64,000 nucleotides of DNA, from assembly GCA_944324405.1 (NCBI GenBank), contig CALUWF010000004.1:1-64000 (forward strand). Reading direction: 5' to 3'. This DNA comes from Candidatus Gastranaerophilales bacterium. GTDB lineage: Bacteria; Cyanobacteriota; Vampirovibrionia; Gastranaerophilales; Gastranaerophilaceae. The translations under genes and the position numbers were made by a program. The stretch's first letter is position 1. Each line of letters begins with the position of its first letter. Under the pieces are notes generated by a model. The model was not told where the DNA came from and did no database searches. It saw nothing but the letters and a program-made list of their open reading frames with translations. Shown here piece after piece: positions 1 to 64,000 of the stretch.

Positions 1-70
1 AATTACTAAGCTAAAGGGTTAAAACACGGACTGTTGAAGGGAAAACCGGTGTTTACATTTTGTTACAATA

Positions 71-96
71 AAAAAGAGCCTCAAAAGGCTCTTTTT
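71..96 (-). terminator. Rho-independent terminator after tRNA-Val
   Basis: A 10-bp perfect stem (AAAAAGAGCC / GGCTCTTTTT) encloses a 6-nt loop. The A-run at 71-75 becomes a T-run on the minus strand, directly downstream of tRNA-Val. The T-run on the other arm means it may also work for plus-strand transcripts entering from the left edge. Confidence 0.8.
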
Positions 97-101
97 AGAA
101 A

Positions 102-177
102 TGGTGGGCGTTGAGAGGCTCGAACTCCCGACATCCTCCTTGTAAGGGAGGCGCTCTACCAACTGAGCTAAACGCCC
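102..177 (-). tRNA. tRNA-Val (anticodon TAC), CCA encoded
   Basis: Read on the minus strand, this folds as a cloverleaf. The 7-bp acceptor stem pairs GGGCGTT with AACGCCC. The D-arm carries AGCTCAGTTGGTAGAGC, the anticodon stem CCTCC/GGAGG encloses loop CTTACAA (anticodon TAC), and the T-arm contains GTTCGAGCC. Discriminator A and a genome-encoded CCA occupy 105-102. All valine codons except perhaps GTC could be read by this tRNA if U34 is modified. It sits alone between a promoter-like sequence and a terminator. Confidence 0.96.
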
Positions 178-231
178 GCACGCACATTGGTTCTACCAAG
201 TGAGCAGCACCCCTAAGGGTTTTAGAGTAAT

Positions 232-262
232 ATTATAATACCTGTTCAAGGATTAAAGTCAA
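232..262 (-). promoter_or_regulatory. Likely sigma-70 promoter for tRNA-Val
   Basis: On the minus strand TTGACT (262-257) is followed after 16 nt by TATTAT (240-235). An overlapping TATAAT lies at 237-232. This is the only good promoter match between the ABC exporter stop (269) and the tRNA 5' end (177), and would give a leader of roughly 50 nt. Assigned by eye. Confidence 0.5.
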
Positions 263-268
263 GTATTT

Positions 269-2083
269 TTACAAGACTTTTTCTTCTTCTTTTGCAAACT
301 GCATTTCATAAAGGTATTTATACTGCCCGTTCGGTATTTGCATAAGCTCGTGGTGGCTTCCCATCTCAACAAGCTCTCCTTCGTTAATCACCGCTATTTT
401 ATCCGAATTTTTAATTGTTGAGAGTCTATGCGCTATGACAAAAACAGTTCTGCCGCCAATAAGATTTTCAAGTGCCTTTTGAACAATTGCCTCTGATTTA
501 TTATCAAGCGCAGATGTAGCCTCATCTAAAATCAAAATAGGGGCATCTTTAATCATAGCACGGGCAATTGCGACCCTTTGCCTTTGTCCGCCGGAAAGAG
601 TTGTACCTCTTTCGCCTATTACCGTATCGACACCTTTTTCCAGGGTATCCACAAAATCATCCAAATGTGCCGCACAAATTACTCGCCTTACCTCTTCATC
701 GGTTGCATCTTTTTTGCCCATTAAAATATTATCTCTTATTGTGCCCGAAAAAAGAAAATTGTCCTGAAAAACTTCACTTATGTGGCTTCTTAAGGATTTC
801 AGGGTGTAATTTCTGATGTCTACACCGTCAAATTTTATACTTCCGGCACAAATATCGTAAAATCTCGGTATCAAATTCACAATCGTTGATTTTCCGCCGC
901 CTGAATTACCGACAAATGCAAGTATTTCACCTTTTTTAACCTCAAATGAAACATTTTTTAAAACAGGCTTATTCTCTTCGTATTCAAAACATACATTTTC
1001 AAAAGTAATATTATTTTCAATGCTTTTCAGCTCTTTTGCACCTTCTTTGTCTACAATTGCAGGCTGCAAGTCATAAAGCTCAAACACCCTGTTCATGGAT
1101 ACAAAAATTGTCTGTATGCCTGTAAGTGTACCGCCAAGAGTCTTGATGGGTTTATATAAAAGCAGAAGCGAGGTAATAAAACTTGCAAGCGAACCTGTTG
1201 TCATTTCCCCCGTTATAATAAGGTGATTTCCCACAACCATAACAATTGCAACCCCGATACTTGCAATAAAATACATAATCGGAGAAAGCCAGCCCGAGCG
1301 CTTTGTAAGTGACATTGACAAATCAAAAAGCTCTCTTATCTGTGCCTTAAATTTAGAGTAAATATCCTCTTGCAGACAATATCCGCTTATAATTTTATTA
1401 CCATGGTATGTTTCGTTCACGTTTGTTGTCATGCCGCTGCCTACAACCATGGAAGCATTTGAAACGTTTTTGACCCTTTTTCTTATAAGCGAGACGGGTA
1501 TAAACGCACATATAAGAACCACAACGCCCACAAAAGCGAGCTTCCAGGAATTATAAAGCAAAACGCCGATTAAGCCAAGAGAACTTGTAAAGGCAGTGAT
1601 AAGCGTTTTAATTGATTCAACGACATTTTTTGAAGCAGTGTCGGGATCGTTTAAAAACCTTGAAATAACAAGGCCTGAGGTATTGTCATCGTAAAATTTT
1701 GCATCAAGATAAACAAGCTTTTTAAATAAATCTTCTTTGACCGAAATTGAAATTTTTAAACTTATCCAATCCGTAAGATAGGAATTTATATACTTTAAAA
1801 GCCCTTGTATTACCGCAAAGAGCATAATTGCCCAAGGGATTATGGCTGCAAGCAAATCGCGCGTAAGCACAAAGCCTTTCCAGGCATAAGTTTCCCCGTT
1901 AATTACAACATCAATATAAGGCTTTAGCGCAAAAGCTGTCGCGCCGTCCAACAAACCGAGCGGTATAGCCAGCATAAAACCTATAATAATTCTGAACATT
2001 ACCGGTTTTATATAGGGCCAGATACGCTTCAGGAGGTAACCGTAGTCAAAAGCTCTGTCTATACTTATTGTATCAAGTTTCAT
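269..2083 (-). CDS. msbA: MsbA-like ABC exporter (fused permease-ATPase)
   Basis: A half-transporter of 604 residues with the exporter order: six-helix membrane domain (about 25-320) followed by an ATPase domain. The ATPase has Walker A GNSGGGKST near residue 390, signature LSGGQRQR near 495, Walker B ILILDEATSALD and switch IAHRLST. The N-terminal ALKPYIDVV stretch resembles the lipid A flippase MsbA, and waaA elsewhere in the window shows that lipid A-Kdo is made. The expected role is ATP-driven flipping of lipid A-core across the inner membrane as a homodimer. A multidrug or other lipid exporter of the same family cannot be excluded. It stands alone, downstream of the Nudix gene on the same strand. 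Confidence 0.85.
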   Translation of the reverse strand: MKLDTISIDRAFDYGYLLKRIWPYIKPVMFRIIIGFMLAIPLGLLDGATAFALKPYIDVVINGETYAWKGFVLTRDLLAAIIPWAIMLFAVIQGLLKYINSYLTDWISLKISISVKEDLFKKLVYLDAKFYDDNTSGLVISRFLNDPDTASKNVVESIKTLITAFTSSLGLIGVLLYNSWKLAFVGVVVLICAFIPVSLIRKRVKNVSNASMVVGSGMTTNVNETYHGNKIISGYCLQEDIYSKFKAQIRELFDLSMSLTKRSGWLSPIMYFIASIGVAIVMVVGNHLIITGEMTTGSLASFITSLLLLYKPIKTLGGTLTGIQTIFVSMNRVFELYDLQPAIVDKEGAKELKSIENNITFENVCFEYEENKPVLKNVSFEVKKGEILAFVGNSGGGKSTIVNLIPRFYDICAGSIKFDGVDIRNYTLKSLRSHISEVFQDNFLFSGTIRDNILMGKKDATDEEVRRVICAAHLDDFVDTLEKGVDTVIGERGTTLSGGQRQRVAIARAMIKDAPILILDEATSALDNKSEAIVQKALENLIGGRTVFVIAHRLSTIKNSDKIAVINEGELVEMGSHHELMQIPNGQYKYLYEMQFAKEEEKVL

Positions 2084-2131
2084 TAATACCTATCCTTAAT
2101 TCTGTTTATAAAATTATCCCACAAAAATATA

Positions 2132-2698
2132 TTATTTATCAAAAAAGAAGAAAAAAAGCCCGCTCAACGTCTGTGCACCGATTGCATTTCCGTCCGCTTC
2201 AAAATCTTCTATAAAATTCAGCACATCTTCCTTTTTTACAAGTTTTCTGTCGCAAATAACTCCTCCGTCATTATCACAAGGCTCTTTGTAATCCTTTGTT
2301 CCGTCAATGTGTGCTATGGCAATTGTTGATGTTTCGCTTGTAAGTCCTGCCGAGCTTGAAACATTTTTGGTGCAAATTTTTATATCCTGTGCTTCATATC
2401 CGCTTTCTTCCTTTAATTCTCTTTTGAGCGCCTGATTGATATCTTCGTTTTTATCAATATCTCCGACAAGCCCGGCCGGAAGTTCAAGACAATATTTTGC
2501 ACGCCCTTCGCATGTAAGGGGCGGCCTTTTTGTAATCAAAAATAAAATATACTCTCCGTCTTCTTTTTTGACAACAGGCACAATAACCGCAATATCTTTA
2601 GCATTTGGACGATGCGCATAGACCCATTTTGCACCGTTTGCGCGCGTACAGGCCTTTAACTGTAAATATTTTTCACTGTGTAAAATTTCACAAGTCAT
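2132..2698 (-). CDS. Nudix hydrolase, ADP-ribose pyrophosphatase-like
   Basis: The 188-residue protein carries a perfect Nudix box (G-x5-E-x7-R-E-L-x-E-E-x-G), read as GDIDKNEDINQALKRELKEE followed by SGY, which binds the metal for cleaving nucleoside diphosphate-X substrates. Length and an upstream beta-strand region fit the ADP-ribose/nucleotide-sugar pyrophosphatase branch (NudF type), but substrate cannot be read from sequence. The C-terminus ends in an unusual run of phenylalanines (LSGLFFFFFDK). The gene is divergent from purS, with 74 nt between the two starts, and has 48 nt before msbA on the same strand. Confidence 0.88.
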   Translation of the reverse strand: MTCEILHSEKYLQLKACTRANGAKWVYAHRPNAKDIAVIVPVVKKEDGEYILFLITKRPPLTCEGRAKYCLELPAGLVGDIDKNEDINQALKRELKEESGYEAQDIKICTKNVSSSAGLTSETSTIAIAHIDGTKDYKEPCDNDGGVICDRKLVKKEDVLNFIEDFEADGNAIGAQTLSGLFFFFFDK

Positions 2699-2772
2699 AC
2701 TTTACTTCCTTGAAACATAATATTATAAAATTTTTTCGCGGCAATATTTTTTTTATGATAATTTTAACTTAT

Positions 2773-3045
2773 ATGAACAAATATCTTGCAAAAGCCATAA
2801 TAACACTAAAAGATGAAGTTAAGGATGTGCGTGCACTTGCGCTTGAAAAAATGCTGAAAAACACAGGCATGACCGACTGTACAAATTTTAAAACCGGGAG
2901 ATTTTATTCATTTTACGTATTTGCAAAAGACCCAAAACAAGCAAATGAAAAAGCACATCATATCTGTGCCGAAGCTCTTTGTAATCCGGTTGTTGAAAAA
3001 TTCGAGATGTCGCTTGTCGAAATAGCCGCGGAGCACATTAAATGA
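2773..3045 (+). CDS. purS: Phosphoribosylformylglycinamidine synthase subunit PurS
   Basis: A 90-residue protein that fits PurS, the small dimeric subunit bridging PurQ and PurL in FGAM synthase (fourth step of IMP synthesis). The start MNKYLAKAIITLKDEVKD matches the family N-terminus. The reading frame stays open further upstream, and ATG 2755 would add six residues, but the family length favours 2773. No clear Shine-Dalgarno precedes either start. The stop overlaps the purQ start by 4 nt (ATGA), so the two are translationally coupled. It is the first gene of the purine operon. Confidence 0.88.
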   Translation: MNKYLAKAIITLKDEVKDVRALALEKMLKNTGMTDCTNFKTGRFYSFYVFAKDPKQANEKAHHICAEALCNPVVEKFEMSLVEIAAEHIK

Positions 3046-3680
3046 AAGCGGCACTCGTAGTATTTTTAGGTACAAATTGCGAAGTTGAAACCAAGGCGGC
3101 ACTTGAGGCCTGTTTATTTGAATGCGATTATGTTGACTCCAATACTTGCGACTTGCTCGGCTACGACTGCGTTTTTCTTTGCGGCGGCTTTTCATACGGT
3201 GATTATATTCGCTCAGGCAGACTTGCAAAATTTACACCCGTAATAGGTGCGCTTAAAAAATATATCGAAGCGCAAAGAGGGGTGGTGGCAGGCATTTGCA
3301 ACGGTTTTCAAATACTTTGCGAAGCGCATTTTTTAAAAGGAGCACTTCTTGAGAATAACTCATCAAGGTTTATATGCAAAAATACGCCCCTAAGGCTTGA
3401 ATTTTCGGGCATAAAAAAAGATATTTCGCTTCAAATTGCCCACAGAGAAGGAAAATACGTGTGCGGAAAAAAAGACTTTGATGAAGTTAAGTCCATGGCT
3501 TTTTTAAAATACATCGACAACCCAAACGGCTCCTATTTTGATATAGCGGGTCTATACGATAAAGAAAGGCGCATTATGGGACTTATGCCGCACCCGGAAC
3601 GCTGCTTTTTTGCGAATTGTTTCGGTTTTGACGGCAGAGAAATTTTTAAAATCATAAAGGATGAGATTAAGCGTGGATGA
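3042..3680 (+). CDS. purQ: FGAM synthase glutaminase subunit PurQ
   Basis: A class I glutamine amidotransferase of 212 residues. The nucleophile cysteine lies in the elbow GICNGFQIL and the catalytic histidine in PHPER near the C-terminus, both intact. It releases ammonia from glutamine and passes it to PurL. Separate purS, purQ and small purL genes define the three-subunit FGAM synthase seen in Gram-positives, archaea and cyanobacteria, as opposed to the fused proteobacterial enzyme. It overlaps purS by 4 nt, and its 3' end overlaps purL. Confidence 0.97.
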   Translation: MKAALVVFLGTNCEVETKAALEACLFECDYVDSNTCDLLGYDCVFLCGGFSYGDYIRSGRLAKFTPVIGALKKYIEAQRGVVAGICNGFQILCEAHFLKGALLENNSSRFICKNTPLRLEFSGIKKDISLQIAHREGKYVCGKKDFDEVKSMAFLKYIDNPNGSYFDIAGLYDKERRIMGLMPHPERCFFANCFGFDGREIFKIIKDEIKRG

Positions 3681-5799
3681 TAAAATTTTAAGCGAAATTA
3701 AAAAACGACTCAAAAGAGATTTAAACGAACTTGAAAAACACATCTTTGAAGCAATGTGGAGTGAGCATTGCGGCTATCTGCACTCAAAATTGCAATTAAA
3801 AAAACTGAATTTTAAAGGTGCACTTTTGCCTTTTGAAAATGCCGGCGGAATTAAAATTGACGATTTGGGTATATTTTTTAAAGTTGAATCACATAATCAC
3901 CCCTGTGCCATCGAACCTTATCAGGGGGCTGCAACCGGCATAGGCGGAATAATAAGGGATATTTTGGCACTAAATGCACGCCCTGTTGCACTTTTAAACT
4001 CTTTAAAGTTTTGCGCATCACAAAAACATTTAATCGACGGGGTTACGCGGGGAATAAGCGATTACGGAAATTCATGCGGAATAGCAAACATAGGTGGCGA
4101 GGTTATTTTTGATGAATGTTACAGGGATTTACCCCTTGTAAATGTTATGGCCGTAGGGATAGCGCCTGTTAAAAATATAAAACTGTCGGGCGCAAAAGAA
4201 AATCTTGAAATAGTTCTGCTCGGCTCTGCAACCGGCATGGACGGAGTCGGGGGTGCAGCTTTTGCCTCAAAAGAACTCAGTGAAGAAAAAAACGAAGAAA
4301 AAATCCATGTGCAAATTGGCGATCCTTTTGAAAAAAAGAAACTAATTGAAGCAACTCTGGAAATTTTGAGCCTCAAAGGCGTAATTGCCTGTCAAGATTG
4401 CGGCGCGGCAGGGCTTTTAAGCTCAACATCGGAAATGGCATATAAAGGCGGCTGCTCACTTGAACTTGATTTGGATAAATTACACCTCGCAAATAAAAAT
4501 ATGAATGCGGCACAGATTTTATTGAGCGAAACACAGGAGAGAATGGTTTTTGCGCTTGAGAAAAAAACACTTAAGAAAGTTTTTGACATTGCCAAAAAAT
4601 ACGAACTTGAAATTTCGCACATCGGAAAAACTTTTCGCGGCGGAGATTATATAGTTAAAAAAGAAGGCAAGATACTCTCAAAAACACCCCTTGAAGTTCT
4701 TTGCAATCCCTTTTATTACAATCTTGAACCGATTGTAATAAAAAAACCGAAAAACGAAATTTGCAAAGAAGATTTAGATGTTGAAAGCGCGGTTGAAAAA
4801 CTGATAAAATCGCCCGAATTTGCCTCCAAAGAGTGGTTTTACGAACAATGGGATTATGGTGTCGGAGGCAGAACTTATCTTCCTCCCGGGCTAAGCGGAG
4901 CCGGGGCGCTAAAGCTTCCTTGCAACAAAGGTTTCATCGGGTTTTGCATGGATACAAAACCACGTTTTAGCGAAATTGAGCCATACTCAGGGTCATGTTC
5001 GACTTTTCTTGAAAGCTACAGAAATCTTGTGTCATCCGGCTTTGAGCCGCTTGGCTTTACAAATTGTCTTAATTTTGCAAACCCTGAAAATAATGATACA
5101 AAGTACTCTTTTGTGCGCTCTATAGAAGGCTTAAGGGATATATCGAAAGCATTTGACATTCCCGTTGTTTCGGGAAATGTTTCTTTTTATAACGAGTGTG
5201 CGGCACATCGCGTTTACCCGAGCGTTACACTTGGCATGCTCGGTTTTTGCCCCGATGAAAACAATTTAATAAAGGCGCGGTTTTATGAAAATAATGAAAT
5301 TTACATAATAGGCAAAAAAATTACCAAGGAAAGCAACACGGGCGGCTCGCTATATCAAAGCGTATTTTTTGATTTCATCTCCGGCATGCCTGATAAATAT
5401 GACATTGAGCTTGAAAAAAGGCTAAAAAAGACAATTTTTGAACTTATAAGTCAAAAGAAAATCACGGGCGCAAAAGATGTTTCAAAAGGCGGGGTACTGG
5501 GGTCGCTTTTGTGCATGGCTTTTGACTCAAATATCGGTTTCAGCGCAAAACTTTTAAATGAGAAGACAAACAACAATTCTCAAAAATTAAAACTGCTTTT
5601 CGGTGAAATTGAAGGCAGGTATATTATCGCAACGGATGAGGGAGAATATGTTGAAAAATATCTTCAAAAAAACAATATTGAATATTATCGCGCAGGCAAG
5701 TGTTTTGGTGATAAAATAGAGTTTGACGGTTATTGTTTTGATTTGGTAAAACTCAGGAATATTTACAAAAATTCGATAAAAAATGCACTTGGCGAATAA
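3661..5799 (+). CDS. purL: FGAM synthase synthetase subunit PurL (small type)
   Basis: The 712-residue ATP-dependent synthetase subunit converts FGAR to FGAM using ammonia from PurQ. MWSEHCGYLHS, the ESHNHPCAIEPYQGAATGIGG segment and IRDILALNARP are typical. Length matches the small PurL that needs PurS and PurQ. Start choice is open. ATG 3661 overlaps purQ by 20 nt and has no spaced ribosome site. GTG 3673 gives an 8-nt overlap and lies 12 nt after AAGG (3657-3660), so it may be the true start and would remove four residues. The 3' end overlaps purF by 17 nt. Confidence 0.96.
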   Translation: MRLSVDDKILSEIKKRLKRDLNELEKHIFEAMWSEHCGYLHSKLQLKKLNFKGALLPFENAGGIKIDDLGIFFKVESHNHPCAIEPYQGAATGIGGIIRDILALNARPVALLNSLKFCASQKHLIDGVTRGISDYGNSCGIANIGGEVIFDECYRDLPLVNVMAVGIAPVKNIKLSGAKENLEIVLLGSATGMDGVGGAAFASKELSEEKNEEKIHVQIGDPFEKKKLIEATLEILSLKGVIACQDCGAAGLLSSTSEMAYKGGCSLELDLDKLHLANKNMNAAQILLSETQERMVFALEKKTLKKVFDIAKKYELEISHIGKTFRGGDYIVKKEGKILSKTPLEVLCNPFYYNLEPIVIKKPKNEICKEDLDVESAVEKLIKSPEFASKEWFYEQWDYGVGGRTYLPPGLSGAGALKLPCNKGFIGFCMDTKPRFSEIEPYSGSCSTFLESYRNLVSSGFEPLGFTNCLNFANPENNDTKYSFVRSIEGLRDISKAFDIPVVSGNVSFYNECAAHRVYPSVTLGMLGFCPDENNLIKARFYENNEIYIIGKKITKESNTGGSLYQSVFFDFISGMPDKYDIELEKRLKKTIFELISQKKITGAKDVSKGGVLGSLLCMAFDSNIGFSAKLLNEKTNNNSQKLKLLFGEIEGRYIIATDEGEYVEKYLQKNNIEYYRAGKCFGDKIEFDGYCFDLVKLRNIYKNSIKNALGE

Positions 5800-7225
5800 C
5801 AAAAACATCATAGACGATAAAGTACACGAAGAATGCGGGATTTTCGGCGGATACTGCCAATGCGGCAATATTGCACCTTATATTAAATGTGCGCTTTTAA
5901 AATTACAACACAGGGGACAAGAATCAGCCGGACTTTGCGCGGGAGATAAAAAACAAACGCTTTATAAAAACCCCGGACTTGTCAGCCTTGCACTCAATGA
6001 CGCTGAAATCAAAAATATCTCGGGAAACTTTGGCATAGGGCATGTAAGATATTCGACATTTGGCGGGGATGACAAGGAAAATATTCAGCCGTTCAAAGTT
6101 TTTTATATGGATGAAGATGTATCTCTTGCACACAACGGGAATATCCCACAAGCACATAAAATCAGGGAAAAATTAAAACAGCAGGGCGAAAAATTTTCAG
6201 GCTCATCAGACAGTGAAATTATTTTAAAAAGCCTTATTTTTTCGCTTAAAAAAAAGCCTTCCGAATGGAGCTTTGATGATGTTGCGCAGTGTCTTAACAG
6301 CAATTTTCCCCATGGTGCATACTGCGTTATTTTATACACAAAAGAACGCGTAATGGCTTTTCGCGATGCCTTTGGTTATCGTCCGCTTATGTTTGCAAGA
6401 TGCAAACAGGGCGATTTTATAGCCTCGGAAGACGTGGGGTTTTTTGGTTTGGATATTGAAAGAGTTATTGAAATAGCGCCGGGGCAAGGTGTTGAAATTA
6501 CTTGCAAGGGGTATGAGGTAAAAACTTTTGCAAAGTCCGAAAAAATTTCACAATGCGTATTTGAACAGATTTACTTTGCAAGCGCCGCATCAAATATATT
6601 CTCTAAAAGCGTGTATGCAGCAAGATATGAGCTTGGAAAAATCCTTGCAAAATGTGAAGATAAAGACTTTTCGCACGATGTTGCCTTTCCTGTTCCGGAC
6701 AGCGGCCTTGCCTGTGCAATCGGCTATTGTGAGGCTCTTGGTGTACCTTTTTGTCACGGTCTTATACGAAATGTTTGGATGGAACGTTCTTTTATCCAGC
6801 CGCAACAAAACAAAAGGAATAAAAACGTAAGACTAAAATTCATTCCGGTAAAATCGGAGATTGAGGGTAAAAAAATTGTACTAATTGACGATTCGCTCGT
6901 GAGGGGTACAACCTCATCAGAAATTGTAAAAATGCTTAAAAATGCCGGTGCTGCCGAAGTTCACATGCGCTCCGTATCGCCAAAGATAATAAATAACTGC
7001 CTCTGGGGAGTTGATATACCTACAAAAGAAGAGCTTATTTCGTATAATAAAACAGATGAACAAATAGCAAAGCAAATCGGCGCAGACAGCGTAAAATTTC
7101 TGCCGCTTGAACGGTTAAGCGATGTTTTTGAAGGTGAGATGTGGTGCAAAAAGTGTTTTATAAATACTTCTGCCGATGATTTTGTAAATGTCCGCACTCC
7201 CTTAGGCAAGGAGGAAATAAAATGA
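5783..7225 (+). CDS. purF: Amidophosphoribosyltransferase PurF ([4Fe-4S] type)
   Basis: Catalyses the first committed purine step, PRPP plus glutamine to phosphoribosylamine. A 17-residue propeptide precedes Cys18 (EE|CGIFGG), the N-terminal nucleophile exposed by self-cleavage. The PRPP loop is IVLIDDSLVRGTTS. Four cysteines at the positions used for the iron-sulfur cluster of the Bacillus subtilis enzyme are visible: one before FEQIYFAS, one in NNCLWGVD, and the pair WCKKC near the C-terminus. An oxygen-sensitive cluster form is therefore likely. It overlaps purL by 17 nt and purM by 4 nt. Confidence 0.97.
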   Translation: MHLANNKNIIDDKVHEECGIFGGYCQCGNIAPYIKCALLKLQHRGQESAGLCAGDKKQTLYKNPGLVSLALNDAEIKNISGNFGIGHVRYSTFGGDDKENIQPFKVFYMDEDVSLAHNGNIPQAHKIREKLKQQGEKFSGSSDSEIILKSLIFSLKKKPSEWSFDDVAQCLNSNFPHGAYCVILYTKERVMAFRDAFGYRPLMFARCKQGDFIASEDVGFFGLDIERVIEIAPGQGVEITCKGYEVKTFAKSEKISQCVFEQIYFASAASNIFSKSVYAARYELGKILAKCEDKDFSHDVAFPVPDSGLACAIGYCEALGVPFCHGLIRNVWMERSFIQPQQNKRNKNVRLKFIPVKSEIEGKKIVLIDDSLVRGTTSSEIVKMLKNAGAAEVHMRSVSPKIINNCLWGVDIPTKEELISYNKTDEQIAKQIGADSVKFLPLERLSDVFEGEMWCKKCFINTSADDFVNVRTPLGKEEIK

Positions 7226-8154
7226 AATACTCTTACCTTGATGCCGGAGTGGATATAAAAAAAGCGGATGAACTTACAAATATAATTGCAAATACGGCAT
7301 GCGGAGCAAATATAGGTTCTTTTGCGGGTTTATATGAGCATAAAGTACTTAAAGATTACTGTTTTGCAGCATGCTGCGACGGTATTGGGACAAAAATTAT
7401 CCCGCTTATCGAAAGGCACGACACAAAAACTATCGCAAATGATCTTTTTGCAATGAATATAAACGATTTAATCTGCTGCGGAGCAAAGCCGCTTTTTTTC
7501 CTTGATTACATTGCCGCAAATACCCTTGATACAAAACTTTTGGGTGATTTTATAAAAGATTTAAATACCTTACTTCAAAAATACGGCTGTACACTGCTTG
7601 GCGGCGAAACTTCCGAACTTTCAAATTTAATTTTAAAAAATTACTTTGATGCTGCCGGATTTTTACTCGGGATAGTCAAAAAAGACGAAATTTTAAATAT
7701 AAATACCGTATCGGGCGGCGATGTTATAATTGGTTTAAAATCAAACGGGGTGCACGCAAACGGCTTTTCCTTAATCAGAAAATTATATAGCGACAATATG
7801 ATTAATACCGAAACATTTACCCAAACCCTTGCACCCGTTAGAATTTATTATGACATTGTATCCAAGTTATGCGAAAATAAACTCGTTAAAAGCTGTGCAA
7901 ACATAACGGGCGGCGGCATTTTGGCGAATTTAAAGCGGGCTGTGAAAAAAGATTTAAAAATAGAACTTGATTATTCAAAAATTCCAAATATGAAAATTTT
8001 TGAAATTTTAAAAGATTTAACGGGCGAAAAAGAAGCATACGGAACCTTTAATATGGGTGCAGGTTTTTGTCTTGTTGTATCTTCTTTGAATGTCAAAAAG
8101 GTGCTTGATTTGACTCAAGATTATACTCCTTTTATTTTCGGAGAAATTGTATGA
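7222..8154 (+). CDS. purM: Phosphoribosylformylglycinamidine cyclo-ligase PurM (AIR synthetase)
   Basis: The 310-residue protein converts FGAM to aminoimidazole ribonucleotide with ATP. It is recognised by YLDAGVDIKKADE at the N-terminus, CDGIGTKIIPLIE, the NDLICCGAKPLFFLDYIA segment and LGGETSE. It belongs to the same fold family as PurL. The ATGA overlap with purF is preceded by a strong ribosome site (AAGGAGG, about 9 nt upstream), so this gene can be initiated independently as well as by coupling. It is slightly shorter than the usual 340-350 residues, mainly at the C-terminus. Confidence 0.96.
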   Translation: MKYSYLDAGVDIKKADELTNIIANTACGANIGSFAGLYEHKVLKDYCFAACCDGIGTKIIPLIERHDTKTIANDLFAMNINDLICCGAKPLFFLDYIAANTLDTKLLGDFIKDLNTLLQKYGCTLLGGETSELSNLILKNYFDAAGFLLGIVKKDEILNINTVSGGDVIIGLKSNGVHANGFSLIRKLYSDNMINTETFTQTLAPVRIYYDIVSKLCENKLVKSCANITGGGILANLKRAVKKDLKIELDYSKIPNMKIFEILKDLTGEKEAYGTFNMGAGFCLVVSSLNVKKVLDLTQDYTPFIFGEIV

Positions 8155-8672
8155 CAAAGAGGGTTTTAATTTTTGCATCTGGCGAAGGTACAAATTTTGA
8201 GGCAATTGTAGAGTATTTTAAAAACAAAGACATTGAATTTGAACTCCTGTGCAATGTTTTTGGAGCAAATGCCTTTTACAGGGCAAAAAAACTGGGAATA
8301 ACATCACATTATGTAAGATTTTCGGATACTTACGACTTTTTGAAAGACAAAAAGTTCGATTTATATGTCCTTGCGGGCTATATGCGGATTTTACCGCCCA
8401 AAATACTTGATTTTGGTACTTTTTTAAACATCCACCCCTCGCTTTTGCCCGATTTCAAGGGTGCAAATGCGATTAAAAGCGCATTTTTGTCGGGAGTTAA
8501 ACAAACGGGTGTGAGCGTACATATAGTAAATGAAGAAATAGATTCGGGCGAAATTATTGCACAGCAAAAATGTGTAATCGAGCCGGATATGACACTTTGT
8601 GATTTAGAAAACAAAATTCATATACTGGAGCACAGACTCTACCCCCGTGTTATTGAGGAGTTTTTAAAATGA
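8151..8672 (+). CDS. purN: Phosphoribosylglycinamide formyltransferase PurN
   Basis: A 173-residue folate-dependent GAR transformylase. Motifs are the N-terminal phosphate loop FASGEGTNFEAI, the GYMRILPP segment, the catalytic region LNIHPSLLPDFKGANA and a C-terminal EIDSGEIIAQ. It adds formyl from 10-formyl-tetrahydrofolate to glycinamide ribonucleotide. It is shorter than the E. coli enzyme (212) but contains the catalytic His and downstream Asp. It overlaps both neighbours by 4 nt. Confidence 0.96.
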   Translation: MTKRVLIFASGEGTNFEAIVEYFKNKDIEFELLCNVFGANAFYRAKKLGITSHYVRFSDTYDFLKDKKFDLYVLAGYMRILPPKILDFGTFLNIHPSLLPDFKGANAIKSAFLSGVKQTGVSVHIVNEEIDSGEIIAQQKCVIEPDMTLCDLENKIHILEHRLYPRVIEEFLK

Positions 8673-9910
8673 GAGTTTTACTTTTCGGCTCGGGTGCGCG
8701 TGAAGCAGCACTTGCAAAAAAAATAAAAGAGTCAAAACTTTTGGATGAACTTTATTACGCACAAACGGGCGCATTTTGCGATGAGGATAAAGTAATAGAA
8801 TTTTGTGATTTTTACAATCTTGCAGAAAATGCAAAAAAACTCGGTATCGATTTGCTTGTAGTAGGGCCCGAACTGCCTCTTGCACAAGGAATATGTGATA
8901 TCTTTAAAGAATTTAAAATAAATACAATCGGCGCAAATAAATACTGGGCACAGCTTGAGAGTTCAAAATCTTTTGCAAAAGAGTTTATGGAAAAATTTAA
9001 CATAAAAACCGCGCCATACAAGCTTATCGAGTATCCGGGGCAAATAAACGACTCTCTTTCGGAGGCTCTTTTGAAATTTGAAAACCTGCCCGTCATAAAA
9101 GCGGACGGACTTGCTATGGGTAAGGGAGTTTTTTTACCTTCAAATATTGATGAAGCAAGGCTCTATGCGCTTGAAGCGTTGGGCGGAAAATTCGGAAGCG
9201 CATCAAAAAAAATTCTTTTTGAAAAAAGGCTTTTCGGGCGCGAATTGTCCGTGTTTTCATTATGGGACGGGAAAACGCTTGTAAGTTTTGACCCGGCCGG
9301 AGATTTTAAAAAATTAAAAGACAACGACAAAGGAGAAAACACGGGCGGAATGGGCGCTTGCTTCCCTTGTGTCTTAAATGCGGCGGAAAAAAAATCTCTT
9401 GATGATTATTTAAAAAAGCTTGAAAATGCTCTTTTGAATTCAAAGGCCGATTTTTGCGGGGTAATTTATTCGGGGCTTATGCTTGCGGATGATGAAGTAT
9501 ATGTGCTTGAATACAATATGCGCTTTGGCGACCCTGAAATTCAATGCATACTTGAAGTTTTTGAAAACGACATCCTGGATGTATTTGAAAAAATGACACA
9601 AGGGCGCCTGCGGGATGTAAAATTGCGCTTTAAAAACGAGCCTTCTTTTTGCGTTGTTCTTGCATCACAAGGGTATCCTTCAAAATATGAGTGCGGACAT
9701 GAAATTTTAAATCTTGACTGCGTCAAAAAATACGGAGTTAATGTCTTTTTTGCGGGGGTCAGGGCGGAGAAAGGAAAATACTACAGCGCGGGCGGCAGAG
9801 TGCTAAGCCTTGTAAAATCAGGCGATAGTGCACTTATCAGTATATATTTTGCAGCACGCGATATAAAATATAAAGGCAAAATTTACAGACACGATATAAA
9901 TTTAAGATGA
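8669..9910 (+). CDS. purD: Phosphoribosylamine-glycine ligase PurD
   Basis: The 413-residue ATP-grasp ligase makes glycinamide ribonucleotide from PurF product and glycine. The N-terminus MRVLLFGSGAREAALA is a variant of the family GSGGREHAL. VVGPELPLAQGI, VIKADGLAMGKGV, GENTGGMGA and EYNMRFGDPE are all present. Last gene of the operon: purS-Q-L-F-M-N-D covers steps 1-5 of IMP synthesis in one transcript. purE/K, purC, purB and purH must lie elsewhere. Confidence 0.97.
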   Translation: MRVLLFGSGAREAALAKKIKESKLLDELYYAQTGAFCDEDKVIEFCDFYNLAENAKKLGIDLLVVGPELPLAQGICDIFKEFKINTIGANKYWAQLESSKSFAKEFMEKFNIKTAPYKLIEYPGQINDSLSEALLKFENLPVIKADGLAMGKGVFLPSNIDEARLYALEALGGKFGSASKKILFEKRLFGRELSVFSLWDGKTLVSFDPAGDFKKLKDNDKGENTGGMGACFPCVLNAAEKKSLDDYLKKLENALLNSKADFCGVIYSGLMLADDEVYVLEYNMRFGDPEIQCILEVFENDILDVFEKMTQGRLRDVKLRFKNEPSFCVVLASQGYPSKYECGHEILNLDCVKKYGVNVFFAGVRAEKGKYYSAGGRVLSLVKSGDSALISIYFAARDIKYKGKIYRHDINLR

Positions 9911-9922
9911 CAGACTTAATTT

Positions 9923-9953
9923 AAAAGCCGCCCTGCAAAAAGAGCGGCTTTTT
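9923..9953. terminator. Bidirectional terminator between purD and rpsR
   Basis: Stem AAAAGCCGC (9923-9931) pairs with GCGGCTTTT (9944-9952). The T-run follows on the plus strand, and the A-run becomes a T-run on the minus strand. It ends the purine operon and, read the other way, the rpsF-ssb-rpsR operon. Confidence 0.88.
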
Positions 9954-9970
9954 AATTTTATATCAGCAAA

Positions 9971-10207
9971 TTAATTTTCAAAAACATACCCGATAAGAGC
10001 TGCTTCTCTCGAGCGTTTGACGGCTTTTGCAAGCATTCTTTGGTGATATGCACAATTGCCGGTTATTCTTCTCGGTAAAATTTTACCGGCTTCGGATAAA
10101 AATCTTTTTAATTTTGATGTGTCTTTGTAGTCAAGTGCTTCCACCTTATCGGCGCAGAAGCTGCAATTTTTTCTTTTTTTGCTGTCTTTAAGTGATTCTT
10201 TTGCCAT
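9971..10207 (-). CDS. rpsR: 30S ribosomal protein S18
   Basis: A 78-residue basic protein with the S18 core [20 protein letters not shown] followed by RITG, which binds S6 and 16S rRNA in the platform. Three cysteines (CSFC plus one in GNCAYHQ) resemble the cysteine-containing (C+) paralogue form that can hold zinc. Third gene of the conserved rpsF-ssb-rpsR operon. A 27-nt gap separates it from ssb, and it ends at the shared terminator. Confidence 0.97.
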
Positions 10208-10234
10208 TTTTATTTCCTTTTCTGTTATTTATTT

Positions 10235-10639
10235 TTAAAACGGTATTTCATCTTCGTCGATTAAATCCTGCGAAATCTCTTCTGTTGCAAATTGTACAAG
10301 ATTTTCTTTCTGTGCGGAAGCGGAAGATGCGCCGGCACTTGATGTGCCCGAGATTTTTTCGACCGTTGATGCGTTAATTTCAAAAACTTTTTTATCTCTG
10401 CCGTTTGAAGTTTTAAATGTGTTTGTCTGGAGTCTGCCCTCAACAAGCACACTGTCACCTTCTTTTACGGTCTGCTCAACCGTATTTGCGGCATTGCCCA
10501 TAATAAAAACTCTTACAAGACTTTCATCCTGCGGATTAACATCAAGTGTAAAGGTTGTTATGGGCAAATCATTTTGTGTAAATCTTTTTTCAGGATTTTT
10601 CACAACTTTTCCCGTTACAAAGATTTTTGCTAAAGTCAT
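10235..10639 (-). CDS. ssb: Single-stranded DNA-binding protein
   Basis: The 134-residue protein has an N-terminal OB fold (about 1-105), a Ser/Ala-rich flexible linker and the acidic C-terminal tip DEDEIPF that recruits replication and repair proteins. It coats single-stranded DNA as a tetramer. Placement between rpsF and rpsR is the conserved bacterial arrangement, with only 4 nt between rpsF stop and ssb start. Confidence 0.96.
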   Translation of the reverse strand: MTLAKIFVTGKVVKNPEKRFTQNDLPITTFTLDVNPQDESLVRVFIMGNAANTVEQTVKEGDSVLVEGRLQTNTFKTSNGRDKKVFEINASTVEKISGTSSAGASSASAQKENLVQFATEEISQDLIDEDEIPF

Positions 10640-10643
10640 ATTC

Positions 10644-10940
10644 CTACGCTTTCACGCCTTGTTGTTCTATAAACATTGTTCTTATAACGTTTTCATTCAG
10701 TTTAAGCTGTCTTTTAAATTCGGCAACTTTATCCGCATCAAGATTTATTTTAAACACGGCAATAAAACCGTCTCTAAAGCCTTTTACGTCATAAGCAAGT
10801 TTTTTTCTGCCCATTTTATCCGTATCAATTACGCTTCCGCCGAGCGAGCTTATTGAATCTTCAATTCTGGCAATAACTTTATCTGCTTCATCATTATCTA
10901 AATTGGGTTTAATTGTTGCAAGCAGTTCGTATTTTTTCAT
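10644..10940 (-). CDS. rpsF: 30S ribosomal protein S6
   Basis: A 98-residue protein with S6 features: KKYELLATIKPNLD at the N-terminus and LGGSVIDTDKMGRKKLAYDV in the core. The C-terminal acidic/polyglutamate tail of some S6 proteins is absent. Partner of S18 in the 30S platform. A good ribosome site (AAGGAG) precedes the ATG. First gene of the operon. Upstream, TTGTGC and TAATAC with an 18-nt gap could be the promoter, but this is weak. Confidence 0.96.
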   Translation of the reverse strand: MKKYELLATIKPNLDNDEADKVIARIEDSISSLGGSVIDTDKMGRKKLAYDVKGFRDGFIAVFKINLDADKVAEFKRQLKLNENVIRTMFIEQQGVKA

Positions 10941-11026
10941 GGTTTCTCCTTATTGTATTACTTTGTTACAAAATGCTAGCACAAACATATTTTTGAAACA
11001 ACAAAAAACTTAACATATCTAAATAT

Positions 11027-11827
11027 TTAGCCGTTTAAATAAAATTCGCCGCCGAATACTTTTGTTGCCTCACCCGTCATATAAGCATTTTTACCGTCGT
11101 ATTCTATTGTAAGCTCGCCGCCGGGGAGTTCCACAGCTACCGTATCATCAAGCAAACCCTTTAAAACGCCTGCTACAACCGAAGCGCAGGCACCTGTTCC
11201 GCAGGCAAGAGTTATGCCGCAGCCTCTTTCATAGACATCAAGCCTTATTTTTTTACGATTTTTGATATTTATAAATTCCACGTTTGTTTTTTCCGGGAAA
11301 AGCACATGTTGTTCAATTTTTGGGCCGAATTCGCGCGCAAGCTTTTTGCTGTCGTCGTCCGTAAATATTACGCAGTGCGGATTTCCCATGCTTACGGCAG
11401 AAGCTCTAAAACCTTCTATTTCAAAATCCTGAGGAGTATCCGTATTAACGGGGATTTTTTTTGCTTCCAATACCGGTTTTCCCATATCTACACGCACTCT
11501 GCCATCATTTAAAATGTGCGGCCTGATAATCCCGGCCAAGGTTTCCACGCTGAATTCGTCTTTATTGACAAGGTTATGTGCGCGCACAAATTTTGCAAAA
11601 CATCTTATCCCGTTTCCGCACATCTGTGCAATTGAGCCGTCGGAGTTAAAAAAATCCCATCCTATGTCTGAATTTTCGGATTTTCTTGGCGAAAAAAGTC
11701 CGTCTGCGCCTATTCCAAAATTCCTGTCACACATAATTTTTGCAAGCTCCGGCGTTGCTTTTTCTTCCGTTAAAATTATAAAATCATTGCCAAGCCCTTG
11801 CCATTTTTCAAATTTAACCGTTTTCAT
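11027..11827 (-). CDS. dapF: Diaminopimelate epimerase
   Basis: Interconverts LL- and meso-diaminopimelate for peptidoglycan and lysine. Both catalytic cysteines are visible, in MCGNGIRCFAKF and LACGTGACASVVAG, and the N-terminus reads KFEKWQGLGNDF as expected. The start at 11827 is preferred: AGGGAG lies 4 nt upstream and the family N-terminus begins there. The frame is open to 11851, which would add eight residues. It overlaps the end of waaA by 14 nt and is last in a minus-strand run DUF4127-waaA-dapF. Confidence 0.95.
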   Translation of the reverse strand: MKTVKFEKWQGLGNDFIILTEEKATPELAKIMCDRNFGIGADGLFSPRKSENSDIGWDFFNSDGSIAQMCGNGIRCFAKFVRAHNLVNKDEFSVETLAGIIRPHILNDGRVRVDMGKPVLEAKKIPVNTDTPQDFEIEGFRASAVSMGNPHCVIFTDDDSKKLAREFGPKIEQHVLFPEKTNVEFINIKNRKKIRLDVYERGCGITLACGTGACASVVAGVLKGLLDDTVAVELPGGELTIEYDGKNAYMTGEATKVFGGEFYLNG

Positions 11828-13073
11828 ACTGCTCCCTGCTGAATTTTTCAAGATAATCTACCGTAAATTCCGTTGCTCCGCTGTTTTTTTCCAGTGCGCC
11901 AAGGCAATTTGCCCCCATCCTTTCAATATAATTTTTATCACTGAGCATCTCGGAAATTTTTTCCTTAAGTTCATTATAATCTTTCACGATATATGCGCAA
12001 TCAAGATCGCACAAACTCTTATATACATGGCGAAAATTCTTCACATTTGGCCCGCTGATAACGGGTTTACCCCAAATTGTCGCCTCAAGAGGATTGTGTC
12101 CGCCTGTTTTATCAAAACTACCGCCCAAGATACAAATATCACAAGCGCTGTACGCATCGGCAAGTTCCCCGGTTGTATCAAGAAGTATTACGTCACATTC
12201 GTCAAATGAAGCTTCCGCACTTCTTTTGCCGTATGTAATTCCTTTTGCTTCAAGCAATTTTTCAATGGAAGGGAGTTTTTCAAGATGTCTTGGCGCAATA
12301 ATTAATTTTAAATCCGTGTTCTTTTCTTTTAATGCGCAATATGTTTCAATCAACGGTTCGTTTTCATCTCCATGGGTTGAACCGAAAATAATTACCTTTT
12401 TGCCAAACGTTTTAAATAAAAGATTATATTTGTATTTTGTATAATCATCCGGCTTTTCTATGTCAAATTTTATATTACCCGAAGTTATTACTCTGTTTTC
12501 AGGCGCCCCTATTTCTACAAATCTTATGGCGTCTTCGCGGGTCTGGGTTAAAATTGCGCTATAGTTTTTTAACACTTCCCTAAAGAAAAATGATAATTTT
12601 TTATAGCTTTTAAAAGTATTTTCGGATATTCTGCCGTTTACTATAAAAAGCGGTATTGCAAGTTCTTTCATTCTGAGTGCAAAATTTGGCCAAATTTCCG
12701 TTTCTATCATTATTACCATCTCGGGGTTTATTGCCTTTACCGCATTGTCTATTGCCTTTTTTGTATCATAAGGAAAATATGTTATTACTTTGCATTTGTC
12801 CGATAATTTATTTTTTGCAAGTTCCTGACCCTGCGGCGTTGAAGTTGTAAGGACAATATCATTTTTAAAGTGCATTTTGTTAATAAGCGTTTGTGCAAGC
12901 ATGACTTCACCTACGGAAACCGCATGAATCCAGATTGTACGATTTAAAAATTTAAAGCCGTAATCTCCGAATTTTTCTTTTTTGCCCGCCGCAATTTTAG
13001 GGCAAAAAAGCCCCAGGAGATTAAGTGCGGGAACGGCAAAAAAATTATATAAAAAATTATATGTTCTCAACAT
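11814..13073 (-). CDS. waaA: 3-deoxy-D-manno-octulosonic acid (Kdo) transferase
   Basis: The 419-residue GT-B enzyme adds Kdo from CMP-Kdo to lipid A precursor at the inner face of the cytoplasmic membrane. Seen: an N-terminal hydrophobic anchor (NFFAVPALNLLGLF), RTIWIHAVSVGEV with the base-glutamate region, ETEIWPN, FGSTHGDEN, LILAPRHLEKLP-like (here LIIAPRHLEKLP) and GGSFDKTGGHNPLEA. Length is usual. It shows that this organism makes Kdo-containing LPS. It overlaps the DUF4127 gene by 17 nt and dapF by 14 nt, so the three are probably co-translated. Confidence 0.95.
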   Translation of the reverse strand: MLRTYNFLYNFFAVPALNLLGLFCPKIAAGKKEKFGDYGFKFLNRTIWIHAVSVGEVMLAQTLINKMHFKNDIVLTTSTPQGQELAKNKLSDKCKVITYFPYDTKKAIDNAVKAINPEMVIMIETEIWPNFALRMKELAIPLFIVNGRISENTFKSYKKLSFFFREVLKNYSAILTQTREDAIRFVEIGAPENRVITSGNIKFDIEKPDDYTKYKYNLLFKTFGKKVIIFGSTHGDENEPLIETYCALKEKNTDLKLIIAPRHLEKLPSIEKLLEAKGITYGKRSAEASFDECDVILLDTTGELADAYSACDICILGGSFDKTGGHNPLEATIWGKPVISGPNVKNFRHVYKSLCDLDCAYIVKDYNELKEKISEMLSDKNYIERMGANCLGALEKNSGATEFTVDYLEKFSREQYENG

Positions 13074-14475
13074 TTATTTCTACCTCAAAACTCCTGTTCC
13101 AGGGAAGCGAATAGTAAGTATTATTATAATCAAAATTCAGATAATTTGCGATTTTATTTTCAAATTTCTTCATATCTTTCGTTTTTTCATCCAGTGTTTT
13201 TAAAAAATCATTACCCGCTTCTCTTATATATTTTCGCACATTTGCCTGATAAGCCCAATCATCCAGAAGTCGTATAAACATAAGTTTTTTGAAGGCATTA
13301 TCGCAATATGTGCCGTTTTTTTTCGCCAAAAATTTTACAATAGCACTTAAAATCGCACAGCCTGCGGAATTTGCACTTGTATTATATGCGCAATACCCAA
13401 AAAGATTTTCAGGACATTTTTTTAACAGCAATTGCTCGGTAAAACCGTTATCCGCTCCGTTTGCATTTGAAATATCCGCAATGAAAAAATTTTGCTCAGG
13501 CAATACAAGGGGGTTTTCGTACCTGTTTGTTAAATCACCCAAAACCCAATCCCCCTGAGCATTTTCAAAATTATTTACAAGAAAAGTCAAATCGCTGTCT
13601 TTTGAAATTGTACAGCCAGCAAGGCTTAATTGTCCTTCAATACAGTCTTTTACACTAATGTCTTCATATCTTGAAATTTTGTTAATACTTTTTGGGTATG
13701 TATATTCAACATTTATCTTAATGTCTTCATCTTTACACAATGCTCTTGCAAGAAGGGTAAGAGGAATTTCATCCGCTCCCGTTTTTACAAGTGCGTTCAA
13801 TTTTCTGCTTTTTATTTCATAATCCAGAAGCTCCGCTTCTTCAACATTTAGGCCGTATTCCCCGGTATCATCCTTTGAAAAAACAAGCATGTCAAGGGTT
13901 TTATCCTCTACCCAATCCAAATAAAGCTTGTTTATTTCAAAATTTCTTTTTCTTGTGTCAAGATAATCATTTAAAATATCCTCCGGAATTTGATTATACA
14001 CGCAATTGTAGCTTTTTTCCCTCCTGGATTTATGCTGATAATAAGAAAATTCGTAAATTCTTTTTCCCCATTGCGCCCAGTACTCTTTTTCTTCTTCGTT
14101 TATATTGTTGTTTGAAATGCGCATTATGCTTGAAAAAGCGTATATTTTCCCGGCCTTTTTTCTTATTATTTCTTTGAATTTTAAAAGCCTCTCTTTTATC
14201 CTTGAAAAACTTTCAGAACACCTTCTTGAGCTTACAAGTCCTCCGTATGCTGCGGTATCAAGAGAAATTATCATAATATCCACATTTGGAAGATTGTTTA
14301 CAAAATCAAAAATCTCATCTGTGTCTGCACTTGCATTAAGCGAACCGAGAGCGGAACGCTTTGGCATATATAATTCAATGTTTTTGTCCTGGGATAAAAT
14401 GTCACTTAGAAGCGTATAGCAAATAGGACGATTGTCAATCGGTATAATTGAAATTTTCAGGGTATCTTTTTTCAT
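13057..14475 (-). CDS. DUF4127 family protein
   Basis: The 472-residue protein shows the hallmarks of DUF4127: IPIDNRPICYTLLSDI at the N-terminus, then SLDTAAYGGLVSSRR, an SSIMRISNNN segment and a DDTGEYGLNVEEAELL stretch. Charged and polar residues around these (D, N, R, D-D) look like an active site, but no reaction is known to me for the family. No signal peptide or membrane helix is apparent, so it should be cytoplasmic. It overlaps the start of waaA by 17 nt, which hints at, but does not prove, a role in envelope or sugar metabolism. Confidence 0.85.
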   Translation of the reverse strand: MKKDTLKISIIPIDNRPICYTLLSDILSQDKNIELYMPKRSALGSLNASADTDEIFDFVNNLPNVDIMIISLDTAAYGGLVSSRRCSESFSRIKERLLKFKEIIRKKAGKIYAFSSIMRISNNNINEEEKEYWAQWGKRIYEFSYYQHKSRREKSYNCVYNQIPEDILNDYLDTRKRNFEINKLYLDWVEDKTLDMLVFSKDDTGEYGLNVEEAELLDYEIKSRKLNALVKTGADEIPLTLLARALCKDEDIKINVEYTYPKSINKISRYEDISVKDCIEGQLSLAGCTISKDSDLTFLVNNFENAQGDWVLGDLTNRYENPLVLPEQNFFIADISNANGADNGFTEQLLLKKCPENLFGYCAYNTSANSAGCAILSAIVKFLAKKNGTYCDNAFKKLMFIRLLDDWAYQANVRKYIREAGNDFLKTLDEKTKDMKKFENKIANYLNFDYNNTYYSLPWNRSFEVEINVENI

Positions 14476-14500
14476 AAAATTATTTTACATCATGCTCTGT

Positions 14501-14529
14501 TTGATTTACAATTATTTCAATAATAAATT
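14501..14529 (+). promoter_or_regulatory. Possible promoter of the murF cell-wall operon
   Basis: TTGATT (14501-14506), a 17-nt spacer and TAAATT (14524-14529) lie in the divergent gap between DUF4127 and murF. Transcription would begin a few bases before the ribosome site GGAG at 14538-14541. The match is moderate and read by eye. Confidence 0.4.
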
Positions 14530-14548
14530 GTTGTTTTGGAGATTTACC

Positions 14549-15880
14549 TTGAAGTTTACACTCAATGAAATTATTATGTGCACTGACGCCCAAATACTTT
14601 TTGAAAAAGATACCGACGGCAGCTTTGAAATTTCAACCGATACGAGAAAATTACAAAAAGATAATCCTGAAAAATTTATCTATCTGCCCCTCCGCGGTGA
14701 AAATTACGACGGGCATAATTTTATAGATAAAGCACTTGAAATGGGCGCCTGCGCTTATTTTACACAAGATAAATTTAAAGTTAATAAAAATGCCGATTTC
14801 GTGCTTTATGTTGAAAATTCGCTTGTTGCATATTTAAGACTTGCAAATTACATAAGAAATAAAATCAACCCCAAAATTGTCGCGATTACGGGCTCGTCAG
14901 GAAAAACAACAACAAAAGAAATGCTTTTCAGCGTTCTTTCAACAAAATACAAAACTCACAAAACCCTTTTAAATCACAACAATGAAATAGGGCTTTGCGA
15001 AACGCTTTTTTCCATGCCTGAAGACACGGATATTGCCGTTGTTGAGATGGGTATGAGAAATTTGGGCGAAATAGAGCTTTTATCATCCTACTGTGAACCT
15101 GATATAGGAATAATTACAAACATAGGTTCCGCACATGTGGAAAGGCTCGGAAATTTAAAAAATATAGCTGTCGCAAAATGTGAAATTGCCGCAGGGCTTA
15201 AAAAAGACGGTGTTTTTATAAGCCCGGATTCTTCAAAAATAAAAAACAATTTAAATTATGAAGGAGAAAAAATTTTTACAAGATTTGCAAATGTGGCAAA
15301 TGTAAAAATGAGCGTTTCGCACAGCGAATTCAGCTATGAGGGGGTGAATTACACTCTAAATGTTGAGGGTGATTACAACATTGAAAACGCCCTTCTTGTC
15401 ATTGAAGCAGCTAAAAAATTAAACGTAGAAATACAAAATATTCAAAAAGGGCTTTTGGATTACAAACCTATAGAAAAACGTTGGGAAGTAACAAAAATAA
15501 AGGATTTAACATTTATTAACGACAGCTATAATGCAAATCCTGAGTCTATGAAAGCTGTATTAAAAACGTTTCTGTCAATATACAAACCGCCGTTGGTACT
15601 TGTTTTGGGGAATATGGGCGAGCTTGGCAAGGATGAAATTGCCTACCATAAAGAAATAGGCGAGTTCTTGTGTTCTTATAAAAATGTAAAGCTTTTGACG
15701 GTGGGCAACCTGGCAAAATATATTTTAAGAAGCTCAACGCTTGAAGGAGTTGAATTTGAAACTAATTTTGAATGTGCAAAATACATTTTAAACAACATAG
15801 AAAAAGGTTCGACTATACTTCTCAAGGCCTCGCGGGCAATGAAATTTGAAGAAATAATTGAAATGGTGGGCAGATTATGA
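14549..15880 (+). CDS. murF: UDP-MurNAc-tripeptide-D-Ala-D-Ala ligase MurF
   Basis: Adds D-Ala-D-Ala to the UDP-MurNAc-tripeptide in the cytoplasm. The Mur ligase P-loop ITGSSGKTTTKEML, VVEMGMRNLGEIELL and FINDSYNANPESM identify it as MurF. The start is taken as TTG 14549: GGAG lies 7 nt upstream and the protein then begins MKFTLNEI, as the family does, giving 443 residues. The frame is open further 5' but that extension is AT-rich and unlike MurF. The stop overlaps mraY by 4 nt. Confidence 0.94.
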   Translation: MKFTLNEIIMCTDAQILFEKDTDGSFEISTDTRKLQKDNPEKFIYLPLRGENYDGHNFIDKALEMGACAYFTQDKFKVNKNADFVLYVENSLVAYLRLANYIRNKINPKIVAITGSSGKTTTKEMLFSVLSTKYKTHKTLLNHNNEIGLCETLFSMPEDTDIAVVEMGMRNLGEIELLSSYCEPDIGIITNIGSAHVERLGNLKNIAVAKCEIAAGLKKDGVFISPDSSKIKNNLNYEGEKIFTRFANVANVKMSVSHSEFSYEGVNYTLNVEGDYNIENALLVIEAAKKLNVEIQNIQKGLLDYKPIEKRWEVTKIKDLTFINDSYNANPESMKAVLKTFLSIYKPPLVLVLGNMGELGKDEIAYHKEIGEFLCSYKNVKLLTVGNLAKYILRSSTLEGVEFETNFECAKYILNNIEKGSTILLKASRAMKFEEIIEMVGRL

Positions 15881-16851
15881 TAATGATGAGCGTTGCAGCT
15901 TTAATAGCTCTTGTACTGACGCTTTTGTCGGGTATTCCGTACCTTGCTTTTATGAAGAAAAAAATGTACGGACAATACATAAGGGAAGAGGTGGCGCAGC
16001 TTCATGCCAAAAAAAACCAAACTCCCACAACTGGCGGTGTTTTCCTTGTCATATCAATACTTGCAGCATCTTTAATTACACTTTTTATGGCACAGGAAAC
16101 AACAACCGGCGCGCTTATTGTCCTTATGACCTTAATTTTTTATGCCTTTACGGGCTTTGAAGATGACATCAAAAAAATAAAAGCTCATCAAAATATGGGT
16201 TTATCCGCAAGAGGAAAACTGCTTTTACAGATTGCCGTTTCAATGCTGCCCGCGTTCTACCTTATTTTTTCAGGCAGAACGGAAATCACGTTTCTTAATT
16301 TTTCAATTGATTTAGGATGGTTTTACCCGTTATTTGCAGTATTTATGATAGTAGGCTCGTCAAACGCTCTTAATTTAACTGACGGTCTGGACGGGCTTGC
16401 AGCCGGCTGCTCGGTCTTTGCTTTTGGCGCATGTGCAATTTTATGCAAACTAAACGGCCATACTGACCTTGCAATCATTTCTGCCGCAACATGTGCGGCG
16501 TGTTTGGGATTTTTGTATTTTAATAGAAATCCTGCCAAAATTTTTATGGGCGATACAGGCTCGCTTGCTCTGGGCGGTTTACTTGCAACAGTAGCAATAA
16601 TGGGCAAATTTGAGCTCTGGCTCATACCAATCGGAATTTTATTTATATGCGAAACGCTCTCGGTTATGATACAAGTAACCAGCTTTCGGCTGACAGGCAA
16701 GAGGGTTTTTAAAATGAGTCCGATACACCACCATTTTGAGCTTTGCGGATGGGGTGAGAAAAAAATAGTTTTGGTATTTTCGCTAATATCGGCACTTGGC
16801 GGAGCTATTGCAATTGCAGGTTTTTACATTCAAAAAATATTCGGGAACTAG
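15877..16851 (+). CDS. mraY: Phospho-N-acetylmuramoyl-pentapeptide transferase MraY
   Basis: An integral membrane enzyme of 324 residues with about ten helices. It transfers phospho-MurNAc-pentapeptide to undecaprenyl phosphate to form lipid I. Motifs include KKNQTPTTGGVFLV, DDIKK, NALNLTDGLDGLAAG with its catalytic aspartates, FMGDTGSLALGG and the HHHFELCGWGE histidine cluster. It overlaps murF by 4 nt and leaves only 3 nt before murD. Confidence 0.97.
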   Translation: MIMMSVAALIALVLTLLSGIPYLAFMKKKMYGQYIREEVAQLHAKKNQTPTTGGVFLVISILAASLITLFMAQETTTGALIVLMTLIFYAFTGFEDDIKKIKAHQNMGLSARGKLLLQIAVSMLPAFYLIFSGRTEITFLNFSIDLGWFYPLFAVFMIVGSSNALNLTDGLDGLAAGCSVFAFGACAILCKLNGHTDLAIISAATCAACLGFLYFNRNPAKIFMGDTGSLALGGLLATVAIMGKFELWLIPIGILFICETLSVMIQVTSFRLTGKRVFKMSPIHHHFELCGWGEKKIVLVFSLISALGGAIAIAGFYIQKIFGN

Positions 16852-16854
16852 TCT

Positions 16855-18234
16855 ATGAAAGAAAAAATTTTAACAGCAGGTTTTTCGCTTACGGGCATTG
16901 CCGCGGCAAAGTATTTGAGCACCTGTTACGATGTTTATTTAACCGAGGCAAACAAAAAAAACGAGGAAGATGCGGACAAAATAAAAGAACTTGAAAATTT
17001 AGGAGTAAAGCTTGAATTCGGCGGGCATACAAAAGAATTTGTGCAGGGTGCAAAATTTGCAATAATAAGCCCTTCAATCCCGCGGGATGCCGACATTATA
17101 AAGCTTCTTGAAGAATGTAAAGTTGAATATTTTTCGGATATTGAATATGTTTTCAGAATTACGCGAGAAAAACAAAAGCCAAAGATGATAGTAATCACGG
17201 GCACAAACGGCAAAACAACAACAACTCTTTTAACTTCACACATTTTTTCGCAAAAATTTATTGCTCCCTCCTGCGGAAACGTTGGCAAATCGCCGTTTGA
17301 ATGTCTTAATGCAAATGACGCTTCTTCTGTATATCCTGATTATTTAATAGCAGAGGCAAGTTCTTATCAGCTCAATTATTCTGTTGAACTTGCGCCAAAA
17401 ATTGCAATATTTTGCAATTTAACGCCCGACCATATCGCTTGGCATGGCGGCCTGGAGGGGTATTTTGAGGCAAAAGCTTCAATGTTCAGGAGAATGGATG
17501 AAAATTGCCATGCTATTTTAAATTTTGACGATGAAAAAGTAAAAAATCTGGCCAAAGAGCTTAAATGCAAAGTACACTTTTTTGCGCTTAGGGGCGATGA
17601 ATTAAACTCGAAAGATAAAAATTGCTATATTTGGGACAATTCAATATACTTTGGAGATGAAAAAATAATTGATACCAATGACGTGCCAATTGTCGGCAGC
17701 CATAACCTGCAAAACGTTATGTGCGCTGTTATTGCGGCAAAAATAGAAGGTATTGACACATCGATTATTGTAAATGCAATAAAAGATTTCAAAGCTCCGG
17801 CGCACAGATGCGAATTTATAAGAATGCTTGACGGAACAGCTTATTACAATGATTCAAAAGCCACAAACCCCGAAGCATCAATTGTTGCAATAAACTCTTT
17901 TGAAGGTAAAAAAACGGTGCTCATTGCGGGAGGAAGGGATAAAAATACCTCGCTTGATGAATTTGCGGCATTTGTTAAAGAGAGGATTTCAAAAGTTGTA
18001 CTAATAGGTGAAGCCACTCAAAGATTTACGGACGAACTGTACAAAAACGGTTATTCAAATATAGTCCATGCGCAGTCTTTGGAAGAAGCCGTAGACCTTG
18101 CAAGCCTTGATAAACCTGATATTGTGCTCTTATCGCCGGCATGTGCAAGTTTTGATATGTTTAAAAATTATGAGCAGAGAGGGGAGGCTTTCAGGCGCTA
18201 TGTCCTATCAAAGAAGCAACTCGTATCACGATAG
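16855..18234 (+). CDS. murD: UDP-MurNAc-L-alanine-D-glutamate ligase MurD
   Basis: The 459-residue Mur ligase adds D-glutamate to UDP-MurNAc-L-Ala. Features: an N-terminal nucleotide-binding fold (KILTAGFSLTGIAAAKYL), the P-loop VITGTNGKTTTTLL, NLTPDHIAWHGG, HRCEFI and YNDSKATNPEA, and the C-terminal LLSPACASFDMFKNYEQRG that is specific to MurD. All Walker residues are intact. Its 3' end overlaps ftsW by 35 nt. Confidence 0.97.
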   Translation: MKEKILTAGFSLTGIAAAKYLSTCYDVYLTEANKKNEEDADKIKELENLGVKLEFGGHTKEFVQGAKFAIISPSIPRDADIIKLLEECKVEYFSDIEYVFRITREKQKPKMIVITGTNGKTTTTLLTSHIFSQKFIAPSCGNVGKSPFECLNANDASSVYPDYLIAEASSYQLNYSVELAPKIAIFCNLTPDHIAWHGGLEGYFEAKASMFRRMDENCHAILNFDDEKVKNLAKELKCKVHFFALRGDELNSKDKNCYIWDNSIYFGDEKIIDTNDVPIVGSHNLQNVMCAVIAAKIEGIDTSIIVNAIKDFKAPAHRCEFIRMLDGTAYYNDSKATNPEASIVAINSFEGKKTVLIAGGRDKNTSLDEFAAFVKERISKVVLIGEATQRFTDELYKNGYSNIVHAQSLEEAVDLASLDKPDIVLLSPACASFDMFKNYEQRGEAFRRYVLSKKQLVSR

Positions 18235-19354
18235 GGATTCAGGCAGCAACTATATAATTTCACAGCCTGACAACACCCTTATAACGGTTGTCATTTTTCT
18301 TGTAGTAATAGGGATTATGGCGATTTTTTCGGCAGGTTCCCCGCGTGCTATTGCAAACGGCGATAACCCTTTGATTTTTACCGTAAAACAGTTGGCTTGG
18401 CTTGTTGCAGGAATTATTGCCGCATCGTTTTTTTCAAAATACGATTACAAAAACCTCAAGGTATGGGCAATACCCGCTTGCACACTTGTTCTTGTCTTGC
18501 TTTTAATGGTACAGTTTTCACCCCTGGGCCTTATGGTAAATGAAGCAAAAAGATGGCTTGCCATCGGCCCTTTGCAATTTCAGCCGTCAGAGCTTGCAAA
18601 ACCGGCCGTGGTGCTTGCTTTCGCGTCTTTATTTTCTTCAAACATAAATATACTGGATGACAAGAAAATACCGTTTTATGTGCTTTTTGCGGCCATGTTG
18701 TTTTTAATTTTAAAACAACCCAATCTATCAATGGTGATTTTGCTTTGTATGACAAGCCTTATACTGTATTTTGTTGCAGGAGGGAGAGTTAAAACAATTA
18801 TTGCCGCAATAGCCTGCGCGATACCCGTTTTGGCTTTTTCAATTTTAGGATATCAAAAACAACGTATCCTTGTATGGCTTGACCCGCAAAAAGACCCGCA
18901 TAATGCCGGATACAACATAATTCAATCGCTTGTTGCTTTTGCAGGCGGCGGCTTTTTCGGTGTTGGTTTCGGCAATTCAAAACAGAAGCTCTCCTGGCTT
19001 CCGGAGGGGCATACCGATTTTATTTTTGCGGTTATTGCGGAGGAATTCGGCTTTTTGGGATGCTTTTTTATAGTATGCCTTTTTGCAATGTTTGCCTACC
19101 GCGGTTTTATCGTTGCGAAGCGCTGTCCCGATATGTTTGGGAAACTTCTTGCCGTAGGCATAACTTTTTCAATATGTTTCCAGGCGCTTATGAATATATC
19201 GGTTGCAAGCTCCTTTCTGCCCGCGACAGGTATTCCGCTTCCCTTTATAAGCTATGGCGGCTCTTCTTTATTTGTTTCTCTTTGTATGTTTGGTGTATTG
19301 TTAAATATATCTAAAAAAAGAGTTCAAAGGATTAAACCCTATGCACCATATTAA
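18200..19354 (+). CDS. ftsW: FtsW/RodA family lipid II polymerase (FtsW)
   Basis: A SEDS-family glycosyltransferase of 384 residues with about ten membrane helices. It polymerises lipid II at the septum together with a class B PBP. KRWLAIGPLQFQPSELAKP, LPEGHTDFIFAVIAEEFG and GIPLPFISYGGSSLF are typical. The start ATG 18200 has a GGGGAGG about 12 nt upstream and overlaps murD by 35 nt. The frame is open earlier, but the longer form would lie wholly inside murD. Position between murD and murG favours FtsW over RodA. Confidence 0.94.
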   Translation: MSYQRSNSYHDRDSGSNYIISQPDNTLITVVIFLVVIGIMAIFSAGSPRAIANGDNPLIFTVKQLAWLVAGIIAASFFSKYDYKNLKVWAIPACTLVLVLLLMVQFSPLGLMVNEAKRWLAIGPLQFQPSELAKPAVVLAFASLFSSNINILDDKKIPFYVLFAAMLFLILKQPNLSMVILLCMTSLILYFVAGGRVKTIIAAIACAIPVLAFSILGYQKQRILVWLDPQKDPHNAGYNIIQSLVAFAGGGFFGVGFGNSKQKLSWLPEGHTDFIFAVIAEEFGFLGCFFIVCLFAMFAYRGFIVAKRCPDMFGKLLAVGITFSICFQALMNISVASSFLPATGIPLPFISYGGSSLFVSLCMFGVLLNISKKRVQRIKPYAPY

Positions 19355-20471
19355 ATATTTTATTACCGGAGGAGGCACGGGCGGACACATCTATCCGGCG
19401 CTTGCGCTGGTACGCACCCTTATTAAAACGGGGGTTGATAAAAAAGATATATTCTATATCGGAAATAAAAACAACCTTGAATATAAAATTGCAAAAGATG
19501 AAGGGCTAAAGTTTCTCCACTACGATGTTTGCGGCATGCCAAGAAAAATTTCACCCAAACTTTTTTTATTCTTCATAAAACTTTTTGCCGCCATGTTTTT
19601 TGCTTTTTATTATGCGATTACATATAAACCTGACGTTATTTTTGCAACCGGCGGATATGTATGCGCGCCAATACTTTTTGTTGCAAATTTTTTAAAAATT
19701 CCCTACGTTTTGCATGACTGCGACGCACACCCCGGCATTGTTTCAAGGCTCTTTTCAAAAAATGCCTACGCGCAGTCCTTTGCTTTTGAAAGCGCACTTG
19801 AATATTCAAAATGCAAAAATTCATACTGTCCTGGCAATCCGATAAGGGATGATTTCAAAACATTAACCAAAGACGAGGCAAGATGCGCACTTAATATAGA
19901 TGGAAAATTTGTTATATTAATCATGGGCGGCTCATCAGGTGCCAAAAAAATCAACGACTGCGCCATATCAATAGTCCAAAAATACAAAGACAATAAAGAC
20001 ATTGAAATTATATGGCAGAGCGGCAAAAATAATTATGAAGAGGTAAAAAAAACAATCATTGAGCATTTTTCAAGCATTCCGCAAAATCTTATTCTGCGTC
20101 CTTACTTTGATAATATGGCACAGGTGCTTATGGCATCAGATGTTGCAATTTCGCGCGCCGGCTCTCTTTCGCTCTCTGAGCTTTGTGCGGCAGGACTTCC
20201 GTCCGTTCTTGTGCCATATCCATATGCCGCGGCTGACCACCAGCGGATTAATGCCGAAAAAATGTGTGAAACAGGGGCGGCAATTTACCTTGATGACAAT
20301 GACTGTACCCCAAAAAGCCTTTTAGATGCATTGGATGAGTTTATTTTAAACCCCAAAAAGCTTGAAGCTGCCGCAAAATGTGCAAAAAATAATGCCAAAT
20401 ACAATGCGGCCGAAGAAATTGCAAAACTCATTAACGAAGCGGCCCGAAAGGATAAAAAGAAACTAAAATGA
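19341..20471 (+). CDS. murG: UDP-GlcNAc:lipid I N-acetylglucosaminyltransferase MurG
   Basis: The 376-residue GT-B enzyme forms lipid II at the inner membrane face. The glycine-rich loop ITGGGTGGHIYPALAL lies near the N-terminus. GGYVCAPILF, the HDCDAHPG region, IMGGSSGAKKIND and SRAGSLSLSELCAAGLPSVL are the expected donor and acceptor motifs. It overlaps ftsW by 14 nt and folC by 4 nt, closing the mur-fts block in this window. Confidence 0.97.
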   Translation: MHHIKYFITGGGTGGHIYPALALVRTLIKTGVDKKDIFYIGNKNNLEYKIAKDEGLKFLHYDVCGMPRKISPKLFLFFIKLFAAMFFAFYYAITYKPDVIFATGGYVCAPILFVANFLKIPYVLHDCDAHPGIVSRLFSKNAYAQSFAFESALEYSKCKNSYCPGNPIRDDFKTLTKDEARCALNIDGKFVILIMGGSSGAKKINDCAISIVQKYKDNKDIEIIWQSGKNNYEEVKKTIIEHFSSIPQNLILRPYFDNMAQVLMASDVAISRAGSLSLSELCAAGLPSVLVPYPYAAADHQRINAEKMCETGAAIYLDDNDCTPKSLLDALDEFILNPKKLEAAAKCAKNNAKYNAAEEIAKLINEAARKDKKKLK

Positions 20472-21673
20472 CATTAAATGCCGGAAAAATTTTAACTTCA
20501 GCGGAAAAATTCCATATAAACCTGGGTTTGTCACGAACCTTGGATGCACTTAATAAGCTTGGCAATCCGCAGAATTTTATGCACTTTATTCACGTTGCGG
20601 GTACAAACGGCAAAGGCTCCGTATGTGCAATGCTTAACGAGATTTTATATACTCATTTTAAGTCAAAAAATGTGAATATAGGGCTTTTTACAAGTCCTCA
20701 TCTTTTTTCTTATACCGAGCGCATAAAAGTAAATAATAAAAATATTTCATCGGATGAACTGGACAAATATGTAAATATGGCAGCCGCCGCAAATTCAGAA
20801 CTGACGGAGTTTGAAATTCTGACGGTTGCGGCATTTAAATACTTTAAAGATAAAAACGTTAAATATGTAACCTTAGAAACCGGCCTTGGCGGCAGGTATG
20901 ATTCTACAAACATAATCACAAAAACACTCTGCTCCGTGATTACAACAATCGACTTTGACCACACGGCGCGACTTGGAACTACCATTAATGAAATAGCATA
21001 TCAAAAGGCAGGTATTATAAAGAAAAGCTGCCCCGTTATTATATCTAAGGACAATTTAGGGCTGGATACGGTTAAACAATATGCAAAAACTTTAGATGCA
21101 CCGCTTTTTTTACCAAAAGACAATATTAGGGTTGAATTTGACGGAAAAAACGGCTTTGCATTTATAAATGATAAGAAATATAATTTTTCACTTATTGGCG
21201 ATTATCAGGCAAAAAATCTCTCTCTTGTGATTGAAACACTTAAGCACCTGCCCTTTGAAATCAATGAGGATGAACTTAAAATTGCGCTTAAAAATGTCCT
21301 TTGGCGCTTTCGCCTTGAATACCATGCCGATAAAAAACTACTTATTGACGGGGCGCATAATCAATCAGGCATTAAAGTTTTAAGGGAATTTCTGGATAAA
21401 TATTTTCCAAACGAGAAAAAAACCTTTATTTTCGGCTGTTTAAATAATAAAAATTGGCAGGAAATGCTCAAAATACTTTTAAACAAGGATGATGAATTTT
21501 ATTTTTTTGAATTTAATTACCCTAACGCACTTAAGTACAATGAACTTCCAAAAGATTTAAAAAGCAGGGCACATTTAACTTTTAACCCTGCTGCGATTAT
21601 AAATGAAACAAAAAATTTGAAAATTGTCTGCGGCTCGCTTTATATGGAAGGGATTTTATTTAATCCCCGTTGA
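20468..21673 (+). CDS. folC: Folylpolyglutamate synthase / dihydrofolate synthase FolC
   Basis: A 401-residue Mur-ligase relative that adds glutamate to folates (and usually to dihydropteroate). Motifs: [15 protein letters not shown]-loop, [26 protein letters not shown] and [10 protein letters not shown], with [12 protein letters not shown] in the C-terminal domain. Starts by ATGA overlap with murG, so it is probably co-transcribed with the cell-wall genes. Its 3' end overlaps the oppositely oriented dut by 18 nt. Confidence 0.94.
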
Positions 21674-22105
21674 ACCAAAACCGCCTTCCTGGCGCTGTGT
21701 TTCAGACAATTTATCAACAACTTCAATCTGTGCTTTGACAACGGGAGCAATTAGCATTTGTGCTATTCTGTCACCTCTGTGCACGCTAAATACTTCATTT
21801 GACAAATTTATCAAACCGACACAAATTTCGCCCCTGTAGTCCTCATCAATTGTTCCGACACAATTTGAAAGACTTATTCCGCTTTTAACCGCAAGTCCGC
21901 TCCTTGGCCGAACCTGTGCTTCATAATTATGCGGCAGCTCAATTTTAATCCCGGTCGGAACTAGCGCACGCTCAAGCGGCTTTAGGGTTATTGTTGTATC
22001 ATTTGCCGCATACAAATCCATTGCGGCAGCGCCCGGCGTTTGATATTTCGGTAAATCAAAACAATGCGGGAGTTTTTCTATTTTCAGTGCGATTTTCTCC
22101 GTCAT
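21656..22105 (-). CDS. dut: Deoxyuridine 5'-triphosphate nucleotidohydrolase (dUTPase)
   Basis: A trimeric dUTPase of 149 residues that hydrolyses dUTP to dUMP and limits uracil in DNA. All five motifs are readable: [47 protein letters not shown] and the C-terminal lid [11 protein letters not shown] 22105 is chosen because GAGG lies 6 nt upstream; a GTG at 22120 would add five residues. It overlaps the end of coaX by 50 nt and folC tail-to-tail by 18 nt. Confidence 0.95.
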
Positions 22106-22883
22106 ATGCCACCTCTTCACAATTTAATTTATATAAATACCTCAATCCTTCAAGTGTTAAATACGGGTTAACGTAGTCAAAGCCGCGTTCCATATTGTTA
22201 AAAAGAACACTTGAATATCCGCCGGTTGCAATAACCGTGGCCTTTTTTCCAAGCTCTTTTTCAGACGCTTTTATCATACCTTCAATCATTGCGGCATGAC
22301 CCATTACAATACCTGATAACATTGCACTTACGGTATCTTTACCGATTACACTTTTTGGCGCTTCAATTTTTAGTTTTGGCAGCTTTGATGTAAATGCGCT
22401 CAGGGATTTTGCCTGGATTTTAAGCCCGGGGGCTATAAGCCCTCCTATAAAATTTTTGTTTTCATCCACTATATCAAAACTTGTAGCCGTCCCAAGGTCA
22501 ATAACAATAGCGGGGAGTTTATAATAAACCGCGGCGGCGGAAGCGTTTGCAAGCCTGTCTGCGCCTGCTTCCTTTGGTTGTTTTAAATTGATTTTTACCG
22601 GCAGTTTTGCCTTATGTGACAGTATAAACGGCGAAATATTTAAATATTTTTCAAGGGCAATAGAATAGGTTTCGCTCAGCGGTGCAACAACGCTTGAAAT
22701 AATTGCGCTGTCTATATGCGGCATTATATTTGAATTTTGCAAAAGAGAAAGTAATAAAATGCCGTATTCATCCTCAAACCGGCTCGTATCCGAAGATATA
22801 TTCCAATTTTTTTGCAAATTGCCGTCTTTGTCAAAAACGCCCAGGTTTGTATTTGTATTTCCGATATCAATTACTAAAAGCAT
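22056..22883 (-). CDS. coaX: Type III pantothenate kinase
   Basis: A 275-residue member of the acetate/sugar-kinase fold that phosphorylates pantothenate in the first step of coenzyme A synthesis. The N-terminal [14 protein letters not shown], the central [24 protein letters not shown] and [13 protein letters not shown], and ATGGYSS identify CoaX. Its last 50 nt also encode the start of dut on the same strand; the C-terminal 15-20 residues (polar, ending KTPALF) look non-conserved and may exist only because of this overlap. Confidence 0.95.
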
Positions 22884-23018
22884 AGTTTCAATTTAACACA
22901 AAAATGAATACGGTGAATAAAATTTTAAATATTAAGTTTTGTTAAAATAGTATATACTTTTTGGCAATTTTATATACAAAGTATTTTTTATATATATAAG
23001 AAACGACAGAGGTATAAT

Positions 23019-23444
23019 ATGTTAAATATTTTGATGACAATTCTTAACTATATCAACCTAAGAAGCGTATGGCAATCTCAAGCAATGCAAGACAGCCAAA
23101 ATTTACAAGATTTGCAAATGCAGTCTTCAAACGAACAGGCTGAGCTTATGCGCAAACAAACAGCCGAAGAAGAACTTGTTGAAATGGAACTTGACGGTAT
23201 GGATGATATAAGTACGGAAGCATATACCGAAGCCCTTAAAAAAATGAGTGAAATAGCATCAAAATACGATACACTAATGCGCACATTGCTTGCAAAAAAT
23301 CAGGCAAAAGAAAGAGAAATTGAACAACAAATCAATGCAAGAGAACCTAAAATCCAAGCAGTAGATGCCGATATCGAAAGTCTTGAAGAAACGCTTGATA
23401 AGAGAACCGAAGAAAACTTTGACTACGGTATGATGGTTTCATAA
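23019..23444 (+). CDS. Unrecognised coiled-coil protein
   Basis: I do not recognise this 141-residue protein. A short hydrophobic N-terminus (MLNILMTILNYINL) is followed by Gln- and Met-rich sequence and then by long charged helices (about 40-80 and 90-130) with heptad character, rich in Glu, Lys and Gln. It has no cysteine. A ribosome site (AGAGG) precedes the ATG, and the gene has its own 135-nt upstream region. The composition resembles small flagellar or secretion-type helical proteins, but nothing specific supports that. It is likely lineage-restricted. Confidence 0.75.
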   Translation: MLNILMTILNYINLRSVWQSQAMQDSQNLQDLQMQSSNEQAELMRKQTAEEELVEMELDGMDDISTEAYTEALKKMSEIASKYDTLMRTLLAKNQAKEREIEQQINAREPKIQAVDADIESLEETLDKRTEENFDYGMMVS

Positions 23445-23566
23445 TTAATCGCTTAAAGCAAAATTTTGTTAAATATTGTAACAATTAGACACTTTTTTAA
23501 CCGATTGTCGGCACAAAATACTATTCACATGTTTTATTATAGTGCATATGGCAGGATGAGGTTTTT

Positions 23567-24061
23567 ATGAACATAGGTGCTATACAAAACATCGGAACAA
23601 ATGTTTACAGGAATATAAGAGGTGCGGCAGATACTGCAATTAAAACGGTAAACACGGCTCTGGCAAATTCACAGTCGGCAAAAAACCTTAAAAATGCGCT
23701 TCCCGGTGCGGCAATTTGCACAGGCGCTTTCAGCCTTATGTCACTTTTGCCCAACAAAAAATCAGACGGCAGCCAGAAAAAATTGGAAAAGAAAAGCGGA
23801 AATATTGCAGCGGCCGTTTTTGCGCTTACCTCGTTTAAAACAATGTTTAATACCGGCGAGATTAAATTTAAAGATGCGCTGAAAAAACTTAAAAAACTTG
23901 ATTATAAAGACGCACAGAACATTTTAAAAACAAATAAATCAAATCTTATACTCTATGCCCTAAGCATTGCAGGCGTTAAAATTGCCACCGATGTTGCGAC
24001 AAAAGGGCTGGATTTCTTTGTAAATGAAGCTACGGGCGCAAAAGTTCTGGGCGAAGATTAA
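23567..24061 (+). CDS. Unrecognised small protein with hydrophobic segments
   Basis: The 164-residue protein does not match a family I know. It starts MNIGAIQNIGTNVYRNIRG. It has two moderately hydrophobic stretches (near 45-60, PGAAICTGAFSLMSLL, and near 125-145, LILYALSIAGVKIATDVA) separated by Lys-rich sequence. There is no signal peptide. GGATGAGG precedes the ATG by 5-6 nt. Its architecture (short polar N-terminus, Lys-rich spacer, two hydrophobic segments) is like the small proteins at 39.4-40.4 kb, so they may be distantly related in role. Confidence 0.72.
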   Translation: MNIGAIQNIGTNVYRNIRGAADTAIKTVNTALANSQSAKNLKNALPGAAICTGAFSLMSLLPNKKSDGSQKKLEKKSGNIAAAVFALTSFKTMFNTGEIKFKDALKKLKKLDYKDAQNILKTNKSNLILYALSIAGVKIATDVATKGLDFFVNEATGAKVLGED

Positions 24062-24088
24062 AAATATTAAAAAGTATTAATATTTTTT
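24060..24088 (+). terminator. AT-only hairpin terminator
   Basis: AAAAATATTA pairs with TAATATTTTT around an 8-nt loop, directly at the stop of the preceding gene and followed by T. The stem has no G-C pair, so it is a weak candidate. Confidence 0.4.
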
Positions 24089-24153
24089 GCGTATTTTACT
24101 AAAGTATTTTTCCGTATTGCCGATAAACCATTTGGTATATTTCGAGGTTTATC

Positions 24154-25272
24154 ATGTCCTTAAATACGGAGAACGATCTTTTCTTAAATAACATTGACGA
24201 TATGCTGCAAACTACACCTTCAAAAGCAGCACATACCGTTCTTCTTGTGGATGACGAAGTAAACAATTTGCAGCTTTTAAAAAGAACTTTGCGCGGAAAA
24301 TACAATATTTTAACCGCAACAAACGGAAAAGAAGGGCTTGAAGTCCTTGAAAATAATTTGGATAGAATTTCGCTTATCGTTTCCGACCATAAAATGCCGG
24401 TTATGGAAGGTACGGAATTTTTAGAAAAGGCAAATGAACTTTCGCCCGATATCATAAAAATACTTTTAACCGGTTTTAGCGACATTGAAATCCTTATGGA
24501 TGCGGTCAATAAATGCAATCTTTTTCAATACATGTTAAAACCCTTTGACCCGCAGGAGTTGCAGCAAGTCATTGAAAACGGGCTGGATAAATTTGACCTT
24601 GCAAGTTCAAAATCCGCAATTTTAACGGATTTAAGGGAACTTTTTTACAAGACAATAAAATCAATATCCTCTGCACTTGATGCCAAAGACCCATATACAC
24701 ACGGTCATTCGCTTCGCGTGACTTTGTATTCCTTAATTCTTTCAAAAGAATTGGGTCTGGATGATAAAATGCTTGAAGAAATTGAACTTGCAGGACTTTT
24801 ACATGACATAGGAAAAATTGCAATTCCTCAAAGTATTTTATGCAAACCCGGCAAATTGACGGACGAAGAATTTGCAATTATGAAATCTCACCCCGAAAAT
24901 TCGGAAAAACTCATATCAAGCATAAAAAAATTAAACGGAATAAGCAACTGGCTTAAGGCTCATCATGAAAAATGGGACGGTACGGGATATCCCGGACATT
25001 TAAAAGGTGAGCAAATTCCGCTGTCTGCGCGTATTATAGCACTTGCAGACACTTATGACGCCATGACCTCAACACGCTCGTACAGAAAAGCGCTTGACCA
25101 TGAAGTTGCGATAGAAGAAATCAAAAGGTGCTCGGGAACTCAATTTGATCCGAATTTAGCCGCTTTATTTGTAAAACTCGGAGATACAATTAAAGCCGCA
25201 AAAGAAAATCCGGAAGAATATTACGAAAAATACAGTTATTTACACAAAGAAATTAACTCGACTATTGTTTAA
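24154..25272 (+). CDS. Response regulator with HD-GYP phosphodiesterase domain
   Basis: A receiver domain (about 27-145) has the acidic pair D33/D34, phospho-acceptor D78 (LIVSDHKMP), T106 and K129 (LKPFDP). The output is an HD-GYP domain (about 165-345) with HD at 217-218 (LLHDIGK), HHE at 270-272 and DGTGYP at 275-280. Such proteins hydrolyse cyclic di-GMP on phosphorylation by a partner histidine kinase. No kinase gene is adjacent. With flagellar genes 4 kb away, control of motility is plausible but inferred. The end overlaps the convergent PHP gene by 11 nt. Confidence 0.94.
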   Translation: MSLNTENDLFLNNIDDMLQTTPSKAAHTVLLVDDEVNNLQLLKRTLRGKYNILTATNGKEGLEVLENNLDRISLIVSDHKMPVMEGTEFLEKANELSPDIIKILLTGFSDIEILMDAVNKCNLFQYMLKPFDPQELQQVIENGLDKFDLASSKSAILTDLRELFYKTIKSISSALDAKDPYTHGHSLRVTLYSLILSKELGLDDKMLEEIELAGLLHDIGKIAIPQSILCKPGKLTDEEFAIMKSHPENSEKLISSIKKLNGISNWLKAHHEKWDGTGYPGHLKGEQIPLSARIIALADTYDAMTSTRSYRKALDHEVAIEEIKRCSGTQFDPNLAALFVKLGDTIKAAKENPEEYYEKYSYLHKEINSTIV

Positions 25273-25897
25273 TAAGATGGCCGTGTTCATCGGTACCGCC
25301 CGTCATTATGAGGTCATATTTTTGCGCCAGGTCTTTAATTTTTTTTCGGGAATGAAATTTTATAATGCCCCTGTGGCGTTTGTATGGATAATAAACCTCA
25401 ATTCCGTCAAGTCCGAGCTCTTTTAGGCTTTTTGTAAATTTATCAAGGTTTAGTGCCCAGCAGCAGCAAGGATGTGCCAAGACCGCAATTCCCCCGGCGT
25501 TGTGTATTGCATTAATAGCGGTCTTTGGATGGCGGGATTTAAAAAGCCTTATAATATCATATTCGGTTTCTTTTTTGGATTTTGCACATATATTTAAAAT
25601 ATCGTGGTGATTGGGGTCAATTCCATATCCCAAAATGTGCAAAAGCGTGCCTTTGTAAAAACAATCAAATTCAACACCGGGTATTAAAAAGTCGTATTTT
25701 GAAAAATCAAAATTCCTCCAGCCTTGGACACTGTTATGATCAACAATAGACATATGCTCAAGCCCGAGAATTTTTGCCTGTTCAATTAAATCGTAAAAAT
25801 TGCAAGTCCCGTCAGAGAATGTGGAGTGTATATGCAAATTTGCACTTTTATAATATTGGGAAGGTTTAATCGATAATATTCTTTCCTTAATATTCAT
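25262..25897 (-). CDS. PHP domain metal-dependent phosphoesterase
   Basis: The 211-residue PHP protein has the metal-binding motifs in order: LHIHSTFSDG, VDHN, GVEF, HILGYG, LAHP and GGTDEHG. It resembles the small stand-alone PHP enzymes related to 3',5'-nucleotide bisphosphate phosphatase/RNase AM, but is shorter than the usual 270-290 residues because the internal insertion is small. Substrate is uncertain. An odd CCC tripeptide follows the AHP motif. It is convergent with the HD-GYP gene with an 11-nt overlap of stops. Confidence 0.87.
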   Translation of the reverse strand: MNIKERILSIKPSQYYKSANLHIHSTFSDGTCNFYDLIEQAKILGLEHMSIVDHNSVQGWRNFDFSKYDFLIPGVEFDCFYKGTLLHILGYGIDPNHHDILNICAKSKKETEYDIIRLFKSRHPKTAINAIHNAGGIAVLAHPCCCWALNLDKFTKSLKELGLDGIEVYYPYKRHRGIIKFHSRKKIKDLAQKYDLIMTGGTDEHGHLIKQ

Positions 25898-25965
25898 TAA
25901 TATTTTGCTTTTATCCTTTTCAATCTGATAAAGTATATAATAACATAAATTTAAGGGAGTGCGAC

Positions 25966-26811
25966 GTGGATAGAAAGTATACGTTTTATAATATTATAGG
26001 AAGATCGTTTGACTTTTTGGCAAAAAATTTATTTACGTTTATCAAATGTGCGTTTTTTCCTGTTGTAATGCAAATTTTAGGGATAATACTTTCGCTTTTT
26101 CCCTGTATTTTTCTTACAGTAATTCAAAAACTGAATGGCGAAGCGCTCATACCTTATATTATTCCAATGTTAATATGCCTTATAGTCGGAATAATTTTAT
26201 TCTGCATAGGCTTTTGGAAATATCTGCTCCTAAGCTGTTATTTCACGCTTGGTACTAATGATTACGATGAAAATAAAGGTTTTTACCTTCAAATTTATAA
26301 AAATGACATTTTAAAAAGACAAGGTAACTACGCAAAAGTTTTACTTTGGGCGGCACTTTTTGGCATATTAATATTTGTTGCAGGCATGCTTATAGTGTTT
26401 GCCGTATCATACAACATTGCAAAACAAGCACTTCCGTCAATTTTGGCAATGGCAATACTTTTAATGACAGTGGCACTAATTTGGTATTATGTAAAAATTA
26501 CTTTTATAGTGCCGATTTTCACAATGGAGAAAGATTTAAAGCCCTATGACGTATTTTTAAAATCATTCAATATGATAAAAGGCAGTAAATTTTGGTTTAT
26601 TTTCGCCCTTGGTCTAGTGGTTAATATAATTACAATTATTTTAGAACTTATATTTGCCTTTCTTGCAAGTTTTATATGTTCATTTTTTATTTCGGAAAAC
26701 TTTATACAGTCAATTGCAAATCTTGTTTCAAGCCTTGTTTATGTGCTTTTATTCCCGTTTATAACATCCGTCGTGATGCTTGCTTATAAAAGAATGACAG
26801 TTAATCAATAA
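25966..26811 (+). CDS. Polytopic membrane protein of unknown function
   Basis: A 281-residue protein with roughly six membrane helices (around 20-50, 60-90, 125-150, 155-180, 205-235 and 245-270). It starts with GTG, with GGGAG 6 nt upstream. A soluble loop of about 25 residues holds DYDENKGFYLQIYKNDILKR. The pattern resembles the DUF975/GlpM-type membrane domains seen in small multi-pass proteins, but no diagnostic motif is visible and no function is offered. It ends at a strong bidirectional terminator. Confidence 0.8.
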   Translation: MDRKYTFYNIIGRSFDFLAKNLFTFIKCAFFPVVMQILGIILSLFPCIFLTVIQKLNGEALIPYIIPMLICLIVGIILFCIGFWKYLLLSCYFTLGTNDYDENKGFYLQIYKNDILKRQGNYAKVLLWAALFGILIFVAGMLIVFAVSYNIAKQALPSILAMAILLMTVALIWYYVKITFIVPIFTMEKDLKPYDVFLKSFNMIKGSKFWFIFALGLVVNIITIILELIFAFLASFICSFFISENFIQSIANLVSSLVYVLLFPFITSVVMLAYKRMTVNQ

Positions 26812-26813
26812 AA

Positions 26814-26840
26814 TAAACCGCCCAATATACGGGCGGTTTA
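26814..26840. terminator. Bidirectional terminator
   Basis: A 10-bp perfect stem (TAAACCGCCC / GGGCGGTTTA) has a 7-nt loop and T-rich sequence on the plus side (TTCTTTTT). It lies between two converging genes and overlaps the minus-strand gene's stop codon by 3 nt. Confidence 0.85.
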
Positions 26841-27170
26841 TTCTTTTTGTGCTTCATCTTCCGATAATGTAAAATCTTTTTTATTCTTTTTCTTTTTTTC
26901 AGGCTTTGGTTTAATTTTCTTTTTTTCAATACTTGCCGCATTAAGCGTTGCAAGAGAATCAAGCGAGGCACGCAAAACCGCAGAGCGATCCACAAAAGAC
27001 TCATGTCTGAAATTTTCATTTTCCTCCGGATTTTGACCCTGGGCAAAATATTCGCCGCCTTGCCCGTTTTTTTCATCCGAAGTTCTTGCTGCGGTTCCCG
27101 AAATGTCGCCGGATTTAAAATTAAAACCGCCGCCAATCCCGAAAAAACCTGCTGAACGATTGTCCACCAT
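26838..27170 (-). CDS. Small protein with lysine-rich tail, unrecognised
   Basis: A 110-residue protein: Gly/Phe-rich N-terminus (FFGIGGGFNFKSGDISGT), a polar middle, then a strongly basic stretch (KKKIKPKPEKKKKNKK) and an acidic end. It has no membrane segment. I do not recognise it. Support for coding comes from an isolated frame bounded by a terminator, an AGGA upstream, and sensible residue composition. An overlapping frame on the same strand (27136-26801) has an Arg/Lys-rich, unlikely composition and was discarded. The basic tail could bind nucleic acid or a membrane surface. Confidence 0.55.
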   Translation of the reverse strand: MVDNRSAGFFGIGGGFNFKSGDISGTAARTSDEKNGQGGEYFAQGQNPEENENFRHESFVDRSAVLRASLDSLATLNAASIEKKKIKPKPEKKKKNKKDFTLSEDEAQKE

Positions 27171-27302
27171 AGGCTTTTATTCCTTTACCTCGTTTTAAGC
27201 GATTATATCATTTTTTAAAAATTCAAACAAATGATAAAGCACTTTATCATACAAAACATGTAGAAAAAATTTTTTGCGCAAAAATATAATTTTTTTGTTT
27301 TT

Positions 27303-28775
27303 ATGTGTATAATGAATATGAAAATGAAAAATTACAGTGATAAAAATTTAATAAGCTTTAAAGAAGCGCCTCTCAAATTTGATAACGGCTATGCTCCGCT
27401 TGTTGAGGCAATGAGAAGGTACAAAGAAAATCCCTGCACAGGTTTTCATATCCCCGGGCACAACAGAGGACAGGGCGTGTATGATGATTTTGCTTCTTTA
27501 ATAGGCATTGATGCTCTAAATATCGATACAACGGATGAATTTGATAATTTAGGCACGCTTTTCCCCTCAACGGGCGTAATTGATGAGGCTCAAAGGCTTG
27601 CAGCAGAGGCTTTCGGCTCAAAGAGAACATTCTTTTTAACCGGCGGCTCGACAATTGCCAATCTGGCGCTTGCTTTTGCACTTACAAAACCGAATGACAA
27701 AATCGCAATCGGCAGAAATTGCCACCGCTCGGTGCTCTCAGGCATGATTATATCGGGTGCAAACCCAAATTGGATTATGCCAAAAAAACTGGATGACTGG
27801 GCAATATACGGTTCTTTGGACGCAATAAGTTTAAGAAAATGCCTTGAAGGTGACCCTGATATTTCTTTAGTATGGGTTACAAACCCGACTTATGAGGGCG
27901 TTGTTTCAGATATTGAGGCAATTTCGCATGTTTGTCACGAGTTTAATGTGCCCCTAATCGTTGATGAAGCGCACGGATGTCTGTGGAATTTTTCCGATAT
28001 TCTTCCAAAATCCGCCCTTAAATGCGGAGCGGATGCGGTTGTTCATTCCCTACATAAAACGGGCGGCTCAATGACGCAGAGTTCCATGCTTCATATTTCA
28101 AAAAATTCAAAATTTGATATCCACAAAGTCGAACATGCCCTAAAACTTTTACATACAACAAGTCCGTCCCTTCTTCTTTTAACAAGCTTAGACGCCGCAA
28201 GGGCTTATCTGTCCTCATCTAAAGGCGCACAAGCAATAAATAACGCCATTGATAACGCTCTTTACTTTAGAGGTGAAGCTGCAAAGATAGACGGTGTCAG
28301 GGTTTTAAATTCCAAAAGTAATGTAAGATTTGATATTACAAAAATATTTTTAAAAGTGGACGGCTTGAGCGGAAAGCGGCTTGAAAGCATTTTAGAGCTT
28401 GATTTTCAAATCGAGATTGAAAGTGCTTCGGATGAAGGCATTTTAATACTTTCAAACATCGGCAACACAAAAGAAGAATTTGACGTACTTTTAGCGGCAT
28501 TAAGAAAAATTACGGCTTCAAATTACCCTGATTTGGCTTATCTTGAAGGTATAAAATTTATGCCTCTAACCGCGCCAAAAGTAGTTATGAGCCCGAGAGA
28601 AGCTTATTTTTCAAAGAAAGAGCGCATTAAAAAAGAGGATGCAATAGGCAGAGTTTGTGCCGAGGTAATTGCACTTTGCCCGCCAGGAATAAGTGTGCTG
28701 CTGCCCGGCGAACTCATAGGTGAAGAACATTTACCTTATTTAAGCGATTTTAGTGAAATTGATGTGCTTTTATAA
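27303..28775 (+). CDS. Orn/Lys/Arg decarboxylase family PLP enzyme
   Basis: The 490-residue fold-type I PLP enzyme is of the short SpeA/YaaO type (no N-terminal response-regulator wing domain). The N-terminal FHIPGHNRGQG, the TGGSTIANLALAFAL phosphate loop, VDEAHG and the Schiff-base lysine in HSLHKTGGSMTQSS are clear. The C-terminal part has CPPGISVLLPGE, a usual signature of the group. Arginine decarboxylation (polyamine synthesis) is the likeliest reaction; lysine or ornithine are alternatives. The first ATG is used, though in-frame ATGs at 27312, 27318 and 27324 also lie before the conserved region, and no good ribosome site is visible. Confidence 0.88.
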   Translation: MCIMNMKMKNYSDKNLISFKEAPLKFDNGYAPLVEAMRRYKENPCTGFHIPGHNRGQGVYDDFASLIGIDALNIDTTDEFDNLGTLFPSTGVIDEAQRLAAEAFGSKRTFFLTGGSTIANLALAFALTKPNDKIAIGRNCHRSVLSGMIISGANPNWIMPKKLDDWAIYGSLDAISLRKCLEGDPDISLVWVTNPTYEGVVSDIEAISHVCHEFNVPLIVDEAHGCLWNFSDILPKSALKCGADAVVHSLHKTGGSMTQSSMLHISKNSKFDIHKVEHALKLLHTTSPSLLLLTSLDAARAYLSSSKGAQAINNAIDNALYFRGEAAKIDGVRVLNSKSNVRFDITKIFLKVDGLSGKRLESILELDFQIEIESASDEGILILSNIGNTKEEFDVLLAALRKITASNYPDLAYLEGIKFMPLTAPKVVMSPREAYFSKKERIKKEDAIGRVCAEVIALCPPGISVLLPGELIGEEHLPYLSDFSEIDVLL

Positions 28776-28801
28776 ACAGAGCCGCTTGGTTTTTTAGATA
28801 A

Positions 28802-28831
28802 TAAAAAGTCCGAATTATACTAAATTCGGAC
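28802..28831 (-). terminator. Terminator of the flagellar hook operon
   Basis: Stem GTCCGAATT (28808-28816) pairs perfectly with AATTCGGAC (28823-28831). On the minus strand it is followed by TTTTTATTAT. It sits about 30 nt downstream of the hook gene stop. Confidence 0.8.
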
Positions 28832-28862
28832 AAATTTAAAAAGTTGGAATTTAAAACTATGT

Positions 28863-30218
28863 TTAGCCTCTTCCAAGATACACAAGAGTTTGTAAAATAC
28901 TGTTTGCGGTGTCAAATACTCTTGAATTTGCTTCGATACCGCGCTGAGCCATAATCATATTCGAGAATTGTCTTGACAGGTCAACGTTTGAAGCTTCAAG
29001 CCCTCCTGATACCACGGCTCCGATACCGTTATCATTGCCGCATGAGAAAATTACATCACCCGTATCGGGGCCTGTGCTATAAAGATTGTTGCCCTGGCCG
29101 ACAAGTCCTTCGTAGTTTCTGACCGTTGCACACTGAATTTGAAGATTTTCCGGAACCAACACGGCAGGATGTGCCGTAACGTCATTTGGGCCTAGAATTT
29201 CAACTCCTGATGCGGTAGTGTATTTAAAAAGTCTTGAACCGTCATCGGGGTCTTCCCAAACCGTTATTGAATCCCCGTTATCGTATGTTGCGGTTATAAT
29301 ACCGTTGCTTCCGACAGACATGCTTTTAAATATCATAGCGTCCTTACTGCCATCACCGGGGTTAATATCTACTTTGTAGTCAATTGTTTTTGAAGTATAT
29401 TCTCCCGTTCCGTCAGCTTGAAGTGCGATATCCGTTTGATCGACAAAGTTCGATGTGCCTGATGTAAATCTTATTTTTTCAACATTACCTGCGGTTTTGA
29501 ATGTTATTGCCCCGTCCACGAGTTCACAGGTTATATTTTGTCCTGCTAAATCCGCATTAATTTCATTTATCATATTTTGCACCGTGCCTGCACCGGATAT
29601 TGAAACTTCAATAGGTGTTTGTTCAACTCCGCCGATTGTCGGTGTTATAGTGAAGGTACCGGCTGTTATTGCGCCATCCGTACCGTTAAGTTCGGACACG
29701 TCTTTGTTTGCAAGGATACCCTGAGGCTGTGCGTAGGCGCCTGCTCTTATTGTCTGAGGTATATAAATCGGAATTTCAGTTGCACTCATGGAGTAGTCAG
29801 AGTTTGTACCCAGAACCTTATAGCCCATAGATGTCACAAGGTTGCCGTTTGCATCAAGGTCAAAACTGCCGTCACGGGTCAAGAATATGCTTCCTTCCGC
29901 ATCCATAACAGTAAAGAAGCCGTTACCCTGAAGTGCAAGGTCTGTATCCCTGCCCGTTGTATTTATGTTATTTGCCGCCCAGTTACGCGAAATACCCGCA
30001 ACAGTTGTGCCAACACCTATTTGAAAAGGGTTTGTACCGCCAAGGTTGCCCGTGGGCGCGCTTCCGGTTGTTCGCGTTTGGTACCATACGTCCTTAAAGG
30101 TCATTTGTGATTCTTTAAATGCTGTGGTATTTAAGTTTGCAATGTTGTCGGCAACAACGTTAATGTGAAGCTGGTTGGCGTTAATGCCCGACATTGCTGT
30201 GTACATTGCTTGTGACAT
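28863..30218 (-). CDS. flgE: Flagellar hook protein FlgE
   Basis: A 451-residue axial protein with the conserved N-terminal helix (AMYTAMSGINANQLHINVVADNIANLNTTAFK) and C-terminal helix (GLEASNVDLSRQFSNMIMAQ, then RGIEANSRVFDTANSIL) that pack in the hook core. A variable beta-rich middle lies between, and LALQGNGFFTV is typical of the family. As the last gene after fliK and flgD it is most likely FlgE and not FlgF or FlgG, which are shorter (about 250-260). It is exported by the flagellar type III system, so no signal peptide is expected. Confidence 0.92.
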   Translation of the reverse strand: MSQAMYTAMSGINANQLHINVVADNIANLNTTAFKESQMTFKDVWYQTRTTGSAPTGNLGGTNPFQIGVGTTVAGISRNWAANNINTTGRDTDLALQGNGFFTVMDAEGSIFLTRDGSFDLDANGNLVTSMGYKVLGTNSDYSMSATEIPIYIPQTIRAGAYAQPQGILANKDVSELNGTDGAITAGTFTITPTIGGVEQTPIEVSISGAGTVQNMINEINADLAGQNITCELVDGAITFKTAGNVEKIRFTSGTSNFVDQTDIALQADGTGEYTSKTIDYKVDINPGDGSKDAMIFKSMSVGSNGIITATYDNGDSITVWEDPDDGSRLFKYTTASGVEILGPNDVTAHPAVLVPENLQIQCATVRNYEGLVGQGNNLYSTGPDTGDVIFSCGNDNGIGAVVSGGLEASNVDLSRQFSNMIMAQRGIEANSRVFDTANSILQTLVYLGRG

Positions 30219-30244
30219 TTAGCTTCTTCTCCTCTCTTGATTAC

Positions 30245-30913
30245 TTATTCGCTTTTATTGCCATCTACCAAATTGTTGAGAAAACTTCCGATGTATGTAA
30301 ATGCGGCTGCCGTTTTTGATACTGCCGCAGCATCATTTATAACCTCGCCTATTTTTTCCCCTATTCCGCTTGAACTTGCAGTGCTTGAGCCGGCAGCCTG
30401 AGTTTCGCCAACTGTTGTATCACTGTTATCACTGCCCGAGTCGCTTCCTTCCGTACCTCCCTGTGTAGAATCATCCGTGGCATCAGGCTGTTTTGCAGAA
30501 AGTATAAGCCCCGCCGGGTATTCTTTCCCGTTAACTTTAACTGCGCAGCCGTTTTGATAAAATACGGCTTCTTCGACAACACCCGTTATTGTTGCCTCCG
30601 GATCATCGGGATCCATAAGTGTTACCTCTTTTCCGATTAAATCCATACCTTGCGTTAGTCCGCTGTTAGCCTCAATTGTTTCTGTTAACTGGGTGAGCTG
30701 TTCAAGCTGTGTAAATTGCGCCTGTTGGGCCAAGAAATCCTGGTTGCTCATCGGATTCAACGGATCTTGGTATTTAAGCTGCTCCAGCATAAGCTTTAAA
30801 AACATATCCTGGTCAAGCTCATTACTTGTTCCTTCTGTTTTTGCTTTCAGGGCTTCTTGCTGCGAAGTCCAGTTTTGCATGTTGGTGATTTCACTTATAA
30901 TGCTTGATGACAT
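30245..30913 (-). CDS. flgD: Flagellar hook capping protein FlgD
   Basis: The 222-residue scaffold protein is needed for hook polymerisation. The N-terminal family signature is clear: LDQDMFLKLMLEQLKYQDPL followed by NPMSNQDFLAQQAQFTQLEQ. The C-terminal half is shorter than in E. coli, lacks an evident full FlgD Ig/tudor region, and is dominated by Ser/Thr/Gly/Asp linker sequence. GGAG precedes the ATG. It lies between fliK (18 nt away) and flgE. Confidence 0.92.
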   Translation of the reverse strand: MSSSIISEITNMQNWTSQQEALKAKTEGTSNELDQDMFLKLMLEQLKYQDPLNPMSNQDFLAQQAQFTQLEQLTQLTETIEANSGLTQGMDLIGKEVTLMDPDDPEATITGVVEEAVFYQNGCAVKVNGKEYPAGLILSAKQPDATDDSTQGGTEGSDSGSDNSDTTVGETQAAGSSTASSSGIGEKIGEVINDAAAVSKTAAAFTYIGSFLNNLVDGNKSE

Positions 30914-30931
30914 TATATCTCCTTATTGTTT

Positions 30932-32650
30932 TTAAAGATTGTAACTAATTTTGCCTCTTAGAGTATTTATACTGGCCGTTGCACTTTGCGCGGAATTTTC
31001 AAAATCAACGTTTTCTATTACGTTAGATTGATTAAATTTAAAATTTTGCTCTCTTTGTTCTTTGTTTTGTCCGTTTGAATTTTGATTGTTATTCCTGCTT
31101 TGCTCTTCGCCCCTGTTTTGAGCATCACTGTTTTGATAGCCGTTATTCAGGTTTGCCTGCGAATTTTGTTCAACGGTTTTAATTTGTACGTTTTGAACGT
31201 TTATACCCTGAGATACCAACTGCTGTTTTAAAATATCAAGATTTTTGTCAAGAAGCTCTTTGACCTGCGAATTTTGAGCAATGATATTTGTTGATATTCC
31301 GTTTGCATTTGATAAAAGCTCAATTGTTACCCTGCCAAGGTCATTTGGACGAAGGGTCATTGTGATTTTTGTACTTGAACCGTCTTTTAACTGTTCAAAT
31401 TTTGAGCCGATTTGGTTTAATATGTCATTTGCATTAAGCTCTTTTGTAAGCCCTTCCATACGTATTTGGGAATTAGTATTATTAGCGGGTTTAATTGTTT
31501 TATCAAAAGCGAAAGTTACGGGTGTCGTTGAATCGCTGTCCGCATTTTCAATTTGAAGTTTTATAACTTCATCCTGTGCGGTTGTAAAACTTTGATTATT
31601 TGAACTTGTAGAAGTTTGAGATGACGACACTTCATCAATCTGCACGTTCATTTCATCAAGCATACTCTGCTCAATGTCAACCTTTGTGTCATTTTGAGTA
31701 TTTTTTACTTCTTTAACTTCTTGTGAGGCACTTACAGCGGATTGGGAATTGTCAGTTTTTTGGGTTGTTTTATCAAGCTGAGTATCTTTTTTTGTCGTTT
31801 CCTTTGGTGTTTCAACTTCCTCAACATTTAATTCCAACGCTTTTTGAGGATTTGTATTCTCTTCTTCAAGTTTAACCTGAGAGTTCAATTTAAAAGAATT
31901 TGCACTAATATCTTTTGCGAGCTGTCTTAAATCCTTTTCAAGCTCGGATACGGCAAGGTCATCAGGATTTTGAGTCAAAAGCCTGTCAAGAACATCGCTT
32001 AGCATCTGCTTTGTATCTTCGCTTACAACAATTTCGTTGTTGTTTATTTTGGTTTGAATTTCTTCAAGAGCGCTTTTAAGCGCTTCAACATCCTCAAGAT
32101 TTAATTGTCCGTCAAGCGAAGTTTCAATAAGGTTATTGATTTTATTAACGGTATCTTGAATTACTTCATCCGAGCTTAACACTTGCGTATTTGTACCCTG
32201 TGCGGTTTCGCTCGCCTGTTCTTTGACAGAGCTTGATTTTACCTCATCAAGCGTTTTTTTATCATCGGTATTTAAATCCTTTGTATTATCCGTTTGATTT
32301 TTATTATCCGCTTGTTCGTTTTTTGTTGCGGTATCTTCTTTTTTTGCGTAATTATCTGTTTTATTATCATTGTCACGCACACTGTCGTCTTTGCGATTTA
32401 TCGAATTATTTTCTTTAGGCTCGTTTTTTTGCGCCTTGTTAAAATCCTTAATTTCATTTTGACGCTCATAAGAATTAGAATTATTTTGCGTATAGCCGGC
32501 ATTTTTATTATCCGCGCCGCCGTTTAAAACTTTTAAAAAATCGCTGCCCTTGCTTATTATATCGTTTTTATCATAGCTTTGATTGGCTCCGATATAATCT
32601 TCAAGCAAAGGTGTATTTGAATTATTTGTTAAAATTGCTAAATTTTGCAT
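30932..32650 (-). CDS. fliK: Flagellar hook-length control protein (FliK-like)
   Basis: A 572-residue protein that is very rich in Asn, Gln, Lys and Asp. Its long, low-complexity N-terminal ruler region (1-390) precedes a compact C-terminal switch domain with the family pattern MTLRPNDLGRVTIELLSNAN and KELLDKNLDILKQQLVSQGI. It would set hook length and switch the export specificity through FlhB. The ruler is longer than that of Salmonella FliK (405 in total). It starts 3 nt after fliJ. Confidence 0.88.
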   Translation of the reverse strand: MQNLAILTNNSNTPLLEDYIGANQSYDKNDIISKGSDFLKVLNGGADNKNAGYTQNNSNSYERQNEIKDFNKAQKNEPKENNSINRKDDSVRDNDNKTDNYAKKEDTATKNEQADNKNQTDNTKDLNTDDKKTLDEVKSSSVKEQASETAQGTNTQVLSSDEVIQDTVNKINNLIETSLDGQLNLEDVEALKSALEEIQTKINNNEIVVSEDTKQMLSDVLDRLLTQNPDDLAVSELEKDLRQLAKDISANSFKLNSQVKLEEENTNPQKALELNVEEVETPKETTKKDTQLDKTTQKTDNSQSAVSASQEVKEVKNTQNDTKVDIEQSMLDEMNVQIDEVSSSQTSTSSNNQSFTTAQDEVIKLQIENADSDSTTPVTFAFDKTIKPANNTNSQIRMEGLTKELNANDILNQIGSKFEQLKDGSSTKITMTLRPNDLGRVTIELLSNANGISTNIIAQNSQVKELLDKNLDILKQQLVSQGINVQNVQIKTVEQNSQANLNNGYQNSDAQNRGEEQSRNNNQNSNGQNKEQREQNFKFNQSNVIENVDFENSAQSATASINTLRGKISYNL

Positions 32651-32653
32651 TTA

Positions 32654-33103
32654 TTATATTACTTTCTTTTTCTGTCTTGAGCTTGTAATGTCGTCCAATT
32701 CTTTAATTTGACTTTGTTCGTATTCAAAAAGGAAATTTTTATACTGCTTTTCTTTTAATTTTTCCAATACTTTTACTTCCTTGTAGGCCTTGCTTACTTC
32801 AATTTGTTGTTCTTCAAGTTCAATTTGCGTTCTTTTAATTATTTCAAACTGCATTTTGATATCATCAGACATCCGCAAAAGGTAATTTTTAAAACCTACG
32901 ACTGTTTGTATGTCTAAAACCCGATTATCAAGCGAATTGTTAAGCTCATTTTCAAGGTTTTCCTTTTTCTCATTCATTTCAAGCAGGATATCTTTTTGCT
33001 CCTCCAGTTTTGATATAATACCTGCAAGTTTTAATCTTTCATCCTCGAGCTTTTTTTCTCTGATATTCAGGATACTTTGCAGCCTGAAATTGAACCTCCT
33101 CAA
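32654..33103 (-). CDS. fliJ: Flagellar export chaperone FliJ
   Basis: A 149-residue, almost entirely coiled-coil protein with the FliJ start RRFNFRLQSILNIREKKLED. FliJ acts with the FliI-FliH ATPase in flagellar protein export. The start is TTG 33103, with AGAGGA about 8 nt upstream; this gives the family-like N-terminus. First gene visible in the hook operon; fliI, usually just upstream, is absent here and replaced by mlaE on the same strand. Confidence 0.88.
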   Translation of the reverse strand: MRRFNFRLQSILNIREKKLEDERLKLAGIISKLEEQKDILLEMNEKKENLENELNNSLDNRVLDIQTVVGFKNYLLRMSDDIKMQFEIIKRTQIELEEQQIEVSKAYKEVKVLEKLKEKQYKNFLFEYEQSQIKELDDITSSRQKKKVI

Positions 33104-33217
33104 AATAATTTTCCTCTTATACCAAGTTTGATACTAAAAGGATACTCCATGGGGAATTTTGCTTCATCGTCTAAAATATGGAAAAGATTTAGTGCAAACG
33201 GAAAAAAATACACCAAA

Positions 33218-33970
33218 TTAATGATTACTTGCGTAAAAAAGAAAACCTATCAGTAAATCCGCAAAAAGAAGGTAAATTGTGCAAAGTATAGCTGATTTTG
33301 TGGTTGATTCACCGACGTTTTTGGCGCCTCCCGTAGTGTTGTAGCCGACAGTTGCGCATACGGTTGAAATTATTGCGCCGAATAAAAAACCTTTTAGAAG
33401 GCTTACGTAAATATCTTTTGTATTGAGCATAAGCCAGACGGAGTTAAAATAGCGGTTCGGGTGCAGCCCGACAGAAAAGTATGCGACAATCATTCCGCCC
33501 AAAATTCCTATAAATTCCGCAAGGACAACAACACAAGTAACACTCAGTGCTCCCGCAATAATTCTGGGGGCAAAGTAATAGCCGATGGGATCAACATGCA
33601 GTACTTTCATGGCGTCAACCTGTGACGTTACTTTCATATTGGCAATTTGTGCTGTTATTGCCGTACCTGCACGCGCTCCTATTGCAAGGGCGGCAAATCC
33701 GGGTGCGATTTCGCGAACAAGTGCAACAGCCAGCGAACCCCCTATGTATGTATCTGCACCTGACATTAAAAACTGGTTTGACACTTGAAGTGCAATAACA
33801 GAAGCTGCGATAAAGACTATCATAAGTGATATGCCAAGCGAATCGAAGCCTATTTGTGCGGCTTGCGAAATTACACTCCTGAGGACTACATTACCCCCAA
33901 AAGCGTATTTCATAGCACTTATAAAATTTTGGACACACTGTCCTAAAAAATTTATACCTAAATTATTCAT
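33218..33970 (-). CDS. mlaE: MlaE/YrbE-type lipid ABC transporter permease
   Basis: A 250-residue membrane protein (about five helices) of the MlaE family: LVREIAPGFAALAIGARAGTA, the MKVTSQVDAMKVLHVDPIGY stretch, PRIIAG and the C-terminal TTGGAKNVGESTTKSA. In diderms it forms the channel of the Mla system that moves phospholipids between the two membranes. No ATPase (mlaF) or MCE protein (mlaD) gene is adjacent. Start ATG 33970 overlaps the ilvE stop by 8 nt; a TTG at 34003 would add eleven residues inside ilvE. Confidence 0.92.
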   Translation of the reverse strand: MNNLGINFLGQCVQNFISAMKYAFGGNVVLRSVISQAAQIGFDSLGISLMIVFIAASVIALQVSNQFLMSGADTYIGGSLAVALVREIAPGFAALAIGARAGTAITAQIANMKVTSQVDAMKVLHVDPIGYYFAPRIIAGALSVTCVVVLAEFIGILGGMIVAYFSVGLHPNRYFNSVWLMLNTKDIYVSLLKGFLFGAIISTVCATVGYNTTGGAKNVGESTTKSAILCTIYLLFADLLIGFLFYASNH

Positions 33971-34883
33971 AAACGGGTGTGCACCATTTTTTGTATTTTT
34001 CAACTTTGCCGCGTACTATGTCATAGTATAAATTAGCAATAGCCGCGGTTTTTTCGCCTGTTTTACCGTTTCCTATTATACGGTTGTCAATCGAGCCGAT
34101 TGGTGCGATTTGAGCGCCCGTTCCGCAGAAGAAAGCTTCATCGGCCGTGTAGAGTTCGGTTCTGTCAATTTCTCTTTCGCATACCTTCATACCCAACTCT
34201 TCTTTTGCTATTTCAAGAATTGTATTTCTTGTAACGCCCACCAGAATATTGCTTGTAATTTGCGTTGTAACAAGAGTGTCACCTTCAACAATAAAGAAAT
34301 TCATAGCGGAGCCTTCTGCAACATGACCTGATGCGGAAAGCGAGATACATTCATCAAAACCGGCAAGTTTAGCGTCCGTTATCATAAGGGCTGTATTTGC
34401 ATATGCGCCCGATACCTTTGCGCGCGGCGGAATAGTATTATCCTCAAGCCTGTTCCAGTTTGAAATGCAGACTTTCAGCATTTTTTCTTCGCCAAAGTAA
34501 TTGCCGAGTCTGATTGTAAAAATTAAAACCGAATCCGTGTTATCAATAAGTGTGGGGCCGATTTTAAGTGCACTTTTGTACACTTCGGGTCTGATATAGC
34601 AGTCTTCGTGATAGTTGTTTTTCTTTAATAAATCTTTTGTAATCTGCATATACTCTTCAAGCGTGTGCTTAGGGTCCATATGCATAATTTTGCAGCTGTT
34701 TAAAAGTCTTTGAAAATGCTCTTTCATACGAAAAGCATAAACTTGATCTTCCTGTTCGTTGTAGTATCCTCTGATACCTTCAAACACTGATGTGCCATAT
34801 AAAAAAGCGTGGGTTCTGACAGGAATCATTGCTTCGTCCGATGGTACATACTTGCCGTCCATGTAGTAAAACTCTTGGCTCAT
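33963..34883 (-). CDS. ilvE: Branched-chain amino acid aminotransferase
   Basis: The 306-residue fold-type IV PLP enzyme transfers the amino group between glutamate and the 2-oxo acids of Val, Leu and Ile. The start FYMDGKYVPSDEA, the FEGIRGYYNE segment, Schiff-base lysine in RAKVSGAYANTALM, LSASGHVAEGSAMNFF and GVTRNTILEIA fit IlvE well. A 4-amino-4-deoxychorismate lyase is less likely given the length. GGAGG precedes the start. The 3' end overlaps mlaE, suggesting a shared transcript although the functions differ. Confidence 0.93.
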   Translation of the reverse strand: MSQEFYYMDGKYVPSDEAMIPVRTHAFLYGTSVFEGIRGYYNEQEDQVYAFRMKEHFQRLLNSCKIMHMDPKHTLEEYMQITKDLLKKNNYHEDCYIRPEVYKSALKIGPTLIDNTDSVLIFTIRLGNYFGEEKMLKVCISNWNRLEDNTIPPRAKVSGAYANTALMITDAKLAGFDECISLSASGHVAEGSAMNFFIVEGDTLVTTQITSNILVGVTRNTILEIAKEELGMKVCEREIDRTELYTADEAFFCGTGAQIAPIGSIDNRIIGNGKTGEKTAAIANLYYDIVRGKVEKYKKWCTPVYE

Positions 34884-34979
34884 TTTGTTCCTCCAAAATT
34901 ATTTTATGTACCTGATAATTATCGCAAAATATCGTAAAAAAAGCTAGATTTTTATAATATTTTTATATAGAATGTAGCA

Positions 34980-36551
34980 ATGTTAATAATAAATTTGATT
35001 TTATTTTTACTATTTGTTTATATAGCAGTTTATTCAATATATACCCTGACGCTTAACATCAAGGCATTTAGTGCGCATGATTATGTTTCGGACACCAAAA
35101 TGCTTCTCGAGTCTGGCGGGTCGTTAAATAATTTATGTGTTATCATTTGGGCAGATTCAAGCAGTAAAAGGCTTTATGACCTTTTAAAAATTCTTGATAA
35201 TCAAACTTTTCCAAGGCAAAATTACGAAGTTCACGTTGTTTTCAAAAGGGACAGAGAAAACGTTACAATTCCGGAATTTGTCTGGGGAGCACAGGTTCAT
35301 GTAATTGAAAACCCCGAGTATTTCTCAAAAGACAAAGCAATTTCCCTGTTTGTTCAAAAAATAGCCTCTGAAAACAGATTTAGCGCCTTTGTATTTCTCG
35401 GCGCTGACAGAATGGTGGATGAAAATTATTTATCTTCCGTGAATAAATCGGTATACACTTCCTGTGTATTAAGCGGAAGACTTAATGTAACGGCTTCAAA
35501 CAGCGACTTTTTTGCGCAGATAAAATGCCAGGTGCTGCGCGCTTATTTAAAATATCAAAACAGAGTCCAAAATATTGTGCGCTCAATGTTTGAAATGCCT
35601 GTTATAATAGACGGGCAAAATTGCGTTATAAGCTCGGATGTGCTTGAAAAAACAGGCAGAGTTTGTTTTGAAACAAAAAACAACGAGCTTAAATTTTCAC
35701 TTTTTCTCGCTTCTAATTCCATCCGCCCCATGTATTCGCCTTTCATAAAATCAAGTGTTGATGTTGAAAATTATGACGCCTCTACACCAAGTATTATGCA
35801 AAGACTGGCAATGTTTAAATATTATCTTCCGAGAATATTCACAAAACCCTGGAATTTTAAGGAATTTGTTTTCTATATTTTAAAGCCCGATACATTAGGA
35901 GTTATGATTTCCTATATCGCACTTTTATTTTGTGCATTTCGCTACTTCACCTCCCTTGAGCTAAAGTTCACTTTTCATCTGGGGCTATTGTTGATTTTAA
36001 ACTTTATTTTGGGAACTTTTGCGGCAAGACTAAATCTTAAAGAAAAATTCTATATTTGTTTTTATCCTGCCTGCATATTTTGGCAAAGAGCCAAAATATT
36101 TACAAAGAAAATTTCCTTAATTTGGATTGAAAATCGAATTCATGAAGATGAAAACGTTAATTCGGCGGCAATAAATGCAATAGTGTCTGACGGCAAAAAA
36201 GACGAGCTGTGCAAACTTCTTTTAGTTTCGGAAGACGGCATGAGAAAAGTTGTTTTTGAACACGCCAAAAGGCATATTACATCAGATTCTTTCATCAGAA
36301 TGTACGATGCCATGGCTGATATTGTAAAAAAACTCAGAGCAAAAGGCTTTACCCTTAAAATTTGCCAAACCTGCGGAAATTTTTGCTCGGTACCTGACGG
36401 TACGGTGGATGTATTAAAGGGCGAATGCAGAGCAATTTCGCCCGATGAAACAATACCGCAGACGCTTATTTGGAATAGCTGTCAAAATTACCTTAACTGT
36501 GAACTTAAAGGAATTATCGATAATATGACTCGCGGACATAACGCCAATTAA
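34980..36551 (+). CDS. GT2-like membrane protein with Cys-rich C-terminal region
   Basis: A 523-residue protein: an N-terminal membrane helix (1-25), then a family 2 glycosyltransferase-like domain (about 45-290) with LCVIIWADSSSKRLYDLLKI, NYEVHVVFKRD and FVFLGADRMVDENYL. Two or three membrane helices follow (about 305-370), then a soluble C-terminal domain (about 390-523). The normal D-x-D is not evident (LGADRM stands in its place), and no QxxRW is seen. The tail has CQTCGNFC plus three further cysteines, like a small metal-binding site. Activity is therefore doubtful. The gene is alone, divergent from ilvE. Confidence 0.78.
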   Translation: MLIINLILFLLFVYIAVYSIYTLTLNIKAFSAHDYVSDTKMLLESGGSLNNLCVIIWADSSSKRLYDLLKILDNQTFPRQNYEVHVVFKRDRENVTIPEFVWGAQVHVIENPEYFSKDKAISLFVQKIASENRFSAFVFLGADRMVDENYLSSVNKSVYTSCVLSGRLNVTASNSDFFAQIKCQVLRAYLKYQNRVQNIVRSMFEMPVIIDGQNCVISSDVLEKTGRVCFETKNNELKFSLFLASNSIRPMYSPFIKSSVDVENYDASTPSIMQRLAMFKYYLPRIFTKPWNFKEFVFYILKPDTLGVMISYIALLFCAFRYFTSLELKFTFHLGLLLILNFILGTFAARLNLKEKFYICFYPACIFWQRAKIFTKKISLIWIENRIHEDENVNSAAINAIVSDGKKDELCKLLLVSEDGMRKVVFEHAKRHITSDSFIRMYDAMADIVKKLRAKGFTLKICQTCGNFCSVPDGTVDVLKGECRAISPDETIPQTLIWNSCQNYLNCELKGIIDNMTRGHNAN

Positions 36552-36560
36552 GCAAATGAG

Positions 36561-37181
36561 TTATCTTATGAAATTTGTCCAGATTTTATCTTCCGCGCAA
36601 GGCTTTTGAATGCCGCTGTTTTTACCTGCTTCAATGCATTTTAAAATCCACGCCATATTTTGCCCCAGATTGCGCATAATCTGCAAACCTTCTTTATCCT
36701 CTTCAACCTGTTCGGGCTTATTGCCGTGCACCATATTCCAATAATTTGAAGATATTACAGGCATGTTGTTGATTGTAAAATGCTTCATAATGGCATCCAG
36801 CGAAGCTGTTGTTCCCGAGCGCCTTGCGCTTACAACGGCGGCTGCGGGTTTGTAGGCAAAAACATTGGAGCCTGAGTAAAATATTCTGTCCATAAAAGCA
36901 AGCAGTCTGCCTGAGGGGTGCGCGTAGTATACAGGCGAGCCGAAAACAAAGCCGTCAAAATCTTTTGCCTTTTTTACAAAGTCATTTACCATATCGTTTT
37001 TTATTACGCATTCGCCCGTCTTTTTGCAAGCGCCGCAGCCCAGACACTCGTTTATCGGGTCTTTTAAATGTACAATTTCCGTTTCAATTCCTTCTTTGTT
37101 AAGTGAAGATGCAACCTCGCTTAATGCCCTGTAGGTACAGCCTTTTGGATGTGCGCTTGAATTTACGAGTAAAACTTTCAT
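36561..37181 (-). CDS. Iron-sulfur flavoprotein / NADPH-dependent FMN reductase-like
   Basis: A 206-residue flavodoxin-fold protein. The FMN phosphate site is VNSSAHPKGCTYRAL, and FGSPVYYAHPSGRLLAFMDR is the second FMN loop. A compact cluster motif, CLGCGACKKTGEC (C-x2-C-x2-C-x5-C), matches the unusual [4Fe-4S] site of archaeal and anaerobe iron-sulfur flavoproteins, which pass electrons from ferredoxin and reduce oxygen species. It is convergent with the upstream GT2-like gene (9 nt between stops). Confidence 0.88.
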   Translation of the reverse strand: MKVLLVNSSAHPKGCTYRALSEVASSLNKEGIETEIVHLKDPINECLGCGACKKTGECVIKNDMVNDFVKKAKDFDGFVFGSPVYYAHPSGRLLAFMDRIFYSGSNVFAYKPAAAVVSARRSGTTASLDAIMKHFTINNMPVISSNYWNMVHGNKPEQVEEDKEGLQIMRNLGQNMAWILKCIEAGKNSGIQKPCAEDKIWTNFIR

Positions 37182-37271
37182 TTATCACTCCTCCTTTGTT
37201 ATTTATTTTTAATATCACAAAAAAGCCAAATGTGGTATTATCTTTACATAAAATATTTAAGGAAAAACAAG

Positions 37272-38537
37272 ATGAAAGATGAAACAAAATGCCTGCACAG
37301 CGGATATACGCCCGAAAACGGCGGGCCGAGGGTAATGCCCATATATCAAAGTACTACTTTTAAATTTAATTCAACGGAAGAAATTGCCGCCGTATTTGAT
37401 GACCCTACGCGCGCACATATATACTCACGCTTTACAAATCCGACCGTTGATGTCGTTGAAAAGAAAATTGCCGACCTTGAACACGGGGCGGCTGCAATGT
37501 GCACATCATCAGGACAGATGGCGTCTTTGATGTCTGTTTTAAACCTTTGCAATGCAGGCGACAGCTTTATAAGCACGAGCGCTATTTATGGCGGAACGGT
37601 GAACCTTTTTGCCTACACTCTTAAAAAACTCGGCATTGAGTGCATTTTTGTAGATGTTGATGCCGATGAAGACGAAATTCAGTCAAAAATTAAACCGAAT
37701 ACAAAGGCTATTTTTGGCGAAACGCTTACCAATCCTTCGCTGCAAATTTTTGATATTGAAAAGTTTGCGCGCGTTGCACATAAAAATTCGCTTCCGCTCA
37801 TTGTGGATAATACTTTTGCAACGCCTATACTCTGCAAACCGATTGACTTTGGTGCGGATGTCGTAATTCATTCGACCTCAAAATATATGGACGGTCATGC
37901 GCTGCAAGTGGGCGGGGTAATTGTAGATGGCGGCAAATTTGACTATACAAACGGCAAATTCAGCGAATTTTGCGAGCCTGACGAATCGTATCACGGCACA
38001 ATTTACACACGCGACTACCCGAACGCGCCCTATATTACAAAAGCAAGAATGCAGCTTATGCGTGATTTTGGCGCTTATCCTTCGGGACACAGCGGATTTT
38101 TGCTCAACATCGGGCTTGAAACCCTTGCAATCCGTATGGAAAGGTATTGTAAAAACGCTATGGCGGTTGCACGGTATTTGCAAGACCATCCGAAAATTGA
38201 AAGCGTTAATTACCCGGGTTTAGAGAATAACAAATATCATACTTTAGCGATGAAATACTTGCCAAACGGACAAAGCGGGGTTATGGCGGTAAACATCAAA
38301 GGCGGCAGGGAAAACGGGATAAAATTTATGGACAGCCTTAAAATGGCTTCAAACGAGGTTCATGTGGCGGATATAAGAACCTGTGTTCTGCACCCTGCTT
38401 CCGCAACCCACAGACAGCTGAGCGATGAGCAGCTCAAAGCCTGCGGCATAAACCCGGGGCTTGTAAGGCTCTCCGTGGGGCTTGAAAATGTGCAGGATAT
38501 ACTTGATGATATTGATTTTGCACTTGGTCGTATATAG
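37272..38537 (+). CDS. O-acetylhomoserine sulfhydrylase-type PLP enzyme (MetY-like)
   Basis: A 421-residue Cys/Met metabolism PLP enzyme. Start ATG 37272 has AAGGA about 9 nt upstream and gives the family N-terminus (TKCLHSGYTPENGGPRVMPI). YSRFTNPTVDVVEKKIADLE, VDNTFATPILCKPIDFGAD and the Schiff-base lysine in HSTSKYMDGH are present. The length and the insertion around YHGTIYTRDY fit the MetY branch, which makes homocysteine from O-acetylhomoserine and sulfide. Methionine gamma-lyase is an alternative that cannot be excluded. Confidence 0.88.
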   Translation: MKDETKCLHSGYTPENGGPRVMPIYQSTTFKFNSTEEIAAVFDDPTRAHIYSRFTNPTVDVVEKKIADLEHGAAAMCTSSGQMASLMSVLNLCNAGDSFISTSAIYGGTVNLFAYTLKKLGIECIFVDVDADEDEIQSKIKPNTKAIFGETLTNPSLQIFDIEKFARVAHKNSLPLIVDNTFATPILCKPIDFGADVVIHSTSKYMDGHALQVGGVIVDGGKFDYTNGKFSEFCEPDESYHGTIYTRDYPNAPYITKARMQLMRDFGAYPSGHSGFLLNIGLETLAIRMERYCKNAMAVARYLQDHPKIESVNYPGLENNKYHTLAMKYLPNGQSGVMAVNIKGGRENGIKFMDSLKMASNEVHVADIRTCVLHPASATHRQLSDEQLKACGINPGLVRLSVGLENVQDILDDIDFALGRI

Positions 38538-38636
38538 ATGAATGCGAGGCGCTCACCGGTGCCAACGGCTGATGAGCATGGACGAGGTGCGCTATTGGCA
38601 TATGTGGTGAATGTATAAATACAATGTGTAACCGTC

Positions 38637-38657
38637 ATCCTGAACTTGGTTCAGGAT
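38637..38657. repeat. REP-like palindrome
   Basis: ATCCTGAAC and GTTCAGGAT form a perfect 9-bp stem with a 3-nt loop, preceded by CCGTC. The GTCATCCTGAAC-type palindrome resembles dispersed intergenic repeats known from many genomes. A diverged relative (GGTTCAGGGTGAC, 38943-38955) lies 300 nt away in the opposite orientation. Confidence 0.6.
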
Positions 38658-38707
38658 CTTAGTAATGCGGCAAGCCAGCTTGTAATGTTGCGCCTTGTTG
38701 TAAATAT

Positions 38708-38749
38708 TGTACATTATATTTACACCTTAACCCCGGAAAATACATTAAG
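38708..38749 (+). repeat. Imperfect direct repeat, copy 1
   Basis: A 42-nt unit (TGTACATTATATTTACACC...) recurs 87 nt downstream with about six mismatches, including the shared GGAAAATA-ATTAAG block. The spacer holds the first copy of the 24-nt palindromic element. Confidence 0.6.
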
Positions 38750-38751
38750 CC

Positions 38752-38776
38752 TGTAGGTTGGGCTTTCAGCCCAACA
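38752..38776 (+). repeat. Palindromic element, copy 1
   Basis: Contains the perfect hairpin GTTGGGCT / AGCCCAAC, preceded by TGTAG. An inverted copy lies at 39016-39039. The type (GTAGGTTGGGC...GCCCAAC) is reminiscent of widely dispersed intergenic hairpins. Confidence 0.65.
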
Positions 38777-38794
38777 CTTAACTATTGCAAATGC

Positions 38795-38836
38795 TATACA
38801 TCATATTTACACCTCAACCTCGGAAAATATATTAAG
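38795..38836 (+). repeat. Imperfect direct repeat, copy 2
   Basis: Second copy of the unit at 38708-38749, offset by 87 nt, with scattered transitions. Confidence 0.6.
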
Positions 38837-38843
38837 TTTTTAT

Positions 38844-38873
38844 GCAGTGAGGCATGATATCATGCCTTACTGC
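38844..38873. repeat. 30-nt inverted repeat
   Basis: The arms GCAGTGAGGCATGAT and ATCATGCCTTACTGC are adjacent, with no loop, and differ from perfect symmetry by one position. It could be a cruciform, a protein-binding site or a transcript hairpin. Confidence 0.6.
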
Positions 38874-39015
38874 TAAAATGCTGAAATACCAAGTGTGGGT
38901 GCAAAATCACGTTTCGACCTTGTCTCAGGGGATTTTCCGGCCGGTTCAGGGTGACAGCTATGCGGTATTATATATATGCCGCGTTAATGAGATATTATTC
39001 CTACAAAGTTTTATC

Positions 39016-39039
39016 GTTGGGCTGAAAGCCCAACCTACA
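39016..39039 (-). repeat. Palindromic element, copy 2 (inverted)
   Basis: Reverse-oriented copy of the element at 38752-38776 (GTTGGGCTGAAAGCCCAAC then CTACA). The two copies bound about 260 nt of gene-free DNA. Confidence 0.65.
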
Positions 39040-39230
39040 TGCTGTTTGAGATTTGGAATAAGCTAGATTTTTACAGTAAAAGAGCAGACAAACCATTCCT
39101 AATACCCTGTTACTCGTTAGCTCTGGAATTAGTAAGGTTTATAGCGATAAGAGAGCTTGAGTAAAAAAAACAGTTAAAAATCTACTTCATACTTCCAGAA
39201 AAAGATATTTAACTGTAAAAATTAGGATGA

Positions 39231-39259
39231 TAGGACAACGAAAATTGTCCTATTTTTTT
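39231..39259 (+). terminator. Orphan rho-independent terminator
   Basis: TAGGACAA pairs with TTGTCCTA around CGAAAA and is followed by seven Ts on the plus strand. No protein gene precedes it within 650 nt on this strand, so it may end a small non-coding transcript. Confidence 0.7.
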
Positions 39260-39347
39260 CATTCAAAAAAGAATGGACAAGTATTTTAACTCCAAAAAAA
39301 ATTATATTCAAGATGATAATGGAAAATTTACATAAATTAATCATAAT

Positions 39348-39376
39348 AAAACGGACGGTATTTAGCCGCCCGTTTT
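39348..39376 (-). terminator. Terminator of the small membrane protein cluster
   Basis: AAAACGGACGG pairs with CCGCCCGTTTT (one mismatch) around a 7-nt loop. On the minus strand it is followed by TTTTATTATG. It lies 17 nt after the stop at 39393. Confidence 0.75.
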
Positions 39377-39392
39377 AAATGTATGTCGCATA

Positions 39393-39701
39393 TTATATTT
39401 TGTCATTATTTTTAAGATTTAGTACGTTTTTGATACTATCTTTAGTAACCATGGCAAAATGAGTAATTATGCCTGCAATAGCACCCATATTTAATGCTTT
39501 TAACCAGTGTGAATTTACGCCCTTGCTTTTCATAATTAGCCCTGATGTAAGACCTGTAACCGCAAAAACACCTGCGGTGGCTGCTGCGGTTACAGTAGCT
39601 TGCTTTGCTCTTTTCTTTGCAACATCAAGCCTTTCTTCTTCAGGAATCTGCGCAAAAGCATTTTTTACGAATCCATTATTGTTTCCAAAATTTACTTTCA
39701 C
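39393..39701 (-). CDS. Small membrane protein with MKVNF start (third of three)
   Basis: A 102-residue protein of unknown function. It begins MKVNFGNNNGFVKNAFAQIP, with no signal peptide pattern. A Lys/Arg/Ala helix (30-40) is followed by two hydrophobic segments (about 36-56, TVTAAATAGVFAVTGLTSGL, and 69-85, ALNMGAIAGIITHFAMV) that could form a hairpin in the membrane. Its start overlaps the stop of the preceding gene by 4 nt (ATGA type), so the two are co-translated. Last gene before a terminator. Confidence 0.72.
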   Translation of the reverse strand: MKVNFGNNNGFVKNAFAQIPEEERLDVAKKRAKQATVTAAATAGVFAVTGLTSGLIMKSKGVNSHWLKALNMGAIAGIITHFAMVTKDSIKNVLNLKNNDKI

Positions 39702-40033
39702 TGGTTATTATCCTTGGCAACTTCGTTATATTTTTCAATTTTCTTATTTGTGTTTAAAATGCCTAAGACAAAATATGTACCAACAGCGATAGCACTACTA
39801 ACACCAACCGCAAATTCCAATAATTTGTTTGCAGGTTTTTTCATAACAAATCTGCCAAAAAGAGTACTTAATCCGCCTGCAGCAACGCCATAAATCAAGC
39901 CTGTTCCCATTGCATCTTTGTCAAGTTTTGCACTGTATTTTTGTAACTCAAGAGTTTCACTATTGGTAAGTTTGCGCTCTTGTTGATTAGCAGCAAAGTT
40001 TCTTGAAATTGAACTTTGAAAATTTACTTTCAT
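39698..40033 (-). CDS. Small membrane protein with MKVNF start (second of three)
   Basis: A 111-residue protein starting MKVNFQSSISRNFAANQQER. GGAG lies 6 nt before ATG 40033; the frame is open upstream, but that extension runs into the preceding gene. It has a Lys/Glu-rich helix, then two hydrophobic segments (about 43-60, GTGLIYGVAAGGLSTLFG, and 72-93, LEFAVGVSSAIAVGTYFVLGIL) and a polar tail. Same plan as its two neighbours. No known family recognised. Confidence 0.72.
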   Translation of the reverse strand: MKVNFQSSISRNFAANQQERKLTNSETLELQKYSAKLDKDAMGTGLIYGVAAGGLSTLFGRFVMKKPANKLLEFAVGVSSAIAVGTYFVLGILNTNKKIEKYNEVAKDNNQ

Positions 40034-40055
40034 TTTACACTCCAAAGTAATTTTA

Positions 40056-40424
40056 TTAGTTTTGTTCCCTGCCACTATAAATCTTGCTTATACCATACAA
40101 TAAAAACGAAGTAATTGCACCTACGCTTAAAAATGGTATAAGTATAGTTCTCGGTAAGGTATTAATCAATTCTTTCTCTTTTAATAACTTAACTAATTCT
40201 TTACCCTTTTTCCCTTCAGTTATAGGTAAATTGCTTTTTTTAAAGTAATCAATATCACAGGCTCTTTCAAGTAATTTTTCACCTGCCGCAACAGTACCGG
40301 CAATTATGCCCGCACTTATCTTTTCATTGTTTGCAATATACATTAAAGTATTATTAACATTGGTTAGGGGTCCAATACTGTTTTGTTGCTGCATAGGATT
40401 TGCATTACTTTTAAAATTAATCAA
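40056..40424 (-). CDS. Small membrane protein with MINF start (first of three)
   Basis: The 122-residue first gene of the trio starts MINFKSNANPMQQQNSIGP. A strong ribosome site (AAGGAGG, 7 nt) and a near-consensus promoter precede it. One weak hydrophobic stretch (35-50, KISAGIIAGTVAAGEK), a charged middle with KKGKELVKLLKEKE, and one clear membrane segment near the C-terminus (92-112, ILIPFLSVGAITSFLLYGI) are seen. Unknown function. Confidence 0.75.
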   Translation of the reverse strand: MINFKSNANPMQQQNSIGPLTNVNNTLMYIANNEKISAGIIAGTVAAGEKLLERACDIDYFKKSNLPITEGKKGKELVKLLKEKELINTLPRTILIPFLSVGAITSFLLYGISKIYSGREQN

Positions 40425-40441
40425 ATTTCCTCCTTATTGGT

Positions 40442-40469
40442 ATTATACAGGTTTTGCAGCAGTATTCAA
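40442..40469 (-). promoter_or_regulatory. Promoter of the small membrane protein cluster
   Basis: On the minus strand TTGAAT (40469-40464), a 16-nt spacer and a perfect TATAAT (40447-40442) lie just before the ribosome site AAGGAGG. The leader would be only about 10-12 nt. Confidence 0.7.
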
Positions 40470-40540
40470 GCCCCCAATCAAAGATAAAAGGCTTTTTATT
40501 CGGTTTGATGAATAGCGATTATTCGGCGAAGCAGAGGAGA

Positions 40541-41296
40541 TTAACCCGATATCAGTCCCAAAACGGCATTAATAAACGTAAGCGGGTGCACGGGGCAGCC
40601 GGGGATATAAAGGTCAATCGGATATTTATCCAAAAATTCTCGGTTAAGTTCGCAGCTATCTTTAAAAACTCCGCCCGATATCGCGCAAGCGCCGCAGAGG
40701 ATGACCACTTTCGGGTCGGGGGTGGATTTATAACAATCTTCAAGCGCATATGCCATATTTTTTGAAATCGGCCCCGTGATTACAAGCCCGTCCGCATGGC
40801 GCGGGGAGGCAACAAAATCTATGCCGAACCTTCCCATGTCAAAATTAACGTTAGAGCAGGCATTTAGCTCCATTTCACAGCCGTTGCAGCCGCCTGCCGA
40901 AACCTGCCTCAGTTTAAGGGATTTCCCAAAAACTCTCTTAATTTCTTTTCTGACCTCAATTGCGGTTTTTAAAAATTCATCTCCCTCTGTGCCTTCCGTC
41001 ACAACGAGTTTTTCCTTTGTTGAAGCGCCGAGTTTGTAAAAGTTTGAAAAGTCGATTGCCTTTGTTTTGCATACATTTTTACAAGCACCGCAGAAAGTGC
41101 ATTTGCCCATATCTATTGATAAAGGGTTAAGTTTCAGTGCGCCTGTCGGGCAAACACTAAGGCAAGCCGTGCAATTGTTGCAATTACTGCCGCAGAGTTT
41201 CGGGAGCCCTCTGAACTGTTCGCGCATGGGCGCATTTTTTATATCTTTTATAAACTGTTCGCCTTGATAAATTCTTGATTTTAGTGTATCAAACAT
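40541..41296 (-). CDS. Hydrogenase-4-like Fe-S subunit: ferredoxin domain fused to NuoB-like domain
   Basis: A 251-residue fusion. Residues 35-80 hold two [4Fe-4S] motifs (Cys39, 42, 45, 49 and Cys66, 69, 72, 76), like HyfH/HycF. Residues 125-251 are a NuoB/HyfI-like small subunit with the proximal-cluster ligands Cys137, Cys140 (GGCNGCE), Cys204 (CGACAISGG) and Cys234 (IPGCPVHP). The cluster chain therefore looks complete. In canonical hydrogenase-4 these are two proteins in the opposite gene order. It is the last gene of the six-gene operon; 10 nt separate it from the large subunit. Confidence 0.9.
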   Translation of the reverse strand: MFDTLKSRIYQGEQFIKDIKNAPMREQFRGLPKLCGSNCNNCTACLSVCPTGALKLNPLSIDMGKCTFCGACKNVCKTKAIDFSNFYKLGASTKEKLVVTEGTEGDEFLKTAIEVRKEIKRVFGKSLKLRQVSAGGCNGCEMELNACSNVNFDMGRFGIDFVASPRHADGLVITGPISKNMAYALEDCYKSTPDPKVVILCGACAISGGVFKDSCELNREFLDKYPIDLYIPGCPVHPLTFINAVLGLISG

Positions 41297-41306
41297 ATTT
41301 TATTCC

Positions 41307-42770
41307 TTATAAATCATTTCCGCAGTATGACAGGTTAAAGCTTTTGTTGCAAAGCGGGAAGTCTGAAACCCCGTTGTTTCTGACCGCAAGCGCAAGCCCG
41401 TACCAGTTATTAAACGAAGGGTCTTTTATTTTATATCTTGTAAGGTTTGAATTGGCGTCCGTCAGCGCAATATGCACCACTTCACCCCTCCAGCCCTCAG
41501 TTATCGATATTGCAAGAGAATTTGCGCTTACTTTATTTGTGCAGGGCGCAAGAAGCTCGTCTTTTGAAGGATTTTTAAGCATTGCAAGTATTCTCTTTGA
41601 AATTGAAAGCGACTCCATCGTTTCCTGATATCTCAACTGAAATCTGGAATTTACATCTCCCGTGCCTTTAAATATTTTCCTTGGAAGCGCAAGCGATTTA
41701 AAACATTCATCCGCAAAATCAAAACGCGAGTCAAGATTAAGTCCGCAGGCGCGCGCCGCCATACCGACAAGACCAATCTCGCGGGCTTTTTCAATGTTTA
41801 CGGTACCCGTTTTTTCAAGCCTTGACATCACGGAAGTATTTTTGAGCATCGTTTTTACCATACGCTCAACATCTTTTTCGACTTTTTCAAAAGTCTTTAT
41901 GGCACGCTCGATTTTTTCGTTATCTATATCAAAATTCACCCCGCCGACATTAATAAGCCCTCTGCCAAAACGGCTGCCGGAAAATTCAAGCATGGTATTT
42001 ATTACAAGCGTTCTTGTCGCACCGAAAACTGACGCGCCCATAAGATAAGCAATATCGCCCGCTATTGCGCCCAAATCACCTATGTGAATTGCCGCACGCT
42101 CCATTTCAAGCGCGAGTGTCCTTATAAGCTGCGCTCTTTTTGAAACATTTATATCTTTTAAAATTTCCATAACTTTTGAATAGGCAAGGTTATGAGCAAT
42201 TACACTGCCCCCGCAGATTGACTCCGCAAGAGCGTTTGAGGGGTGCTCAACCATTAATTTTTCAACCCCTCTGTTTTGATAGCCGAGCATAATTTCAAGG
42301 TGGTAAACCGTTTCTCCGTTGCACATAAATCTAAAGTGCCCGGGTTCAATAACTCCGGCGTGAATTGGGCCCACCGCAACCTGATGGACTTCTTCGCCTT
42401 CCATTTCAAAAAATTTATAGTCTTTTTGATTTTTTCTGACAGGCTTTAGCCATGGGTGATTAAGGGGTTTTATACCAAACTGCTCGTAAAATTCTCTCTC
42501 AAATATATGAAATGATGGCATAACCTGTGTCAGGGAGTCGTATTCTTTTTCGTTTTGTCCGAAAAGCACGGATGACACGTACAAATCACCGCATTCATCA
42601 TCGGCAAGTATCACAAAAAGTTTTGTCCCCAAACTGCCCCAATCTTTTCCGAAAAATGCCAGAGGTCTTTTGTTCAGGCTTATTATCTCCTCTCTTAATT
42701 CGCTAATTTTAAGAGTCGGAATTTCGTTAAGATTAATTTTTGTATTATTTTTTGTTTTAATCCAGTTCAT
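41307..42770 (-). CDS. Hydrogenase-4-like large subunit (NuoC-NuoD fusion) lacking Ni ligands
   Basis: The 487-residue protein is a HyfG/HycE-like fusion: a NuoC-like domain (about 1-115, with FHIFEREFYEQFGI) then NuoD-like (about 125-487, with GPIHAGVIEPGHFRF). The nickel-site cysteines of true [NiFe] hydrogenases are mostly lost. N-terminal C-G-x-C reads C186-G-G-S189, and the C-terminal D-P-C-x-x-C reads D-P-S452-x-x-N455. Hydrogen chemistry at a Ni-Fe site is thus unlikely. This is the pattern of energy-converting hydrogenase-related (Ehr) complexes. The true substrate is unknown. Confidence 0.92.
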   Translation of the reverse strand: MNWIKTKNNTKINLNEIPTLKISELREEIISLNKRPLAFFGKDWGSLGTKLFVILADDECGDLYVSSVLFGQNEKEYDSLTQVMPSFHIFEREFYEQFGIKPLNHPWLKPVRKNQKDYKFFEMEGEEVHQVAVGPIHAGVIEPGHFRFMCNGETVYHLEIMLGYQNRGVEKLMVEHPSNALAESICGGSVIAHNLAYSKVMEILKDINVSKRAQLIRTLALEMERAAIHIGDLGAIAGDIAYLMGASVFGATRTLVINTMLEFSGSRFGRGLINVGGVNFDIDNEKIERAIKTFEKVEKDVERMVKTMLKNTSVMSRLEKTGTVNIEKAREIGLVGMAARACGLNLDSRFDFADECFKSLALPRKIFKGTGDVNSRFQLRYQETMESLSISKRILAMLKNPSKDELLAPCTNKVSANSLAISITEGWRGEVVHIALTDANSNLTRYKIKDPSFNNWYGLALAVRNNGVSDFPLCNKSFNLSYCGNDL

Positions 42771-42781
42771 TTTATTATCCT

Positions 42782-44212
42782 CTAAAATCCTGCCATTGCG
42801 CAGTTTATAATGTCATTTAAAAACGGCGGAATGTACACGCCTAAAATAAATACGATTAAAAGCATGATAAACTGGGGCGCAACCATTGAAAAACAAAGTT
42901 TTTTGCGATTTTTTTCAATAACGGGCGCCTTATCTTCACTTAATTTTGAAAAAGTCATATTAATAATAACTTTGCCTATGCCCCAGAGAATTATCGTCAA
43001 AAGCAGCACAAACAGCGCACAGAGCACATAATGACCTTCAACAAGCATAGTTTTAATCATTAAAAATTCGCTTATAAACAAAACGGAAGTCGGAAAGGCG
43101 CATATTGCAAGGAACGAGAAAACCCACAGCCAGCCTGTTTTCTTATCTGCCTCCATCAGTGCATGCACCGATTTTATTCTTTTTGTTTCATATAATTCAA
43201 GCACATTTCCTGAAGTCAGGAAAAATGAAGCCTTTGCAAGCGAGTGCCCGATTAAATGCAAAATAACCGCATAAAGAGCAGCACCGCCAAGAGCCGTACC
43301 GATTGCCAGAATTCCCATATTCTCAATAGAGGAGTACGCAAGCATTCTTTTATAATTTTTAATATGGTAAACAAAAACCGCAGTCACAAATAAAGATATA
43401 AAACCGCATATTAAAAGCATTGCCCTTGCCCAGACGTCGCATTGTGCGATGTCTAAAATTTTAAATACTCTAACTATTACAAGAAAAGCGGAATTTAAAA
43501 GAGTTGCACTCAAAAGCGCGGATATGGGCGAGGGAGCCTGTGAATGTGCATCGGGCAGCCAGAAATGCATCGGCGCAAGCCCCATTTTTGTACCGAAGCC
43601 AAAGAGCATAAATACAAAAGACATCTTTAACCAGAAAGGATTAAACGCGGAGGCATTTTTGTACAACTGTGCAAAATCAAGCGTATTTAAGTCGCCCTGA
43701 GCGATATTTAAAAATATTATGCCCACAAAAGCAAGCGCAATACCTATCGAGCAGATAAAAACGTATTTCCATGCGGCTTCAATAGAGTGTTTTGTTTTAT
43801 TAAAGTAAATTAAATAAGCGCTTGAAAGCGTTGTCGCCTCTATAAAAATCCAGGCGATACCGAGATTGCTCGAAAGTATGGTGCCTGTCATTGAAAGCAC
43901 AAAAACCATTATCATAAAAGAGTAATGTCCGATTTTTGCGTCGGGATACTCAAAAGTTTTTACATAGCCGTTGTTGTAAAAGGCAACCATTAAAAACACA
44001 AGGGATAAAATAAGCAAAAATATAAGGTTTGTATTATCAACGCTAAAGTAAGGTATGGTGCCGTCTTTGCCTATGCCAAACATTAAAAGTATGCTTGATA
44101 CAAAGTGCAAAATCGCATAAACATTTACCATGGCGCAGTCAAAAGCTTTTTTCTTTACGAGCGCCATTAAAATGCAGGCGATAATCGGAAATATCAAAAT
44201 TGTGTTAATCAT
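42782..44212 (-). CDS. Hydrogenase-4-like antiporter subunit (HyfF type)
   Basis: A 476-residue membrane protein with about 14 helices of the NuoL/M/N antiporter family. The proton-path motifs are visible: the glutamate in IFIEATTLSSAYLIYF, the lysine in AAWKYVFIC, and LAPMHFWLPDAHSQAPSPISA and RMLAYSSIENMG. It is closest in context to HyfF. It would move protons or sodium when the Fe-S arm turns over. It overlaps the HyfE-like gene by 1 nt (TAATG). Confidence 0.9.
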   Translation of the reverse strand: MINTILIFPIIACILMALVKKKAFDCAMVNVYAILHFVSSILLMFGIGKDGTIPYFSVDNTNLIFLLILSLVFLMVAFYNNGYVKTFEYPDAKIGHYSFMIMVFVLSMTGTILSSNLGIAWIFIEATTLSSAYLIYFNKTKHSIEAAWKYVFICSIGIALAFVGIIFLNIAQGDLNTLDFAQLYKNASAFNPFWLKMSFVFMLFGFGTKMGLAPMHFWLPDAHSQAPSPISALLSATLLNSAFLVIVRVFKILDIAQCDVWARAMLLICGFISLFVTAVFVYHIKNYKRMLAYSSIENMGILAIGTALGGAALYAVILHLIGHSLAKASFFLTSGNVLELYETKRIKSVHALMEADKKTGWLWVFSFLAICAFPTSVLFISEFLMIKTMLVEGHYVLCALFVLLLTIILWGIGKVIINMTFSKLSEDKAPVIEKNRKKLCFSMVAPQFIMLLIVFILGVYIPPFLNDIINCAMAGF

Positions 44213-44859
44213 TATTCATAATCCCTTAAATCTGATAAATTTGAAACTTCTAAATCCTTAAACTCTCTGTTAATTTCATTGACAAAAAGTCCGAGTATGT
44301 ATATCGCAATAAATACATCAAGCAAAACACCCATATTTACAAGTACGGGCATTTCTTTTGCAACGGAGAGAGAAAGCAGAAAAATTCCGTTTTCCATAGT
44401 AATAAATTCTATAACGTTTGAAATAATTTTGTGTTTAATTGTAATTAACCACAGACTTATGATAATTATTGCAAGAGAAATACCGAAATACAGAGGCGAA
44501 ATCATTTTCATACCTTCGCTTCCGACAAAGTAATTCGGAGCAATAAACCCCAGAAGCAAAATTATACTTGCAATCACAAGGCAGTAAAAATGCGGAATGT
44601 TTGCACCTATATCACGGCTGATTGCATTTTTTCGCACCACTTTAAACAAAAACCACGGTATTAAAAACGCCTTTACAACAAGGGTTTCAACCGTTAAAAA
44701 AGCAATGTTCAGCGCGCTTTGATGTTGAAAATGGCACGCACAGACAAGAAACAAAAGCACCCCTTGAATTATAAGAAGCCTTATGTGCGACACTATCCTG
44801 CTTGTAGCCGCAAGGTAGAGCATTGTTAGCCCGAGAAGTATTATAAAACCGTTTTCCAT
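44212..44859 (-). CDS. Hydrogenase-4-like membrane subunit (HyfE type)
   Basis: The 215-residue protein has about six helices and is small-subunit HyfE-like, with a NuoK-related C-terminal half (FITMENGIFLLSLSVAKEMPV followed by LVNMGVLLDVF, holding a membrane glutamate). The charged C-terminus LSDLRDYE is cytoplasmic. Position between the HyfC-like and HyfF-like genes is the canonical place. It is 9 nt downstream of its neighbour. Confidence 0.86.
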   Translation of the reverse strand: MENGFIILLGLTMLYLAATSRIVSHIRLLIIQGVLLFLVCACHFQHQSALNIAFLTVETLVVKAFLIPWFLFKVVRKNAISRDIGANIPHFYCLVIASIILLLGFIAPNYFVGSEGMKMISPLYFGISLAIIIISLWLITIKHKIISNVIEFITMENGIFLLSLSVAKEMPVLVNMGVLLDVFIAIYILGLFVNEINREFKDLEVSNLSDLRDYE

Positions 44860-44868
44860 TTTTATTTT

Positions 44869-45786
44869 CTAGCCTCCAAACATCCTTGCAACAACAAGAG
44901 AGAGTACAACAAGCGCAAAAGAACTCATTACAAAAACAAATTCAAAAACGTGCGACATTCTTATCCTTGCGGTTGCAGATTCAATTGTTCCTATGACAAC
45001 AGATATTAAAAACATCAATGCAATGTATAAAAGCGCGCTTATACCGAGGCTCAGCCCCTGAGGTATAACAATAGCGGCAATTAAAGAGGATAAAAGGAGC
45101 ATTTTTATGCCCGAAGCCCAGCTTATAATCGCCAAATCAGCGGCTGAATTATCCAAAATCATTACCTCATGAATCATTGTAAGTTCAAGGTGGGTTGCAG
45201 GGTCATCAACAGGCACTCTGGAGCCTTCCGTCAAAATCATTATAAAAAGTACAAGTATTGCAAAAATACAAATTAAAACACCGTATCCGCCGGAATTTTG
45301 AATAATTTTGCCGAGCGAGTCAAAAGTAAAATTGCCGCACAGTGCCATAACAGAAGCAAGGAGCATAAAAAATGCAGGCTCGACTATTGTTGTAAAACAA
45401 GCCTCCCTGGAGGCACCCATACCTTCAAAGCTGCTTCCGGTGTCCATTGCGCTTATTAGCGAGAAGAATTTTGAGAGGCTTAAAATGTATGCAAAAAGTA
45501 TAAAACCCGCTGGGATTGTTATTATTGCACTTGAGGCCGCAAGCGGAACAAAAAGTGCCGCGAACAAAGTGCTTGAGAGTATTATAACGGGCGCTATTTT
45601 AAAAACGCCGCTTGTGGTTTTACTTATCACAAAGTCCTTTTTCATCAGTTTTATAAAATCCCACAAGGGCTGAAATACTGACGCCCCGTATCTTCCGCCC
45701 CAGAAAGCCTTTGTCTTTTTAATGACACCGAGCATTAAAAAAGGCAAAAACAAAACAATTATTAAGTTTAAAATTTTAAGTCCCAT
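44869..45786 (-). CDS. Hydrogenase-4-like membrane subunit (HyfC/NuoH type)
   Basis: The 305-residue membrane protein has eight helices of the complex I subunit NuoH family, the module that joins the Fe-S arm to the membrane pump. Motifs include RYGASVFQPLWDFIKLMKKD and the EGSRVPVDDPATHLELTMIH loop, which is nearly invariant in HyfC/HycD. It lies 6 nt after the HyfB-like gene. Confidence 0.91.
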   Translation of the reverse strand: MGLKILNLIIVLFLPFLMLGVIKKTKAFWGGRYGASVFQPLWDFIKLMKKDFVISKTTSGVFKIAPVIILSSTLFAALFVPLAASSAIITIPAGFILFAYILSLSKFFSLISAMDTGSSFEGMGASREACFTTIVEPAFFMLLASVMALCGNFTFDSLGKIIQNSGGYGVLICIFAILVLFIMILTEGSRVPVDDPATHLELTMIHEVMILDNSAADLAIISWASGIKMLLLSSLIAAIVIPQGLSLGISALLYIALMFLISVVIGTIESATARIRMSHVFEFVFVMSSFALVVLSLVVARMFGG

Positions 45787-45792
45787 TTTTTA

Positions 45793-47769
45793 CTATCCTA
45801 TAAACAAACATCCGATTATTATTAAAACAAGGAAAATAAGCCCGTATTTTATATAGCTTTGAATATTTCCGCTCTGCATTGCCTCAAATTTTGACAAAAA
45901 CCATTCGTCAAATTTAACAAGCGGCTTTAATATATAGGCTTCTTCAATGTCATCAATATGCAGGCTGAAATGAGCGCTTTTTGGGAAAAGCTGTTTTGGT
46001 TTTTCAATATCAAAAACCTTTTTAAACAAAGGTCTTAACATTGACAAAAACGGGCTTGCATAAGATGACGCGCTGTACTGCATGCGGCTGTTTCCTCTGT
46101 CATATCCGCAGCCCCAGGTGTTGTGAAGCTGCACTTTATTTGAAAATTTCATTTTAATAAAGAGCAAAACAAGAGTGAAGAGTATAAAACCAAGCGCACA
46201 GAACGAAATTGTACTCATTAAATCACAGCATTCAAAAGATGAAGCGTAATTTAAACCCGAAACCGTGCTTGCCGCTTCAAGTACATATTTTAAAATATAC
46301 TGCGGGAATACACCTATTAAAAGTGCAAGAATTGCCAGAAATCCCATCGGGAAAAGCATTGATTTTTCAACGTCATCCTTTGGCATTTGGGCATTTTCAC
46401 TCCTTGGCATGCCAAGAAATATTATGCTGAAAGCCTTTGTAAAACATAAAACAGCCATTGTACCCACAAGCGCAAGCGCGGCGATTGCAAATATTAAAGC
46501 GATAAGTGCAAAAAAGTCATTTATTAAAAGACCCTTTAACATGCCAAAGTATATTAAAAACTCGCTTATAAAGCCGTTAAACGGAGGAAGTGCACATATT
46601 GCAACCGAGCCGATTAAAAACAAAACCGCACTGTAGGGCATGGTTTTTATCAATCCGCCCAAAATTTCAATGTTTCGCGTATGTGTTTTTAAATAAACTC
46701 CGCCCGCACTCAAAAATAACAGTTCTTTAAATATTGAGTGGTTGAGTATATGCAAAATGCCTCCGCCGAAACCAAGCGCACTCACAAGCGGCTGATTATA
46801 GCACATACCGAGCATGCCGACACCTATACCCGTGCCGATTATTCCTATGTTTTCAATGGAGTGGTAGGCAAGGAGCCTTTTTAAGTCGTGCTGGGTTATG
46901 GCGTAGAGCACCCCGTAGAGTGCCGATATTAAAGAAATTATTAAAACCGTATATGCAATTGCCTTTGAAGGGGCGCCGCAAATTGAGAGCATTCTTAAAA
47001 TCCCGTAAATGCCCGTTTTAATCATAACCCCCGACATAATTGCGCTCACATGGCTCGGTGCGGCAGGGTGCGCATCAGGCAGCCAGTTGTGAAAAGGTAC
47101 AAAACCCGCCTTTGTTCCAAAACCTATAAACGCAAGAGCAAAAACAATGCCTGCAATTTCTTTATTCTCGCCAAGCGCAAGGGTAAATCCCGAAAAATCG
47201 TACGCGCCCGAGGTAATTGCGCAAATTGCAAATGCAAGTATTATAAAAATCACGCTGATGTGCATAAAAACAAGGTATTTAATGCCTGCGCCAAGCACCT
47301 CTTTTTTATCCGACTCAAATATAACAAGGAAAAACGAACTGAGCGACATAATTTCCCAGAAAATTAAAAACATCAACGCGTTTGTACAGGTTATAACAAG
47401 GAGCATTGATGCTATTAAAAGGGTCAGAAAAATTATATGAGAGTTAATATTTTTTGCTTTTTGTAAATAAGGTTTTAAATACCCGTTTGAATAAATAACC
47501 CCCATTAAACCCATAACACATATTACAACCACAAAAAATGCACTTAAGGGGTCAAGCGCAAATTTAACCGTTTTAAATACAGGGTTAAAATTAAACATAA
47601 ATGCAATATTTTGATTATTAAAAAATACTTCAAGTGCAGGTATCAAGCATAGGATTGAACCTATTGAAGATAAAAGTGCAAGTGTTTTAAGCTTAAATTG
47701 TTTTTCAAGGGCAAGAGGGCAAAAACCCGCAAGCAGATAAAATAAAATTCCGGTAAAAAATAATTCCAT
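45793..47769 (-). CDS. Hydrogenase-4-like antiporter subunit (HyfB type)
   Basis: The 658-residue membrane protein of the NuoL/HyfB type is first in the operon. It has about 15-16 helices and the motifs FLIFWEIMSLSSFFLVIFES (membrane glutamate), FVPFHNWLPDAHPAAPSHVS and RLLAYHSIENIGIIGTG. A long C-terminal soluble stretch (HNTWGCGYDRGNSRMQYSAS) and a terminal anchor helix are typical of HyfB. Two antiporter-type subunits (this and the HyfF-like one) give the complex two likely ion paths. Confidence 0.9.
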   Translation of the reverse strand: MELFFTGILFYLLAGFCPLALEKQFKLKTLALLSSIGSILCLIPALEVFFNNQNIAFMFNFNPVFKTVKFALDPLSAFFVVVICVMGLMGVIYSNGYLKPYLQKAKNINSHIIFLTLLIASMLLVITCTNALMFLIFWEIMSLSSFFLVIFESDKKEVLGAGIKYLVFMHISVIFIILAFAICAITSGAYDFSGFTLALGENKEIAGIVFALAFIGFGTKAGFVPFHNWLPDAHPAAPSHVSAIMSGVMIKTGIYGILRMLSICGAPSKAIAYTVLIISLISALYGVLYAITQHDLKRLLAYHSIENIGIIGTGIGVGMLGMCYNQPLVSALGFGGGILHILNHSIFKELLFLSAGGVYLKTHTRNIEILGGLIKTMPYSAVLFLIGSVAICALPPFNGFISEFLIYFGMLKGLLINDFFALIALIFAIAALALVGTMAVLCFTKAFSIIFLGMPRSENAQMPKDDVEKSMLFPMGFLAILALLIGVFPQYILKYVLEAASTVSGLNYASSFECCDLMSTISFCALGFILFTLVLLFIKMKFSNKVQLHNTWGCGYDRGNSRMQYSASSYASPFLSMLRPLFKKVFDIEKPKQLFPKSAHFSLHIDDIEEAYILKPLVKFDEWFLSKFEAMQSGNIQSYIKYGLIFLVLIIIGCLFIG

Positions 47770-48031
47770 ACTTCCATCCCAAAGTTCGACTGAGTATTAA
47801 TAACAAACGGTGTTATAAAACTAACAAAACTTAATGTCAAGTGTGAATTTTACAATTAAAAATTCCCCCTTGAAAATTTAATTTTACGATATAAAATTTT
47901 GGTTGCGACTTTTGGTCATTAACAACTTAAGATTTTATACAGAGCCGTATAGCCTTATATGCACCGTATTTAAACGCTGTTTTATCAGCGTGTTGTTAAT
48001 GTCTGTAAATTGAAAAAGGAGAAAATTAAAA
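47770..48031. promoter_or_regulatory. Divergent gap with a structured leader before the formate-type channel
   Basis: A 262-nt gap between two divergent genes. CATTAACAAC (47917-47926) and GTTGTTAATG (47992-48001) are perfect 10-bp complements enclosing 65 nt. That loop includes a hairpin CGCTG-TTTTAT-CAGCG (47975-47990) right against the closing arm. This is the shape of a multi-branch RNA domain. A clear ribosome site (AAAAAGGAG) follows 15 nt later. It could be a metabolite- or protein-sensing leader of the downstream channel gene. No riboswitch class is recognised. Confidence 0.4.
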
Positions 48032-48904
48032 ATGACAACACAACAAAATCTTGATACAAAAGACTGTATCTCGCCAAGTCATGTGGCGCATGAAATTGCG
48101 GATAACGTTATGCCCGCAAAAGCGAACTTCAGAAAATCAAAAACTTTTGTGCTTGCAATAGCGGCGGGCGCACTCATCGCTTTTGGCGCACAGGTGTCGC
48201 TAAACGTTATGACGGGAACGGAAGCTGTCAGCTGGGGTTTTGCAAAGCTAATCGGTGCAATGACTTTTGCAACAGGGCTTATGATGGTAGTTTTAACCGG
48301 TGCAGAGCTTTTTACCGGTAATGTTATGATGACATTTTCGGTAATAGAAAAGAAAACAAGCCTTGCAAAATTACTGAGAAACTGGACAATTGTTTATTTC
48401 GGCAACTTTGTAGGCTCGGTGCTTCTGGCAACGATAATCTACTTTACGGGCTGTTCGCACAACTCGCATGAAGCACTCGGGGTTTTAGGCTTAACAACCG
48501 CATACACAAAGGTAAACTTAACTTTTGTTGAAGCATTTACAAGAGGTATTTTATGTAACTGGCTTGTTTGTCTTGCAATTTGGATGGCTTCCTCCTCACG
48601 CCACGTTATAGGTAAAATTTTTGCAATATTTTTCCCGATTACAACGTTTGTGGCTTCAGGCTATGAGCACAGTATTGCAAATATGTACTTTATCTCAAAC
48701 GGCTTATTCTTAAAAGCAACACCGGCTATTGCGGCAGCATCGGGCTACACGGCGGAACAACTTGCAACTTTAAATATTAAATCGTTCCTTCTGGGCAACC
48801 TTTTGCCTGTTACTCTGGGTAATATGGTCGGCGCTTTTGTATTTGTCGTCCTGTTATTCTGGACTGCATATTTAAGAGATGACCATGGAAAAGATATAAA
48901 ATAA
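48032..48904 (+). CDS. Formate/nitrite transporter family channel
   Basis: A 290-residue FNT-family pentameric channel with six helices. MPAKANFRKSKTFVLAIAAG, AFGAQVSLNVMTG, LTGAELFTGNVMMTF (the conserved N-V-M region), NWLVCLAIWMA and the central-histidine stretch ASGYEHSIANMYFI are visible. It moves formate, nitrite or other small monoanions with protons. The adjacent hydrogenase-4-like operon and CoA-transferase suggest formate or a short-chain acid, but substrate cannot be assigned. A strong ribosome site (AAGGAG) and a structured leader precede it. Confidence 0.93.
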   Translation: MTTQQNLDTKDCISPSHVAHEIADNVMPAKANFRKSKTFVLAIAAGALIAFGAQVSLNVMTGTEAVSWGFAKLIGAMTFATGLMMVVLTGAELFTGNVMMTFSVIEKKTSLAKLLRNWTIVYFGNFVGSVLLATIIYFTGCSHNSHEALGVLGLTTAYTKVNLTFVEAFTRGILCNWLVCLAIWMASSSRHVIGKIFAIFFPITTFVASGYEHSIANMYFISNGLFLKATPAIAAASGYTAEQLATLNIKSFLLGNLLPVTLGNMVGAFVFVVLLFWTAYLRDDHGKDIK

Positions 48905-48910
48905 TAATAA

Positions 48911-48933
48911 AAGGCGCTCGACAAGGGCGCCTT
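48911..48933 (+). terminator. Probable terminator after the FNT channel gene
   Basis: AAGGCGC pairs with GCGCCTT around a 9-nt loop, followed by AATTTATTTAT. The T-run is imperfect. Confidence 0.55.
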
Positions 48934-48951
48934 AATTTATTTATCGGGGCA

Positions 48952-50163
48952 ATGAAAAAGATTTTATTAAGCGTTATTTCTCTTTTTGTTTTTATGCCGT
49001 TTTGCCTTTGCGCGCAGGATGAAATCCGGCTGGAAGAAAATTTTGACGAGCCTGACGGAGATTTTATCCAAAACGTAACAGGCAAAACAAAAGAAGAAAT
49101 AAATCATGAACTTCAACAAGACAAAGATAACTTTTTATCAAATATGATAAAAGCGCCCAAAGAAGTGGTTAAACTGCAAATAGAGCGCACGGACGTACCT
49201 TCACAGCTGTTAAAAGATCAGCTGACAATGAAATTTGACAGGGGGCCGCTCGAGAGTCTGCACACCTGGGTTGCTTTGCAGGGCAACATTACAACGCAGA
49301 TGAATGAAAACTCGGACACCGATACGAAATTCAACATGGCGTTAATAAATATAATATTTGACGGAAAATTCAGGGGAGGCAAGGAAGGTTTCCGCTTAAT
49401 GCTTGATCCTACCCCGACCCACTCCCACGGATTTTTTCAGCAGCTTGTACAGGATGCCTATTTTGAAACAAACAGAATACCTCATCACAATATCTTAATC
49501 GGTAATTCCCGCCCCGGCGTAGGGTACGAAGGCGCACAATCTCCCTATACCCTGCCTTTTGTAGCCCGCTCGCAAATTTCAAGAAATCTTGCAAACGTAA
49601 GAAAATTCGGACTAAGAGTGAGGGGGGATTATTCCCTTGTTGATTACGATTTTGGCGGCTACAGCTCTGATACTTTTTTTCAGGAGTTTTTCCCGGGCTT
49701 TGAATTTGACGGATGGGTAAACTTAAAGCCTCTCGGTAAAACTGACGGCAAATGGGGAAAAATTGTGGCAGGCGGCGGAATTGTCGCGGGCAAAAGGCAC
49801 TCCTGGGACTATTTTATGACGGGTGCCGCATTAAGCTATGAATATAAAAAATTCTGGGCAAGGGCGGAGTATGCAAATTCCGACGGGTCAAACGGCGGCA
49901 GCGGCCCCACAAACAAAGGAGCAGAGGGCTTTTATGTAACTGCGGCATATCATCTTACAAAAAAAATAGAATTACTTGCAAGATATGATGAATTTAACCC
50001 CGATAAATCAAAAAATCACAACAGCACGCGCGAGTACACCGCAGGGCTAAACTACTACATAAAAGGTCAGGCGCTGAAGCTTATTTTAAATTACGTCTAC
50101 TGCCAAAACGACACAAAAGACGACTCGCATAAAATTATCGTTGGCACACAAATTGTACTGTAG
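48952..50163 (+). CDS. Outer membrane beta-barrel protein (porin-like)
   Basis: A 403-residue protein with a signal peptide (MKKILLSVISLFVFMPFCLCA) and an acidic segment with a coiled-coil-like region (25-75). A barrel of alternating aromatic/polar strands (about 85-403) ends in VGTQIVL. The barrel resembles phosphate-selective porin O/P (Porin_O_P)-type proteins, with FGLRVRGDYSLVDYDFGG and ELLARYDEFNPDKS. It likely admits anionic solutes, matching the neighbouring anion channel, but this is inference. The distance and terminator suggest separate transcription from the channel. Confidence 0.82.
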   Translation: MKKILLSVISLFVFMPFCLCAQDEIRLEENFDEPDGDFIQNVTGKTKEEINHELQQDKDNFLSNMIKAPKEVVKLQIERTDVPSQLLKDQLTMKFDRGPLESLHTWVALQGNITTQMNENSDTDTKFNMALINIIFDGKFRGGKEGFRLMLDPTPTHSHGFFQQLVQDAYFETNRIPHHNILIGNSRPGVGYEGAQSPYTLPFVARSQISRNLANVRKFGLRVRGDYSLVDYDFGGYSSDTFFQEFFPGFEFDGWVNLKPLGKTDGKWGKIVAGGGIVAGKRHSWDYFMTGAALSYEYKKFWARAEYANSDGSNGGSGPTNKGAEGFYVTAAYHLTKKIELLARYDEFNPDKSKNHNSTREYTAGLNYYIKGQALKLILNYVYCQNDTKDDSHKIIVGTQIVL

Positions 50164-50189
50164 GCAAATTTGTGCTATATTTTTATGGT

Positions 50190-50840
50190 ATGAAAAAAGT
50201 AGTTTCCGTACATGATGCCATAGAGTTAATAAAAGACGGCGCCAGTATAATGATTGGGGGCTTTTTAAGCTGCGGAACGCCTGATAAGCTGATTGATGAG
50301 CTTGTAAAACAGGGCAAAAAAAATCTTACGATGATTTGCAATGATACTTCTTATCCGAACACGGATAAAGGCAAGATAATTGCAAATAAACTTGTAAAAA
50401 AACTTATCGCGGCGCACATCGGTACAAACCCGGATACGGGCGCACAAATGCACAACGGCGAAATTGAAGTCGAACTTGTCCCCATGGGCACGCTGGTTGA
50501 AAAAATAAGAGCCAAAGGCGCGGGGCTGGGCGGAGTTCTGACACAAACCGGCGTGGGTACAATTTTAGAAGAAAACAAAGAAACTATTGAAATCGAAGGG
50601 AAAAAATTTATATTTGAAAAGCCTCTGGGGGCGGATTTTGCACTCATTTACGGCACTAAGGTGGACAGCTTCGGAAATGTTGCATTTTACGGAACGACAA
50701 GAAACTTTAACACCGTTATGGCAACGGCGGCGGATACCGTAATTGTACAGGCGGACGAGCTTGTTGACTGCCTTGACCCTAATGATGTCGTAATCCCGGG
50801 GTTGTTTGTTGATTATATCGTAAAACGCGAGGAAAATTAA
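50190..50840 (+). CDS. atoD: Acetate/acetoacetate-type CoA-transferase, alpha subunit
   Basis: A 216-residue family I CoA-transferase alpha subunit: VHDAIELIKDGASIMIGGFL at the N-terminus, GxxxCGTP, ELVPMGTLVEKIRAKGAGLG and the GVLTQTGVGT segment. ATG 50190 begins the conserved part; a GTG at 50172 would add six residues, and neither has a good ribosome site. With the beta subunit it moves CoA between short-chain acids (acetate, acetoacetate, butyrate). The last base of its stop codon is the first base of the beta subunit start. Confidence 0.9.
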   Translation: MKKVVSVHDAIELIKDGASIMIGGFLSCGTPDKLIDELVKQGKKNLTMICNDTSYPNTDKGKIIANKLVKKLIAAHIGTNPDTGAQMHNGEIEVELVPMGTLVEKIRAKGAGLGGVLTQTGVGTILEENKETIEIEGKKFIFEKPLGADFALIYGTKVDSFGNVAFYGTTRNFNTVMATAADTVIVQADELVDCLDPNDVVIPGLFVDYIVKREEN

Positions 50841-51520
50841 TGCTTAGCGCACAAATCGGGATGACAAAAGAAAAAATAAGGGAAATAATTGCAAAACGGG
50901 CGGCGCGCGAGTTCAAAAGGGGCGATGTCGTTACTTTGGGAATAGGCTTGCCGACAGAGGTTGCAAATTATGTACCCGATGAAACAAGGGTAATTTTTCA
51001 ATCCGAAAACGGTCTTTTGGGCGCAGGCAGGCTGCACAAGGGAGAAAGACCCGACCCCAGAATTATAAACGCCGGAGGTGCCTATGTGGAGCCTACTATG
51101 GGGTGCTGCTTTTATGATACTTTAATGGCATTTACGATTATGCGAGGCGGGCACATCGACGCGACCGTTTTAGGGGCGCTTCAGGTAGACGGCTTTGGCA
51201 ACATTGCAAGCTGGATGATTCCGAATAAATTTGTTCCCGGGATGGGAGGCTCAATGGATCTTGTTGTCGGCTCAAAAAGAGTAATCGTTGTTATGGAGCA
51301 CACATCCAAGGGGCAGATAAAAATAGTTAAAGAGTGCAATTTGCCGCTTACCGCGCGCGGCGAGGTTGATTTGATTATAACGGAACGCTGCGTTTTTGAT
51401 GTTACGCCAAAAGGACTTTTGATGCGCGAAATTAATCCTTTTTTCACGCTTGATGAAATAAAAGCTTCCACAGGCACAAGTTTTATTGTGGCAGATGATT
51501 TGAAGGATATGACCGCATAA
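50840..51520 (+). CDS. atoA: Acetate/acetoacetate-type CoA-transferase, beta subunit
   Basis: The 226-residue beta subunit holds the catalytic glutamate in FQSENGLLGAG. GIGLPTEVANYV, GGHIDATVLGALQVDGFGNI and GKMVPGMGGSMDL-type sequence (here NKFVPGMGGSMDLV) are typical. It begins at ATG 50840, preceded by GAGG. No thiolase or acyl-CoA dehydrogenase lies next to the pair, so it may serve acid uptake or fermentation end-steps and not a full acetoacetate pathway. Confidence 0.92.
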   Translation: MLSAQIGMTKEKIREIIAKRAAREFKRGDVVTLGIGLPTEVANYVPDETRVIFQSENGLLGAGRLHKGERPDPRIINAGGAYVEPTMGCCFYDTLMAFTIMRGGHIDATVLGALQVDGFGNIASWMIPNKFVPGMGGSMDLVVGSKRVIVVMEHTSKGQIKIVKECNLPLTARGEVDLIITERCVFDVTPKGLLMREINPFFTLDEIKASTGTSFIVADDLKDMTA

Positions 51521-51534
51521 ACAAATGCATTACA

Positions 51535-52440
51535 TTAATAAAGCGGGGTAAAATAAAGCAATACGCCAAAAAATACGCTTATTAAAAACAAAAGAGAAAG
51601 AATAAGAAACGAGTCTTTGAGGCTTTTATTCTTTGTAAAAACAACCCATATTCCAAGGCCCGAATTTGCACAAAGTCCGGATATAACGGAAGAAAAGGCA
51701 ATTGAACCTTTTGTATAGAGCATAATAAGCGCAACGGATACGGCGCAATTTGGTATAAGGCCAAAAAATGCCGCCATAACAGGTTGCAGAGGTGAATTTG
51801 ACATTAAATGCGCCCCAAGGGCTTCTGCCGAGCCGCAATTTGCAATTAGGACATTTAAAATAAAAGTTATTAAAAATATAAAAGCGCCAATACTTATAGT
51901 ATGTACAAGCGGGTGAATAATGAGTTCTTTCTTGTCCCTGCTCTCCAAATCATGCTTACAGCAGCCCTTTTCATCGATTTCATTATTTTCTCCCTCTTTA
52001 TTTGTTTGCGTGGCATTATCCGTAATTTTTGGCCGTTCTTTAAAAATAAAATCTACACCATATCCCGATACAACCCCGATAAAAATTTTTATCGCAACGA
52101 GCGGAAAAACGGTTTTGTAGTGTTCGGGCATAGACAATAAAACCGGAAGCGCTTCATCGGATGTTGACAAATAAACGGCGAGAAGAGTGCCTTTTGTAAT
52201 TAAGCCTCTGACATACAGCACACTTGCAATTATCGAAAATCCGCACTGCGGAAAAGACGCCGCAAGAGCACCGATTAAGGGGGCATATTTGCCCGAATTT
52301 TTAACAAACGCCGAAACCTTGTTAAAAAAGTAAAATTCCACAAGCTCAATTATCAAAAAAGTGATAAATAAAAACGCTACAACGGACACTAAATCCGCCG
52401 CCGCATCTTTTAGAGAATTTATAAAAATAATGCCCGACAT
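51535..52440 (-). CDS. Putative 10-TM metal/arsenic exporter (ArsP_2 family)
   Basis: The 301-residue membrane protein has two repeated halves, each with about four or five helices and a signature loop: GALAASFPQCGFSIIASVLY in the first, FGLIPNCAVSVALIMLYTKG in the second. STSDEALPVLLS is characteristic of the family formerly DUF2899. The central cytoplasmic loop (140-170) is charged and contains CCKHD, a possible metal-binding spot. Proposed role is export of a soft metal or organoarsenical; the actual substrate is unknown. It is convergent with the CoA-transferase gene. Confidence 0.83.
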   Translation of the reverse strand: MSGIIFINSLKDAAADLVSVVAFLFITFLIIELVEFYFFNKVSAFVKNSGKYAPLIGALAASFPQCGFSIIASVLYVRGLITKGTLLAVYLSTSDEALPVLLSMPEHYKTVFPLVAIKIFIGVVSGYGVDFIFKERPKITDNATQTNKEGENNEIDEKGCCKHDLESRDKKELIIHPLVHTISIGAFIFLITFILNVLIANCGSAEALGAHLMSNSPLQPVMAAFFGLIPNCAVSVALIMLYTKGSIAFSSVISGLCANSGLGIWVVFTKNKSLKDSFLILSLLFLISVFFGVLLYFTPLY

Positions 52441-52492
52441 AATAAAATTCTATTACGCGCGGGCAATATTTAAATCAACCGTTTTTTGGAAT

Positions 52493-53230
52493 TTATTTAT
52501 TTTTTATTTTTTTCTCTATTTCATCTCTTGAGAGTTTTTGTGTACAGAAATACCAATCATAGCACATAATACCGGCAGTCTTTTGTTCCTGTTCGTTCAT
52601 TTGATAAGCTTTTTTATCCAAAGCCACCAAAACATCATCTCCTATGTTCCAGTTTGCAGGTGTAGCACTGTCAAAACCGTCGCTTACCTGTAATGCTTCG
52701 ACAAGTCGTAAAATTTCATCCAAATTCCTGCCCACGCTCATCGGATAATAAATTATTGCGCGCACTTTACCCTTCGGACATATAACAAAAACAGCGCGCA
52801 CGGTTTTTGTGTCATTTTGCAGCATTCCGTATTTTTTTGCTACCTCGCCCTTATCGTCATCAATAATAGGAAAAGTTATCTGCTCTCCCATTTTATCGCT
52901 AATTGATACAAGCCAGCTTCGGTGCGTTATTACATTATCCACAGACAACCCTAAAAGCTCGGTGTTAATTTCTCTGAATTTGTCATAATACTTTGAAAAA
53001 GCTATTAACTCGCTTGTACATACGGGCGTAAAATCTCCGGGATGTGAAAAGAATACGACCCATTTTCCGCTGTAATCACAAGGGAATGTAATTTTCCCGT
53101 TTGTCGAATTTGCGGTAAAATAAGGTGCCATATCGCCTATAAGAGGCATTTTATGCATACTTTTTATTGCCTTTATGCCAAAAGCGGCGGCGGCAAGTGC
53201 TCCTGCTCCGAGAAGTATTTTTTTAAACAT
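52493..53230 (-). CDS. Peroxiredoxin, archaeal-type with C-terminal Cys pair
   Basis: A 245-residue peroxiredoxin. An N-terminal hydrophobic segment (5-20, ILLGAGALAAAAFGIKA) suggests membrane anchoring or export. Peroxidatic Cys71 sits in SHPGDFTPVCTSE with the supporting Arg in MSVGRN. Cys223 and Cys229 (CYDWYFC) match the resolving pair of the archaeal thioredoxin peroxidases of the Prx6 group. It reduces peroxides at the expense of thioredoxin-like donors. In an anaerobe it would serve oxygen defence. It lies 52 nt upstream of the metal exporter on the same strand. Confidence 0.9.
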   Translation of the reverse strand: MFKKILLGAGALAAAAFGIKAIKSMHKMPLIGDMAPYFTANSTNGKITFPCDYSGKWVVFFSHPGDFTPVCTSELIAFSKYYDKFREINTELLGLSVDNVITHRSWLVSISDKMGEQITFPIIDDDKGEVAKKYGMLQNDTKTVRAVFVICPKGKVRAIIYYPMSVGRNLDEILRLVEALQVSDGFDSATPANWNIGDDVLVALDKKAYQMNEQEQKTAGIMCYDWYFCTQKLSRDEIEKKIKNK

Positions 53231-53397
53231 GTTCTTTTCCTTTCTTTTTTAAAATTTATAAAACGTTTTTTAAATAGTTCCATCCCCTGGTGTTCTATTA
53301 ATTTTTGTAAAAATTATTTTTAAGAAAAGATTTTATTAACAAAAATTTTTCTGCACATATTTTATATAAACAACAAATTAGCGGGGATATAAAAAAG

Positions 53398-56300
53398 ATG
53401 AAAATACAAAGCATAACAAATGCAACAATTAAAAGTAATTTAAAAAACACGAAAAAAACACCAAACCACTATTCTCAAATAACTCACTCCTCCCCGTATA
53501 ACAACGAACTTGGCACATTACCCGCACATTACGGCTTAAGTTTTGGCGGCGCTTACGAAATAAATAACAGAAAAAAATTTATTAAATCCCAACAGGAATT
53601 CACTCCGGAATCGTATAAAACATGGAAAAAAATAAATGCCGTAGCTGATAAATTTAATCATTCAATCATTACGCACGAGCACGTTTTTTACGCCATTTTA
53701 AGCGATATGTACAGATTTATAGAAAGTCTTGACAACGGTACAAAAAAATACGAAGACACCGCCTCTTATGTAACCCCGCAGGCATTTTCTACAATAATCG
53801 GAAGCTACGATACTTTTCAAAAAGAGGAAATAAGAAAAAAAATTAAACCCATAATTAAAAAGTATATGGCAATAACCGCCAACAGTCTGCGCAATTCGGA
53901 CATTCCCAAAAAAGGCTTTAGAGCGCCAAGACTTGCAGATTCTCTTATCGAAGATATAAATACATCCTATGAAGCCGTAAAAAGGTTGATAGGCAGTAAT
54001 TCTTTTGCTGACAATACTTTCCTTGCTGCGGTTTACAGCTGCGACAAAAAATCTTTTGAAAAAAGATTAAAAGAGTTTACATTTGAAATGCAGCGTGCGG
54101 TTATGGAAGATGATAAACCCGCAAAGCAGAAAAATCATTTGAAAATTTATGATGAAAGAGCGGACAAACTTTGGAAAAATCTGGATCTTGGCAACGATAT
54201 GTATATAACATATGAAGGAGATAATAAAGAATCCGTAGCCCACCTTTTATCAAGCTTTGTAAATTTAATTAAAAAGCCCGGGCAGAAATACAACAATTTA
54301 AACGCCGATAATACCGAAATTATAATATTTAACAACAGGCTAATTTTTGAACCGCTCAAAAAATATATTGAGATGGCAAAGAAAGACCCCTCTAAAACTT
54401 ATATTTTTGTTTTCAACTTTGCAGATATACTAGTTCAAAATTCAATAGTAGAAGAAAGAGAAGCACTGTCGCTTACACAAGAAGAGGTCGAACTGCTGGC
54501 AAACAGAAACAACCCCAATATAAGATTTGTGCTTTTCTCAAACAAAGACGTTTATTATGCAAACAGCACAGCTCCTAATTCAAGCTTGAAAAAAGTGCTT
54601 GAACAGTATGATACACTTTCTATCCCAATGATAAATGCACAGGGCGCAAAAGAAATTTTATCAAGCGACGAGGGTCTTGACTACATCAAGAATTTTATAA
54701 GCAAAACTTTTGACAAAGATGCAATTGACCTTGCCGTCAACATAACAAACGAACGCGACGGATATTATCCCGAAAAAACCATTGAATACTTAAAGAAAGT
54801 TGCTTCTTATTATATTGATAAAGAAAACATAAGCATTGAAGATGTCACTGCATATGAAGAAGAAACAAACGACGTAAGACAAACAGACGAATCTCAAAAC
54901 GAATTTCAAATTACCTTTAATACCAACAAAACCCTTGATGATATTATAGGAAGCCCGATGACAAAAGCGGAAGCGCAAAGCATAGTAAATCAGATTTTGA
55001 TGGAGAAAAAAGGCTATATAAAAGGTTTTACAACGTTTCTTGATAACGGTTCATCCTATGGCGGCGGCAGAAAACACACTGCTCAGTGCATAGCCGGAGA
55101 AGCGCAAATCCCTATGATTACGATTAACGCAAGAGATTTCGCCCTTAAAGACATTGACGCCTTAAATGCAAATGCGAATTTTTCGGAATTAAAAATAAGA
55201 AAACTCATAAATACCGCAAAAACACAAGCCGAAGCAAATAAAAACAAAACTGTTATGATTTATATTGAAAACTTTGACAATTTCGGCTCTAATCCGCTTT
55301 TTGGCATTTCGTCAATATATGAACAAAAAGCTTTCTCTCAACTCTTATACGAAATGGAAAATTTAAGAAAAAATAAAAACATAAATATGATAATAGTAGG
55401 TTCTACAAACTACCCGAATGCGCTTGATGAAAACATAATGAAGCCATATAAATTCTTGAATAAAATTATCATCTATTCTCCGCAAGACAACAAGGACAGA
55501 GGCAACATTTTTGAATATTACATAAATAAAAATAATCTCAAAGTTGGCCGCAATGAAGAAGAAAAAGCGCAAATAATCAAAAATATCTCTGAAACAACCG
55601 CAGGTTTCAGTGTTGTTGATTTAATTTATATTCTTGAAAAAGCGGATGAAATTTCCCGCGAAAGAGGCAAAGACGCAATTGACAAGTCAGACTTCACCGA
55701 AGCCTATCTTCAAACTACAACGGGCAGAGTGTCCTCAAGGCAAAACGCTCCGCATGACAGAGAGGTTATAACCTCACATGAATGCGGGCATGCACTTATG
55801 ATGCAAGTAATGTATGACATTGCCCAAAAAGAAAATAAACCCTGGCACCTGCCGGATAAAGTTAATTTTATAACCCTTGACCCACGCGGGGATTTTGGCG
55901 GGGCGGTATATTCAAAAGATGCCGAAAACGACGAATACAGTTTTGAAAAAATGTTCTCAACACTTGTTTTTGCCTTCGGCGGACATGCCAGCGAAAATAA
56001 ATTTTACAATATGCAGGGAAGCTGGGGTATAACGCAGGATATGCAAATGGCAACTCAAATTGCAAACCTTGCCGTTTTAAAAATGGGCCTTGGTGCGAAA
56101 ACTGGCAGAATTTCTCTCGGGCAAAACGCCCTTGGTGACATTAATGTGTCTGAAAGGTTGAAAAACAGAATAGAAGAAGATGTTGAAACGATGCTTAAAA
56201 ATGCGGAGCTTGCTTCGGATAAAATTGCCGATGCTTATGGTGATTTCATAGAACTCTTTACCGACAAATACAAAAGCAAAGTCGGAAGCGGCGATTGCAT

Positions 56301-56445
56301 TATAAGTTCGGAAGAATTCAACGCCATATTAAACGACTGGAAGGAAAAGCAAACGCCCGAAAAACTTCAAGAGCTTGAAAATCTTGAAAAAGAAATACTT
56401 CTTATAATTGCAAAAACCAAAAAAGGTGAAATTGTAAAAGAATAG
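53398..56445 (+). CDS. Soluble FtsH-like M41 protease with degenerate AAA modules and Clp-N-like region
   Basis: A 1015-residue protein with no membrane helix or signal. Residues 1-51 are polar and end in YGLSFGG. About 60-200 has a helical region with FNHSIITHEHVFYAIL, recalling Clp N-domains. About 260-500 looks like a decayed first AAA domain. About 510-775 aligns with the FtsH AAA module, but Walker A lysine and threonine are R558 and K559, Walker B D-E is E624-N625, and the arginine-finger region reads MKPYKF. About 780-1000 is an M41 peptidase with HECGH (794-798) and third ligand D881. ATP hydrolysis by the FtsH-type module looks lost while zinc protease chemistry looks kept. No matching named family. 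Confidence 0.85.
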   Translation: MKIQSITNATIKSNLKNTKKTPNHYSQITHSSPYNNELGTLPAHYGLSFGGAYEINNRKKFIKSQQEFTPESYKTWKKINAVADKFNHSIITHEHVFYAILSDMYRFIESLDNGTKKYEDTASYVTPQAFSTIIGSYDTFQKEEIRKKIKPIIKKYMAITANSLRNSDIPKKGFRAPRLADSLIEDINTSYEAVKRLIGSNSFADNTFLAAVYSCDKKSFEKRLKEFTFEMQRAVMEDDKPAKQKNHLKIYDERADKLWKNLDLGNDMYITYEGDNKESVAHLLSSFVNLIKKPGQKYNNLNADNTEIIIFNNRLIFEPLKKYIEMAKKDPSKTYIFVFNFADILVQNSIVEEREALSLTQEEVELLANRNNPNIRFVLFSNKDVYYANSTAPNSSLKKVLEQYDTLSIPMINAQGAKEILSSDEGLDYIKNFISKTFDKDAIDLAVNITNERDGYYPEKTIEYLKKVASYYIDKENISIEDVTAYEEETNDVRQTDESQNEFQITFNTNKTLDDIIGSPMTKAEAQSIVNQILMEKKGYIKGFTTFLDNGSSYGGGRKHTAQCIAGEAQIPMITINARDFALKDIDALNANANFSELKIRKLINTAKTQAEANKNKTVMIYIENFDNFGSNPLFGISSIYEQKAFSQLLYEMENLRKNKNINMIIVGSTNYPNALDENIMKPYKFLNKIIIYSPQDNKDRGNIFEYYINKNNLKVGRNEEEKAQIIKNISETTAGFSVVDLIYILEKADEISRERGKDAIDKSDFTEAYLQTTTGRVSSRQNAPHDREVITSHECGHALMMQVMYDIAQKENKPWHLPDKVNFITLDPRGDFGGAVYSKDAENDEYSFEKMFSTLVFAFGGHASENKFYNMQGSWGITQDMQMATQIANLAVLKMGLGAKTGRISLGQNALGDINVSERLKNRIEEDVETMLKNAELASDKIADAYGDFIELFTDKYKSKVGSGDCIISSEEFNAILNDWKEKQTPEKLQELENLEKEILLIIAKTKKGEIVKE

Positions 56446-56520
56446 TTACCCGATATAGGGATAAAATTTCTTTTAAAATTATTTAAAATCTCTTCTAAAT
56501 AATTTAGGGGAGATTTTATA

Positions 56521-57189
56521 ATGTCAGAAAAAATACTTTTTGTAACCACAAATTTTTCAAAAATTAATCACGATATTATGACAGGCGTCTATATGGAAGA
56601 ATTTGCCGAGCCTTATTTAATTTTTGAAGCCACAGGATATGATATAGCCGTTGCAAGCCCAAAAGGCGGCATAAGCCCGATTGATGAAAAAAGTCTGAGC
56701 TGTTCAAACCCGATGGAGTGGGATGAAGCAGCAAAACATTTAAAAAATACGGAAAAATTATCCGAAGTTGATATTGAAAATTATGACGTTTTATTTTTGC
56801 CCGGCGGTCACGGCCCTATGTTTGATTTAGCCACAGATGAAACACTGTGCGAAGTTGTGGAGTATTTTTGCGAACATGACAAAATTATTGCAGCACTCTG
56901 CCATGGACCTGCCGGTCTTTTAAGCGCAAAAAAACCTGACGGCAGACCTTTTGTAGAAGGTAAAACTCTGACTTCCTTTACAAATAAAGAAGAAGATATA
57001 GTTAAAATGAGCGAATTTATGCCATTTTCGCTTGAAGATACACTGATAAAACTCGGGGCCGATTTTATATCGGATAAGCCTTGGGCGGAGCATGTTGAAA
57101 TTGACGGAAATCTTATAACGGGGCAAAACCAAAACTGCGCAGTATCCGTTGCACAAGAAGTAATAAACCTTTTAAATAAAAACATATAG
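56521..57189 (+). CDS. DJ-1/PfpI family protein (Hsp31-like)
   Basis: A 222-residue class I amidotransferase-fold protein with nucleophile cysteine in AALCHGPAGLL, the acid residue in the E-E-F-A-E-P region near 27 and FLPGGHGPMFDL. Length and the extra segment SPIDEKSLSC match the Hsp31/glyoxalase III-like branch and not the shorter YajL/PfpI. Likely roles are glyoxal detoxification or protein deglycation; chaperone activity is also known in the branch. GGGGAG precedes the ATG. Confidence 0.88.
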   Translation: MSEKILFVTTNFSKINHDIMTGVYMEEFAEPYLIFEATGYDIAVASPKGGISPIDEKSLSCSNPMEWDEAAKHLKNTEKLSEVDIENYDVLFLPGGHGPMFDLATDETLCEVVEYFCEHDKIIAALCHGPAGLLSAKKPDGRPFVEGKTLTSFTNKEEDIVKMSEFMPFSLEDTLIKLGADFISDKPWAEHVEIDGNLITGQNQNCAVSVAQEVINLLNKNI

Positions 57190-57253
57190 CCCTGTGTACT
57201 AATTTACTCGAATTCAAGCGCTCACTATAATTTTAAAAAAAATGAGGATTATA

Positions 57254-58594
57254 GTGCGCAGGTTTATAGTAATACTTTTAATTTGTCTTTTGCTGCCTTC
57301 ATACGCCAAAGTTGATGAAGTGCTTGATTTAAACAAAAGATTGTCTTATGTTAATCTGCCTTTTTTTGAACGCTTTGGCGATGAATGGCTTTGTTTTTAT
57401 ATACTTGAGGCAATAAAAAATAATCACGAGGCAAAAAGCGCGCTTTATAAAAGTGAACAATTCAGATACCAGGCAAGAATTTCTCTTGCCGCGCAATTCC
57501 CGTCGTTTAACGTTCAGACAAATTATCTGGGTATTAAAATTCCAATGCTTGATGATAATTTTCCAATTAAACAAAACGGCTTCATTTTACCCTTTGAAGC
57601 AAATTACGAAGCGGATTTGCTTTTAAAAAATGCCGATAAAACAAAGTCAAAAAAGAGACTTTACCGCGCGTCGTTATATGATGAAAAAGCGATTTATATT
57701 ATGCTCGCATCCGATGTTGCAACCTCATATATCAATCTTCTCGGGCTGGATAAAACAATTTTAATTTATCAAAAAATCATAAAAGATAAAGAAGAAATTT
57801 TGGCGCGCACAAGCGATAAATACAAATTTGGCATTATATCAAAAACCGAACTCAATGAAATTAAAAAAGATTTAAATGACAAAAAACAAGAGCTTGAAGA
57901 AACAAAAAAACAAAGAGATACTACGCTTAACAACCTTGCTCTTTTAGTCGGGAAAAGCGCTTTTTGTACAAATGACCTGCAACGCTCCGGCTTTGAAAAT
58001 TTTGCGCCCGATATAAAAGTGGCAGATGCCATTCCCTCGCATGTTATTTTTGAGCGTCCCGACGTTGAAGCTGCTCTTCAGAGGCTCCTGAGTGCAAAAA
58101 TTGACATAACGGTGGCTAAAAAAGAATTCTTCCCGAGTTTTAATATAACGGGATTTTATGCCTTTAATACAATCGGCCCTGGAAATTTTTTCTCCTGGCG
58201 CTCAACATTTGCAGCCATTATAGCGGGGGCGACAACGGATATTTTTAAGGGCGGAGAAAAAATTGCAAATTTGAAGCTGAAACGGGCAAGGTACAAAGAA
58301 CTTCTTGAAAATTATTTTCATACCGATTTGAAAGCGATAAAAGAAATCAGTGATGCACTTTATAAAATAAATTACGATGAAAAAATTTTAAAAGAAGCGC
58401 AAGAAAAATATCTCGTACAAAAAGAGAATTACAGGCTTGAAAAATTAAGAAACAAAGAAGGCGTAAGTGATGATGTTGCCCTTTTAAGAGAGAGTGCAGG
58501 AGTATCGGCCAATGAAACAAATTACCCTACTAAAAGGGTTCAGAAATTTATAGATATAATTTCTCTTTATAAGTCCACGGGAGGAGCGCTTTGA
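57254..58594 (+). CDS. TolC-type outer membrane efflux protein
   Basis: A 446-residue outer membrane channel of the TolC/NodT family. GTG 57254 (GAGGA 5-6 nt upstream) yields a good signal peptide, RRFIVILLICLLLPSYA; the earlier ATG at 57242 lacks a ribosome site and would add four residues. The long coiled helices of the periplasmic tunnel are seen around 150-225 and 355-430, with the family repeat FERPDVEAALQRLLSAKIDI and PSFNITGFYAFN. First gene of a five-gene efflux operon; its stop overlaps the next start. Confidence 0.88.
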   Translation: MRRFIVILLICLLLPSYAKVDEVLDLNKRLSYVNLPFFERFGDEWLCFYILEAIKNNHEAKSALYKSEQFRYQARISLAAQFPSFNVQTNYLGIKIPMLDDNFPIKQNGFILPFEANYEADLLLKNADKTKSKKRLYRASLYDEKAIYIMLASDVATSYINLLGLDKTILIYQKIIKDKEEILARTSDKYKFGIISKTELNEIKKDLNDKKQELEETKKQRDTTLNNLALLVGKSAFCTNDLQRSGFENFAPDIKVADAIPSHVIFERPDVEAALQRLLSAKIDITVAKKEFFPSFNITGFYAFNTIGPGNFFSWRSTFAAIIAGATTDIFKGGEKIANLKLKRARYKELLENYFHTDLKAIKEISDALYKINYDEKILKEAQEKYLVQKENYRLEKLRNKEGVSDDVALLRESAGVSANETNYPTKRVQKFIDIISLYKSTGGAL

Positions 58595-59463
58595 AGCATA
58601 AAAAAATAATAATTTTAATAACAATCCCGCTTTTAATCCTGGCTTTGATTTTATTGGTTAAAAAATTAAAAACAAAAAATCAAAATATTTTGAAACTTTA
58701 CGGGAATATTGAAATCCGTCAGGTTGATTTAGGCTTTAGGGTGGAAGGAAGGGTTGTAAAACTTTTAAAAGAAGAAGGGGACGAAGTTAAAAAAGGAGAG
58801 CTTCTTGCACTTTTAGATGACATTTCCTACAAGGCAAAATATGAAAAATCCCTTGCCGATGTTGTTTTATACTCTGCCCAAAACGAAAACGCAAAAAGTA
58901 TTTACAACAGAAATATAATGCTTTGTAAAAACGGCACCACTTCAAAACAAGAATGCGACGAGATTTTAAAAAATAAAAAAGAGTCACTTGCAAGACTGAT
59001 TTCAGGTAAAAAGCAAAGCGAAATTTATAAGGATGATTTTAATAATACAAAAATTTATGCGCCGAACGACGGCATTATAACAACAAGAATAGTCGAGGAG
59101 GGCGCTATGGTTAACATTTCAAGCCCCGTTTATACTCTTTCTCTAAACAAACCCGTGTGGATAAGAGCTTACATAACGGAAAAAAATCTCGGCAATATTA
59201 AATACAACATGAAGGCTGTGGTTTTAACGGATACAACAGATCCCTCCACCGGCAAGAAAAGACAATACGAAGGAAGAGTCGGCTATATTTCGCCCGTTGC
59301 GGAATTTACCCCTAAAACCGTGCAGACAGAAGAGCTGAGAACTGATTTAGTATATGCAATAAGGGTTTACGTTGATAAAACGGATAAATACTTAAGACAA
59401 GGAATGCCCACAACCGTCTTAATCAATTTAGAACAAGGGGGCGAAAATGACAAACGCCGTTGA
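58591..59463 (+). CDS. HlyD-family membrane fusion protein (YbhG-like)
   Basis: The 290-residue periplasmic adaptor is anchored by an N-terminal helix (KIIILITIPLLILALILLV). It begins with TTG, with GGAGG 6 nt upstream, and overlaps the TolC gene by 4 nt. Lipoyl half-motifs flank a short hairpin: LGFRVEGRVVKLLKEEGDEV and APNDGIITTRIVEEGAMVNI. ARLISGKKQSEI forms part of the coiled hairpin. It links the ABC-2 inner-membrane exporter to the outer membrane channel. Confidence 0.92.
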   Translation: MKHKKIIILITIPLLILALILLVKKLKTKNQNILKLYGNIEIRQVDLGFRVEGRVVKLLKEEGDEVKKGELLALLDDISYKAKYEKSLADVVLYSAQNENAKSIYNRNIMLCKNGTTSKQECDEILKNKKESLARLISGKKQSEIYKDDFNNTKIYAPNDGIITTRIVEEGAMVNISSPVYTLSLNKPVWIRAYITEKNLGNIKYNMKAVVLTDTTDPSTGKKRQYEGRVGYISPVAEFTPKTVQTEELRTDLVYAIRVYVDKTDKYLRQGMPTTVLINLEQGGENDKRR

Positions 59464-60970
59464 GATTAAAAATTTAAGTTATACATACAATACAATAAAT
59501 GCACTTGATGATATAACCCTAAAAATTAAAAAGAGCACAATTACCGGCATTATTGGCGCTGACGGCTCCGGCAAAACCACTCTTTTAAGAAATATAACAG
59601 GGCTTCTTCTTCCTAAAGGAGGAAAAATCATAACTCTTGATTTAAATCCTTCAAAAAATAAAGAAAAACTAAACAAAGTTTTAGGGTATATGCCGCAGAA
59701 ATTCGGGCTGTATGAAGAGTTAAGCGTAAGAGAAAATCTTGAACTTTACGCCAATTTAAAAGAAATTCCAAAAAATGACAGAAAGGAAATGTTTGAAAAA
59801 CTCTACAATTTTACAAAACTCAACCCCTTTAAAGACAGATTGGCAGGCAAACTCTCCGGCGGAATGAAACAAAAACTTGCACTCGGTTGTGCACTTTTGG
59901 GACAGCCCGATTTACTTGTGCTTGATGAACCATCTGTCGGAGTTGACCCGATTTCAAGAAAAGAACTGATGAAAATGGTGCATGAGCTATCAACAAATAA
60001 AATGACAACGGTATGGTCTACATCTTATATGGATGAAGCATACGGTTTTGACATTTGTGTTGTATTAAACAAAGGCAAAATTATTTATTGCGGCACTCCT
60101 TATAACCTGAGCCAAACACAGAACGGCTTTGAAGACAAAGTAATAGAACTTATGGGCGGATATAAAGAAAAACCCTCTTTAATTGCTAAGGATTTTGAAC
60201 TTAGTGAAAACTACCCCGACTGTCCGGTTAAGGCACAAAATTTAGAAAAAAAATACGGAGATTTTTACGCGGTAAAAAATAATACTTTTTGCATTAAAAA
60301 AGGCGAAATTTTCGGACTTTTGGGCCCGAACGGAGCGGGCAAATCAACCTCTTTTAAAATGTTGTGCGGACTTATAAAACCAAGCTCCGGAAATGCTTAT
60401 ATTATGGGGGAGGATATTGTAAAAAACCCTTCAAAAGCGCGCTCTCACATTGGTTATATGGCACAGAAATTTTCTCTTTACGGCGAGCTTGACGTTATGG
60501 GAAATCTTGTTTTTTTTGCAAGCATATACGGGCTTTCCGGCAGAAAAAAAGAGGAAGAAATTAAAAAAATGACGGAAGTTTTTGAACTTCAGCCCTATTT
60601 AAAACAAAATGCAAAAGAGCTTTCTTTGGGCTTTAAACAAAGACTTTCGCTTGCCTGTGCAATTATGCATCAACCCGCTGTCTTATTTTTGGATGAACCA
60701 ACCTCGGGAGTTGATCCAATTGCAAGAAAAGAGTTCTGGTCACACATAAAAGGACTTTCCGAAAAAGGTGTGACCGTTATGGTAACGACTCATTTTATGG
60801 ATGAAGCGCATTACTGCAACAGAATAAGTCTTTTTTATGCAGGCGAAACAATAGCCATAGATACGCCGGAGGGGCTTATAAAAAAGGCTAATGCAAAAAA
60901 TATGGAGGAAGCTTTTTCAAATTTAATCATGGAAACAAAAGAAAATGAGCATACTTGGCGCGCTTATTAA
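59447..60970 (+). CDS. ABC transporter with two ATPase domains (YbhF-like)
   Basis: The 507-residue cytoplasmic protein carries two complete ATPase domains in tandem. The first has GADGSGKTT, LSGGMKQKLAL and LLVLDEPSVGVDP. The second has GPNGAGKST, LSLGFKQRLSL (signature with L in place of the second G) and VLFLDEPTSGVDP. The arrangement is that of YbhF/RbbA-type drug and bile-salt exporters. It overlaps hlyD by 17 nt and the first permease by 26 nt. Confidence 0.94.
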   Translation: MTNAVEIKNLSYTYNTINALDDITLKIKKSTITGIIGADGSGKTTLLRNITGLLLPKGGKIITLDLNPSKNKEKLNKVLGYMPQKFGLYEELSVRENLELYANLKEIPKNDRKEMFEKLYNFTKLNPFKDRLAGKLSGGMKQKLALGCALLGQPDLLVLDEPSVGVDPISRKELMKMVHELSTNKMTTVWSTSYMDEAYGFDICVVLNKGKIIYCGTPYNLSQTQNGFEDKVIELMGGYKEKPSLIAKDFELSENYPDCPVKAQNLEKKYGDFYAVKNNTFCIKKGEIFGLLGPNGAGKSTSFKMLCGLIKPSSGNAYIMGEDIVKNPSKARSHIGYMAQKFSLYGELDVMGNLVFFASIYGLSGRKKEEEIKKMTEVFELQPYLKQNAKELSLGFKQRLSLACAIMHQPAVLFLDEPTSGVDPIARKEFWSHIKGLSEKGVTVMVTTHFMDEAHYCNRISLFYAGETIAIDTPEGLIKKANAKNMEEAFSNLIMETKENEHTWRAY

Positions 60971-62051
60971 AAAAGAATTTTTTCAGATTATAAGAGATCC
61001 TTCAAGCATTATGATAGCTTTTGTAATGCCTCTTATGCTGCTTGTAATTTATATGTACGGAGTTAATCTTGATACTTCAAAAATTAAACTCGGCCTTAAA
61101 TTTGAAGACAACAACCCCGAATTATCGGCACTGATGCATTCTTTTAATACAAGTAAATACGTGCGGGCAAGCGTTTATGATAACAGGGATGAAATGTATA
61201 AGGATTTAACAAAGGGGAAAATAAACGGCTTTGTTGTAATTCCGAATGATTTTACAAAAAATATTTTAAATAAAAAAACCGCCGATGTGCAAATAGTAAC
61301 TGACGGATCCGAGGTTAATCTATCTAATTACATCAAAAGCTACCCTGTAAGTATCATAAGACAGTGGTTTAGCGAAAGTGCATATAAATATTTAGGCAAA
61401 AAACCGCTTATAGAAGCACAAATACGCTACCGCTACAACCAGGATATTAACAGCCACCATTTTATTTTGCCCGGCTCACTTGCAATTACCATGACCCTTA
61501 TCGGAATGCTTCTGACAACTCTTGTTATTGCACGCGAGTGGGAAAGGGGCACTATGGAAGCACTTTTGTCTACTCATGTGAGAAAAATCGACATAGTTTT
61601 AAGTAAATATATTCCATATTTTGTTTTGGGAATGATATCAATGGTATTTAACGTTTTTGTTTGTATTTTTATATTCAAAATCCCTTTTCGCGGGAATTTT
61701 TTTGTACTTCTTTTTGTATGTTCACTGTTTTTATTCTCGGCTCTCGGTATAGGGCTTTTTATATCTTCAAATTTTAAAGACCAGTTCCTTGCAAGCCAAA
61801 GTGCACTTTCTATAGGTTTTTTACCTTCCCTGCTTTTGAGCGGGCTTACATTCCCCATAAATTCCATGCCGCAGATTTTACAGGAACTTACGAAAATTAT
61901 TCCGACAAGATATTTTGTAAGTTTTATTCAAAGCGAATTTCTGGCAGGCACAATATGGCAGATTGTATTTATAAATTCGATTTTTCTTTTGATTTTGGGA
62001 ATATTGAGCGCTTTTATCGTATATAAAAATTTAAAAACAAGAGTAGAATAA
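60945..62051 (+). CDS. ABC-2 type permease (YbhS-like)
   Basis: A 368-residue inner-membrane subunit. The N-terminus ALIKKEFFQIIRDPSSIMIA and a single helix are followed by a large periplasmic domain (50-170) and five helices. The AREWERGTMEALLSTHVRK motif is the cytoplasmic coupling helix typical of ABC-2 permeases. It pairs with the next permease to form the heterodimeric channel. Its stop overlaps the next start by 1 nt (TAATG). Confidence 0.93.
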   Translation: MSILGALIKKEFFQIIRDPSSIMIAFVMPLMLLVIYMYGVNLDTSKIKLGLKFEDNNPELSALMHSFNTSKYVRASVYDNRDEMYKDLTKGKINGFVVIPNDFTKNILNKKTADVQIVTDGSEVNLSNYIKSYPVSIIRQWFSESAYKYLGKKPLIEAQIRYRYNQDINSHHFILPGSLAITMTLIGMLLTTLVIAREWERGTMEALLSTHVRKIDIVLSKYIPYFVLGMISMVFNVFVCIFIFKIPFRGNFFVLLFVCSLFLFSALGIGLFISSNFKDQFLASQSALSIGFLPSLLLSGLTFPINSMPQILQELTKIIPTRYFVSFIQSEFLAGTIWQIVFINSIFLLILGILSAFIVYKNLKTRVE

Positions 62052-63160
62052 TGTTAAAAAGGATTTTAGCTTTAATTAAAAAGGAATTTTTAATAATATG
62101 GCGTGACCCCAAAAGCCGTATGCTTATTGTCCTTCCTCCGATTTTACAACTTTTTATTTTTGCACATGCAATGACCATGGAGATAAGAAATATTGATGTG
62201 GCAATACTTGACAGGTGCAACAGTTATGAAAGCAGAGAGCTTATATCAAGATTTCAAAACTCAAGATGGTTTAGGAAATTTATTTACGTAAATAACGAAA
62301 ATGAAATTACGGAAAATATAGCAGCGCAAAGAGTTCAGATGGCTCTTGAAATTAAAAACGATTTTTCAAAAAACATAAAAAGAGGAAAAACCGCAGATGT
62401 ACAGGTTATAACAGATGGAAGACAAACTAACACCGCCGCTGTTGCAGCTTCTTATGCAAACGAAATTATAGGCAATTATTCAAATGAACTTTACAAAAAA
62501 CAAAAGGGCAAAAGAGCCGACATAAATATGCGCACAAGAAGCTTTTATAACCCTAATTTAGAATATTTATACTATACGCTGACCTCGCTTGTTGTACTTC
62601 TTGCAATGGTTATAACCCTGCTTTTAACTTCAATGTCCGTTGCACGGGAAAGAGAATTGGGAACATATGAAAATCTTGTCGTGTCCCCTTGCGGCACTTT
62701 TGAAATCCTTGCCGGCAAAACCATTGCACCAATGGGCATATCAATGTGCCTGTCTTTTATAATTGCGCTAATTGCGGTTTTTTATTTTAAAATGCCTTTT
62801 AGGGGCTCGATTTTTCTTTATTTAATAAGCACAATTACTGCTCTTTTATCCATAACCGGTGTGGGACTTTTTGTTTCATCCCTTGCAAAAACTCAACAAC
62901 AGGCAATTTTTGGAGCTTTTTTATTCCAAACTCCGGCCTCGCTTTTGAGCGGTTTTATCTCTCCTATTGAAGATATGCCCAAATTTTTTCAATATATTAC
63001 CTATATTGACCCGCTAAGGTACTATCTTGCAATTGGTAAGGGAATATTTTTTAAAGATATGGGCTTTTTTGATGTTATGTCAAATGTAATTCCTCTGGCA
63101 ATTATCGCGATTTTTACCCTTAGCGCGGCAGGATGGATATTCAATAAAAAGCTTGATTAA
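62051..63160 (+). CDS. ABC-2 type permease (YbhR-like)
   Basis: The 369-residue paralogue of the preceding gene has the same layout: IKKEFLIIWRDPKSRMLIVL at the N-terminus, a periplasmic domain, then helices with AREREIGTYENL-type coupling motif (here ARERELGTYENLVVSP). Together with HlyD, the double ATPase and TolC it forms a complete tripartite exporter. Substrates of homologues include cationic drugs and bile salts; here unknown. Last gene of the operon. Confidence 0.93.
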   Translation: MLKRILALIKKEFLIIWRDPKSRMLIVLPPILQLFIFAHAMTMEIRNIDVAILDRCNSYESRELISRFQNSRWFRKFIYVNNENEITENIAAQRVQMALEIKNDFSKNIKRGKTADVQVITDGRQTNTAAVAASYANEIIGNYSNELYKKQKGKRADINMRTRSFYNPNLEYLYYTLTSLVVLLAMVITLLLTSMSVARERELGTYENLVVSPCGTFEILAGKTIAPMGISMCLSFIIALIAVFYFKMPFRGSIFLYLISTITALLSITGVGLFVSSLAKTQQQAIFGAFLFQTPASLLSGFISPIEDMPKFFQYITYIDPLRYYLAIGKGIFFKDMGFFDVMSNVIPLAIIAIFTLSAAGWIFNKKLD

Positions 63161-63190
63161 AAAAGGTAATAAAAGTGCAGCACCTTTTTA
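63160..63190 (+). terminator. Probable terminator of the efflux operon
   Basis: AAAAAGGT (63160-63167) pairs with ACCTTTTT (63182-63189), with the T-run built into the second arm. A small GTG-CAG-CAC hairpin inside the loop extends it. Confidence 0.6.
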
Positions 63191-63244
63191 AGGCAGGCAA
63201 ACAGCCGCCCATATTTTACAAACACTCAAAGGACAAAGCCCGAT

Positions 63245-63793
63245 TTATTTTATAAGTGCCTGCACTTCTTTAAAGCAGGGATTTTTAGACCCCTTAAGCC
63301 ACAGGAACAATATCATTTCAAGAGTACAAATTTTAGCACCCTCGTTTTTTAAATATTCCATAGCGTTTTCAAATTCAAATTTATCTCTTGAAGCGCAAAT
63401 ATCTCTTACAACATAAACATCAAAACCTTCCTTTATAAGGGCAAGAACGCTTTGAAGTACGCAGATATGTGCTTCTATCCCGCAGATTACAATCTGTTTT
63501 TTGGAATAACTTTTTAGTTTTGTCAAAAAGCCTTCTTCCAAAAGTGCATTAAAGTAAGTTTTTTCAACAGGTTTATATTCATCCTCAAGTGTATTTTTAA
63601 TTTCTTCTATGGTTAAGCCGAGTCCTTTCGGATATTGTTCGGTTATAAGCACATCAATACCCATGGTTTTTGCCGCGAGTGTTAATTTTTTTGATTTATC
63701 ACAAATTCTGCGGCATAAATCTTCCCCGAGCATTTTTGTAAGTTTTTCCTGAATATCAATTATTAAAACAAGCGAATCTTTAGCATTTAACAT
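63245..63793 (-). CDS. Isochorismatase-family cysteine hydrolase
   Basis: A 182-residue hydrolase. Catalytic triad candidates: Asp in LVLIIDIQEKL, Lys in PVEKTYFNAL and Cys in CGIEAHICVLQS. The compact form with ITEQYPKGLGLT is like YcaC-type hydrolases and ISOC1-like proteins and not nicotinamidase PncA, which has extra metal-binding histidines. Substrate unknown. GGAG lies 6 nt before the start. It is convergent with the efflux operon. Confidence 0.9.
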   Translation of the reverse strand: MLNAKDSLVLIIDIQEKLTKMLGEDLCRRICDKSKKLTLAAKTMGIDVLITEQYPKGLGLTIEEIKNTLEDEYKPVEKTYFNALLEEGFLTKLKSYSKKQIVICGIEAHICVLQSVLALIKEGFDVYVVRDICASRDKFEFENAMEYLKNEGAKICTLEMILFLWLKGSKNPCFKEVQALIK

Positions 63794-63838
63794 AATTTTC
63801 TCCTTCGAAACAAAAGTATATCAAAAAAACTTTTTTAG

Positions 63839-64000
63839 TTAAATATTTTCCTTAAAGCAAGGAAGGCTAAAGCCGTAAATCATTTTATTTTCCTGCACTC
63901 CCGAAAATACCTGCCCTCCGTGGTTTACAATTATTTTTTTGCAAAGTGCAAGATTTAAATCCTCACCTATGATATTGTATTTTGCCTTCCCGTCAAAAAT
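63839..64000 (-). CDS. Histidine kinase C-terminus (partial)
   Basis: The last 53 residues of a protein that continues beyond the right edge. The reading gives GEDLNLALCKKIIVNHGGQV followed by FSGVQENKMIYGFSLP. This matches the G2 box and final strands of the histidine kinase ATPase domain (usual form GLGLALCKKIVEAHGG). The normally glycine-rich G-x-G-L-G is altered to GEDLNLA, so the nucleotide lid may differ. Which regulator it pairs with cannot be seen. Confidence 0.75.
   Translation of the reverse strand: MFDGKAKYNIIGEDLNLALCKKIIVNHGGQVFSGVQENKMIYGFSLPCFKENI

Follow-up and report, generated by a model that had tools for sequence, protein, structure and literature searches.

M41/FtsH proteases are regarded as ATP-driven. 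What can a member of this class do when its protease site is intact and the motor residues of its AAA module are gone? The question is raised by a gene in a 64,000-nucleotide stretch of a Candidatus Gastranaerophilales genome (the window). The open reading frame singled out in the earlier note is present as described there, and its 1015-aa product is, judging from its sequence and structural model, a soluble chimera of Hsp100 and FtsH in which both AAA modules are dead and the M41 site is intact. It is laid out as follows.

53398..56445, + strand: whole open reading frame, 1015 aa from ATG, read as a soluble Hsp100-FtsH chimera (ORF reading, Pfam, AF2 model).
53398..53550, + strand: predicted disordered N-terminal extension, aa 1-51, with the conserved motif YGLSFGG (F49) (pLDDT, conservation).
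53551..54108, + strand: Hsp100 (Clp) N-domain-like helical domain, aa 52-237 (AF2, Foldseek and VIA, weak Clp_N matches).
54109..54897, + strand: Hsp100 NBD1-like AAA domain (D1), aa 238-500, without Walker motifs, P458-x-K460 lid motif kept (VIA, hhalign).
54898..55737, + strand: FtsH-type AAA domain (D2), aa 501-780, catalytic residues replaced (Pfam, FtsH fold match, alignments).
55738..56442, + strand: M41 zinc peptidase domain, aa 781-1015 (Pfam, FtsH fold match).

The C-terminal half is recognizable as FtsH by both sequence and fold. The Pfam search that the earlier note had proposed returns Peptidase_M41 (PF01434) at 786-946 with 60.1 bits (cut-off 29.9) and AAA (PF00004) at 557-690 with 40.9 bits, also above its cut-off. 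The NCBIfam FtsH model TIGR01241 reaches 134.2 bits over 554-950, far below its curated cut-off of 600. In the full-length AF2 model (pLDDT 85), residues 509-980 match the FtsH fold (3kds) with a Z score of 26.4 and 2.6 A over 418 residues; monomer prediction, likewise suggested in the earlier note, places an FtsH fold in this half and, with the N-terminal half modelled alone, an Hsp100 N-NBD1 fold there. The protein had also been described as soluble, lacking the membrane helices of FtsH and carrying about 500 extra N-terminal residues. Both points hold: no membrane helix is predicted, and the maximum 19-residue hydropathy is 1.04, compared to 2.98 in the FtsH of the same genome.

The zinc site is complete, and alignment to FtsH confirms that both of its elements are kept.

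55777..55791, + strand: HECGH zinc-binding and catalytic motif, aa 794-798 (HExGH unbroken in 98/98 distinct homologues).
56038..56040, + strand: D881, third zinc ligand (Asp in 61/61 aligned full-length members; common to active relatives).

The core of the domain (H794, E795, H798, R830, E866 and D881) is the same as in active relatives. The FtsH-type AAA domain has in turn exchanged the residues of its motor.

55048..55074, + strand: former Walker A, GSSYGGGRK, aa 551-559, R558 replacing Lys (Arg in 98/98).
55141..55164, + strand: former pore loop ([FY]VG in FtsH), now ALKDIDAL, aa 582-589 (homologue alignment).
55267..55272, + strand: former Walker B Asp-Glu, now E624-N625 (Glu at 625 in 0/98).
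55402..55404, + strand: S669, third of the fixed switches; active relatives have Ala here, just ahead of sensor 1 (comparison with active relatives).
55438..55455, + strand: former arginine-finger stretch MKPYKF, aa 681-686 (alignment to FtsH).

Alignment to solved FtsH structures sets R558-K559 on the Walker A Lys-Thr, E624-N625 on the Walker B Asp-Glu and KPYKF on the arginine-finger stretch RPGRF, as had been proposed from the window alone. The substitutions are fixed across the clade, as counted in 98 distinct homologues of the 1015-aa protein. Besides the invariant Arg in Walker A, position 625 (the catalytic Walker B Glu in FtsH) is N in 91, K in five and H in two. The [FY]VG pore loop is gone, with sequences like GTKDVDLF or ALKDIDAL in its place, and a single finger-stretch Arg survives in a few homologues (KPNRF, QRPGLF). 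The pattern [AG]x4GK[ST] is absent from 97 of the 98; the one exception, L080, has its match much further along the ORF, near residue 807. An intact Walker A elsewhere in the window protein was looked for, and there is none. Decay in a single strain, or chance, is ruled out by Arg and HExGH each standing in 98/98. Set against 25 active relatives, drawn from canonical FtsH and the soluble sisters, the clade shows a change from one conserved residue to another in exactly three well-filled columns, namely K to R558, E to N625 and A to S669. GxG and AGEA, near the former P-loop, are retained.

Is this domain, then, simply decaying? Within the genus the domains differ in their identity to the window protein: 71-84% for D2, 51-65% for M41, 51-56% for D1 and 24-44% for the Clp-N-like domain. 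D2 has a dN/dS of 0.01-0.06 in the 25 closest pairs, mostly the lowest among the structured domains, all of which lie well below 1 in the closest pairs. Over all pairs the values for D2 (0.50) and M41 (0.48) are about equal, dS being saturated in the more distant pairs and the ratios there rough. As the best-conserved domain in the genus and the one with the lowest dN/dS in most close pairs, D2 is constrained and not decaying, and constraint of this strength argues that the FtsH-type AAA domain has a function for which ATP hydrolysis is not needed. The loss of its ATPase residues, claimed earlier, therefore stands; its description as decayed does not.

The N-terminal half is not assigned by Pfam from the sequence of the window protein, whereas a fold search succeeds. 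Modelled alone by AF2, this half reaches a pLDDT of 93.5 and a pTM of 0.88, and its top 50 Foldseek matches are Hsp100 proteins only (ClpA 1r6b, E 9.9e-10). Foldseek and VIA matches cover the N domain and NBD1 of ClpA, ClpB and Hsp104, with NBD1 aligning to Hsp104 at a Z score of 18.2 (238 residues, 3.3 A). The two domains align jointly to Hsp100 over about 350 residues with a large rmsd, which suggests that they are oriented differently with respect to each other than in Hsp100. A Clp-like N domain and a second AAA domain are thus present in the model, and weak Pfam matches in homologues point the same way: among 50 homologue N-halves the best are Clp_N (six) and the Clp-type AAA_lid_9 (five), the latter passing its cut-off in the sister protein L206 (28.4 vs 22.8 bits). 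The search for Clp_N (PF02861) that the earlier note had proposed finds nothing in the window protein itself and only those six weak matches in its homologues; the segment THEHVFYAIL (aa 92-101), which the note had likened to Clp N-domains, does fall in a predicted Clp N-domain fold. The second AAA domain that it had suspected of being dead is also found, and a pattern scan detects no Walker motif in D1. P458 and K460 are invariant in 61/61 members, and hhalign comparisons with the ClpB and ClpC of the same genome place them on PDKA, the lid motif of Hsp100 NBD1. Elsewhere in this genome a 456-aa protein (G000:C5:15586-16875) matches Clp_N several times, with AAA not among the matches listed at that locus.

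The protein begins with an extension whose pLDDT is mostly below 50. Of the 57 members that are not gapped at position 49, 56 have F, and 46/61 members contain a YxISFxG-type motif, where shuffling leads one to expect 4.5. A similar start is found on the soluble sister proteins and on a few unrelated proteins of these genomes, and may be a signal, specific to this lineage, by which proteins are sorted or tagged. A disordered N-terminal extension ending in a Y[IV]SF[TGK]G-like motif is also seen at L117:1659-2375, L128:3437-4486, L129:3195-4346, L111:6782-7564, L122:4759-6180 and L146:10732-13386; the unrelated proteins that bear it have adenylate kinase, RelA_SpoT, HD_4, ankyrin and DEAD-helicase domains. 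It is not a general feature of most proteins, being clear in one of the 53 ORFs of the window, the present one.

How widespread is the chimera? The closest named records are from Candidatus Gastranaerophilales genomes (60% identity, L105), and a Candidatus Galligastranaerophilus homologue shares 54% (L108). Long matches occur in 12 of 15 genomes of the genus, some interrupted or split; two genomes have none and one a remnant. The family has the gene in 60/191 genomes and 16/41 genera. Across the class, 96 of 382 genomes match at E <= 1e-60; 93 of these read as carrying the 1015-aa type and three (G030, G363, G403) only sister types. All 93 carriers belong to families f1 and f3 of one order, and in a phylum sample of 386 genomes every match again falls in Gastranaerophilales-order genomes. 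Open frames of full length are found in dozens of species of f1 and f3. Absence from about two thirds of the family genomes and degradation in some congeners indicate that the gene is dispensable. The broken congener copies noted (L012, L086) are a G011 gene whose frame shifts between AAA and M41 and a G010 remnant without the zinc-site region. A viral origin was also considered and rejected, a scan of viral contigs confirming no relative; phage matches are FtsH-like proteins that cover about 40% of the query at about 24-26% identity.

A quick tree of AAA plus M41, without bootstrap and with canonical FtsH as the chosen outgroup, groups all 38 members sampled as a single clade (SH-aLRT 100). 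The next branch (L207, L224, L226; support 96) holds soluble proteins with an intact Walker A and an altered Walker B and pore loop, followed by L223 with intact motifs (support 93). The sequences in this tree thus describe a graded path of motif loss, in which the nearest sisters have lost half of the motifs and the more distant ones are intact. One of the near sisters, L226, has HELAH where others have HExGH. A second soluble M41 family of 750-770 aa with an intact AAA module and an unassigned N-terminal region (L208-L215) occurs in some of these genomes, and L205 groups with this type. The soluble sisters L205, L206 and L208-L215 come from the same bacterial order as the window protein and share with it the N-terminal motif and the lack of an FtsH-like N-terminus, and L205 and L206 also have a D1-like domain. 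They differ in that both Walker motifs and, in most of them, the pore loop are intact, and no Clp-N domain is found in them. In the related family f4, G363 and G423 each carry both an intact and a half-lost form, so that a half-dead copy is accompanied by an intact one in two of three genomes; L206 (intact) and L207 (half-dead) come from one genome.

What could such a protein do? The best explanation, which we consider moderately probable from sequence, models and analogy, is a ring-forming, ATP-independent M41 protease, the FtsH counterpart of LonC. An FtsH-type AAA+M41 unit would have been joined to an Hsp100 N-NBD1 unit, with ATPase activity subsequently lost in both AAA modules. The ring would form through the M41 and D2 domains, D2 probably keeping it together, while the dead D1 and D2 would act as a passive collar and the Clp-type N domain would pick or dock substrates. 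Unfolded or flexible proteins reaching the chamber would be cleaved without ATP, and judging from sequence and analogy the enzyme probably does cut proteins in this way. FtsH requires ATP-driven translocation for its protein substrates, so an M41 chamber without power may take only peptides or very loose substrates.

Could the power come from elsewhere? The protein might provide a protease ring, or subunits of a mixed one, through which an active FtsH (contacting D2-M41) or ClpC/ClpB (contacting N-D1) threads the substrate. FtsH-family members form heterohexamers in which dead subunits can persist, as in Ycf2-FtsHi motors (PMC9020784), and the fold matches are compatible with such an arrangement. 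FtsH, ClpC or ClpB could be the partner, since the genome encodes ClpC- and ClpB-like proteins and one FtsH; the strong constraint on D2 would fit as well, and the pairing of intact and half-dead soluble paralogues in f4 suits a partner role there. However, the only other M41 protein of this genome is the canonical, membrane-bound FtsH. Tallied by hand from two tables, the 93 carriers have exactly two M41 genes in 82 cases and three in 11, and in the genomes where the second gene's sequence or position was looked at it is normally FtsH. Most carriers therefore lack a soluble M41 partner driven by ATP. A conserved operon partner is rejected too, no neighbour gene being shared beyond the genus and the largest neighbour clusters consisting of generic genes in varied positions. 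Where the earlier note left "ATP-independent or partner-driven" side by side, the first is thus favoured, and a partner-driven enzyme appears unlikely.

Alternatively, the rebuilt D2 pocket may bind ATP, ADP or another phosphate ligand without hydrolysing it, and binding would open or assemble the ring. The conservation of D2, with R558, N625 and S669 fixed in or near the pocket and GxG and AGEA kept beside it, is consistent with this, and LonC binds nucleotides without hydrolysis (PMC3391209). Ring contacts could equally explain the conservation, however. Replacing the Walker Lys by Arg, with the Walker Thr lost, usually weakens phosphate binding, and we regard ligand gating as decidedly improbable. 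An unlikely variant, drawn from sequence and analogy, is that the twin-dead chimera is an ATP-independent compartment protease with a rebuilt, ligand-sensing AAA pocket; among M41 enzymes it would be the first to have given up ATP hydrolysis in favour of gating, and living relatives would preserve the steps of motif loss. That the family is a functionless set of pseudogenes is scarcely credible: several congeners (G008-G012) lack the gene or have it frameshifted or deleted, but purifying dN/dS values in every structured domain in the closest pairs, full-length frames across f1 and f3 and an invariant zinc site all oppose it. The ATP-independent ring protease remains the preferred reading.

A limited search of open-licence literature found no earlier description of this soluble, ATPase-dead FtsH-type family. 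The novelty claimed in the earlier note needs qualifying, as the same principle is already known from an analogue in the Lon family: LonC forms hexamers that bind nucleotides but lack ATPase activity, and it breaks down unfolded substrates without ATP (PMC3391209). The present family would carry this principle over to a second protease class, unrelated to the first. A clade-wide pairing of an intact M41 site with motor-dead AAA modules, one of them unusually constrained, offers a test of what AAA rings do beyond burning ATP, and the sisters with intact and half-lost Walker motifs provide a natural series from motor to scaffold.

Among known systems, FtsH, YME1 and AFG3L2 share the D2-M41 fold and order and the HExGH plus Asp zinc site; the window protein differs from them in its roughly 500 extra N-terminal residues and in having no predicted membrane helices, Walker A or B, sensor 1, arginine fingers or pore loop. 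ClpA, ClpB, ClpC and Hsp104 have the same N domain and NBD1 fold and the P-x-K lid motif. Here, however, NBD1 is without Walker motifs, an FtsH-type AAA and M41 stand in place of NBD2, and ClpP docking is not expected. Chloroplast FtsHi proteins and the Ycf2-FtsHi motor are also FtsH-family members with one half dead, but the loss is the opposite one, as the earlier note rightly held: their protease half is dead (PMC9020784, PMC8197885), whereas here HExGH is present and the ATPase half is lost. LonC (MtaLonC) resembles the window protein in fusing an intact protease domain to an AAA-like module, devoid of ATPase activity in LonC and of its motifs, clade-wide, in the present family. It differs in having an unrelated Ser-Lys protease domain and no Hsp100 N-NBD1; in the 1015-aa protein a Pfam search gives no match to the Lon peptidase domain, and the zinc-dependent M41 domain is found instead.
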